Positions 1 to 32,223 of a DNA stretch of 32,223 nucleotides are shown here, in pieces. Each line of letters opens with the position of its first letter. Positions within the stretch are counted from its first letter, which is position 1. The DNA comes from a virus. The stretch covers positions 1 to 32,223 of IMG/VR virus record IMGVR_UViG_3300017724_001819; one strand, 5' to 3'. A program made the position numbers and the translations under genes. Under the pieces are notes generated by a model. The model saw only the letters and a program-made list of their open reading frames with translations. It was not told the DNA's origin and made no database searches.

Positions 1-1
1 C

Positions 2-46
2 GAAGACGAAGGCGAAGAAGATGAAGACGTTTCTACAACTGCGTGA
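2..46 (+). CDS. C-terminal end of an acidic protein, probably gp67-like prohead core protein (partial)
   Basis: Only the last 14 codons lie in the window. The frame reads EDEGEEDEDVSTTA and then stops. A run of Asp and Glu just before the gp68-position gene and gene 21 fits the acidic prohead core protein gp67, which sits here in T4-like phages. The end overlaps the start of the next gene by 26 bases. The identification rests on position and acidity alone, and the true length cannot be seen. Confidence 0.4.
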   Translation, partial: EDEGEEDEDVSTTA

Positions 47-233
47 AGCAAAATCTAAAATGCCTCCGGGTCAACACGTCTTTGACACGAAGTTAAAAGG
101 TACAGAAATAATGATTCACAAACATAGAGGTAAGTTTCAACTCTATATTGATGGTGAAAAATTAGATGACTTTAGCAAAATGGATGCAGCTAAGAAAGCT
201 GGTGAAGAATTTGTTAAAGCTGCAAAGGAATAA
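21..233 (+). CDS. Small basic protein at the gp68 position, possible prohead core component
   Basis: A 70-residue, lysine-rich soluble protein with no membrane segment or signal peptide. The N-terminal part (MKTFLQLREAK) could form an amphipathic helix; the middle looks like a short beta sheet and the end is helical (about residues 52-70). It lies 3 bases before gene 21, where T4 has prohead core gene 68, so a role in head assembly is inferred from context. No motif proves it. The start has a purine-rich stretch (AAGGCGAAG) just upstream, and the gene overlaps the end of the preceding acidic gene. Confidence 0.6.
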   Translation: MKTFLQLREAKSKMPPGQHVFDTKLKGTEIMIHKHRGKFQLYIDGEKLDDFSKMDAAKKAGEEFVKAAKE

Positions 234-236
234 TAA

Positions 237-890
237 ATGAAGTTAATCAGCGAATATAACGAACACAATATCGAATGTCTCGTTGAAAAAAACGAAGATG
301 GTGGCAAGAGCTATACTATCCAAGGTGTTTTCGCTGAGACTGAAAAGAAAAATCGTAACGGAAGAATTTATCCAAAACAGATTATGGAATCTGCGGTTAA
401 TAAGTACGTTAACGAACAAGTTAAAACTAAGAGAGCAGTTGGTGAACTCAATCATCCTGAGGGACCAACAGTTAACTTAGATAAAGTTTCACATCTCATT
501 ACAGACCTTAACTTTGAGGGAAATAATGTGATTGGAAAGGCAACTATACTGCCAACTCCTATGGGTAAGATTGTCGAAGGTCTTCTTGATGGTGGTGTTC
601 AGTTAGGTGTCTCAACTCGTGGTATGGGTAGTCTCGTGCAACAGGGTGGCGCAAACGTCGTAAAAGACGATTTTATTCTTAATACGGTTGACATCGTACA
701 AGACCCATCAGCTCCCGGAGCTTTTGTTAATGGAATCATGGAAGGGATTGAATGGGTTTGGAATAACGGTATCATTGAAGCACAAGAAATTGAAAAAATG
801 GAGACTGAAATTAAAAAAGCTTCACGAAGCGATCTATATGAAGTTCAAACTCGTGAATTTAAAAATTTCCTCTCGTTACTCAAATCTTAA
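237..890 (+). CDS. 21: Prohead core protein protease gp21
   Basis: Serine protease of the T4 gp21 / herpesvirus assemblin type (peptidase family U9/S77). In the prohead it cleaves scaffold and capsid proteins, allowing DNA packaging and shell maturation. At 217 residues it matches T4 gp21 (about 212). Likely catalytic residues are His73 in GELNHPEG and Ser126 in LGVSTRGMGS, inside the conserved order of this family. The N-terminal ETEKKNRNGRIYP stretch is also typical. It lies directly before scaffold gene 22 and capsid gene 23, as in T4. Identification is firm; the third catalytic residue was not assigned. Confidence 0.95.
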   Translation: MKLISEYNEHNIECLVEKNEDGGKSYTIQGVFAETEKKNRNGRIYPKQIMESAVNKYVNEQVKTKRAVGELNHPEGPTVNLDKVSHLITDLNFEGNNVIGKATILPTPMGKIVEGLLDGGVQLGVSTRGMGSLVQQGGANVVKDDFILNTVDIVQDPSAPGAFVNGIMEGIEWVWNNGIIEAQEIEKMETEIKKASRSDLYEVQTREFKNFLSLLKS

Positions 891-908
891 AAAAAGGAGT
901 ACGCAAGT

Positions 909-1961
909 ATGTCTGAAGATATTAAACAGGATGCTGAAGTAGAACTCCAGACTGACGAGAGCGAAGTCGTGGAAGAAGCTATGGATCCAAAGAACGCAGA
1001 AGCTGATGCGGTTAAATCAGTAAAAGATGCAGAAGGTAAAAGCCCGAAGGCCACAGCGCCGGGTGGACCAGGAGCCGCTGCAGAGCCAATGCCTAAAACT
1101 AAAGCAGGTATTATTAACGCAATGTATGGCAAAATGAATGCAATGAAGAAAACTGAATTGCAGCAGTCATATGATAAAATGATGGGTAAAGCAGAATCCG
1201 TTGAAGATGGTGATACACCAACACTTGTTGAGTATGACTACAACGGTGAGCTAGATGCGTTAGTCGAGTCTGAAGCTACTCTTTCAGAAGAGTTTAAAGC
1301 TAAAACTGCTATTATTTTTGAAGCAGCTCTAAAATCTAAGCTATCAGAAGAAATTGATAGACTAGAAGAAAACTATAAGACTGAAGTCGAAGAAGCTATT
1401 ACAGAGCAAAACGCTGCAATGGTCGATAAAGTCGATAGCTACCTTAACTATGTTGTTGAGAATTGGATGGATGAAAACAAGCTTGCAGTGCAGGCTGGTC
1501 TTCGTACAGAAATTGCTGAGAACTTTATGTCAAGTCTTAAAGACTTGTTCACAGAGTCTTACATTACTGTTCCAGACACAAAGGTCGATCTGGTTGACGA
1601 ACAGTCAGAGTTGATTGCTGAGCTTGAAGAAAAGCTTAATGATCAGACTGGTAAATCAATTGCAATGTCAGAAGAAATCGAAAACTTCAAAAGAGCATCT
1701 ATTGTAGCTGAAGCTGCAAAAGGCTTGGCTGATACTCAAATCGAAAAGCTTCATTCATTGACAGACGATGTCACCTTCGAAGACGAAGCATCTTTCAGTC
1801 AGAAAGTTGCAACAATCAAAGAAACTTACTTCAAAACGAATACAGCTAAAACTACTGAGTCAATCATCGAATCTGAAGAAGACATCCATGAGGGTGTTGT
1901 TACTGAAGAAACCGGTGCCATGGCACAATATTTGTCAGCTATTCGCAAATCTGCTAAATAA
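909..1961 (+). CDS. 22: Prohead core scaffolding protein gp22
   Basis: Major scaffold protein around which the capsid shell assembles; it is degraded by gp21 during maturation. The 350-residue product is strongly acidic and helical. A low-complexity Ala/Pro/Gly segment lies at about residues 38-62, and long helical or coiled-coil stretches cover about 110-320. This is longer than T4 gp22 (about 270), mostly because of the acidic N-terminal part. Position between 21 and 23 and the composition support the call, since scaffolds diverge quickly. A good AGGAG ribosome site lies 11 bases before the ATG. Confidence 0.9.
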   Translation: MSEDIKQDAEVELQTDESEVVEEAMDPKNAEADAVKSVKDAEGKSPKATAPGGPGAAAEPMPKTKAGIINAMYGKMNAMKKTELQQSYDKMMGKAESVEDGDTPTLVEYDYNGELDALVESEATLSEEFKAKTAIIFEAALKSKLSEEIDRLEENYKTEVEEAITEQNAAMVDKVDSYLNYVVENWMDENKLAVQAGLRTEIAENFMSSLKDLFTESYITVPDTKVDLVDEQSELIAELEEKLNDQTGKSIAMSEEIENFKRASIVAEAAKGLADTQIEKLHSLTDDVTFEDEASFSQKVATIKETYFKTNTAKTTESIIESEEDIHEGVVTEETGAMAQYLSAIRKSAK

Positions 1962-1973
1962 GGAGTTCCCATT

Positions 1974-3302
1974 ATGCAGTCATACGATACACTTGTAGAA
2001 AAATGGGCACCGGTACTGAATGAAGAATCAGCTGGCGCCATTAAAGATAAGCATAGAAAAGCAGTAACTGCTGCTATTCTTGAAAACCAAGAAAAAGCTC
2101 TTTCAGAAGAGCGCGCACAACAGAATGGTTTCTTGACAGAAGCTGCTCCTGTTGGTGCAAACACTGGTTCTATTGGAACTTGGGACCCTGTCCTAATTTC
2201 TCTAGTAAGACGTGCAATGCCTAACCTAATGGCATACGACGTTGCTGGTGTTCAGCCAATGACTGGTCCAACTGGACTAATCTTTGCAATGAAGTCTCGT
2301 TACGATGCTGGTACAACTGGCTCAACCGAAGCTCTTCATAACGAAGCTGATACTTCGCACGCTGGTACTCAGACTGGTGGCGGTAATGGTTCAAACGGTC
2401 CATCTGGATTGTCTGGTATTACTAACGCTAACTCACCGAATACTATCGATTCAGATAGAGCAACTGCACTTACAGGAACCGGTATGACTACTGATTCTGC
2501 AGAAGCACTCGGTACTGACGATGCATTCCAACAGATGGGTTTCACCATTGAGAAAGCTACTGTGACTGCAAAGTCCAGAGCTCTTAAAGCTGAATACTCA
2601 TTGGAATTGGCACAGGATCTTAAAGCTATCCATGGTTTGGATGCAGAAACAGAATTGGCTAATATCCTTTCTTCTGAGATTCTTGCTGAAATCAACCGTG
2701 AAGTTATCAGAACTATTAACTCACAAGCTAAGACAGGTGCTCAGCAGGCTAATACAGCCATCAACGGTATCTTCAATCTTTCATCTGATGCAGATGGTAG
2801 ATGGTCAGTTGAGAAGTTCAAAGGTCTAATCATGCAGATCGAAAGAGAAGCTAACGTAATTGCTAAAGAGACACGTAGAGGAAAAGGTAATTTCATTATC
2901 ACTTCTTCAGATGTTGCTTCTGCACTTGCTGCTTCTGGTATGCTTGACTATACACCTGCTATCTCTGCAAATCTTAATGTAGACGATACTGGTTCAACTT
3001 TTGCTGGTGTACTTAACGGACGTACAAAGGTCTATATCGACCCGTATGCATCTGTTGATTACGTAACTGTTGGTTATAAGGGTACAAACCCATATGACGC
3101 AGGTCTCTTCTATTGCCCATACGTACCGCTAACTATGGTTCGTGCAATTGGCGAGAATACATTCCAGCCTAAGATTGGTTTCAAGACTCGTTACGGTATG
3201 GCTTCAAACCCATTCGTAGGAGCGACTCCATCTTCTGGTCTAGCTGCAGTAAAAACTAACCAGTACTACAGAATCTTTAGAGTTGACAATATCTTAACTT
3301 AA
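1974..3302 (+). CDS. 23: Major capsid protein gp23 (precursor)
   Basis: HK97-fold major head protein of T4-like phages, 442 residues. The N-terminal arm ends in NGFLTEAAPVGANTGS, which aligns with the T4 pro-sequence FLTEA cut by gp21, so cleavage is predicted between Glu56 and Ala57. The following DPVLISLVRRAMPNLMAYDV and GVQPMTGPTGLIFAMKSRY are characteristic gp23 blocks. A Gly/Ser/Asn-rich, repetitive insertion lies at about residues 120-175. An AGGAG site precedes the ATG and a strong terminator follows. No gene 24 vertex paralog follows, as is usual in marine T4-like phages. Confidence 0.98.
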   Translation: MQSYDTLVEKWAPVLNEESAGAIKDKHRKAVTAAILENQEKALSEERAQQNGFLTEAAPVGANTGSIGTWDPVLISLVRRAMPNLMAYDVAGVQPMTGPTGLIFAMKSRYDAGTTGSTEALHNEADTSHAGTQTGGGNGSNGPSGLSGITNANSPNTIDSDRATALTGTGMTTDSAEALGTDDAFQQMGFTIEKATVTAKSRALKAEYSLELAQDLKAIHGLDAETELANILSSEILAEINREVIRTINSQAKTGAQQANTAINGIFNLSSDADGRWSVEKFKGLIMQIEREANVIAKETRRGKGNFIITSSDVASALAASGMLDYTPAISANLNVDDTGSTFAGVLNGRTKVYIDPYASVDYVTVGYKGTNPYDAGLFYCPYVPLTMVRAIGENTFQPKIGFKTRYGMASNPFVGATPSSGLAAVKTNQYYRIFRVDNILT

Positions 3303-3324
3303 TAAGAAACTGGAATACAAACTT

Positions 3325-3352
3325 AGAGGGGCCTTCGGGTCCCTCTTTTTTT
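3325..3352 (+). terminator. Rho-independent terminator after gene 23
   Basis: A 9-bp stem (3325-3333 with 3338-3346, one G-U pair) is capped by a CC-TTCG-GG tetraloop and followed by a run of T to 3352. It should end the capsid transcript before the promoter of the next unit. Confidence 0.9.
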
Positions 3353-3354
3353 AC

Positions 3355-3384
3355 CTTTACTTTTCATATAAATAGTGGTATAAT
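3355..3384 (+). promoter_or_regulatory. Composite promoter: early-type -35/-10 with an embedded late TATAAATA box
   Basis: CTTTAC (3355-3360) is followed after exactly 18 bases by TATAAT (3379-3384), with the TGG extension seen in the other promoters of this window. Inside the spacer lies TATAAATA (3367-3374), the consensus of T4 gp55-dependent late promoters. The unit downstream starts with a structural gene and reaches recombination genes uvsY and uvsW, so use at both early and late times makes sense. The late box would place its start site close to the early one. Confidence 0.75.
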
Positions 3385-3403
3385 ATAACTTTAAGGAAAT
3401 GTT

Positions 3404-3952
3404 ATGGCTATATCAACTACAGAAACTACCGTTGGTGTTGGGCAATCAACACAAACTACAAATACAAATTATCTTCAGCCTAACGGATTTAAAATTTCTA
3501 TTGATCGGAAGTACTTTCCGAACTTGCAATTCTTTGCGCAAAACATAATGCATCCATCAATGAATGCTGCAGTCGTACCTGTTGCAATACCTCGATTGGC
3601 TCAAGGTATAAAAATGACTCCTGATAATATTGATTTTGGCGAATTGAGCATGATGATTATTATGGACGAAGAGTTAGCAACATATCAAGAAATATATAAT
3701 TGGATGGAAAGTTTTGTTAATAAACAAGATGCTACTCCTTTAGATGTTGCAAGTGGAGCAGGACCTAGCTTTGCTGATATCACTGTTTCTATTACAAATT
3801 CTCATAATAATGTAGTAAAACAAATAGTATATAAAAATGCTATTCCTGTATCACTCGGAGATATTATGTTTGAAGCAGCCACTGGAGATGTTCAATATAT
3901 AATCATGCCGGTTAATTTTGCCTTTGACACATTTGAGATAAGAAATCCATAA
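3404..3952 (+). CDS. Tail-tube-like (gp19-fold) virion protein
   Basis: A 182-residue protein that resembles the T4 gp19 / tail-tube fold by pattern. It has an early NGFKISIDR strand, LQFFAQNIMHPSMN at the position of the gp19 FQCKATALPAG segment, FGELSMMIIMDEELATYQEIYNWM like the FDDWTVTVMNDE helix region, and a final strand FAFDTFEIRNP. The first 25 residues are Thr/Gln-rich and probably disordered. Tail tube genes normally sit with gene 18 upstream of gene 20, so this is probably a paralog such as a tube-like baseplate or tail-end protein. Related structural proteins are common in marine T4-like phages. The exact role is not resolved. Confidence 0.65.
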   Translation: MAISTTETTVGVGQSTQTTNTNYLQPNGFKISIDRKYFPNLQFFAQNIMHPSMNAAVVPVAIPRLAQGIKMTPDNIDFGELSMMIIMDEELATYQEIYNWMESFVNKQDATPLDVASGAGPSFADITVSITNSHNNVVKQIVYKNAIPVSLGDIMFEAATGDVQYIIMPVNFAFDTFEIRNP

Positions 3953-4564
3953 ATGAAACTATATGTGAGCGGCGATTCATTTGTAGATCGCCATCTTTAT
4001 GATATTAAATATGGAAATTATCCACTTTGGCCAGAGCTAGTTGCTGAATGGGCTAGTTTAGATTTAACTTTGGTTGGTCATAGTGGTTGTTGTAATAATG
4101 TAATATTTGCAAAAATGACTGAAATGCTTTTCGAAGATAAAGATGCAATTGCTATTTGCTCTTGGACATCTTTTGATAGAATATCATTAAATCAAAATAA
4201 TATGGTAAATTGCAATTTATCTGAATTAGATACTAATAGTCTTTTATATACAGAATTATGTAACAAAGGATTTTTTAGTCGCGATGAAGCAGATAACCGC
4301 AATGTAATTTTAATGAAATCTTTCGAGCTCATGTGTGAAAAATCATTTCACATTACAGGTCCTTATCCTTGGGTGAGGAGAAAAGATGGGCCTCACGAAT
4401 CATTCTTAAAAGAAGACTTAAATAGACCACAAATTGATGGTTTCTATTCTATAGCAGAACCTCATCATATGATCGGAAATGGTGACGGTCATCCAAATGA
4501 AGCTGGACATCTGATGCTAGCAAATAAGATATATAATTTATTGGAGAAACATAATGCAATTTAA
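3953..4564 (+). CDS. SGNH/GDSL-type hydrolase
   Basis: A 203-residue protein with the SGNH hydrolase layout. Block I is VSGDSFVDR with the expected nucleophile Ser9. A glycine and asparagine block lies at about residues 42-49 (GHSGCCNN). The C-terminal block has Asp178 and His180 in NGDGHPNEAGH. The family hydrolyses esters, often acetyl or acyl groups on sugars or lipids. It starts directly after the tail-like gene's stop and overlaps the next gene by 11 bases, so all three are probably cotranslated. It could act on host surface glycans or on a decorating sugar; the substrate cannot be read from the sequence. No signal peptide is seen. Confidence 0.75.
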   Translation: MKLYVSGDSFVDRHLYDIKYGNYPLWPELVAEWASLDLTLVGHSGCCNNVIFAKMTEMLFEDKDAIAICSWTSFDRISLNQNNMVNCNLSELDTNSLLYTELCNKGFFSRDEADNRNVILMKSFELMCEKSFHITGPYPWVRRKDGPHESFLKEDLNRPQIDGFYSIAEPHHMIGNGDGHPNEAGHLMLANKIYNLLEKHNAI

Positions 4565-5483
4565 ACCTACTGAATATAACCTTGATATGAAAAATCCAGA
4601 AAGCTGGAAAGAACTAGCTTATGCATTACCAGATGACGTATTGCAGCTTATTCCAAATGCTAATTTATCAGAAGAACATTTAATGGAAGGAGCAGGTGCT
4701 ATTGGTAATATATACGATCCTGCAAAAGCTGGATACGATGTTTACTTCATGCATAAAGAACATACTGGTATTGCAAGAGTTACTAATGAAAAAGATGAGA
4801 ACGGAAAATTTGTAGGTCTCTTTCCTGAATCTGTTTTAGGCTGGCATAATAATGGAAACTGGAGACATTGGAGACATGTTGTTGAATCAGCACTTGCTTT
4901 CTATTGTGTTAAACCGGGTGAAGGTGTAATTACATCTTTTTGTAATAGTAAAGCAGCATATGACGATTTACCTGTAGAACTTAAAATGGTCGCGGAAAAT
5001 TTTGAGTATTGGGCTGAGTTTGATAAAGATAATTCAATTTATCAATTTGATGATGAATCACTAAATGCTGGTATGGATGAAATGCTTGCTATCTTTGAAG
5101 GAACTCTGAAAGCAACTGGTAGAAAAAACAAAGTTGCTAATCCTGTAAGAGGTAGTTGGAAACCTCTTATTGTAGAACATCCAAAGAGAACTGTACCAGC
5201 TTGGTTTAAAGATAAGGGGAAAGCAATTTACACAGGCCACTTCGGTGTAATGCGTAGATGTAGAAGTAAAGAAACTGGTGAAGAATTTACAATGGACGAA
5301 ATGAAACCTTTATTGAAATTGCTGCACGACCATCTCTTTCAAGAGAAGTATATATATCATCATGAGTGGAAACAAGGTGATCTACTATTAAACGATCAGT
5401 TCTTTTCGTATCACGCAAGAAACGAAGTTAAGGGCGATAGATTAATGTATAGGGTAGCGTTTAATTATAAAAACTTGGATTAA
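4554..5483 (+). CDS. TauD/clavaminate-synthase-like 2OG-Fe(II) oxygenase homolog with altered metal ligand
   Basis: A 309-residue protein of the TauD/TfdA double-stranded beta-helix family, which uses 2-oxoglutarate and Fe(II). The first metal-ligand motif, normally W-H-x-D, reads GWHNNGNW, so His98 is kept but the Asp position is Asn100. The distal ligand His287 (YHAR) and downstream arginines (Arg296, Arg300) that could bind 2-oxoglutarate remain. Length and ends look intact, so this is not an obvious pseudogene. The Asp-to-Asn change could alter or abolish iron chemistry, or give halogenase-like open coordination. Substrate unknown. The gene overlaps the SGNH hydrolase by 11 bases and precedes uvsY by 3. 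Confidence 0.75.
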   Translation: MQFKPTEYNLDMKNPESWKELAYALPDDVLQLIPNANLSEEHLMEGAGAIGNIYDPAKAGYDVYFMHKEHTGIARVTNEKDENGKFVGLFPESVLGWHNNGNWRHWRHVVESALAFYCVKPGEGVITSFCNSKAAYDDLPVELKMVAENFEYWAEFDKDNSIYQFDDESLNAGMDEMLAIFEGTLKATGRKNKVANPVRGSWKPLIVEHPKRTVPAWFKDKGKAIYTGHFGVMRRCRSKETGEEFTMDEMKPLLKLLHDHLFQEKYIYHHEWKQGDLLLNDQFFSYHARNEVKGDRLMYRVAFNYKNLD

Positions 5484-5486
5484 ATT

Positions 5487-5933
5487 ATGTTAGATTTGAA
5501 AAATATTATGGATATGTGGAAAGAAGATTCACATATTATTACAAATGAATTAGATGAAGCTTCTAGGATAACTCCTACATTGCATGCAAAGTATTTAGAG
5601 ATTCTGTCTACTACTAAGCTCAATTTAAAACGAGCTGAATTTCAACAAAAAATTTTATTAAAACAAAAATGGCTTTACTATAATGGTAAAATGCATGAAG
5701 ATGAGATAACTGAACTTGGTTGGGTCGCTGATCCTTTTGATGGTTTAAAAGTATTAAAAGGTGAAATGGAATATTATTATGATGCTGATCCAGAAATTCA
5801 AAAGTCAGAAGAAAAAATTCAATACCTTAAAACAATTATAGAAACAGTTCATGAGATCGTTAATAATTTAAATTGGCGCCATCAAACAATTGGTAATATG
5901 ATTAAGTGGAGACAATTTGAAGCCGGTGGTTGA
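5487..5933 (+). CDS. uvsY: Recombination mediator UvsY
   Basis: Loads UvsX recombinase onto gp32-coated single-stranded DNA in T4 recombination and repair. At 148 residues it is close to T4 UvsY (137). It has the same all-helical, Lys-rich N-terminal part, the KQKWLYYNGKM segment matching the family ALKARLDYYSGR, and the C-terminal ending RQFEAGG that matches T4 MRAFEAGK. It lies directly before uvsW, as in T4, and the two overlap by 17 bases. Confidence 0.92.
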   Translation: MLDLKNIMDMWKEDSHIITNELDEASRITPTLHAKYLEILSTTKLNLKRAEFQQKILLKQKWLYYNGKMHEDEITELGWVADPFDGLKVLKGEMEYYYDADPEIQKSEEKIQYLKTIIETVHEIVNNLNWRHQTIGNMIKWRQFEAGG

Positions 5934-7407
5934 TTTAATTGAGTTTAAGAAAATAGATGAAGCTAATATGCATATCGAGTGCGATAGTGGTATTGCACAA
6001 GAACTAAGTGAATTCTTTTCTTTCTATGTCCCAGGTTATAAGTTTATGCCCGCATACCGTAATAAAGTATGGGATGGAAAAATTCGACTATTTAATGTTA
6101 ATACTCGTGAGCTTCCTATTGGGTTGCTTACATACGTTACTAACTTTGCAGCTAAACGAGATTATGCAGTAAAAGTTGAACCTGCATTATTGTATATAAA
6201 TAAAATTACAGAAGAAGAATTACAAACATTTTGTAATAGTTTATCATTACCTTTTGAAGTAAGAGATTATCAATTTAAAGCTATTCATAAAGCTATAGCT
6301 GTTCAACGCGCAATTTTATTATCACCAACTGGTTCGGGTAAATCACTTATAATTTATATTCTAGCTAGATATATTTTAGAAAAGTTTCCGGATCAAAAAA
6401 TATTAGTTATTGTACCAACCACATCATTAGTAGAACAATTATATACAGACTTTGAAGAATACGCCGCAAAGGATAATACATTTAGTGTAGGTGAAGAAAC
6501 TCATCGTATTTATTCTGGTAAAGAAAAAATTACGTTACAAGAGCGTGTTATTATATCAACATGGCAATCAGTTTATAAATTGCCTAGAACTTGGTTTAAT
6601 CAATTTGGTGCTGTTTTTGGAGATGAAGCACATGGATTTAAATCTAAATCATTAACTTCTATTATGAATAAGAGTGGTAATGCAAGTTATAGATTAGGAA
6701 CAACTGGTACTCTCGATGGAACTCAAACACATAAACTAGTACTTGAAGGTTTATTTGGAAGAGTGTTTAAAGTAACTACTACTAAAGATCTTCAAGATAG
6801 CGATACTCTTGCTAAATTAAAAATTAATATGTTAGTCCTTAAATATCCAGAAGAAATACGAAAAGCAAATAAAAGAACATATCAAGACGAAGTCGACTAT
6901 ATTGTTAGACACGAAAAACGAAATAATTTTATTAAAAACCTTGCTGTTGACTTGAATGGTAATACATTAGTTTTATTTCAGTTTGTTGAAAAGCACGGAA
7001 AGCCCTTATATGAACTTATAAATAATAATGTAGCAGAGACTAGAAAAGTATTTTTTGTTAGTGGAGCTACAGAAACATCTGATAGAGAAGCAATCAGAAA
7101 AATAACTGAGAGGCAAAAAGATGGAATTATCGTGGCTAGTCTTGGCACTTTTAGTACAGGCATTAATATTCGAAATTTGCATAATATTATATTTGCTACA
7201 CCGTCTAAATCTCAAATTAAAGTGCTTCAGTCTATTGGGAGAGGATTACGTAAGTCTGATAATGGAGAAGCAACTCGGTTGTACGACTTCGCAGACGACA
7301 TATCTTGGAAATCATCAAAGAACTATGCAATCAAACACGCCGCCGAAAGATTAAAAATTTATAAAACCGAAAACTTTGAACACACAATTCACGAAATTGA
7401 TCTATAA
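5917..7407 (+). CDS. uvsW: DNA/RNA helicase UvsW (superfamily 2)
   Basis: ATP-dependent helicase that unwinds R-loops and branched recombination intermediates in T4. The 496-residue protein has Walker A SPTGSGKS (Lys142), DEAH box GDEAH (236-239), and the C-terminal motif QSIGRGLRKSD. The N-terminal domain (about 1-110) corresponds to the small substrate-binding domain of T4 UvsW. The TTG start at 5917 has GGAG 5 bases upstream inside uvsY; GTG at 5926 is an alternative. The stop codon lies inside a late-promoter box. Confidence 0.96.
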   Translation: MKPVVDLIEFKKIDEANMHIECDSGIAQELSEFFSFYVPGYKFMPAYRNKVWDGKIRLFNVNTRELPIGLLTYVTNFAAKRDYAVKVEPALLYINKITEEELQTFCNSLSLPFEVRDYQFKAIHKAIAVQRAILLSPTGSGKSLIIYILARYILEKFPDQKILVIVPTTSLVEQLYTDFEEYAAKDNTFSVGEETHRIYSGKEKITLQERVIISTWQSVYKLPRTWFNQFGAVFGDEAHGFKSKSLTSIMNKSGNASYRLGTTGTLDGTQTHKLVLEGLFGRVFKVTTTKDLQDSDTLAKLKINMLVLKYPEEIRKANKRTYQDEVDYIVRHEKRNNFIKNLAVDLNGNTLVLFQFVEKHGKPLYELINNNVAETRKVFFVSGATETSDREAIRKITERQKDGIIVASLGTFSTGINIRNLHNIIFATPSKSQIKVLQSIGRGLRKSDNGEATRLYDFADDISWKSSKNYAIKHAAERLKIYKTENFEHTIHEIDL

Positions 7408-7410
7408 ATA
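7403..7410 (+). promoter_or_regulatory. T4-type late promoter box TATAAATA
   Basis: A perfect TATAAATA overlaps the uvsW stop codon. Transcription would start roughly 10 bases downstream, near or after the ATG at 7416, which favours the ATG at 7431 as the start of the next gene. It predicts late, gp55-dependent expression of that gene. Confidence 0.6.
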
Positions 7411-7430
7411 TAGGTATGAAAGAGACCCTT

Positions 7431-7892
7431 ATGGCTACTATTGAATTAAGACAGTTTAAACTAACTAATCAAGAAGAGATTGTTACAGAAGTTCTGGACT
7501 TTGGAGACGAAGAAACAGATCACGCTATAGTTGTACGCAATACAATGAAATTAGTTAATGTAGAAAATAGAGAATCAGGTATGAGGTATTATGCCTTCAG
7601 ACCATTTATGCTTTATCAAGGCGATTTTAGTCACGTTCAAATCATCAATCCCGGCCACGTCGTTTCTGAATGCACTCCAACTAAACAGTTGGTACAGCAA
7701 TACACGACAGCCGTAGAAGAAATGTTGAAAGATGATAGGACAAATAGTATTGAAGATACGAAACAGGCCTTAAAAGAATATCACGATAAGATGAACGAAA
7801 TGTCTGGGGATAGAACGATTACCACGGTTTCGGATTTTGATTCCAATAGTAGCAATGTAGTTAATTTTAGAAGGCCGAAGATACTACATTAG
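7431..7892 (+). CDS. Conserved hypothetical protein after uvsW
   Basis: A 153-residue soluble protein of unknown function. The first 75 residues look like a small beta-barrel (IELRQFKLTNQEEIVTEVLD, then IVVRNTMKLVNV and YYAFRPFMLYQG). A helical segment follows at about 85-125, and the tail is Ser/Thr/Asn-rich and ends NFRRPKILH. The pattern recalls small RNA- or nucleic-acid-binding barrels, but no motif proves this. ATG at 7431 is chosen because the late-promoter start site would fall at or beyond the in-frame ATG at 7416. It is the last gene before a 202-bp intergenic region. Confidence 0.75.
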   Translation: MATIELRQFKLTNQEEIVTEVLDFGDEETDHAIVVRNTMKLVNVENRESGMRYYAFRPFMLYQGDFSHVQIINPGHVVSECTPTKQLVQQYTTAVEEMLKDDRTNSIEDTKQALKEYHDKMNEMSGDRTITTVSDFDSNSSNVVNFRRPKILH

Positions 7893-7925
7893 AATGGTAT
7901 ACTCCTCCCCTCAGCCTACTCTCTT

Positions 7926-7955
7926 ATTATACCATACTTTTACCCAAAAGTACAA
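7926..7955 (-). promoter_or_regulatory. Leftward early-type promoter with no leftward gene
   Basis: Read on the - strand: TTGTAC, an 18-nt spacer ending TGG, then TATAAT (complement of 7926-7931). Spacer length and TGG extension match the rightward promoters of this window. Transcription would start near 7918 and run antisense to the gene at 7431-7892 and then to uvsW. No leftward open frame with support lies downstream. Confidence 0.55.
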
Positions 7956-8019
7956 CACTAATTTCACTTTATTGTAAAATAATCAAACCGTGTGATATAA
8001 ATGTCACAGTAAAATAATA

Positions 8020-8049
8020 GTGTACATTCAGTGAAAAGTGTGTTATAAT
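8020..8049 (+). promoter_or_regulatory. Early-type promoter of the 55-47-46 unit
   Basis: GTGTAC (8020-8025), 18-nt spacer, TATAAT (8044-8049). The extension reads TGT rather than TGG here. It lies 45 bases before gene 55, and the genes 55, 47 and 46 overlap each other and end just before the next promoter. Confidence 0.85.
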
Positions 8050-8094
8050 ATACTTACATAATTAAAAATAACTTAATAATGGATAAATCATGAA

Positions 8095-8679
8095 ATGTTA
8101 AAACCTAAAGAAAGACCCCATTATGTCAACAATGCTGAATTTTCACAGGCCGTTGTAGACTACGTAACCACAGTTGAACAAGCAAGAAAAGATGAAGTTC
8201 CTTTACCCGTAGTTCCAGATTACATTGCAACTTGTTTTCTTAGGATCTCCGAAGGTCTAAGCCATAAGTCTAATTTTATTAGGTATACTTATCGTGAAGA
8301 AATGGTAATGGATGCAGTTGAAAACTGTTTGAAAGCTATTGAGAATTATAACTTAGAAGCTGCAACTCGAACAGGTAAACCTAATGCCTTTTCTTATTTT
8401 ACTCAAATCAGTTGGTATGCTTTTCTAAGAAGAATTGCTAAAGAAAAGAAACAACAAGATATCAAATTCAAATACTTATCTCAATCAGGTATCGAAGCAT
8501 TCCTTGATACAACAGGTGAAAACGCTTCAGCCAATTTAGTTCAACAACATTTCGTTGATGTACTTAAAGGAAGAATTGAAAAGGTAAAAGGCGTTGATAG
8601 TAAAGTAAAAGACTTTGTCAAAAAAGAAAAGAAGCGTAAGAAAACTGCAGATTCGGACCTACAGGAATTTATGAATTGA
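8095..8679 (+). CDS. 55: Late-transcription sigma factor gp55
   Basis: Small sigma-like factor that directs host RNA polymerase to TATAAATA late promoters, together with the sliding clamp gp45 and gp33 in T4. At 194 residues it matches T4 gp55 (185). A region-2-like block spans about residues 60-125, with YREEMVMDAVENCLKAIENYN and NAFSYFTQISWYAFLRRIAKE. The C-terminal part is Lys-rich. The presence of TATAAATA boxes at 3367 and 7403 fits its role. The start has only a weak ribosome site (AATGGA). It overlaps gene 47 by 4 bases. Confidence 0.95.
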   Translation: MLKPKERPHYVNNAEFSQAVVDYVTTVEQARKDEVPLPVVPDYIATCFLRISEGLSHKSNFIRYTYREEMVMDAVENCLKAIENYNLEAATRTGKPNAFSYFTQISWYAFLRRIAKEKKQQDIKFKYLSQSGIEAFLDTTGENASANLVQQHFVDVLKGRIEKVKGVDSKVKDFVKKEKKRKKTADSDLQEFMN

Positions 8680-9737
8680 AAATAGCGATACTCAATGATA
8701 CACATTGTGGAATCAGAAATTCATCTGATATTTTCACAAAGTATCAAGAAAACTTTTATAATGATATATTTTGGCCCTACATTGAAGATAACGATATTCA
8801 ACATATTCTTCACCTTGGCGATTATTACGATCACAGAAAATTTATTAACTTTAAAGCCCTAAATTCTAATCGTAAAGTATTTCTCGATAGACTACGAGAA
8901 AACAATATGACTATGGATATTATTCCAGGGAACCATGACACTTTTTATAAGAACACAAATGATTTGAATTCTTTAAAAGAGCTACTTGGTCATTTTACTA
9001 AAGAAGTTAATATAGTAATGGAACCGACTGTGTTGCAGTATGGTTCTTTAAGTATGGGTTTAATCCCTTGGATATGTCAAGAAAATTATGATACGTCCAT
9101 GAATTTTATTAATACTTGTTCAGCCGACTGGATTGGTGCACACTTAGAACTTGGTGGGTTTGAAGTTATGCGCGGAGTAACTCATTCAGGTGGTATGGAT
9201 AGAAACCTATTTAAACGATTTGAAATGGTACTAACTGGTCATTTTCATGTCGGTTCTCATCAAGACAATATTAAATATCTAGGTAGTCAAATGGAATTCT
9301 TTTGGTCAGATGCACATGATCCTAAGTATTTTCATGTCTTAGATACTGAGACTAGAGAGTTAACTCCAGTTAGAAATGATCTAAGATTGTTTGAAAGGAT
9401 TGTATACGATGACACCAATAGAGATTATACTGATTACGACGTCAGTGCTTGCAACGATAAGTTTGTTAAAGTTGTTGTAAAAAACAAAGCAGACTTATTT
9501 ACGTTTGATAGATTTATTGATCGTATACAAAATGAGAATATTCATGAATTGAAGATCCAAGAAAACTTTAGTGAGTTTATGGGTGAAAATGTTATTGATG
9601 GTGAAGTATCTATTGAAGACACATCTGCATTACTTGACGAATATGTTGAGAATACAGAAACTGATTTAGATAAAACTGTCATTAAGTTGAATATGAGAGA
9701 ACTTATGAGAGAGGCACAAGCTCAAGAATTATCATGA
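8676..9737 (+). CDS. 47: Recombination nuclease subunit gp47 (Mre11/SbcD-like)
   Basis: Mn-dependent phosphoesterase subunit of the gp46/47 complex, which resects DNA ends for recombination-dependent replication. The 353 residues carry the calcineurin-like motifs in order: NDTHCG (about residue 7), HLGDYYDHR (about 47), GNHDT (about 85), and a late GHFHVGS (about 190). T4 gp47 is 339 residues. The TTG start overlaps the gene 55 stop (TTGA), with AGGA upstream. It overlaps gene 46 by ATGA, so the subunits are translationally coupled. Confidence 0.97.
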   Translation: MKIAILNDTHCGIRNSSDIFTKYQENFYNDIFWPYIEDNDIQHILHLGDYYDHRKFINFKALNSNRKVFLDRLRENNMTMDIIPGNHDTFYKNTNDLNSLKELLGHFTKEVNIVMEPTVLQYGSLSMGLIPWICQENYDTSMNFINTCSADWIGAHLELGGFEVMRGVTHSGGMDRNLFKRFEMVLTGHFHVGSHQDNIKYLGSQMEFFWSDAHDPKYFHVLDTETRELTPVRNDLRLFERIVYDDTNRDYTDYDVSACNDKFVKVVVKNKADLFTFDRFIDRIQNENIHELKIQENFSEFMGENVIDGEVSIEDTSALLDEYVENTETDLDKTVIKLNMRELMREAQAQELS

Positions 9738-11443
9738 TAAAGTTTGAAAAGATCCGCTACAAAAACTTCTTATCAACTGGAAATACTTTTACTGAAATAG
9801 ATTTACTAAAGGCTAAATCTACTTTAATTGTAGGCCAGAATGGTGCCGGCAAATCAACAATGTTAGATGCTATATCATTTGCATTGTTTGGTAAACCGCA
9901 TAGAAGTATTACTAAAAATCAATTAATCAATTCTATTAATAAAAAGAATTGTGAAGTTGAATGTGAATTTACTATTGGTAACGCACGATTTAAGATTGTG
10001 CGTGGCATAGCTCCAAATAAATTTGAGATCTGGAGAAATGGGACAATGATTAATCAGTCATCCCATGCTAAAGAATATCAAAAGATTCTAGAGCAAAATT
10101 ATTTAAAACTAAATCACAAAAGTTTTCATCAGGTTGTTGTATTAGGAAGTTCTAGTTTTATTCCTTTTATGCAGTTACCGGGTGGCCATAGACGTGATGT
10201 TATTGAAGACCTATTAGATATTAAAGTCTTTTCTAAGATGAATAGTATTCTAAAAGAAAAAGCAAGTATTCTAAAAGAACAACTTAATGAAAATCATTAT
10301 AACAATGAAATCATTAAAAGCAAAATTGATACTCAGAAAAAGTATATTCGTGATGTAACTGTATTAACAGAGCAAACTAAGAAGAGTAAACAAGATACGA
10401 TTGGTGAATATAATAATGACATTCGTGTACTAAATGAAACTAATGCTGAATTATCACATGATGTAGAAAATAGAGAAGAGCCACTTTCAAAAGAGCTTGG
10501 TGAGTTTCACGATAAGAAACAAAACCTGTTAAGTTACTTTTCTCAATTTAAAACTCAGATGTCAACCATTACTAAAGATGCTAAGTTCTATGAAGAAAAT
10601 CTAGAGTGTCCTACTTGTTCTCAAGAAATTGCTGAAGATGTTCGTAATTCTAAATTGAAGATTGCTAAAGATAAAGCTAAAGAACTTAAATCTGCAATGG
10701 ATCGTGCGTCTATTGAATCTACTTCAATTGAAGCAAACATAACAAAACTTGGTGAAGAACTAAATATTATTCGCAACAAGCAAAAAGAACTTCATTCTAA
10801 TAATAACGAGATCTCTCGATTACAAAGACAGATTACTGGTATTGAAGAAGAACTTGCCACCAACGTAACAGCTGACTTAAGAGAAGCTCAAGAAACTTTA
10901 TCAAATCTAAATAATTCAAGAGAAGGTTTACTTGAATCTAAGTTTGAAATGAATGAGCGCCAACAATATAATAGTGTCATTCTTGAAATGTTGAAAGACA
11001 CAGGCATTAAAACTAAAATTATCAAACAGTACTTACCGGTTATAAATAAACTCATTAATCAATATTTGCAAATCCTCGATTTCTTTGTACACTTTGATTT
11101 AGATGAAAGCTTTCAAGAAACTATTAGATCTAGACATAGAGATGAATTTACCTATGATAGTTTTAGTGAAGGTGAAAAACAACGTATTGACTTAGCATTA
11201 TTGTTTACTTGGAGACAAGTTGCAAAAATGAAAAATTCAGTATCAACTAATCTATTAATGCTTGATGAAACATTTGATTCAAGTTTAGATCATGAAGGTG
11301 TAGATAATCTTATGAAGATTCTATATAGCTTAGATGAAGATACTAATGTGTTTGTCATATCTCATAAAGGCGAAATCCTTGATGGCAAATTTAACGAAAA
11401 GATAGAATTCGTTAAAGATAAAAATTTCAGTAGAATGAAATAA
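9734..11443 (+). CDS. 46: Recombination nuclease subunit gp46 (Rad50/SbcC-like)
   Basis: SMC-like ATPase partner of gp47. The 569-residue chain has Walker A GQNGAGKST (Lys40), a long coiled coil on both sides of a zinc hook with Cys292 and Cys295 in ECPTCSQ, the signature motif FSEGEKQRIDLAL, and Walker B LLMLDETFDS. Length matches T4 gp46 (560). The coiled coil is short, as in other T4-like phages. The gene ends just before a promoter that starts the clamp unit. Confidence 0.97.
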   Translation: MIKFEKIRYKNFLSTGNTFTEIDLLKAKSTLIVGQNGAGKSTMLDAISFALFGKPHRSITKNQLINSINKKNCEVECEFTIGNARFKIVRGIAPNKFEIWRNGTMINQSSHAKEYQKILEQNYLKLNHKSFHQVVVLGSSSFIPFMQLPGGHRRDVIEDLLDIKVFSKMNSILKEKASILKEQLNENHYNNEIIKSKIDTQKKYIRDVTVLTEQTKKSKQDTIGEYNNDIRVLNETNAELSHDVENREEPLSKELGEFHDKKQNLLSYFSQFKTQMSTITKDAKFYEENLECPTCSQEIAEDVRNSKLKIAKDKAKELKSAMDRASIESTSIEANITKLGEELNIIRNKQKELHSNNNEISRLQRQITGIEEELATNVTADLREAQETLSNLNNSREGLLESKFEMNERQQYNSVILEMLKDTGIKTKIIKQYLPVINKLINQYLQILDFFVHFDLDESFQETIRSRHRDEFTYDSFSEGEKQRIDLALLFTWRQVAKMKNSVSTNLLMLDETFDSSLDHEGVDNLMKILYSLDEDTNVFVISHKGEILDGKFNEKIEFVKDKNFSRMK

Positions 11444-11446
11444 ACT

Positions 11447-11476
11447 GTGTACATTCTGTCAAAACTATGGTATAAT
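11447..11476 (+). promoter_or_regulatory. Early-type promoter of the clamp and clamp-loader unit
   Basis: GTGTAC (11447-11452), 18-nt spacer ending TGG, TATAAT (11471-11476), 30 bases before gene 45. Downstream genes from 45 to at least regA are closely packed, so they probably form one unit. Confidence 0.9.
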
Positions 11477-11506
11477 AACTATATTAAATAAACAAAGGAC
11501 TTTGTT

Positions 11507-12181
11507 ATGGAACTAAATGAAACTACTCTAGAGGTACTCAAAAACTTTGCCTCTATCAATCCTAATCTTGTTGTTCGAGAAGGCAACGAAATTAGTACAA
11601 TTACGGAAGCAAAGAACGTACTAGCTTCTGCTACGATTGATACACCTTTCCCAAAAGAGTTTGGTGTATATAATCTTTCAGAATTCTTAGGTGTTCTTAA
11701 TCTCGTGGATAAACCTTCTCTTAAATTTGACGATAATTTTGTAATTATCAGCGATTCGTCTGGTAGATCAAAAGTCAAATACTTCTTCTCGGATATTGAT
11801 ATGCTTACTGCACCAAGCAAAACAATCACTATGCCTGAAGCTGATGTATCACTTACATTGGATTCCTCAACACTATCAAAACTAAAGCGTGCAGCTTCAG
11901 CTCTTGATAATTCGAAAATTTCAATCTCGCCTAAAGATGGGACATTGGAACTATCGGTTGTAGATCCAGCTAATGCTACATCAAATACATACTCTATCGT
12001 CATTGACGGTGAGTATACAGAATCAAACTTTACGTTTGTATTCGACATTAATAACCTTAAAATTATTGATGGAGACTATGAGGTTAAAATTTCTAAGAAA
12101 CTAATCTCATCATTTGTTAACAAAAACATGGGTGTCCAATACTGGATTGCTCTTGAAAAATCTTCAACGTTCGGAGTTTAA
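11507..12181 (+). CDS. 45: DNA polymerase sliding clamp gp45
   Basis: Trimeric ring that tethers polymerase gp43 to DNA and also activates late transcription with gp55. The 224-residue protein matches T4 gp45 (228). It shows the two-domain clamp pattern, for example the N-terminal LEVLKNFASINPNLVVREG and the central TITMPEADVSLTLD with SKLKRAASALD. Its own promoter and AAGGAC ribosome site precede it. A 1-base gap separates it from the next small gene and clamp-loader gene 44 follows, as in T4. Confidence 0.95.
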   Translation: MELNETTLEVLKNFASINPNLVVREGNEISTITEAKNVLASATIDTPFPKEFGVYNLSEFLGVLNLVDKPSLKFDDNFVIISDSSGRSKVKYFFSDIDMLTAPSKTITMPEADVSLTLDSSTLSKLKRAASALDNSKISISPKDGTLELSVVDPANATSNTYSIVIDGEYTESNFTFVFDINNLKIIDGDYEVKISKKLISSFVNKNMGVQYWIALEKSSTFGV

Positions 12182-12182
12182 T

Positions 12183-12428
12183 ATGACTGAAGAAAAGAAA
12201 ATGACTGAAGCACAAGCTGCAGCTCAACCTGCTGGCGATGAGCCACATTCTCAAATCTACGATGTTTCAAATCGTAGTGCTAGATCAACTATTGCTGTTA
12301 TCGATGCTATCACTCAGCGTGGTGGTTTCAAAGGTGAAGAACTGTCTACTATTGGTCAATTGCGAGATCAATCAATTCAGATCATTCAACTTTGCGAAAA
12401 CTGGCAACAGGAACAGGCATCAAAATAA
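12183..12428 (+). CDS. Small conserved hypothetical protein between clamp and clamp loader
   Basis: An 81-residue soluble protein, not recognised. The first 25 residues are charged and Ala-rich and look disordered. Residues about 30-80 form helices with a Gln-rich end (IGQLRDQSIQIIQLCENWQQ). The ATG at 12183 is preferred over the in-frame upstream ATG at 12114, because it follows the gene 45 stop by one base and the upstream part would overlap gene 45 by 68 bases. A similar small gene occupies this place in other marine T4-like phages. Its position suggests a replication-associated role. Confidence 0.75.
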   Translation: MTEEKKMTEAQAAAQPAGDEPHSQIYDVSNRSARSTIAVIDAITQRGGFKGEELSTIGQLRDQSIQIIQLCENWQQEQASK

Positions 12429-12473
12429 ATCCACCCCCTTTTGAACTTAACTTTATTATGCAAGGATTTAAAT

Positions 12474-13412
12474 ATGTCTGACCAGTTTCTCTGGGTGGAA
12501 AAGTATCGTCCACAAAAAATATCTGATACAATCTTACCTGAATCTCTAAAAGCTGTCTTTCAACAAATTGTTGATGGTGGCGAACTTCCCAACATGCTGT
12601 TTACAGGGACAGCCGGTTTAGGTAAAACAACTGTAGCCAAGGCTTTATGTAATTCATTAGGCCTTGACTATATTCTTATCAATGGATCTGAAGAAGGTAA
12701 CATTGATACTCTAAGAACTAAAATTAAACAGTTCGCTAGTACTGTCTCGCTTCAAGGTGGCTACAAAGTAGTTATCCTTGACGAGGCGGACTATCTAAAT
12801 GCACAATCATTTCAACCAGCTCTTCGTGGTTTCATTGAAGAGTTTTCGAATAATTGTCGCTTCATTTTAACCTGTAATTTCAAAAACAGAATCATTGAAC
12901 CACTTCATTCTCGTTGTGGTGTATATGAATTTAATACGTCCAAAAAAGATATGGCTACTTTATGCATGTCTTTTATGGATCGTGTTAAAACTATTCTTAC
13001 AACTGAAAACATCCAGTTCGAAGAAAAAGTAATTGCCGAACTCATTATGAAATATGCTCCAGATTGGCGTAGAGTTCTTAATGAGTTACAAAGATATAGT
13101 CTATCTGGTGTTATAGATAGTGGTATATTAAGCAAGTCATCTACTCAAAATTATGAAACATTATGTAGTTATCTTCGTGAAAAAGATTTCAAAAAGATGC
13201 GACAATGGGTTGTAAATAATATAGATACGGATGCAAGCGCTATCTTTCGCGGATTGTACGACATCATGGGAGACAAAGTAGAATCTGAGTCTATCCCTCA
13301 ATTAGTATTAATCTTAGCTGACTACCAATATAAAAATGCGTTTGTGGCCGATCACGAATTAAATGTAGTAGCATGTTTAACGGAGGTAATGGCAAATGTC
13401 AGTTTTAAATAA
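12474..13412 (+). CDS. 44: Clamp loader ATPase subunit gp44
   Basis: AAA+ large subunit of the gp44/62 complex that opens and loads the gp45 clamp. With the ATG at 12474 it is 312 residues (T4: 319). It starts with FLWVEKYRP, typical of RFC-like proteins, then has Walker A GTAGLGKTT (Lys51), Walker B ILDEAD (103-106), and the SRC arginine-finger motif HSRC (146-148). AAGGA lies 7 bases before this ATG; an upstream in-frame TTG at 12441 has no support. The 3' end overlaps the next small gene by 17 bases. Confidence 0.97.
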   Translation: MSDQFLWVEKYRPQKISDTILPESLKAVFQQIVDGGELPNMLFTGTAGLGKTTVAKALCNSLGLDYILINGSEEGNIDTLRTKIKQFASTVSLQGGYKVVILDEADYLNAQSFQPALRGFIEEFSNNCRFILTCNFKNRIIEPLHSRCGVYEFNTSKKDMATLCMSFMDRVKTILTTENIQFEEKVIAELIMKYAPDWRRVLNELQRYSLSGVIDSGILSKSSTQNYETLCSYLREKDFKKMRQWVVNNIDTDASAIFRGLYDIMGDKVESESIPQLVLILADYQYKNAFVADHELNVVACLTEVMANVSFK

Positions 13413-13563
13413 ATGTCTTTGTGGCAAAGAAGGATGTGAAGGACCACACATGTGTAAGTGTGGAGATGATTGTGGTTGTGAAAAAGAAAAAGAAAACAGC
13501 TGGGATAACGAAGAAAATCCTTGGTCAGATTCTGGCATAGAAAACTTTTCTACATACAGATGA
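13396..13563 (+). CDS. Cysteine-rich 55-residue protein, metallothionein- or zinc-ribbon-like
   Basis: Starts at ATG 13396 with a strong GGAGG ribosome site 9 bases upstream, inside the end of gene 44. Seven cysteines fall within residues 7-28 (C7, C9, C14, C20, C22, C26, C28), three of the pairs being C-x-C, with His18 among them. The rest (29-55) is acidic and probably disordered. The spacing suggests tight binding of a metal ion or small cluster. No family is recognised. It overlaps the next gene as ATGA, so it is translated within the clamp-loader unit. Confidence 0.75.
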   Translation: MSVLNKCLCGKEGCEGPHMCKCGDDCGCEKEKENSWDNEENPWSDSGIENFSTYR

Positions 13564-13730
13564 CACGCTTATGGAGATATTGGTGTAAAGCCATGGGATC
13601 CAGTGCGTATGATGACGATAAGCCAGATGATTGGATCCATCTCACAATTCGAACTATGTGGTTTACTTTACACGTAGTAACATGTTTAATGATAATAACA
13701 GGCAACGGAAGATTGCTAGGCTGGTGGTAA
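13560..13730 (+). CDS. Small membrane protein between genes 44 and 62
   Basis: A 56-residue protein starting at ATG 13560, which overlaps the preceding stop as ATGA. The N-terminal TRLWRYWCKAMGSSAYDDD is aromatic and basic, then acidic. A single hydrophobic helix follows at about residues 28-50 (TMWFTLHVVTCLMIITG). Small proteins of this kind with an RLWRYW start occur next to clamp-loader genes in marine T4-like phages, to my recollection. Function unknown; it might anchor replication at the membrane, but nothing in the sequence shows this. Confidence 0.7.
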   Translation: MTRLWRYWCKAMGSSAYDDDKPDDWIHLTIRTMWFTLHVVTCLMIITGNGRLLGWW

Positions 13731-13733
13731 ATT

Positions 13734-14111
13734 ATGAATCCTTTTGAATACACTAAAGCTATTAATGATACTAAACAAGATATCATGGTAGATGATATCG
13801 CCGAAAAGGGTTACAACTCTTTTATGGTAAACCGCGGTCTAAGTTACTTTAATGACACCGTACTCATGGCTAACGAAATGAATGTTCAACATCATATCGA
13901 TAGTCGTTTACAATTCGATTTTCTTATAAATATAGTTAGAAAGAAAAGACGTTTTTCAAAATGGGCTAAGCCTCAAATTGAGAGTGATATCGAAGTGGTA
14001 AAAGAGTATTATGGTTATAGTAATGAAAAAGCTCGCCAAGCACTTACACTTCTGTCACCCGATCAAATCAATGGGTTAAAAAAGAAGGTGTATAAAGGTG
14101 GAACAAAATAA
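13734..14111 (+). CDS. 62: Clamp loader small subunit gp62
   Basis: Non-ATPase partner of gp44 in loading the sliding clamp. The 125 residues are shorter than T4 gp62 (187), as is usual for marine relatives. Recognisable blocks are the N-terminal MNPFEYTKAIN, YNSFMVNRGLSYFNDTVLMA, and the basic FLINIVRKKRRFSKWAK. It overlaps the start of regA by 14 bases, the same order as in T4 (44-62-regA). Confidence 0.93.
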   Translation: MNPFEYTKAINDTKQDIMVDDIAEKGYNSFMVNRGLSYFNDTVLMANEMNVQHHIDSRLQFDFLINIVRKKRRFSKWAKPQIESDIEVVKEYYGYSNEKARQALTLLSPDQINGLKKKVYKGGTK

Positions 14112-14508
14112 ATTAGTAGAATGGACTCCAGCAAGTATGTTGGAAGTTACATTAAGTGAACCAGACGATTTTTTAAAAGTAAGAGAAACACTGACTCGTA
14201 TCGGTGTAGCATCCCGAAAAGATAAAAAACTATTTCAGTCCTGTCATATTTTACATAAACAGGGAAGGTATTTTATCGTGCATTTTAAAGAGCTATTCTT
14301 GCTAGATGGAAAAAAGGCTAACTTAGAAGAATCAGACATTGGTCGTAGAAATACGATTGCAACGTTGATGGGAGATTGGGGTTTGATTGAAGTACAAGGA
14401 GAGACTTCTCAATTACAAGCTCCATTAAGACAGATTAAAATTATTCCGTTTAAAGAAAAAAATGAATGGGAACTCTGTCCGAAATATAATATTGGAAACA
14501 ACAAATAG
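14098..14508 (+). CDS. regA: Translational repressor RegA
   Basis: Binds the ribosome-start regions of early mRNAs and turns off their translation, including its own in T4. The product is 136 residues (T4: 122). The core block KVRETLTRIGVASRKDKKLFQSCHILHKQGRYFIVHFKELF is split across residues 27-67 and matches the family closely; GRRNTIATLMGDWGL and the Ile/Pro-rich strand near 121 also match. Start is GTG at 14098, with AAGG upstream inside gene 62. Confidence 0.95.
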   Translation: MEQNKLVEWTPASMLEVTLSEPDDFLKVRETLTRIGVASRKDKKLFQSCHILHKQGRYFIVHFKELFLLDGKKANLEESDIGRRNTIATLMGDWGLIEVQGETSQLQAPLRQIKIIPFKEKNEWELCPKYNIGNNK

Positions 14509-14522
14509 GAGTCAATGCAGGG

Positions 14523-14744
14523 ATGCACGTAGTAAAAACTGAAAACGCTGAACTTTTCACAGCAGCTAAATTGCACGCCGAAGGGCAAAGAGCTATTGCA
14601 ATAGCAAATATTAATGTATATGCCAAAAACCCAGCTGGAATTGGAGAACACTCGGATATTGTAGAAGCTATTCAATCAGAACTTGATAAGATTGCTGCAG
14701 CCGATGATAGAATCTCAGCTCTCGAAACTTACTTCTTGTCGTGA
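14523..14744 (+). CDS. Small conserved helical protein after regA
   Basis: A 73-residue all-helical soluble protein, Ala-rich, of unknown function (TENAELFTAAKLHAEGQRA then IVEAIQSELDKIAAADDRI). The ATG at 14523 is required, since the frame of the nearby ATG at 14515 stops after five codons; AGGAG lies about 10 bases upstream. Similar small genes follow regA in other marine T4-like phages as far as I recall. It overlaps the next gene by 4 bases. Confidence 0.75.
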   Translation: MHVVKTENAELFTAAKLHAEGQRAIAIANINVYAKNPAGIGEHSDIVEAIQSELDKIAAADDRISALETYFLS

Positions 14745-15301
14745 TCTATACTAAGGATTGGGCTTTTATGCATATCCCTAAAACTGGTGGTATGAATTTC
14801 ATAAAAAGATCTAATCAACGAGAAGAAGTTATTAATAAACATATAGATCTTCCAGAGTTTTGGGTTCATAAACCTTTACAATATTGGATTGATCAAGGGT
14901 TTTTGACAAATCAATTTATGTTTACTTTTGTTAGAAATCCATATGATCGTTTAGTAAGTCTATATAATCATATTCATGTAAGAGGTAATGCTCCAGATCT
15001 ACCAGACTTTAAAACATTTGTTATGGACGATTGGATTAAAGATAGAGGTCAAATAGACGATTTTAATATTGCTGATCCAGCCGTAAAATTTTTAAAAACA
15101 AAAAGCTGGTTTGACTATACAGTCTTTAAGTTTGAAAATGGTTTTGATAGTGTTGAACATTTAGTTGGTTATAAATTTTCAGATACAACTATCAATAAAA
15201 ATACTCATCCGCATTGGACTACATATTATGATGATAAAACACGTGAAAAAACATACTTAAAGTATGAGGAAGATTTCAATGAATTCGGCTACTCTTACTA
15301 A
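14741..15301 (+). CDS. Sulfotransferase family protein
   Basis: A 186-residue protein with the two PAPS-binding signatures of the carbohydrate sulfotransferase family (Sulfotransfer_2). The 5'-phosphosulfate loop is MHIPKTGGMNF (about residues 10-20), after a beta strand, and the 3'-phosphate site is FVRNPYDRLVSLYNH (about 65-79). The family moves sulfate from PAPS to a sugar or other hydroxyl group. The GTG start (14741) overlaps the preceding stop and is needed to keep the first strand; a start at Met10 would cut into the fold. Substrate unknown; a surface glycan or a modified phage component is possible. It overlaps the next gene by 23 bases. Confidence 0.85.
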   Translation: MIYTKDWAFMHIPKTGGMNFIKRSNQREEVINKHIDLPEFWVHKPLQYWIDQGFLTNQFMFTFVRNPYDRLVSLYNHIHVRGNAPDLPDFKTFVMDDWIKDRGQIDDFNIADPAVKFLKTKSWFDYTVFKFENGFDSVEHLVGYKFSDTTINKNTHPHWTTYYDDKTREKTYLKYEEDFNEFGYSY

Positions 15302-15749
15302 CTGTCCAAATCTAAGCAACACTAAACTATTACACGATGCTTTTATAGCTGACTACCAGTATTATAAGACAGCAAAAGGAACACAAACTGTTCAAGGATA
15401 TTGCCGAGCTCCTAAAGATTATGGATTTAAAATTAATCCAGAATTAAAATATGGTGGAGCATTGTTTATTAAGTTTCATGCAAACGCAGTTATTGAAACT
15501 CATATAGACGATCATAAAGGTAGATCTACTGTAATAGCCTTTCCACTTTCGCCAGACTGGCCGCACTTTGCACCTATAACATATAATGGTGTTGACACAC
15601 ATTATACGAAACAACCCCTCGTGTTGAATACTCAAATAGAGCATTCAGTCACAAATAATAACTATGATCGATATTCTTATCAGTTATGCTTCGGCGATAC
15701 AATCGATAAGATTATAGAATTAGATTTGCAAAATAAAATTTTTGTATAG
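15279..15749 (+). CDS. 2OG-Fe(II) oxygenase-like protein
   Basis: A 156-residue double-stranded beta-helix protein with a complete facial triad: His75-x-Asp77 (ETHIDDH) and distal His122 (IEHSV), then Arg131 (YDRYSYQLCF) placed to bind 2-oxoglutarate. The size and pattern resemble prolyl-hydroxylase or aspartyl-hydroxylase-like phage oxygenases. ATG at 15279 with GAGGAAG upstream is chosen over an earlier in-frame start at 15264. It is cotranslated with the sulfotransferase. The substrate may be protein, sugar or nucleobase. Confidence 0.75.
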   Translation: MNSATLTNCPNLSNTKLLHDAFIADYQYYKTAKGTQTVQGYCRAPKDYGFKINPELKYGGALFIKFHANAVIETHIDDHKGRSTVIAFPLSPDWPHFAPITYNGVDTHYTKQPLVLNTQIEHSVTNNNYDRYSYQLCFGDTIDKIIELDLQNKIFV

Positions 15750-15785
15750 GGTTTAAATCTAAGAAAAAGTTATTATATATATTAT

Positions 15786-15849
15786 AGAGCTGCCGAATGA
15801 TCGGGGCTTGAAAATCAATCTTGCTACCAACATAGGAGATATAAACATG
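15786..15849 (+). promoter_or_regulatory. ROSE-like RNA thermometer in the hsp20 leader (predicted)
   Basis: Two hairpins can form just before hsp20. The first is a stable GC-rich stem (15787-15796 with 15801-15809, loop ATGA). The second hides the ribosome site: T15819 to A15826 (TCTTGCTA) pairs with T15833 to A15839 (TAGGAGA) across a 6-nt loop. In it G15823 is left opposite the AGGAG, with T-G, C-G and A-T pairs around it. TTGCT pairing with the Shine-Dalgarno with one extra G is the hallmark of ROSE thermometers, which control small heat-shock genes in proteobacteria. Folding was done by eye; no energy was computed. Confidence 0.6.
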
Positions 15850-16323
15850 ACTGGTAACTTTACATATCCACGAAACGCATTTTTAGGTTTCGACCACATC
15901 TTTGATCAGCTGGAAAATATTCAGCAACACGCCAAAGATACATACCCTCCACATAATGTAGTTAAAATTTCTGATACTCAAACAGTGCTTGAACTTGCTA
16001 TTGCAGGTTTTAATGAAGAGCATTTGGACATTGAGGTCAAAGATCATATTTTGACTATTTCTGGTAATCGTCCGCAAAGACGTAACCAAGAGCAATATGT
16101 GCATAAAGGTATCTCGGCTCGAAAATTTAAGAAGTCATACCGATTGTCAGAGTACACAGAAGTCACTGGAGCAGAAATGAAGGATGGGATTCTAACTGTT
16201 GATCTAGAAGTTATCCTACCTGAAGAGAAGCGTCCTCGTAAAATCAAAATTGGTCAAAACGAGGAAAAATCAAATGACAACACTAGCACTACAAAGCCTG
16301 AGCTTCTCAACGAAAGTTCTTGA
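15847..16323 (+). CDS. hsp20: Small heat-shock protein Hsp20 (IbpA-like, alpha-crystallin domain)
   Basis: ATP-independent chaperone that holds unfolding proteins. The 158-residue product starts FTYPRNAFLGFDHIFDQLE like proteobacterial IbpA. The alpha-crystallin domain covers about residues 35-128, with the block GISARKFKKSYRL, the closing strand MKDGILTVDL, and the C-terminal I-x-I anchor IKI. ATG at 15847 has AGGAG 9 bases upstream, inside a ROSE-like hairpin. hsp20 genes are common in marine T4-like phages, where they may help fold virion proteins. The 3' end overlaps the next gene by 50 bases. Confidence 0.93.
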   Translation: MTGNFTYPRNAFLGFDHIFDQLENIQQHAKDTYPPHNVVKISDTQTVLELAIAGFNEEHLDIEVKDHILTISGNRPQRRNQEQYVHKGISARKFKKSYRLSEYTEVTGAEMKDGILTVDLEVILPEEKRPRKIKIGQNEEKSNDNTSTTKPELLNESS

Positions 16324-16504
16324 GAAACTTCTAAGTTCACTAAAAGTAACTCTTTCAGCAATGTTGATTGGGTACCAAGTCGGAAGACAAAAGCAAGCTA
16401 ATAGACAAATAGCTCCTATGATCTTGCATGAGTACCCTCATCACACTCTCGAATCTCTACTGTCAGAAATGAATGACAGAGCGGAGGGAAGATACCGTGA
16501 TTAA
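16274..16504 (+). CDS. Small hypothetical protein overlapping hsp20
   Basis: A 76-residue protein starting at ATG 16274 inside hsp20, with GAGG 9 bases upstream. Residues about 8-37 form an amphipathic to moderately hydrophobic helix (VLEKLLSSLKVTLSAMLIGY); a basic QVGRQKQANRQ stretch and a charged helical tail follow. It could touch the membrane but has no clear transmembrane segment. Not recognised. It overlaps the following gene by 8 bases, so the cluster is coupled to hsp20. Confidence 0.65.
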   Translation: MTTLALQSLSFSTKVLEKLLSSLKVTLSAMLIGYQVGRQKQANRQIAPMILHEYPHHTLESLLSEMNDRAEGRYRD

Positions 16505-16643
16505 AAAAATCAAAGCTTGGTGGAAGGAATACAAGATGTGTCCTGATGAGAAATATTTGGCAAGATCTACAGACTTAGTAGACCTTGAACAAAGAATGAA
16601 AAAGCTACAACATGGTTTAGGCCCGATGGGTTATTACCGATGA
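16497..16643 (+). CDS. 48-residue protein resembling DUF3563
   Basis: Starts at GTG 16497 with GGAGGGA about 8 bases upstream. The segment MCPDEKYLARSTDLVDLEQRMKKLQ (split: residues 14-38) follows the DUF3563 pattern of a tyrosine-leucine step and a D-L-E-x-R helix found in small bacterial proteins of unknown role. The N-terminus is basic and Trp-rich (KKIKAWWKEYK), like a surface-binding amphipathic helix. It ends in ATGA overlap with the next gene. The family match is from memory of the pattern. Confidence 0.6.
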   Translation: MIKKIKAWWKEYKMCPDEKYLARSTDLVDLEQRMKKLQHGLGPMGYYR

Positions 16644-16741
16644 GAGCGTTTATTAATACTTTGTTAAAATCATTGGAAGCACATAGGTTAGCATCAACCG
16701 GTCGAATGGATGAAGCTAAAAAGCTTATGTTAGGCAACTAA
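16640..16741 (+). CDS. 33-residue hypothetical protein
   Basis: A very short frame starting at ATG 16640, overlapping the preceding stop as ATGA. It encodes a basic amphipathic helix (AFINTLLKSLEAHRLAST) and a second short helix (MDEAKKLML). It resembles a minimal helical hairpin. Support is the tight coupling and the terminator that follows 4 bases after its stop. Function unknown. Confidence 0.45.
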   Translation: MRAFINTLLKSLEAHRLASTGRMDEAKKLMLGN

Positions 16742-16745
16742 AAAT

Positions 16746-16778
16746 AAATGCGGCTAGATTGATTCTGGCCGCATTTAA
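16746..16778 (+). terminator. Strong hairpin, probable terminator before gene 43 promoter
   Basis: A 13-bp stem (16746-16758 with 16766-16778, one T-G pair) with a 7-nt loop and a GCGGC/GCCGC core. The 3' arm ends ATTTA without a long T-run, and the 5' side is A-rich. It lies between the hsp20 cluster and the gene 43 promoter, where a stop is expected; efficiency is uncertain. Confidence 0.65.
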
Positions 16779-16781
16779 CTG

Positions 16782-16810
16782 TTTACATTCGGCTAAAACT
16801 GTGATATAAT
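16782..16810 (+). promoter_or_regulatory. Early-type promoter of gene 43
   Basis: GTTTAC (16782-16787), spacer of about 17-18 nt ending TGTGA, TATAAT (16805-16810), 27 bases before the polymerase start. The -35 directly follows the preceding hairpin. Confidence 0.85.
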
Positions 16811-16837
16811 ATACTATATAATGAAATAAGGTGATAT

Positions 16838-19342
16838 ATGTCTTTTTACACGTCTGTCTTTAAATATGGCAACCAGTTACTATATCGTGGTTACAATCAT
16901 GATGCGCATCGTATTGAGAAACGCATTAAGTTTGAACCTACTGTTTATGTTCAAACCGACAAACCAACCGACTGGACTTCTTTAGATGGATTACCAGTTG
17001 CACCCGTTAAACCCGGGTCAATTTCTGATACTAAAGAATTCTTTCAAATGTATGACGGTATTTCTAATACTGAAATATATGGTAATACCAACTATGTTCA
17101 TCAATACATTACAGAACGTTTTCCTAATCAAATCAAGTTCGAAAGATCTTGGATAAACGTATGTAATATTGATATCGAAGTTGCTTCTGATGACGGTTTC
17201 CCTGAACCCGGTGAAGCAGCACACCCTATCATTTCAATTGCACTTAAGTCAAGTAAAAATCCTAACTATTTCGTGTGGGGTTTAGATGACTACACTCCTG
17301 CAGAAAATGTACGATATAAACAATTTAAGAATGAAGCTGACTTACTTCAAAGCTTTTTGTTATACTGGGCTGAAAACTGTCCTGATGTTATAACTGGCTG
17401 GAATGTTCGATTCTTTGATATTCCTTACATTGTTAATCGTATGAATAAAATTCTCGATGATGGTGCAGTAAAACTGTTATCACCATGGAAAATCTTGTTA
17501 CCTGAAGAACGTACTATTCGTGGTCGTAAACAACAAGCATATCGTTTGTGTGGTGTTGAACAACTTGACTATATGGAATTGTTTATAAAGTTTGGCTACT
17601 CATATGGTAATCAAGAATCATATGCACTAAATCATATTGCTAATGTTGTCCTCGGCGAAAAGAAATTATCATACGAAGAGTATGGTAACTTGTTTACGTT
17701 ATATAAAGAAAATCACCAAAAGTTTATTGAATATAATATTCGAGATGTTGAGTTGGTTGACCGCCTCGAAGAAAAGATGGGTCTTATTACGTTAGCACTA
17801 ACGATGGCGTATAAAGGTGGTGTCAATTATGGTGACACCTTTGGTACAACTGCAATATGGGATTCAATCATCTATCGTGAATTGAATTCAAATAAAATTG
17901 CTATTCCACAAAACAAAGATAAATTTAAATCTGAATATCCCGGTGGTTATGTAAAAGATCCTCAAGTTGGTTTACATGAATGGGTAGTATCATTCGATTT
18001 GAATTCTCTTTATCCTAATCTTATTGTTCAATATAACATGTCACCTGAAACTATTGTCGGTAAAGGTACTGACTTAGCTGGTGTTAAAAATTATCTAGAC
18101 ATGTTTGAAGAGTCAGACACAGATAAACCATTGCTCGCTGGTCCTAATGGATCTAATGTTGCTGTTGCTGCTAATGGTGTAGGGTTCAGTAAAGAAAAGC
18201 AAGGTGTACTACCAAAAATCATTATTGAATATTATGATGAACGTGCTTCAATTAAAAAGATAATGATTGCTGCACAAAAACAATATCAATTGACGCCAAC
18301 CTTTGAACTTGAAAAAGAAATCAATCAACTTGAAAATCGTCAAATGGCGATTAAAATTCTACTTAATTCACTTTATGGTGCATTAGGTAATAAATACTTC
18401 AGATACTTCGATATGCGTATTGCCGAAGGTATTACATTGTCAGGTCAGCTTGCTATTCAATGGGCTGAAAAAGCAATGAACAAACAGATGAATTCAATCC
18501 TAGGTACGAAAGATAAAGATTATGTCATTGCTATCGATACTGATTCATTGTATGTCAACTTTTCTAAGATGGTTGAAAAGTTTAATCCAAAAGATCCTAC
18601 TAAATTTCTTGATAAGATTTGTTCTGAACATTTTGAAGGTGCTATGGGAAAGGCTTACCAAAACTTATCCCAGATAATGAATGCATATTCTAACCGCATG
18701 GTTATGGCTCGTGAAGCTATTGCTGATAGAGGTATTTGGACAGCAAAGAAAAGATATATTCTTAATGTGCACAACAATGAAGGTGTACAATATGCTGAAC
18801 CTAAACTAAAGATCATGGGTATTGAAGCTATTAAATCAAGTACACCAATGATTGTACGTGAAAGATTTAAGCAAGCATTTAAGACTATCATTTCAGGTGA
18901 TGAAAAACTAACTCAAGACTTTATCTTTAATTTTCGTAATGAATTCTATAAACTATCTCCTGATCAAGTATCATTTCCACGTAGTGCCAATAACATCCAT
19001 GAATTTGTAGATCGTAAAACGGTCTATAAGAAAAGCACACCAATTCATGTTCGTGGTTCTATCATGTATAATAATGAAATCAAACGTTTGACTTTGTCTA
19101 AAAAGTATCAAAAGATCAACAACGGTGAAAAGATTAAATTCTGCTACTTACGTTTGCCGAATCCAATCCGTGAAAATGTTATATCTTTTCCAGATTACTT
19201 GCCAACTGAATTAAATCTGCACTCATATATAGACTACGAAAAGCAATTTAATAAATGTTTCCTTGACCCACTCACTCCTATCTTAGATGCTGTAGGTTGG
19301 TCATCAGAAGATCAAATGACACTGGAGGATTTCTTTGGATAA
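16838..19342 (+). CDS. 43: DNA polymerase gp43 (family B)
   Basis: Replicative polymerase with proofreading. The 834 residues (T4: 898) form one uninterrupted chain, with no intein or split. Exonuclease motifs: NIDIEVASDDG (Asp112, Glu114), NVRFFDIPYIVNR, and YNIRDVELVDRLE. Polymerase motifs: A FDLNSLYPNL (Asp387), B ILLNSLYGALGNKYFRYFD, and C IDTDSLYVNF (Asp567, Asp569). The C-terminal end (DQMTLEDFFG) looks like a clamp-binding peptide, as in T4. It overlaps the next gene by 8 bases. Confidence 0.98.
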   Translation: MSFYTSVFKYGNQLLYRGYNHDAHRIEKRIKFEPTVYVQTDKPTDWTSLDGLPVAPVKPGSISDTKEFFQMYDGISNTEIYGNTNYVHQYITERFPNQIKFERSWINVCNIDIEVASDDGFPEPGEAAHPIISIALKSSKNPNYFVWGLDDYTPAENVRYKQFKNEADLLQSFLLYWAENCPDVITGWNVRFFDIPYIVNRMNKILDDGAVKLLSPWKILLPEERTIRGRKQQAYRLCGVEQLDYMELFIKFGYSYGNQESYALNHIANVVLGEKKLSYEEYGNLFTLYKENHQKFIEYNIRDVELVDRLEEKMGLITLALTMAYKGGVNYGDTFGTTAIWDSIIYRELNSNKIAIPQNKDKFKSEYPGGYVKDPQVGLHEWVVSFDLNSLYPNLIVQYNMSPETIVGKGTDLAGVKNYLDMFEESDTDKPLLAGPNGSNVAVAANGVGFSKEKQGVLPKIIIEYYDERASIKKIMIAAQKQYQLTPTFELEKEINQLENRQMAIKILLNSLYGALGNKYFRYFDMRIAEGITLSGQLAIQWAEKAMNKQMNSILGTKDKDYVIAIDTDSLYVNFSKMVEKFNPKDPTKFLDKICSEHFEGAMGKAYQNLSQIMNAYSNRMVMAREAIADRGIWTAKKRYILNVHNNEGVQYAEPKLKIMGIEAIKSSTPMIVRERFKQAFKTIISGDEKLTQDFIFNFRNEFYKLSPDQVSFPRSANNIHEFVDRKTVYKKSTPIHVRGSIMYNNEIKRLTLSKKYQKINNGEKIKFCYLRLPNPIRENVISFPDYLPTELNLHSYIDYEKQFNKCFLDPLTPILDAVGWSSEDQMTLEDFFG

Positions 19343-20048
19343 TATAAACTACGTATTTGATGTCGACGGTACTATGACACCAAGCCGTGAAGGTATGGAT
19401 CTAGACTTTGAACATTACTTTGAAAACTGGATGAAAGGCAAAAAAGTTTATTTTGCTACAGGTTCTGATTATCCTAAGACATATGAACAACTAGGACCAT
19501 GGATATGTGGTGAAGCATGGAAAGTGTTTTGTTGTTGTGGTAATTCTATATGGTCTATGGGTGAAGAAATTCATACTGACGATTGGGTATTAGACACTGG
19601 TGCTAAAGACTTCTTAACCTTAAGATTAAATGCAAGTCCTTTTCATTTAAGAACAGGACAACACTTTGAAGATCGTCCAGGGATGTGTAATTTTAGTGTA
19701 GTTGGTCGTGGTGCTTCAAAAGAAGAACGAAAAGAATATTATAACTATGACTTAAAAAATCAAGAGCGTTATAATATTGCTCGTGAATTCAATAATGCAT
19801 ATGGGAATATAGGTATAAGAGCACAAGTTGCTGGAGAAACAGGACTAGATATTATTCCAAAAGGAAAAGATAAATCTCAAATTGCTAATATGATTGAAGG
19901 TCCTATTATATTCTTTGGTGATAAGATGGGAGTCGAAGGTAATGACAGGCCTCTTGCTGATGCAATAAAAGATAGAGAAGGTAGTGCTTCAATTACAGTT
20001 AATTCGTGGCGTGATACATATGACAATTTAAGGACTCACTATGATTAG
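19335..20048 (+). CDS. Phosphomannomutase-like HAD-superfamily protein
   Basis: A 237-residue HAD protein most like eukaryotic-type phosphomannomutase. Motif I is FDVDGTMT (nucleophile about Asp9), motif II TGSDY, and motif IV FFGDKMGVEGNDRPLADAI. Between them GMCNFSVVGRGASKEERKEYY resembles the PMM cap block NVSPIGRSCSQEER, and GLDIIPKGKDKSQ the block before motif IV. PMM interconverts mannose 6- and 1-phosphate; a sugar phosphatase role is also possible. The TTG start at 19335 has GGAGG 6 bases upstream inside gene 43. The next gene overlaps by 8 bases. Confidence 0.75.
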   Translation: MDNINYVFDVDGTMTPSREGMDLDFEHYFENWMKGKKVYFATGSDYPKTYEQLGPWICGEAWKVFCCCGNSIWSMGEEIHTDDWVLDTGAKDFLTLRLNASPFHLRTGQHFEDRPGMCNFSVVGRGASKEERKEYYNYDLKNQERYNIAREFNNAYGNIGIRAQVAGETGLDIIPKGKDKSQIANMIEGPIIFFGDKMGVEGNDRPLADAIKDREGSASITVNSWRDTYDNLRTHYD

Positions 20049-20472
20049 AGTAAGTGGATATTTTAGGGATCATAAAGTAGTGAGATACTTTACGTGTGTA
20101 TATGATGCAATTGATTTCAAAGATATTCTTGATGCAAATTATCCAATGAAAGTAACTTTTGAGAAAGGGGTTTATCCCGTGAGAACATTTATAGTAAATA
20201 GCTGGAATGCAGTAATGGACGATAGTAGAAATCCATTAAGAAATATTCCAGATCTTCAGACAAGACACCTCGTCATGCAAATATTGGCTTGGATGTGGTG
20301 TATTATTTTTTCAATGAGTGTTGGTAGTGTTACTGTGTTTGCAGTAAGTGCAGTAGCACACATTTTGTTTATTGCTGGAATCGTAGTTACTGTTGGTACA
20401 TTTGCTGCGGCAACGCATAGACCACAATACTTTGGTGGCCTTGGTCGTGGTAACGGCGGCGAACATGAGTGA
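20041..20472 (+). CDS. Membrane protein of unknown function
   Basis: A 143-residue protein with a soluble N-terminal part (1-75) and two hydrophobic helices at about 78-98 and 102-124 (ILAWMWCIIFSMSVGSV; AHILFIAGIVVTVGTFAAA). It ends with a Gly-rich tail (FGGLGRGNGG). There is no signal peptide, so both ends probably face the cytoplasm. Not recognised. It overlaps the genes on both sides, which suggests coupled expression from the gene 43 promoter. Confidence 0.7.
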   Translation: MIRVSGYFRDHKVVRYFTCVYDAIDFKDILDANYPMKVTFEKGVYPVRTFIVNSWNAVMDDSRNPLRNIPDLQTRHLVMQILAWMWCIIFSMSVGSVTVFAVSAVAHILFIAGIVVTVGTFAAATHRPQYFGGLGRGNGGEHE

Positions 20473-21139
20473 CTTTAGTCTACTAAATAGAAATAGATTA
20501 TATGAATCACTTGAAGTGAATGATGATCTACAACTTGATGAGATTGAAGTAAATGGAAAAACATCTTGGTTTCGAATTCGAAATGTATTTAAAGATCCTG
20601 ATGCGGCAGTCGAATCTCTAAAAAACTGGCCAGTTCTAACTGGTCATGTGTACACTCCCGGAGGTAGACAAAACTTTACTCCTATGGATTTAGTTCCTCT
20701 TGTCAAAGCGTATTCAAAAATTGCTGAAGCAATTACTAATAAAGAACATAAACCAGAATCGTTTATTTCTTCATCTAATGTTGTACCACCTAATCCAAGA
20801 GTATGGGATGGAAGTTGGCATCCTCATACAGATCATGACTTAGTATTTAATCTATGGTTGTGTGATTGGACAGAAGGTACAGGATTATTTACGTATAAAA
20901 ATTGTCTTTCATCTAGAGAATATAAAGGTATTCCAGATCAGAAGCTAAATAGAGATAAGATAGTTGATTGGCAAAATCCTAAGACCGAAGATGGATATGA
21001 ACACTATTACACTATCCCATGTGAATATAACACATTGACTATATATGATGGAAAATTATTTCATGGAACTATAATGGGTAAAGGCACAGGATATCGTTAT
21101 TCATTAATATCATTCCATCACCCAAAAGAATCATTTTAA
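20465..21139 (+). CDS. 2OG-Fe(II) oxygenase-like protein (DUF6445-like)
   Basis: With ATG 20465 the product is 224 residues. The beta-helix core carries His121-x-Asp123 (WHPHTDHD), distal His200 (LFHGT) and Arg211 (YRYSLISFHHP), a full set of iron and 2-oxoglutarate ligands. The TEGTGLFTYKN strand pair is typical of DUF6445-type phage and bacterial proteins related to prolyl hydroxylases. The upstream in-frame start at 20393 would overlap the previous gene by 80 bases and is not chosen. Substrate unknown. It ends at the next promoter. Confidence 0.75.
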   Translation: MSDFSLLNRNRLYESLEVNDDLQLDEIEVNGKTSWFRIRNVFKDPDAAVESLKNWPVLTGHVYTPGGRQNFTPMDLVPLVKAYSKIAEAITNKEHKPESFISSSNVVPPNPRVWDGSWHPHTDHDLVFNLWLCDWTEGTGLFTYKNCLSSREYKGIPDQKLNRDKIVDWQNPKTEDGYEHYYTIPCEYNTLTIYDGKLFHGTIMGKGTGYRYSLISFHHPKESF

Positions 21140-21141
21140 CT

Positions 21142-21171
21142 GTGTACATTCAGTGCAAACTGTGGTATAAT
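21142..21171 (+). promoter_or_regulatory. Early-type promoter of the MazG-primase-nuclease unit
   Basis: GTGTAC (21142-21147), 18-nt spacer ending TGG, TATAAT (21166-21171), 24 bases before the ATG. The direct repeat AACTGTG (21138 and 21158) overlaps both promoter elements. Confidence 0.9.
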
Positions 21172-21194
21172 ATTACTATAATGGAGAATTACAA

Positions 21195-21602
21195 ATGACA
21201 TGGCATAACGATATATTTGAAATGCATCAACGATATGGCGTACATGGCTGGATGGAAACACACAGACATGATCCTGAGATGATGAAAAAGTTTCTAGAAT
21301 TTAGAGTTAAGTTTCTTGAAGAAGAATTATATGAAACCAAAAAAGCAATGGAACTTGGAGATCCTGAGGAAGTCGTAGACGGCCTTATTGATCTATGTGT
21401 TGTTGCAATTGGTACACTTGACGCGTTCAATATTGACGCACAAAAAGCATGGGAAGAAGTACATGCCGCTAATATGGCAAAAGAAGTTGGTGTTAAAGAA
21501 TCAAGACCTAACCCACTTGGTTTGCCTGATTTAGTTAAACCTACATCATGGAAAGCACCATCACATGAAGGAAACCACGGGTATCTCCCTGACAGTTTTT
21601 AA
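21195..21602 (+). CDS. MazG-like nucleotide pyrophosphohydrolase
   Basis: A 135-residue all-alpha NTP pyrophosphatase. The metal-binding helices carry FLEEELYETKKA (Glu43/44, Glu47) and VVDGLIDLCVVAIGTLDAF (Asp62, Asp66), then the WEEVHAANMAKE block seen in PRA-PH/MazG-like phage proteins. The family cleaves nucleoside triphosphates to monophosphate and pyrophosphate. It could adjust dNTP pools, act like T4 dCTPase gp56, or lower an alarmone such as ppGpp. The C-terminal Pro-rich tail overlaps the next gene by 38 bases. Confidence 0.85.
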   Translation: MTWHNDIFEMHQRYGVHGWMETHRHDPEMMKKFLEFRVKFLEEELYETKKAMELGDPEEVVDGLIDLCVVAIGTLDAFNIDAQKAWEEVHAANMAKEVGVKESRPNPLGLPDLVKPTSWKAPSHEGNHGYLPDSF

Positions 21603-22503
21603 ATCTATCTTTGATAATAAAACTCATAATAGATTAGATTTTAAAGACTTTGACAAATTTGAAACGGCGTTGTATAAGCTAGCTAAAAAACCTTTGGCTG
21701 GTAAAAGCGATGCCGTTTTGATGTCTCCCGCAACATACTTACCAGATACTACACGAGCAAATCGTAACGTGGTTAATTGGCAAGGGTGGTGCGCTATTGA
21801 TGTTGATGACCATTCATTTACGGAGGATTTAGAAAATGAATTGGCTACTATTCTTCGGCCTTTTTACTATATTTGTTACTCTACTGCAAGTAGTACGAAA
21901 TCTGTACCAAAATTTAGATTGGTATTCCCAATCAAGCGCGAGATTAAAGTTACTGAAATCAAGCAATTCTGGTACGCAATTAACACAAGACTTGGTGAAC
22001 TCGGAGATCCCCAAACTAAAGACCTTTCTCGAATGTATTACGTACCAGCTGATTACGCTGATGCTTACAATTTTATCTTTACTCACGTTGGTAGTTATCT
22101 TGATCCAGATGAGTTGATGAAACAATATCCTATGCAAGAAAAACAAGGTGGTTCATTCATGGATAGACTACCAGAAGAAATGCAAAAAGCTGTTATAGCT
22201 CATCGCAAAGACGCTATGGATAATTATGAAGTTCAATGGACTGGTTATACTGATTGTCCATTCTTTCCTCGTAAACTAGCAAATGAATATAAGACTATTA
22301 GCAACACTGGCTGGTATCACAAAATGTATCAGATAATGGTAGCAACAGCATCTAATGCTGTTAAGAAAAAATACCCAATCACGGCTTCTGAAGTTGCTAC
22401 TTTATGCCGTCAACTTGATGATGAATCAGGCAGTTGGTACTCCAACCGTCCACTTGAAAAGGAGGCAGATCGTGCTATCGAATACGTGTATAGAAACATT
22501 TAA
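21565..22503 (+). CDS. Archaeo-eukaryotic primase (AEP/Prim-Pol)-like protein
   Basis: A 312-residue protein with an AEP-like catalytic pattern: the h-D-h-D motif CAIDVDD (Asp79, Asp81), a YSTASSTKSVPKFRLVFP block (about 105-122) corresponding to the second motif and substrate strand, and DPQTKDLSRMYYVPA (148-162), like the third motif of VapE/Rep-type primases. The C-terminal 110 residues are helical and may be a PriCT-like or DNA-binding part; no helicase domain follows. T4-like phages normally use a DnaG-type primase, so this is an added activity. It starts inside the MazG gene. Function inferred. Confidence 0.6.
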   Translation: MKETTGISLTVFKSIFDNKTHNRLDFKDFDKFETALYKLAKKPLAGKSDAVLMSPATYLPDTTRANRNVVNWQGWCAIDVDDHSFTEDLENELATILRPFYYICYSTASSTKSVPKFRLVFPIKREIKVTEIKQFWYAINTRLGELGDPQTKDLSRMYYVPADYADAYNFIFTHVGSYLDPDELMKQYPMQEKQGGSFMDRLPEEMQKAVIAHRKDAMDNYEVQWTGYTDCPFFPRKLANEYKTISNTGWYHKMYQIMVATASNAVKKKYPITASEVATLCRQLDDESGSWYSNRPLEKEADRAIEYVYRNI

Positions 22504-22906
22504 TGCATCAAAGGATATTGACCCAGCATTATTAAAACAACGAGCTAAAGAAGAAGCTATTCAAATACATTCAAAAGAGTCTACTCGAAAAGGTAGAACA
22601 TTACCACAGATTATAGAAGCTTGTATGTTTGGACATGCCTCAGAACTGTGGCTTCTTAAAAATGGATTTACAGACGATACTCGTAAATATAAAGATTTGT
22701 TTAAAGATAATGTATCAGTTGAAGTAAAGACTGTAGGTTATCCACTAGCAGCAGAGTATGAAATAGCAAGATGTAATGATAGAAAGAAAGAAACATGGCG
22801 AAACTTTCCTGATATTGTTTACATGTATGTTGGCGATCGTAAGACTCTGGACTATTATTTAGAAGGAATTTACCAGTGGAATGGAAGAAGATTTAAATTA
22901 ATTTGA
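22472..22906 (+). CDS. PD-(D/E)XK nuclease-like protein
   Basis: With the GTG start at 22472 (GGAGG 6 bases upstream, inside the primase-like gene) the product is 144 residues. A restriction-enzyme fold is suggested by CMFGHASELWLL (Glu58), YKDLF (Asp75) and VSVEVKT (Glu84, Lys86), the E-D-ExK layout. A basic helix (RCNDRKKETWR) and a closing strand pair follow. It may be a structure-specific or host-DNA endonuclease. Coupling to a primase-like gene suggests a role in replication or repair. The longer in-frame start at 22355 would overlap too far. Confidence 0.65.
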   Translation: MLSNTCIETFNASKDIDPALLKQRAKEEAIQIHSKESTRKGRTLPQIIEACMFGHASELWLLKNGFTDDTRKYKDLFKDNVSVEVKTVGYPLAAEYEIARCNDRKKETWRNFPDIVYMYVGDRKTLDYYLEGIYQWNGRRFKLI

Positions 22907-22966
22907 ATTATTTTGCTAAGCCATTGTTTTTAAAGGAAATCTTTTTTCACTTTTGCTCACTTTTTT

Positions 22967-22996
22967 GTTTACTTTGCATGAAAACTATGGTATAAT
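22967..22996 (+). promoter_or_regulatory. Early-type promoter of the small-gene cluster
   Basis: GTTTAC (22967-22972), 18-nt spacer ending TGG, TATAAT (22991-22996), 34 bases before the first ATG. The upstream 60 bases are T-rich with a weak AAAG/CTTT hairpin (22932-22944) and a T-run, possibly a poor terminator of the preceding unit. Confidence 0.85.
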
Positions 22997-23029
22997 AGAC
23001 TTATAAAATGGAAAAGGAAAGGAAATTTT

Positions 23030-23296
23030 ATGAAAAACTTAAAAAAACTAATCGCTTCTTACGAAACTCAAGCTAAGGCTAAATGGGCTATTGAAGAAGA
23101 TATGTCTGATATGTACCTTGAAGATGCTGCAGATGCTGCAGGTGTTCTTACTCACATATTAGCTGGTAAGCTAAGCAGAGCTTCTGAACTCTTATCTACT
23201 AGAGATACAATCGTTCGTGAAGCTATTTGTATGGCCATTGCCGAAGATAAAGGTAATGACTACTTGGTAGAAAACTTTGGTTGGAGTATAGTATAA
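23030..23296 (+). CDS. Small hypothetical protein
   Basis: An 88-residue acidic, all-helical soluble protein; it has a Lys-rich start (MKNLKKLIASYETQAKAK), an acidic helix (EEDMSDMYLEDAADAAG) and a central amphipathic helix. Not recognised. Good ribosome site (AAAGGAAA) and own promoter support it. Its stop shares the A of the next ATG (TAATG). Such first genes of early clusters are often host-takeover factors, but this is only a context argument. Confidence 0.65.
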   Translation: MKNLKKLIASYETQAKAKWAIEEDMSDMYLEDAADAAGVLTHILAGKLSRASELLSTRDTIVREAICMAIAEDKGNDYLVENFGWSIV

Positions 23297-23502
23297 TGAG
23301 AATGTCAGTATTATCTTATTGCGATTATATCGCTCATCAAATCAAAGACAAGCTAAAGGCTGATGATCAGCTTATTGCTGAAGTCAGTAGAGTCCAATTA
23401 CACTTATCAAAAGAAGGTTACTTTGCTTCTACAAGAAAGCAGATTGAAACTTCTGATGTAAATGGCAAAAAATATTTAATAACTGTTGAGGAGATTGTTT
23501 AA
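23296..23502 (+). CDS. Small hypothetical protein
   Basis: A 68-residue protein starting at ATG 23296, joined to the previous gene by TAATG, with GGAG 9 bases upstream. It has helices (YCDYIAHQIKDKLKADDQLI) and then a short strand pair (YFASTRKQIET; KKYLITVEEIV). Not recognised. It joins the next gene in the same TAATG way, so the three genes look strictly coupled. Confidence 0.65.
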   Translation: MRMSVLSYCDYIAHQIKDKLKADDQLIAEVSRVQLHLSKEGYFASTRKQIETSDVNGKKYLITVEEIV

Positions 23503-23699
23503 TGTTAAAATTTATGGGTGGCCTAATGATGGCTGTTAGTTTTATTGTAATCCTAGGCGCTGCAGGTTCTGACTGTGATGGCGACTGTATGGAAAATGCA
23601 ATGTCATTTAAAGAAATCCTTTTCTATTGCGGTTCAGCATTAGCATGTGGTTTCTTAGGTTTTAAAATTTATATGTATGGGAGTGATTATAATGTCTAA
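23502..23699 (+). CDS. Small two-helix membrane protein with an acidic Cys loop
   Basis: A 65-residue protein with hydrophobic helices at about 3-21 and 39-58 and between them a loop GSDCDGDCMEN with two cysteines and three aspartates. If both helices span the membrane, the loop would face the periplasm and could bind a metal or form a disulfide. Not recognised. Starts at TAATG with GAGGAG upstream; overlaps the next gene by 8 bases. Confidence 0.65.
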   Translation: MLKFMGGLMMAVSFIVILGAAGSDCDGDCMENAMSFKEILFYCGSALACGFLGFKIYMYGSDYNV

Positions 23700-23901
23700 A
23701 GTAGGTCAAGAAGTTATGGAAGGTCAAGAGTTCGCACAGAATTATTATAATCTGTCTCACCAAGAATTCAAGATTAGAGCTAAGAGAGAACTTGGTATCT
23801 TAGCTTATAGTGCAGCAGTTGAAGAACACAACATAATCAACGCTGAGTTAACGGATTTCTTCTCTGAAGAACATCCATCCAATGTTGTTAGAGAGACATA
23901 A
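23692..23901 (+). CDS. Small hypothetical protein
   Basis: A 69-residue soluble helical protein with ATG at 23692 and GGGAG 8 bases upstream. It contains SHQEFKIRAKRELGILAYSAAVEEH in helices (split, residues 24-48) and an acidic tail. Not recognised. It is the last gene of the cluster, and its end forms the left arm of a terminator hairpin. Confidence 0.6.
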   Translation: MSKVGQEVMEGQEFAQNYYNLSHQEFKIRAKRELGILAYSAAVEEHNIINAELTDFFSEEHPSNVVRET

Positions 23902-23925
23902 AGTTGTTTACTTTTGTCTCTTTTT
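23891..23925 (+). terminator. Terminator hairpin that contains the next promoter's -35
   Basis: GAGAGACA (23891-23898) pairs with TGTCTCTT (23915-23922), with an inner stem AAAG (23900-23903) / CTTT (23911-23914), one bulged T, a 7-nt loop, and T to 23925. The left arm lies in the stop region of the preceding gene; the loop and inner right arm hold GTTTAC of the following promoter. Confidence 0.7.
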
Positions 23926-23935
23926 GTAGTATAAT
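23906..23935 (+). promoter_or_regulatory. Early-type promoter nested in a terminator
   Basis: GTTTAC (23906-23911), 18-nt spacer, TATAAT (23930-23935), 28 bases before the next ATG. The extension reads TAG instead of TGG. The spacer is the T-run of the preceding terminator. Confidence 0.8.
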
Positions 23936-23962
23936 AGTACTATTAAATGAAAAGGTATTGAT

Positions 23963-24298
23963 ATGAAATTAACAGTAAATGAACGCGAGTCCGTTAAAGT
24001 TCTCGAAGAATGTATTGAACTACAAAAACGTAAAGGTGAAGACTATCAATCTTCTCAATCGAATGTAGTACAAGCTATGCATTATCGTCGTGGTGTAGAT
24101 ACAATCTATGATATTATGCATGGCAAAATGATGCGTGCTGCATCGCTTCTCGAATCTGGCAAAGAGCCTAATCACGAATCACTCGAAGATACTTTCAAAG
24201 ATCTTATTAACTATGCATCTTTTGCTGTGTCTTATATGCGTGGTACAATGGACGGCCAAGATCCTGATCACGATATGTTTAATCGGCCAAAAAAATGA
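23963..24298 (+). CDS. Nucleotide-modification-associated protein (Nmad1/DUF1599-like)
   Basis: A 111-residue helical protein. The block IMHGKMMRAASLLESGKEPNHESLEDTFKDLINYASFAVSYM (split, about 53-93) matches DUF1599 (Nmad1), where K-x-x-R, N-x-E-S and D-T-x-x-D-L-x-N-Y-A are conserved. This family is related to all-alpha NTP pyrophosphatases and is found next to DNA base-modification genes in phages. It may remove an unwanted dNTP, such as dCTP. It overlaps the cupin gene by 4 bases. Confidence 0.75.
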   Translation: MKLTVNERESVKVLEECIELQKRKGEDYQSSQSNVVQAMHYRRGVDTIYDIMHGKMMRAASLLESGKEPNHESLEDTFKDLINYASFAVSYMRGTMDGQDPDHDMFNRPKK

Positions 24299-24636
24299 AA
24301 ATAAGTATTAATGATGTTGGCGGAGATATCGTAAAAGAAGATGAGCGATATGTTGTAAAGGATAATAAGTTCTTAAATAATCTAGTAGTAAGTAGCACTG
24401 ATCTAAATGCTAAAAAGTCTACTGGTGGTCATGCGCATGTAGGTCAAGAAGAAGTTTATAACTTCGTAAAAGGTTCTGGTAGAATGGAACTAATTGATAC
24501 TAATGGAAAACATCACGACGAAAAAGTAAAAGAAGGTGATGTTATTTTAATTCCTGATGGTTGGTTCCATCGTGTCCATGCAGGACCTCATGGTTGTTAT
24601 TTTGTTTGTGTCTTTGACGGAAAGAGAAACCATTGA
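24295..24636 (+). CDS. Cupin-fold protein
   Basis: A 113-residue single-domain cupin. Motif 1 is GGHAHVGQEEVYNFVKGSG with His, His and Glu metal ligands (about residues 46-53), and motif 2 is GDVILIPDGWFHRV with the last His. Such small cupins act as sugar-phosphate isomerases or epimerases, or as sugar-binding sensors. Its neighbour is a cytidylyltransferase-like gene, which suggests sugar or polyol nucleotide chemistry. The substrate is unknown. Confidence 0.8.
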   Translation: MKISINDVGGDIVKEDERYVVKDNKFLNNLVVSSTDLNAKKSTGGHAHVGQEEVYNFVKGSGRMELIDTNGKHHDEKVKEGDVILIPDGWFHRVHAGPHGCYFVCVFDGKRNH

Positions 24637-25040
24637 AAATAGGTATTACAGCTTCAACATTTGATTTACTTCATGCTGGACATATTGCTATGTTGAGAGA
24701 AGCTAAGTCACAATGTGATTATCTTATTTGTGCTTTACAAGTAGATCCTACACTCGATAGACCTAAGTCTAAAAATGCACCAATCCAATCGATTGTCGAA
24801 AGGCAAGCTCAATTGGCTGCAGTGACGTATGTAGACGAAGTAGTAGTCTATCAATCAGAAGCAGATCTATTAGATATCCTAAACATGTACCCTATTAATG
24901 TTAGAATTCTAGGTGAAGAATATCGTCAACAAGACTTCACTGGTAAAGATGAATGTCGTAATAGAGGCATTGAACTTTACTTCAATAAAAGAGATCACCG
25001 TTTTAGTACAAGCGATTTAAGAATTAGAGTATGCAAATAA
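24633..25040 (+). CDS. Cytidylyltransferase-like protein (TagD/RfaE type)
   Basis: A 135-residue HxGH nucleotidyltransferase: ASTFDLLHAGHIAMLREAK (HAGH about residues 14-17) and the C-terminal STSDLR motif. Members join CTP or ATP to glycerol phosphate, sugar phosphates or similar. It starts with TTG overlapping the cupin stop (TTGA). The size fits glycerol-3-phosphate cytidylyltransferase (about 130 residues). With the cupin it could make an activated polyol or sugar. Substrate inferred only. Confidence 0.8.
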   Translation: MKIGITASTFDLLHAGHIAMLREAKSQCDYLICALQVDPTLDRPKSKNAPIQSIVERQAQLAAVTYVDEVVVYQSEADLLDILNMYPINVRILGEEYRQQDFTGKDECRNRGIELYFNKRDHRFSTSDLRIRVCK

Positions 25041-25043
25041 ACT

Positions 25044-25073
25044 GTGTACATTTTGCCAAAAGTGTGGTATAAT
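25044..25073 (+). promoter_or_regulatory. Early-type promoter of the candidate modification operon
   Basis: GTGTAC (25044-25049), 18-nt spacer ending TGG, TATAAT (25068-25073), 30 bases before the ATG. No other promoter or terminator is visible until 31254, so it should drive seven genes. Confidence 0.9.
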
Positions 25074-25102
25074 ATACTATAAAATGAAAAAAGGTCTACA
25101 TC

Positions 25103-25801
25103 ATGGAATCAACTGAATATATCAAAAACTTATTTAAATCTAAACTTCTCAATGAAAAGTTTGTAACTGATAGAAATGGTAGTAAAACCATTGAAATTAT
25201 CGGTGCATGTTTTCTTGCAGATAAGCCTGCTATCTTTGGTGAAGTTAATCAAAAATATGTTGATGCAGAAATTGAATGGTATCTTTCAGGTATTACTAAT
25301 ATCAATCACATTAAGTATAAAGACGAACCACCTAAAGCTTGGCAAATGGCTGCTAATAATTATGGTGAAATTAATTCCAATTACGGTACATTAATTTTTA
25401 GTGATACTTATTATCGTCAATTTGAAAATGTTGTAAATGAATTAGTATGGAATCCTGATACTCGTCGTGCTTGTATGGTTTACAATCGTCCTAGCATCTG
25501 GTCTGAGTTTAATGAACAAGACAAAAACGATTTTATTTGTACAAATGCTGTAACATATTATTTACGTGATGGTAAAATTAGTTGTGTAGTTCAAATGAGA
25601 TCTAACGATGTTGTGTTTGGTTATAAGAATGATTATGCTTGGCAAAGATATGTTCTAGAACAAGTCACTAAACAATATAATGACGAATATCTTTCTAATG
25701 CAGCAGACGCTGATTATCGTAAAGAAATGGAAGTTGGCGATATTATCTGGCAGGTTCAAAATCTGCATGTTTACGAAAGGCATTTTGATCTTGTTAAATA
25801 A
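25103..25801 (+). CDS. Thymidylate-synthase-family enzyme, probably deoxycytidylate hydroxymethylase-like
   Basis: A 232-residue protein of the TS/dCMP-hydroxymethylase fold. It has the paired arginines RRACMVYNRP (121-122), catalytic Cys146 (FICTNAV), the nucleotide site QMRSNDVVFGYKNDYAW, and the H-x-Y near the end (His222, Tyr224). In thymidylate synthase the residue at 177 is Asn and selects uracil; here it is Asp177, as in T4 gp42 and other cytosine-specific members. This predicts dCMP as substrate, giving 5-hydroxymethyl- or 5-methyl-dCMP with a folate cofactor. It heads an operon with a deaminase, glycosyltransferase and sugar-nucleotide enzymes. Methyl versus hydroxymethyl product cannot be decided by eye. 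Confidence 0.8.
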   Translation: MESTEYIKNLFKSKLLNEKFVTDRNGSKTIEIIGACFLADKPAIFGEVNQKYVDAEIEWYLSGITNINHIKYKDEPPKAWQMAANNYGEINSNYGTLIFSDTYYRQFENVVNELVWNPDTRRACMVYNRPSIWSEFNEQDKNDFICTNAVTYYLRDGKISCVVQMRSNDVVFGYKNDYAWQRYVLEQVTKQYNDEYLSNAADADYRKEMEVGDIIWQVQNLHVYERHFDLVK

Positions 25802-26306
25802 TTCTTTGAAATGGGATATAAGATATCTTGAACTAGCAAAGCACATTGCGCAATGGAGTAAAGATCCATCTCGTAAAATTGGTGCTGTTGCTGTTGGAGA
25901 ACATGGCGAAGTATTGGCACAAGGATATAATGGATTTCCTCGTGGTATTAAAGATTCGCCTGGGAGATATCAAGATCGTCCTACTAAATACAAGCTTGTA
26001 GTTCATGCCGAAATGAATGTCATATATAATTCATCTATGAACGGTGTATCATTGTATGGTTCTACTCTTTATGTTTATGGATTACCTGTTTGTAGCGATT
26101 GTGCTAAAGGTATTATCCAAGCAGGCATTTCTTCTGTTGTGATGCAAGACCAAGTTATTCCTGATGATTGGAAAAACTCAGCTGCATTAACTTTTGACAT
26201 GTTTACTGAAGCAGGTGTTGACTACACGTTTATTGAAATGGAAGAAGAAGAATTACGTAAAAATGTAGTTAAGCTTGTGCCACATCCAGAGGAGCCAAAA
26301 GAATGA
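25791..26306 (+). CDS. Deoxycytidylate deaminase-family protein
   Basis: Zinc-dependent deaminase with KWDIRYLELAKHIAQWSKDP at the N-terminus, the active-site block VVHAEMNVI (His and Glu), and the zinc cysteines in LPVCSDCAKG. It should convert dCMP to dUMP, or act on a modified dCMP. TTG at 25791 with GAAAGG 10 bases upstream gives 171 residues; TTG at 25806 (166 residues, starting KWDIRY) is nearly as good. There is no ATG near the expected start. It overlaps the TS-like gene by 11 bases and the next gene by 4. The pair of a cytosine-directed synthase and a deaminase may balance dC and dU/dT pools. Confidence 0.88.
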   Translation: MLNNSLKWDIRYLELAKHIAQWSKDPSRKIGAVAVGEHGEVLAQGYNGFPRGIKDSPGRYQDRPTKYKLVVHAEMNVIYNSSMNGVSLYGSTLYVYGLPVCSDCAKGIIQAGISSVVMQDQVIPDDWKNSAALTFDMFTEAGVDYTFIEMEEEELRKNVVKLVPHPEEPKE

Positions 26307-27394
26307 AAAAGATACTAGTAACTGGTATGAATCATGAGCAAACACGCTATGATGGTTATCTCTCAAAAAGAATTGGTGTGATTCTATGTCATTATGGTCT
26401 CATTCGTTGTTTAGAAGATATGGACTTTGATGTTGAACAACGCCATACACAACCCGGCGAAGATCTATCAGGTTACGATCATGTGATTGTATATCTCCAT
26501 AGCCCTAATGGTTTTTGTCAACGCATCTTTGATGGCCTTTGGGCTTTGAGTCAAAGACCAGATGCTATCCTTGCATTTGATGATTGGCAAGTCAAAGACA
26601 TTTGGAATGGTGTAATTGGTTATGGTAAAGCTTTGAAGGAACGTCCTGAGTCTGCTTATCGTGGTCATATCCTTGATCAATATCATACAGTCAAAGATGT
26701 AGATCAGGTAAAAAAGTATCACCAAGCTTACATTGATGCAATTGATATGGTTGCTGAAAAGAAGAATAAAGTTTTGATGTGTGCTTTTTCTGGTGGCGAT
26801 TTAAGTAAGTTGATTGATTATCCACAAAATTTAGTTTATGGTTTCAATCCTAATCCATATCACTTAAATCGTTCGCATGAAAATAATTACGGAATAGAAG
26901 CCGGTGGTTTAGAAAGTTTCTTTGACGAACCAGTTGGACCATCACCTGAAACTAAAGCAAAAGCGTGGATCTTTAGTTCGTTAGTACAAACCAAAACGCG
27001 TAAGTGGTTAGACAAACAAGAATTGAATTGGGATTTGCGTATCTATGGTGCTCAACGTGGAGCATTCAAAACTGAACGCTTGACCGAAGATAAAATGGTA
27101 CAAGAATACGAAACTACTTGGGGTAATCTTATGCCGGGTTATGAACATTCTGGATCTGGTTGGTGGAGAACTCGAGTGTTACAGTGTGTTGAAGCTCGAT
27201 CAATTACTGTTTGTGATCCAGTTGAAGGTGCAGTTTATGGTGAAGAATTCCTTATTACTCCAGCCGAAGTTGAAGCAATGGATGATCAACAACTATGGAA
27301 GAAAGCAAACGCACAACGTGAAAACTTCTTAGATATTCACCCACTAAATAAGGATGTTACTAAACAAGAAATTATGGAGATCTTAAATGGCTAA
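26303..27394 (+). CDS. Probable glycosyltransferase (GT-B-like)
   Basis: A 363-residue protein without a known motif of high certainty. It begins with a Rossmann-like strand (KKILVTGMNHEQ). The C-terminal half contains WGNLMPGYEHSGSGWWRTRV and then LQCVEARSITVCDPVEG, which resemble the sugar-nucleotide site of GT-B glycosyltransferases, where a small-residue turn is followed by a helix and a strand listing the donor ligands. The middle has YGFNPNPYHLNR. It lies between nucleotide-modifying and UDP-sugar genes, so transfer of a sugar to DNA or to a surface glycan is the natural guess. It overlaps the next gene by 8 bases. Confidence 0.6.
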   Translation: MKKILVTGMNHEQTRYDGYLSKRIGVILCHYGLIRCLEDMDFDVEQRHTQPGEDLSGYDHVIVYLHSPNGFCQRIFDGLWALSQRPDAILAFDDWQVKDIWNGVIGYGKALKERPESAYRGHILDQYHTVKDVDQVKKYHQAYIDAIDMVAEKKNKVLMCAFSGGDLSKLIDYPQNLVYGFNPNPYHLNRSHENNYGIEAGGLESFFDEPVGPSPETKAKAWIFSSLVQTKTRKWLDKQELNWDLRIYGAQRGAFKTERLTEDKMVQEYETTWGNLMPGYEHSGSGWWRTRVLQCVEARSITVCDPVEGAVYGEEFLITPAEVEAMDDQQLWKKANAQRENFLDIHPLNKDVTKQEIMEILNG

Positions 27395-28343
27395 AATTTG
27401 TATCACTGGTGGAGCAGGCTTTATTGCATTCCATCTTACGCATAAACTCAAATCACTAGGACATGATGTTTGTGCTTTTGATAACTTCAACGATTATTAC
27501 GATCCATCACTAAAGCGTGATCGTGCTCAGATCTTACAAGACAATCTAGGTGTACCTGTTGATGAAGTAGATCTACTCAATCGTAGACATCTTGGTGAAT
27601 ATCTGAAAATGCAAAGTCCAGATGTTATTATGCACTTAGCAGCTTATGCTGGTGTACGACATTCTCTTGAGGATCCTGATAACTACATTCAAAACAATAT
27701 TGTAGGTACTCACAATCTGATTGAAGCAGCTAATGTTGCTGGTGTTACCAAAATTACATATGCTTCTACTTCTTGTGTCATGGCGGGCAATCCACTTCCA
27801 TGGAAAGAAGATGAAAAATTAGGTGTTGCTAAAAACCCATACGGATATTCTAAAGCTACTAATGAAGCACAAATGATTTCGTCTCTAATTGATTCAACAA
27901 TTGGCTTACGCTTCTTTACAGTGTATGGTCCTTGGGGTCGTCCTGATATGGCACTGTTTGATTTTACTAAAAACATTATTGCAGGAAATCCAATTAAACT
28001 TTTCAACTATGGTGATATGGTTCGTGACTTTACATATGTTGAAGATATTGTTCATGGTATCGTAATTGTTATCAATCGTCTTTTAGGCAATGAAGACATT
28101 AATGAAATCTACAATATTGGCTTTGGCGATCAGGTTCAGTTAGTTGATTTTGTAGAACACATTGAAGAGAATCTTGGGCGTACAGCAATTCGAGAGTTAG
28201 TTGAAATGCATCCGGCTGATACACATGCAACATGGTCTGATACTACTAAACTGCAAGCACTTGGTTATAAACCAAAAACACCTATTGGCGAAGGTGTAGA
28301 AAATTTTATCAATTGGTACAAGGTTTATTATAATGTCAATTAA
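27387..28343 (+). CDS. UDP-glucuronate 4-epimerase-like NAD-dependent epimerase
   Basis: A 318-residue extended short-chain dehydrogenase. The NAD site is ITGGAGFIAFH, the active-site Tyr152 and Lys156 lie in NPYGYSK, and a Ser/Thr lies in ASTSC. Blocks FDNFNDYYDPSLKRDR, HLAAYAGVRHSLEDP and TVYGPWGRPDMALFDF are characteristic of UDP-glucuronate 4-epimerases, which interconvert UDP-glucuronate and UDP-galacturonate. The usual VYG after the catalytic serine is changed to VMAG. The neighbour encodes the enzyme that makes UDP-glucuronate. It overlaps that gene by 11 bases. Confidence 0.88.
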   Translation: MAKICITGGAGFIAFHLTHKLKSLGHDVCAFDNFNDYYDPSLKRDRAQILQDNLGVPVDEVDLLNRRHLGEYLKMQSPDVIMHLAAYAGVRHSLEDPDNYIQNNIVGTHNLIEAANVAGVTKITYASTSCVMAGNPLPWKEDEKLGVAKNPYGYSKATNEAQMISSLIDSTIGLRFFTVYGPWGRPDMALFDFTKNIIAGNPIKLFNYGDMVRDFTYVEDIVHGIVIVINRLLGNEDINEIYNIGFGDQVQLVDFVEHIEENLGRTAIRELVEMHPADTHATWSDTTKLQALGYKPKTPIGEGVENFINWYKVYYNVN

Positions 28344-29157
28344 TATTGCAATTGTTGGTCATGGATACGTAGGGAAAGCTGTTGATCACGGCTTTTCTAC
28401 ACGTCTCGTTACGAAACATATTGTTGATCCGATTTATGGATCTACACTCGATGATTTAAAAGGTAAGGTACGATTAGACGCAGCATTTGTTGCAGTGCCA
28501 ACTCCGTTTGGTGAAGACGGTAAGATTGATGCTTCAATTGTAAAAGAAGTTGTACGTGAACTTGCTTACTTTGGTTGTCCTATTGTAATTAAGTCAACCA
28601 CTACACCAGATGTAGTTGATGAACTTTATTTTGAAAATGAATTGGTAGTTTTCAATCCAGAGTTTTTAACTGAGAAAAACGCATTACACGATTTTATTAA
28701 TCCACCAATGCATGTGCTCGGTGGCAAAAGAAAATATACAGATAAAATTTTAGACTTGTATGAAAACCATTCTCAATGTACTCCTTGTCCTGTATATCAC
28801 ATGACTGCAAAAGAAGCTGCATTTGTAAAATATGGAATCAATTCATTTCTTGCAACAAAAGTTTTATGGATGAATCAGTTTAAAGATATTGTTGATGATC
28901 ACGGTGGTAAATACAACACGATTGTAAATGCTATTGGATCAGATCCACGTATTGGTCATAGTCATACTCAAGTTCCAGGGCCAGATGGTCGTAAAGGTTA
29001 TGGCGGAGCATGTTTCCCTAAAGATACCAATGCTCTTTCATCATTTGCCGATGGTAGCTTTTCCGTTCTAGACGAAGTCATTAGCGCCAATAATAGATAC
29101 AGGCAAGAGTATGAACTCGACGATAGAGAAAAAGAACAGAAAGTAAAATATGACTGA
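28333..29157 (+). CDS. Short UDP-glucose 6-dehydrogenase-like protein
   Basis: A 274-residue nucleotide-sugar dehydrogenase. The N-terminal NAD site is AIVGHGYVGKA; FNPEFLTEKNA, the Lys166-Asn170 helix KYGINSFLATK, and the catalytic Cys227 in GYGGACFPKD are all kept. Usual enzymes have about 390-450 residues; here the C-terminal UDP-binding domain is missing and the chain ends in a charged tail. The active-site domains look intact, so it may work as a dimer with another mode of substrate binding. It would oxidise UDP-glucose to UDP-glucuronate, the substrate of the adjacent epimerase. It overlaps the methyltransferase gene by 8 bases. Confidence 0.85.
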   Translation: MSINIAIVGHGYVGKAVDHGFSTRLVTKHIVDPIYGSTLDDLKGKVRLDAAFVAVPTPFGEDGKIDASIVKEVVRELAYFGCPIVIKSTTTPDVVDELYFENELVVFNPEFLTEKNALHDFINPPMHVLGGKRKYTDKILDLYENHSQCTPCPVYHMTAKEAAFVKYGINSFLATKVLWMNQFKDIVDDHGGKYNTIVNAIGSDPRIGHSHTQVPGPDGRKGYGGACFPKDTNALSSFADGSFSVLDEVISANNRYRQEYELDDREKEQKVKYD

Positions 29158-30343
29158 TTATGCAAGTATAGTACCACTTATTGGTGGTGAAACAATCGCA
29201 ATGCAAAATGTACTTGGAAAACGACCTGAGTACATTTTGTCTTACGATGTATTTCAAGCAAATGATAAACATTTGTTAGAATATTATAACAATGAAGTTC
29301 CTTATCATCTTATTGATGATGGTAATCACCCGCCAGTAAAAAGTGTTGACATTGTAAATACTGTATGTCCATGTGCTGGTTTATCTAGTTTAAGCCCTGT
29401 GAGCAGTACTACTTCTGAAACGAATGATTGGTTATATGCTACTGCTAGACACGTGCTTGAACACATAGGACCTAAAGTTTTATGGGGAGAGAACGCACCA
29501 AGACTTGCAAGTAAGATGGGAGAACCTATTGTTAAAACTTTAAAAGCAATTGGCCAAGAGTTTGGATATGTTTTTTCAATTTATAAGACTAAAAGTCTTC
29601 ACCATGGGCTCTCACAAGTACGAGATAGAACATTCTATTTCTTTTGGAAAGGTGATAAAGTTCCTTTGTTTGATTACCACCACCGTCCTCATAAACCGAT
29701 TGAAGATGCTATTAGAGAAATTGAATATGACCCTAATGACTCTATGTCTGTTCTTGGAAATGATGCTAAACCAACTGACAATCCTTATTACCAATACGTA
29801 CTTCAAAAGTTAGATATGAGTCACGTAGAATTTGGTTCACATATAACTAAAACAACTAATCCACTAGAATGGATTCATATGAATGATTCACTTCTTAATG
29901 CAGCAACTTGGATGGATACTAAAGGCTTTGATAGAGAAGCTGATAAGTGTCGTAGAAAACATGCAAAGTTAGCTTCAGGTGGTAATATCATGTGGCATAA
30001 TATTGAAATTCCTAAAGATCGTATTGGTGCTTTTGTTGGTCATAGACCTACTTCACTTGCGCATCCAGATGAAGATCGATTCTTAACTATCAGAGAATCA
30101 CTATCTTTAATGGGATTACCAAAAGACTTTGTTTTACAAGGAGGAAGAAAGAATCTTAATCATATTTGTCAAAACGTTCCAGTTACCACAGCCATGGATA
30201 TGGCACAAGAAGCAATAAGCTTTTGTGAAGGACGTAAAGATAATCAATTGATTGAGACTACTTTTCTCATGCAAAATAATAAAGATCAATCTTATTGGAA
30301 TGAAAAAATGACCAGTGTACAATTAGACCAATTTATGATATAA
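29150..30343 (+). CDS. C5-cytosine DNA methyltransferase family protein
   Basis: A 397-residue protein with C5-MTase motifs in order: motif I region IVPLIGGETIAMQNVLG, motif IV VCPCAGLSS (catalytic Cys75), motif VI GENAP (normally ENV), motif VIII QVRDR (Gln156, Arg158, Arg160), and motifs IX-X GLPKDFVLQGG with QNVPVTTAMDMAQ. It would methylate cytosine at C5 in DNA, with a recognition site that cannot be predicted. The ENV-to-ENA change and SAM loop are somewhat unusual. It sits in an operon with a dCMP-type TS homolog and sugar genes, so its role may be in making a base that is further modified. Confidence 0.88.
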   Translation: MTDYASIVPLIGGETIAMQNVLGKRPEYILSYDVFQANDKHLLEYYNNEVPYHLIDDGNHPPVKSVDIVNTVCPCAGLSSLSPVSSTTSETNDWLYATARHVLEHIGPKVLWGENAPRLASKMGEPIVKTLKAIGQEFGYVFSIYKTKSLHHGLSQVRDRTFYFFWKGDKVPLFDYHHRPHKPIEDAIREIEYDPNDSMSVLGNDAKPTDNPYYQYVLQKLDMSHVEFGSHITKTTNPLEWIHMNDSLLNAATWMDTKGFDREADKCRRKHAKLASGGNIMWHNIEIPKDRIGAFVGHRPTSLAHPDEDRFLTIRESLSLMGLPKDFVLQGGRKNLNHICQNVPVTTAMDMAQEAISFCEGRKDNQLIETTFLMQNNKDQSYWNEKMTSVQLDQFMI

Positions 30344-30352
30344 GGATATAAC

Positions 30353-31282
30353 ATGAAAATTTTTATTACAGGAATTGCAGGATTTATTGGTTACCACACA
30401 GCAAAAAGATATGTAGCTGATGGTCATGATGTTGTTGGCATAGATAATCTTAATTCTTCTTATAGTGCTGATTTAAAAAGTTATAGAATACAAAAATTAT
30501 ATGAACTAGGAATGCCTAAGAAAAATTTTAAGCTTGGTGATATAAATTTAACAGATATTAATGGTATGCTTTTAGATGTTGATTTGATTTTTCATTTTGC
30601 TGCAGAAGATATGGGTTCGGCTTATTCTTTGTTTGAGCCAGAACGGTGTGTCAAAAATAATATCAATGCTACAATGAAACTTATTGTTGCTGCAGAAAGA
30701 GAAAAAATTCCAGTTGTTTATGGTTCTTCATATATAGAAGATGGCCATCAAACTACTCCTTATGGTTGGAGTAAATACGTAGCTGAATGTCAATTTATGC
30801 ATTCAAAAATTAAATCAGCATCTGTACGTCTATTTAATGTATATGGTCCTTATGGTAGACCTGATGGGGCACTACATAAATTTACAGATGGTATCATCAA
30901 CAACACACCAATTGATCTTCATGATAATGGATTAACAATTCGTCAATACACTTATATTGATGATGTTGTAGAAGGAATAGTTATCGTTGCTAATAATCTT
31001 TTAAAAAATCAAAAAGAAAAACACAAAATATTTGAAATCACTACTAATCAAAAAACTGAAATAAGAGCGCTTATTCATATGTTAGAAGATAAGCTAAATA
31101 ATAAAACTCAAGTGGTTGATGCTCCAGCGCTACGAGGTGCTATAAGATGGGTTTGGGGTGATAACGAAGAAATTACTAACTTAGGCTGGGAGCCTAAGAC
31201 TTCTATTAGTGATGGCCTTGATGAATATTTGTTATGGCATAATGAATATAACTGTGTACTTACAGAAGAAACTGTGGTATAA
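30353..31282 (+). CDS. Second UDP-glucuronate 4-epimerase-like NAD-dependent epimerase
   Basis: A 309-residue extended SDR protein with NAD site ITGIAGFIGYH, Tyr137 and Lys141 in PYGWSK, and NVYGPYGRPDGALHKFTDG. It shares the general plan with the epimerase at 27387-28343 but differs widely, and its catalytic Ser loop GSSYIEDGHQTT is shorter. It may make a different UDP sugar, such as by decarboxylation or another epimerisation. A 9-base gap follows the methyltransferase gene. The TATAAT of the next promoter includes its stop codon. Confidence 0.85.
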   Translation: MKIFITGIAGFIGYHTAKRYVADGHDVVGIDNLNSSYSADLKSYRIQKLYELGMPKKNFKLGDINLTDINGMLLDVDLIFHFAAEDMGSAYSLFEPERCVKNNINATMKLIVAAEREKIPVVYGSSYIEDGHQTTPYGWSKYVAECQFMHSKIKSASVRLFNVYGPYGRPDGALHKFTDGIINNTPIDLHDNGLTIRQYTYIDDVVEGIVIVANNLLKNQKEKHKIFEITTNQKTEIRALIHMLEDKLNNKTQVVDAPALRGAIRWVWGDNEEITNLGWEPKTSISDGLDEYLLWHNEYNCVLTEETVV

Positions 31283-31283
31283 T
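31254..31283 (+). promoter_or_regulatory. Early-type promoter of uvsX, overlapping an epimerase stop codon
   Basis: GTGTAC (31254-31259), 18-nt spacer ending TGG, TATAAT (31278-31283). The repeat AACTGTG occurs at 31250 and 31270. The last ten codons of the upstream gene are made of promoter sequence, and its TAA stop is within the TATAAT. Confidence 0.9.
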
Positions 31284-31315
31284 ATACTATAAAATGAAAA
31301 AGGAGTAAAAAATAT

Positions 31316-32223
31316 ATGTCAATCATGGACAAACTTAAAAAGAATTCAAAGCTTTCTCACACTGAAATTCTTTCTGAGTCTAAATTTTTTAACGAGAAAG
31401 AAATGACACCAACACCAGTTCCTATGGTGAACGTGGCATTATCTGGTTCAGTTGATGGTGGATTAGTAAATGGTCTAACTGTTTTAGCTGGTCCATCAAA
31501 ACACTTTAAAACATCATTTGCTTTAATGATGGCTTCTTCTTATCTTAAGAAACATAAAGATGCTGTATTGCTATTTTATGATTCAGAATTTGGTTCACCT
31601 CAAGCATACTTTGATCAGTTTGAAATTGATACTTCAAGAGTACTGCATACGCCAATTACAAATGTAGAAGAATTGAAATTTGATTTGATCGGCCAACTTG
31701 AAGCAATTGATCGAAAAGAAGACGTAATCATTGTCATTGATTCAATTGGTAACTTAGCATCTAAAAAAGAAATGGAAGATGCTATCAATGAAAAATCTGT
31801 AGCAGATATGTCAAGAGCAAAAGCACTTAAGGGTCTGTTTAGAATGGCAACTCCTTATTTAGCAATGAAAAATATTCCGTTGCTAGCAGTCAATCATACG
31901 TATCAAGAAATTGGTTTGTTTCCTAAAGCAATTGTTTCAGGTGGAACCGGTATCTATTACTCAGCAGATAATATTTGGATTCTTGGTCGTCAACAAGATA
32001 AAGTAGGAACAGAAATTAAAGGTTACCACTTTGTCATTAATGTGGAGAAATCAAGATTTGTTAAAGAAAAATCTAAAATTCCTATCTCAGTTTCTTGGGA
32101 AGGTGGGGTTGAGCCTTATAGTGGTTTGCTCGCCGTTGGTCTTGCTGGTAACTATGTTGCTAAGCCTTCTAATGGTTGGTACTGTCACGTTGACCGTAGC
32201 ACTGGCGAGCTTATGGATGCCAA
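31316..32223 (+). CDS. uvsX: RecA-like recombinase UvsX (3' end cut by the window)
   Basis: Strand-exchange protein for recombination-dependent replication, working with UvsY. About 302 codons are present of about 390 in T4. Walker A GPSKHFKTSF (about residues 59-68), the LLFYDSEFGSPQAYF block, Walker B VIIVIDSIGNLASKKE, the DNA-binding loop near TPYLAMKNIPLLAVNHTYQ, and VEKSRFVKEKSK all match T4 UvsX closely. The ATG at 31316 has AGGAG 11 bases upstream; it is preferred over the nearby in-frame ATG three codons later. The reading frame is open to the window end. Confidence 0.97.
   Translation, partial: MSIMDKLKKNSKLSHTEILSESKFFNEKEMTPTPVPMVNVALSGSVDGGLVNGLTVLAGPSKHFKTSFALMMASSYLKKHKDAVLLFYDSEFGSPQAYFDQFEIDTSRVLHTPITNVEELKFDLIGQLEAIDRKEDVIIVIDSIGNLASKKEMEDAINEKSVADMSRAKALKGLFRMATPYLAMKNIPLLAVNHTYQEIGLFPKAIVSGGTGIYYSADNIWILGRQQDKVGTEIKGYHFVINVEKSRFVKEKSKIPISVSWEGGVEPYSGLLAVGLAGNYVAKPSNGWYCHVDRSTGELMDA

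Follow-up and report, generated by a model that had tools for sequence, protein, structure and literature searches.

The two-hairpin ROSE element of Pseudomonas has been shown experimentally to work as an RNA thermometer, and removal of its bulged G locks the switch (PMC3669281). Another structured RNA, the manA motif, has been described upstream of ibpA genes in cyanophages and in marine metagenomes (PMC2864571). The hsp20 gene belongs to the core genes of T4-like cyanophages (PMC3037559), and cyanophage small heat-shock proteins (sHSPs) are nearer class A than cyanobacterial sHSPs in published trees (PMC3827213). The sequence ATTCAAACTCGCTTAAATA before the hsp20 gene of S-PM2 has been listed as a putative Pho box, with neither PhoB binding nor a phosphate response observed (PMC10976474). 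In the open-licence literature searched, we found no described regulation of the cyanophage hsp20 gene.

The hsp20 leader and its inferred promoter

The window, i.e., the whole 32,223-nucleotide stretch of DNA that was analysed, is a 32 kb virus record of a T4-like myovirus, in which genes for scaffold, major capsid, gp45, a gp62-type clamp loader, regA, gp43, and a UvsX-like protein are present. The hsp20 product matches PF00011 (Hsp20, E 1.8e-17) and PHROG 432 Hsp20 (E 1.1e-35), and among NCBIfam models is closest to IbpA (E 9e-31). The gene is located between a regA-like gene and the gene for gp43 DNA polymerase (Table 1), and this order recurs in many cultured T4-like phages. A sulfotransferase-like ORF, a candidate for host modification, is also found between regA and hsp20 (14741-15301; PHROG 3347, E 6.7e-6).

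Table 1. Positions of the hsp20 leader, its promoter-like box, and neighbouring genes in the window
Feature	Position	Strand	Description
regA-like translational repressor	14098-14508	+	PHROG 242, E 4e-59; upstream neighbour of hsp20
T4-late-promoter-like box	15774-15781	+	TATATATA, variant of TATAAATA
hsp20 5' leader	15787-15846		One stable hairpin, then one weak hairpin
Hairpin 1 (stable)	15787-15809	+	GAGCU[G]CCGA(AUGA)UCGG GGCUU; outer stem 15787-15791/15805-15809, bulged G15792, inner stem 15793-15796/15801-15804, loop AUGA
Hairpin 2 (proposed thermosensing hairpin)	15818-15840	+	AUCUU[G15823]CUA(CCAACA)UAG GAGAU; anti-SD AUCUU-G-CUA 15818-15826, loop 15827-15832, UAG GAGAU 15833-15840
Shine-Dalgarno AGGAG	15834-15838	+	Paired inside hairpin 2
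hsp20	15847-16323	+	158 aa, class-A (IbpA-like) small heat-shock protein; ATG 15847-15849
gp43 DNA polymerase	16838-19342	+	PHROG 262; downstream neighbour of hsp20

The stem of hairpin 2 is formed by AUCUU[G]CUA and UAGGAGAU, and G15823 bulges out across from the Shine-Dalgarno (SD) sequence. The U(U/C)GCU anti-SD motif of ROSE elements is present as UUGCU (15821-15825), which pairs with AGGAG. When the window leader was subjected to 1000 dinucleotide shuffles, hairpin 1 was equalled in 0.1% and hairpin 2 in 0.2% of them, and both hairpins in none; of the 27 remaining gene starts in the window, none had high scores for the two hairpins together. The bulged G of hairpin 1 is followed by a C-G pair, an arrangement that mirrors hairpin 2. 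It is also seen in nearly all relatives, in bacterial loci, and in the ROSE_3 consensus, and a tertiary role is conceivable.

A T4 late box is located at positions −13 to −6 relative to the transcript start. By this geometry, the box in the window is inferred to place the transcript start at G15787, where hairpin 1 begins; transcript ends are unmapped. In T4-like phages generally, TATAAATA or a near-identical box ends 8-12 bases before the bulged G of hairpin 1. With at most one mismatch allowed, the box was found at the matching place in 47/47 window-clade, 9/10 S-RSM4-type, 38/52 Melnitz-type, and 29/44 S-SKS1-type leaders, the frequency expected from shuffles being 4-11%. It is mostly absent from pelagiphage podoviruses, one of which, HTVC115P (L083, upstream of 1465), has the sigma-70-like TTGACA...TATAAT. 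Thus, one RNA unit appears to be wired to two promoter types, promoter function being inferred. Exact TATAAATA boxes occur in the window six times on the + strand (at 3367, 6195, 7017, 7403, 11041, and 13925), and never on the − strand.

Homology searches and covariation

A cmscan search of 401 bases of the window returned ROSE_3 (RF02523) as the best of 4227 Rfam families, with a match over the full model length at 28.3 bits (E 5.6e-4). The score is below the ROSE_3 gathering score of 43 bits, and by this cut-off the leader is not a member of RF02523. An Rfam scan at the gathering threshold reported nothing for the window leader, and a routine Rfam scan therefore misses the element. None of 20 relatives tested reached the ROSE_3 gathering score, and at E<1 the SAR11 versions and most cyanophage versions went undetected by Rfam.

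Relatives were collected in five IMG/VR scans with different phage Hsp20s, which yielded 400 loci, and from 24 annotated phage records, including one that resembles host DNA. Over 300 phage hsp20 leaders were gathered. Among 236 distinct hsp20 leaders of phages, 232 contain the two hairpins, each with a bulged G; with score cut-offs held fixed, 89% of the natural leaders passed, as did 0.5% of shuffles. The phages that carry the element include T4-like cyanophages, pelagiphages, methylophages, and pelagiphage podoviruses. A common plan is shared by nearly all leaders: an outer stem of ~5 pairs, a bulged G, an inner stem that usually starts with C-G, and a short loop; after a spacer, the same plan is repeated as hairpin 2, with the SD in the 3' arm. 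The hairpin parser used demands a G bulge and some of the pairs, which makes columns at 100% a product of construction, and only variable pairs and independent alignments count as evidence.

A single MAFFT alignment over all clades misaligned hairpin 1, and was replaced by a seed alignment of leaders with equal hairpin lengths (A5) and a covariance model. RNAalifold, applied to a plain MAFFT alignment of ten leaders, predicted the same fold, with two-sided changes in 10/16 pairs. By pair counts in the ten-leader alignment, covariation was 0.484, compared to 0.177 for shuffled and at most 0.084 for slid controls. In 45 distinct leaders aligned with the covariance model, 93.9% of cells were paired, 137 cells had changed on both sides, and covariation was 0.494 (shuffled, 0.150; slid, at most 0.084); this larger alignment is fitted to the structure. 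Changes on both sides were found for eight of the nine hairpin 1 pairs in the seed, and for all nine in the 45 leaders. Hairpin 2 is constrained by the SD, but its flanking pairs covary, and in cultured phages its outer stem has been wholly replaced and is still paired (GUC/GAC in S-RSM4, CCAC/GUGG in S-TIM61, and UUUUAC/GUAAAA in S-B68). The G aligned with G15823 is invariant in A5, and is left unpaired in the RNAalifold fold. A chance fold was rejected, since the shuffles, the other gene starts, the covariation, and the RNAalifold fold are all against it. Thus, as far as sequence, covariation, and models allow, the ROSE-like architecture, the sequestration of the SD by pairing, and the covariation are established.

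A covariance model (R1) was built from ten phage leaders. It matched 46/61 tested sources at E<=0.01. When run on ten long or complete phage records, it gave a single match in eight, and those of the matches that were checked were at the hsp20 leader; one record had two matches, the second being weak (E 0.016) and before no recognised gene. None was found in the remaining record, S-RSM4, whose hairpin 2 is divergent. The bacterial matches are in hsp20 leaders of SAR11, Rhodobiaceae/OCS116, Glaciecola, and others. Within the SAR11 family, R1 matched 49/79 genomes, including HIMB114, and at the six new loci that were inspected the match was immediately before hsp20.

Several individual loci are recorded here as observations. 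In one locus (L226:290-584), such a leader precedes a small ORF whose resemblance to phasins is weak and does not reach the cut-off (Phasin_2, E 0.014); the ORF is located directly upstream of hsp20, as if the thermometer were common to both. A similar leader, GAGU[G]CC..GGGCUC followed by AUCUUGCGUAAAGGAGAU, is found before an hsp20-like gene in a phage of another family, the Pseudomonas jumbo phage phi30-2 (L503, upstream of 359). The annotated hsp20 starts of S-SRM01 (L092, 1390) and Sf-CH3 (L506, 341) fall inside the thermometer; the real hsp20 ATG is likely downstream of AAGGAG.

Computed temperature behaviour

Two-state melting calculations with nearest-neighbour energies place the melting of hairpin 1 in the window at ~78 °C and that of hairpin 2 at ~49 °C; hairpin 1 was computed to be the more stable of the two in 98% of leaders. 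Computed melting temperatures of hairpin 2 were about 42-57 °C in phages, 27-49 °C in SAR11, and 51 °C in Glaciecola. Several other alphaproteobacterial and Aeromonas ROSE hairpins melted at 60-87 °C in the same calculation, above phage and SAR11 values. The lower model-derived values in phages and SAR11 fit lower set-points. They do not prove them, because nearest-neighbour energies leave out the non-canonical pairs of ROSE elements, making absolute temperatures unreliable.

In the computed ensemble of the window leader, predicted SD opening was 0.22 at 5 °C and increased to 0.74 at 50 °C. When G15823 was left out of the fold, computed opening was <=0.04, i.e., the SD was locked shut. With nine coding bases included, the full ensemble of window-clade leaders favoured an alternative, in which the hairpin 2 loop is paired with the start region, and the predicted state of the SD is therefore not clean. 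Since SD opening was sensitive to the length of coding sequence included, the full-ensemble readout was not used for set-points. The complementarity, which is strong only in this clade and is predicted to compete with the SD hairpin, involves positions 15824-15833 and 15845-15858 of the window, with UACCA/UGGUA in the window and AGUCA/UGACU in the clade (L001-L080). In the window clade, the calculated energy of pairing between the loop and the start-codon region was −7.9 kcal/mol, vs. −3.6 kcal/mol for shuffled loops. No covariation between loop and start region was found within the window clade or in other clades. The models thus leave loop/start-codon pairing as a possible second lock in this clade.

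A previous sequence-only reading of the window had proposed a ROSE-like thermometer on a phage hsp20 gene. The coordinates, sequence, two-hairpin fold, SD pairing, and single unpaired G that it gave were all confirmed. The bulged G15792 of hairpin 1 and the late-promoter-like box at 15774-15781 had escaped it. Its assignment to ROSE held as regards anatomy (the U(U/C)GCU anti-SD and the unpaired G opposite the SD), the temperature response being computed only, and its identification of the target as an IbpA-like Hsp20 held as well (PF00011; IbpA the closest NCBIfam model). Of the checks it had proposed, the Rfam search gave a match to ROSE_3 that is below the gathering score, and the search for compensatory changes in related phages revealed strong covariation in homologous leaders; neither absence of covariance nor absence of a covariance-model hit, which it had named as refuting outcomes, occurred. 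Its check of the fold against temperature was run computationally: predicted SD opening rises on warming, and the SD is predicted to stay shut without G15823. It knew of no description of the arrangement for such phages; we found no description of ROSE in any phage in the open-licence literature searched.

Origin, interpretation, and comparison with known systems

In the Hsp20 tree, most bacterial IbpAs (29 rows, support 100/98) are separate from the phage Hsp20s. SAR11 Hsp20s are nested among the latter, for example with that of phage Mosig. The hsp20 gene of HIMB114 lies between peptidase-like and glutathione-synthetase-like genes (ORFs judged by eye), and we take it to be chromosomal on account of this cellular neighbourhood. 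The leader is found on both the phage and the bacterial sides, which makes the gene and its thermometer an old pair. The phages likely gained the class-A Hsp20 together with its switch long ago; the donor, and the direction of transfer between SAR11 and phages, are unresolved. The placement in class A relative to cyanobacterial sHSPs rests on PMC3827213. The earlier proposal that the complete regulated unit was transferred from a proteobacterial host is therefore upheld in part: alphaproteobacteria, including SAR11, have Hsp20 with such a leader, and the protein is of class A and not cyanobacterial. A fresh single transfer is not supported, as phage Hsp20s are apart from most bacterial IbpAs and mixed with those of SAR11, which points to an old common unit.

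Some rows of the tree (L414, L415, L440, L444, L462, and L483) are titled as Bacteroidota, Rhodobacteraceae, or Neomarinimicrobiota genomes, yet group with phage Hsp20s, and the Hsp20 protein of L415 is identical to that of viral contig L310. Bacteroidota, Neomarinimicrobiota, and some other "host" rows were excluded as donors, being likely phage contigs in MAGs or prophages.

We consider it likely (probability ~0.83) that the leader acts as a ROSE-type RNA thermometer controlling the translation of a late mRNA for class-A Hsp20. Melting is computed, and thermoregulation in vivo is inferred; there is no experiment on any phage leader, and what a lytic phage would gain from a thermometer where the water temperature is fairly stable is unexplained. 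In this view, late transcription would begin at the foot of hairpin 1. This hairpin would fold first, insulating hairpin 2 and possibly shielding the 5' end. As long as the sea is at its normal temperature, hairpin 2 would bar 30S subunits from the SD. Upon warming, the weak U.G/bulged-G core of hairpin 2 would open, with hairpin 1 remaining folded, and Hsp20 would then be made at once from existing mRNA, so that late in infection the folding of host as well as phage proteins is guarded.

An alternative is that the SD hairpin serves for timing and does not respond to temperature, like the hairpins known for T4 genes e and soc. It would mask the hsp20 start in read-through early transcripts, and late transcripts, lacking one arm, would be translated. 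The location of hsp20 inside the early/middle replication cluster (regA-gp43), with a late-promoter box, means that timing would make sense. However, the box is upstream of both hairpins and the predicted +1 is at the foot of hairpin 1, so late mRNA would retain the mask; moreover, the hairpins are also found under a sigma-70-like promoter in podoviruses and on SAR11 chromosomes, where there is no T4 late switch. We regard this explanation as very unlikely.

Equally hard to sustain is the view that the conserved block is bound by a protein, either by PhoB at the DNA level or by a RegA-type repressor at the RNA level, and that the hairpins are incidental to this site or part of it. In its favour, regA is the upstream neighbour in many phages, and ATTCAAACTCGCTTAAATA, the putative Pho box of PMC10976474, is the anti-SD strand of the S-PM2 element, attcaaactcgcttaaataaaggag (L495, NC_006820, upstream of 362). 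Against it, the S-PM2 hsp20 region neither bound PhoB nor answered to phosphate (PMC10976474), paired bases change together, which is not required of a DNA site, and the unit is common to podoviruses and SAR11. A third possibility, that the leader is a relic which came in with a bacterial hsp20, lost its regulation, and was kept as a 5' stabiliser (hairpin 1) plus an ordinary start region, draws on the mRNA stabilisation suggested for hairpin 1 in Pseudomonas (PMC3669281), and is very improbable given that compensatory changes have preserved hairpin 2 too in phages that diverged deeply, and that its bulged G is invariant in the seed alignment.

If the thermometer reading is correct, very abundant lytic viruses would sense temperature directly during infection, without a host sensor, and the element would provide a concrete, testable cause for temperature effects on marine infections. 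The range of ROSE elements, so far bacterial, also widens to take in SAR11 and several hundred phages, of which those that were scanned are not flagged at the Rfam cut-off, and the identity of the anti-SD strand explains the failed Pho-box prediction for S-PM2 hsp20 (PMC10976474). A bolder version holds that most marine T4-like phages, cyanophages included, place a thermometer of proteobacterial type under their own late promoter, that the locked hsp20 message is freed within minutes of warming, that the melting point is set to sea temperatures, and that a second lock operates in the window clade. Taken as one joint claim, this version seems to us slightly more apt to fail than to hold.

Among known systems, the manA RNA motif (RF01745; PMC2864571) is likewise a structured RNA that occurs in leaders of marine phages, in some cases ahead of ibpA; its structure is different, and it was matched by no leader scanned here. 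Lambda cIII (PMC4166951) and the SPbeta blyA fourU element (PMC10586365) are also temperature-dependent leader RNAs of phage genes, but they have other folds, belong to temperate phages and non-chaperone genes, and are not ROSE. The Anabaena ROSE-like element and the Synechocystis hsp17 thermometer (PMC4166951) likewise control sHSP genes; unlike these, cyanophage hsp20 is of class A and not of the cyanobacterial type (PMC3827213), and it has a leader of the ROSE type found in proteobacteria. Chromosomal hsp20 leaders of SAR11 (Pelagibacteraceae), found with the phage-built model, have the same two-hairpin unit as the phages. They differ in serving a cellular gene, in the absence of a late-promoter context, and in that some of their hairpins are weaker still (27-49 °C, computed).

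The two-hairpin ROSE-like thermometers of Pseudomonas ibpA (PMC3669281; cf. RF02523) resemble the phage leader in having a stable first and a labile second hairpin, the U(U/C)GCU anti-SD, a bulged G opposite the SD, and an IbpA-type sHSP downstream; the ROSE_3 consensus, like the phage leaders, also leaves a G unpaired in hairpin 1. Unlike the Pseudomonas type, the phage leader is phage-borne, has a late-promoter box at the foot of hairpin 1, and is below the Rfam cut-off. Its hairpin 2 in the window is also weaker, with computed melting at about 49 °C vs. 63 °C in the Pseudomonas-type leader of "Pseudomonas phage Y7" (L085, 69 bits with ROSE_3), an unverified record that looks like host DNA and was used only for this comparison. 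By anatomy, the element thus belongs to the broad ROSE class, as a variant of a known thermometer type.
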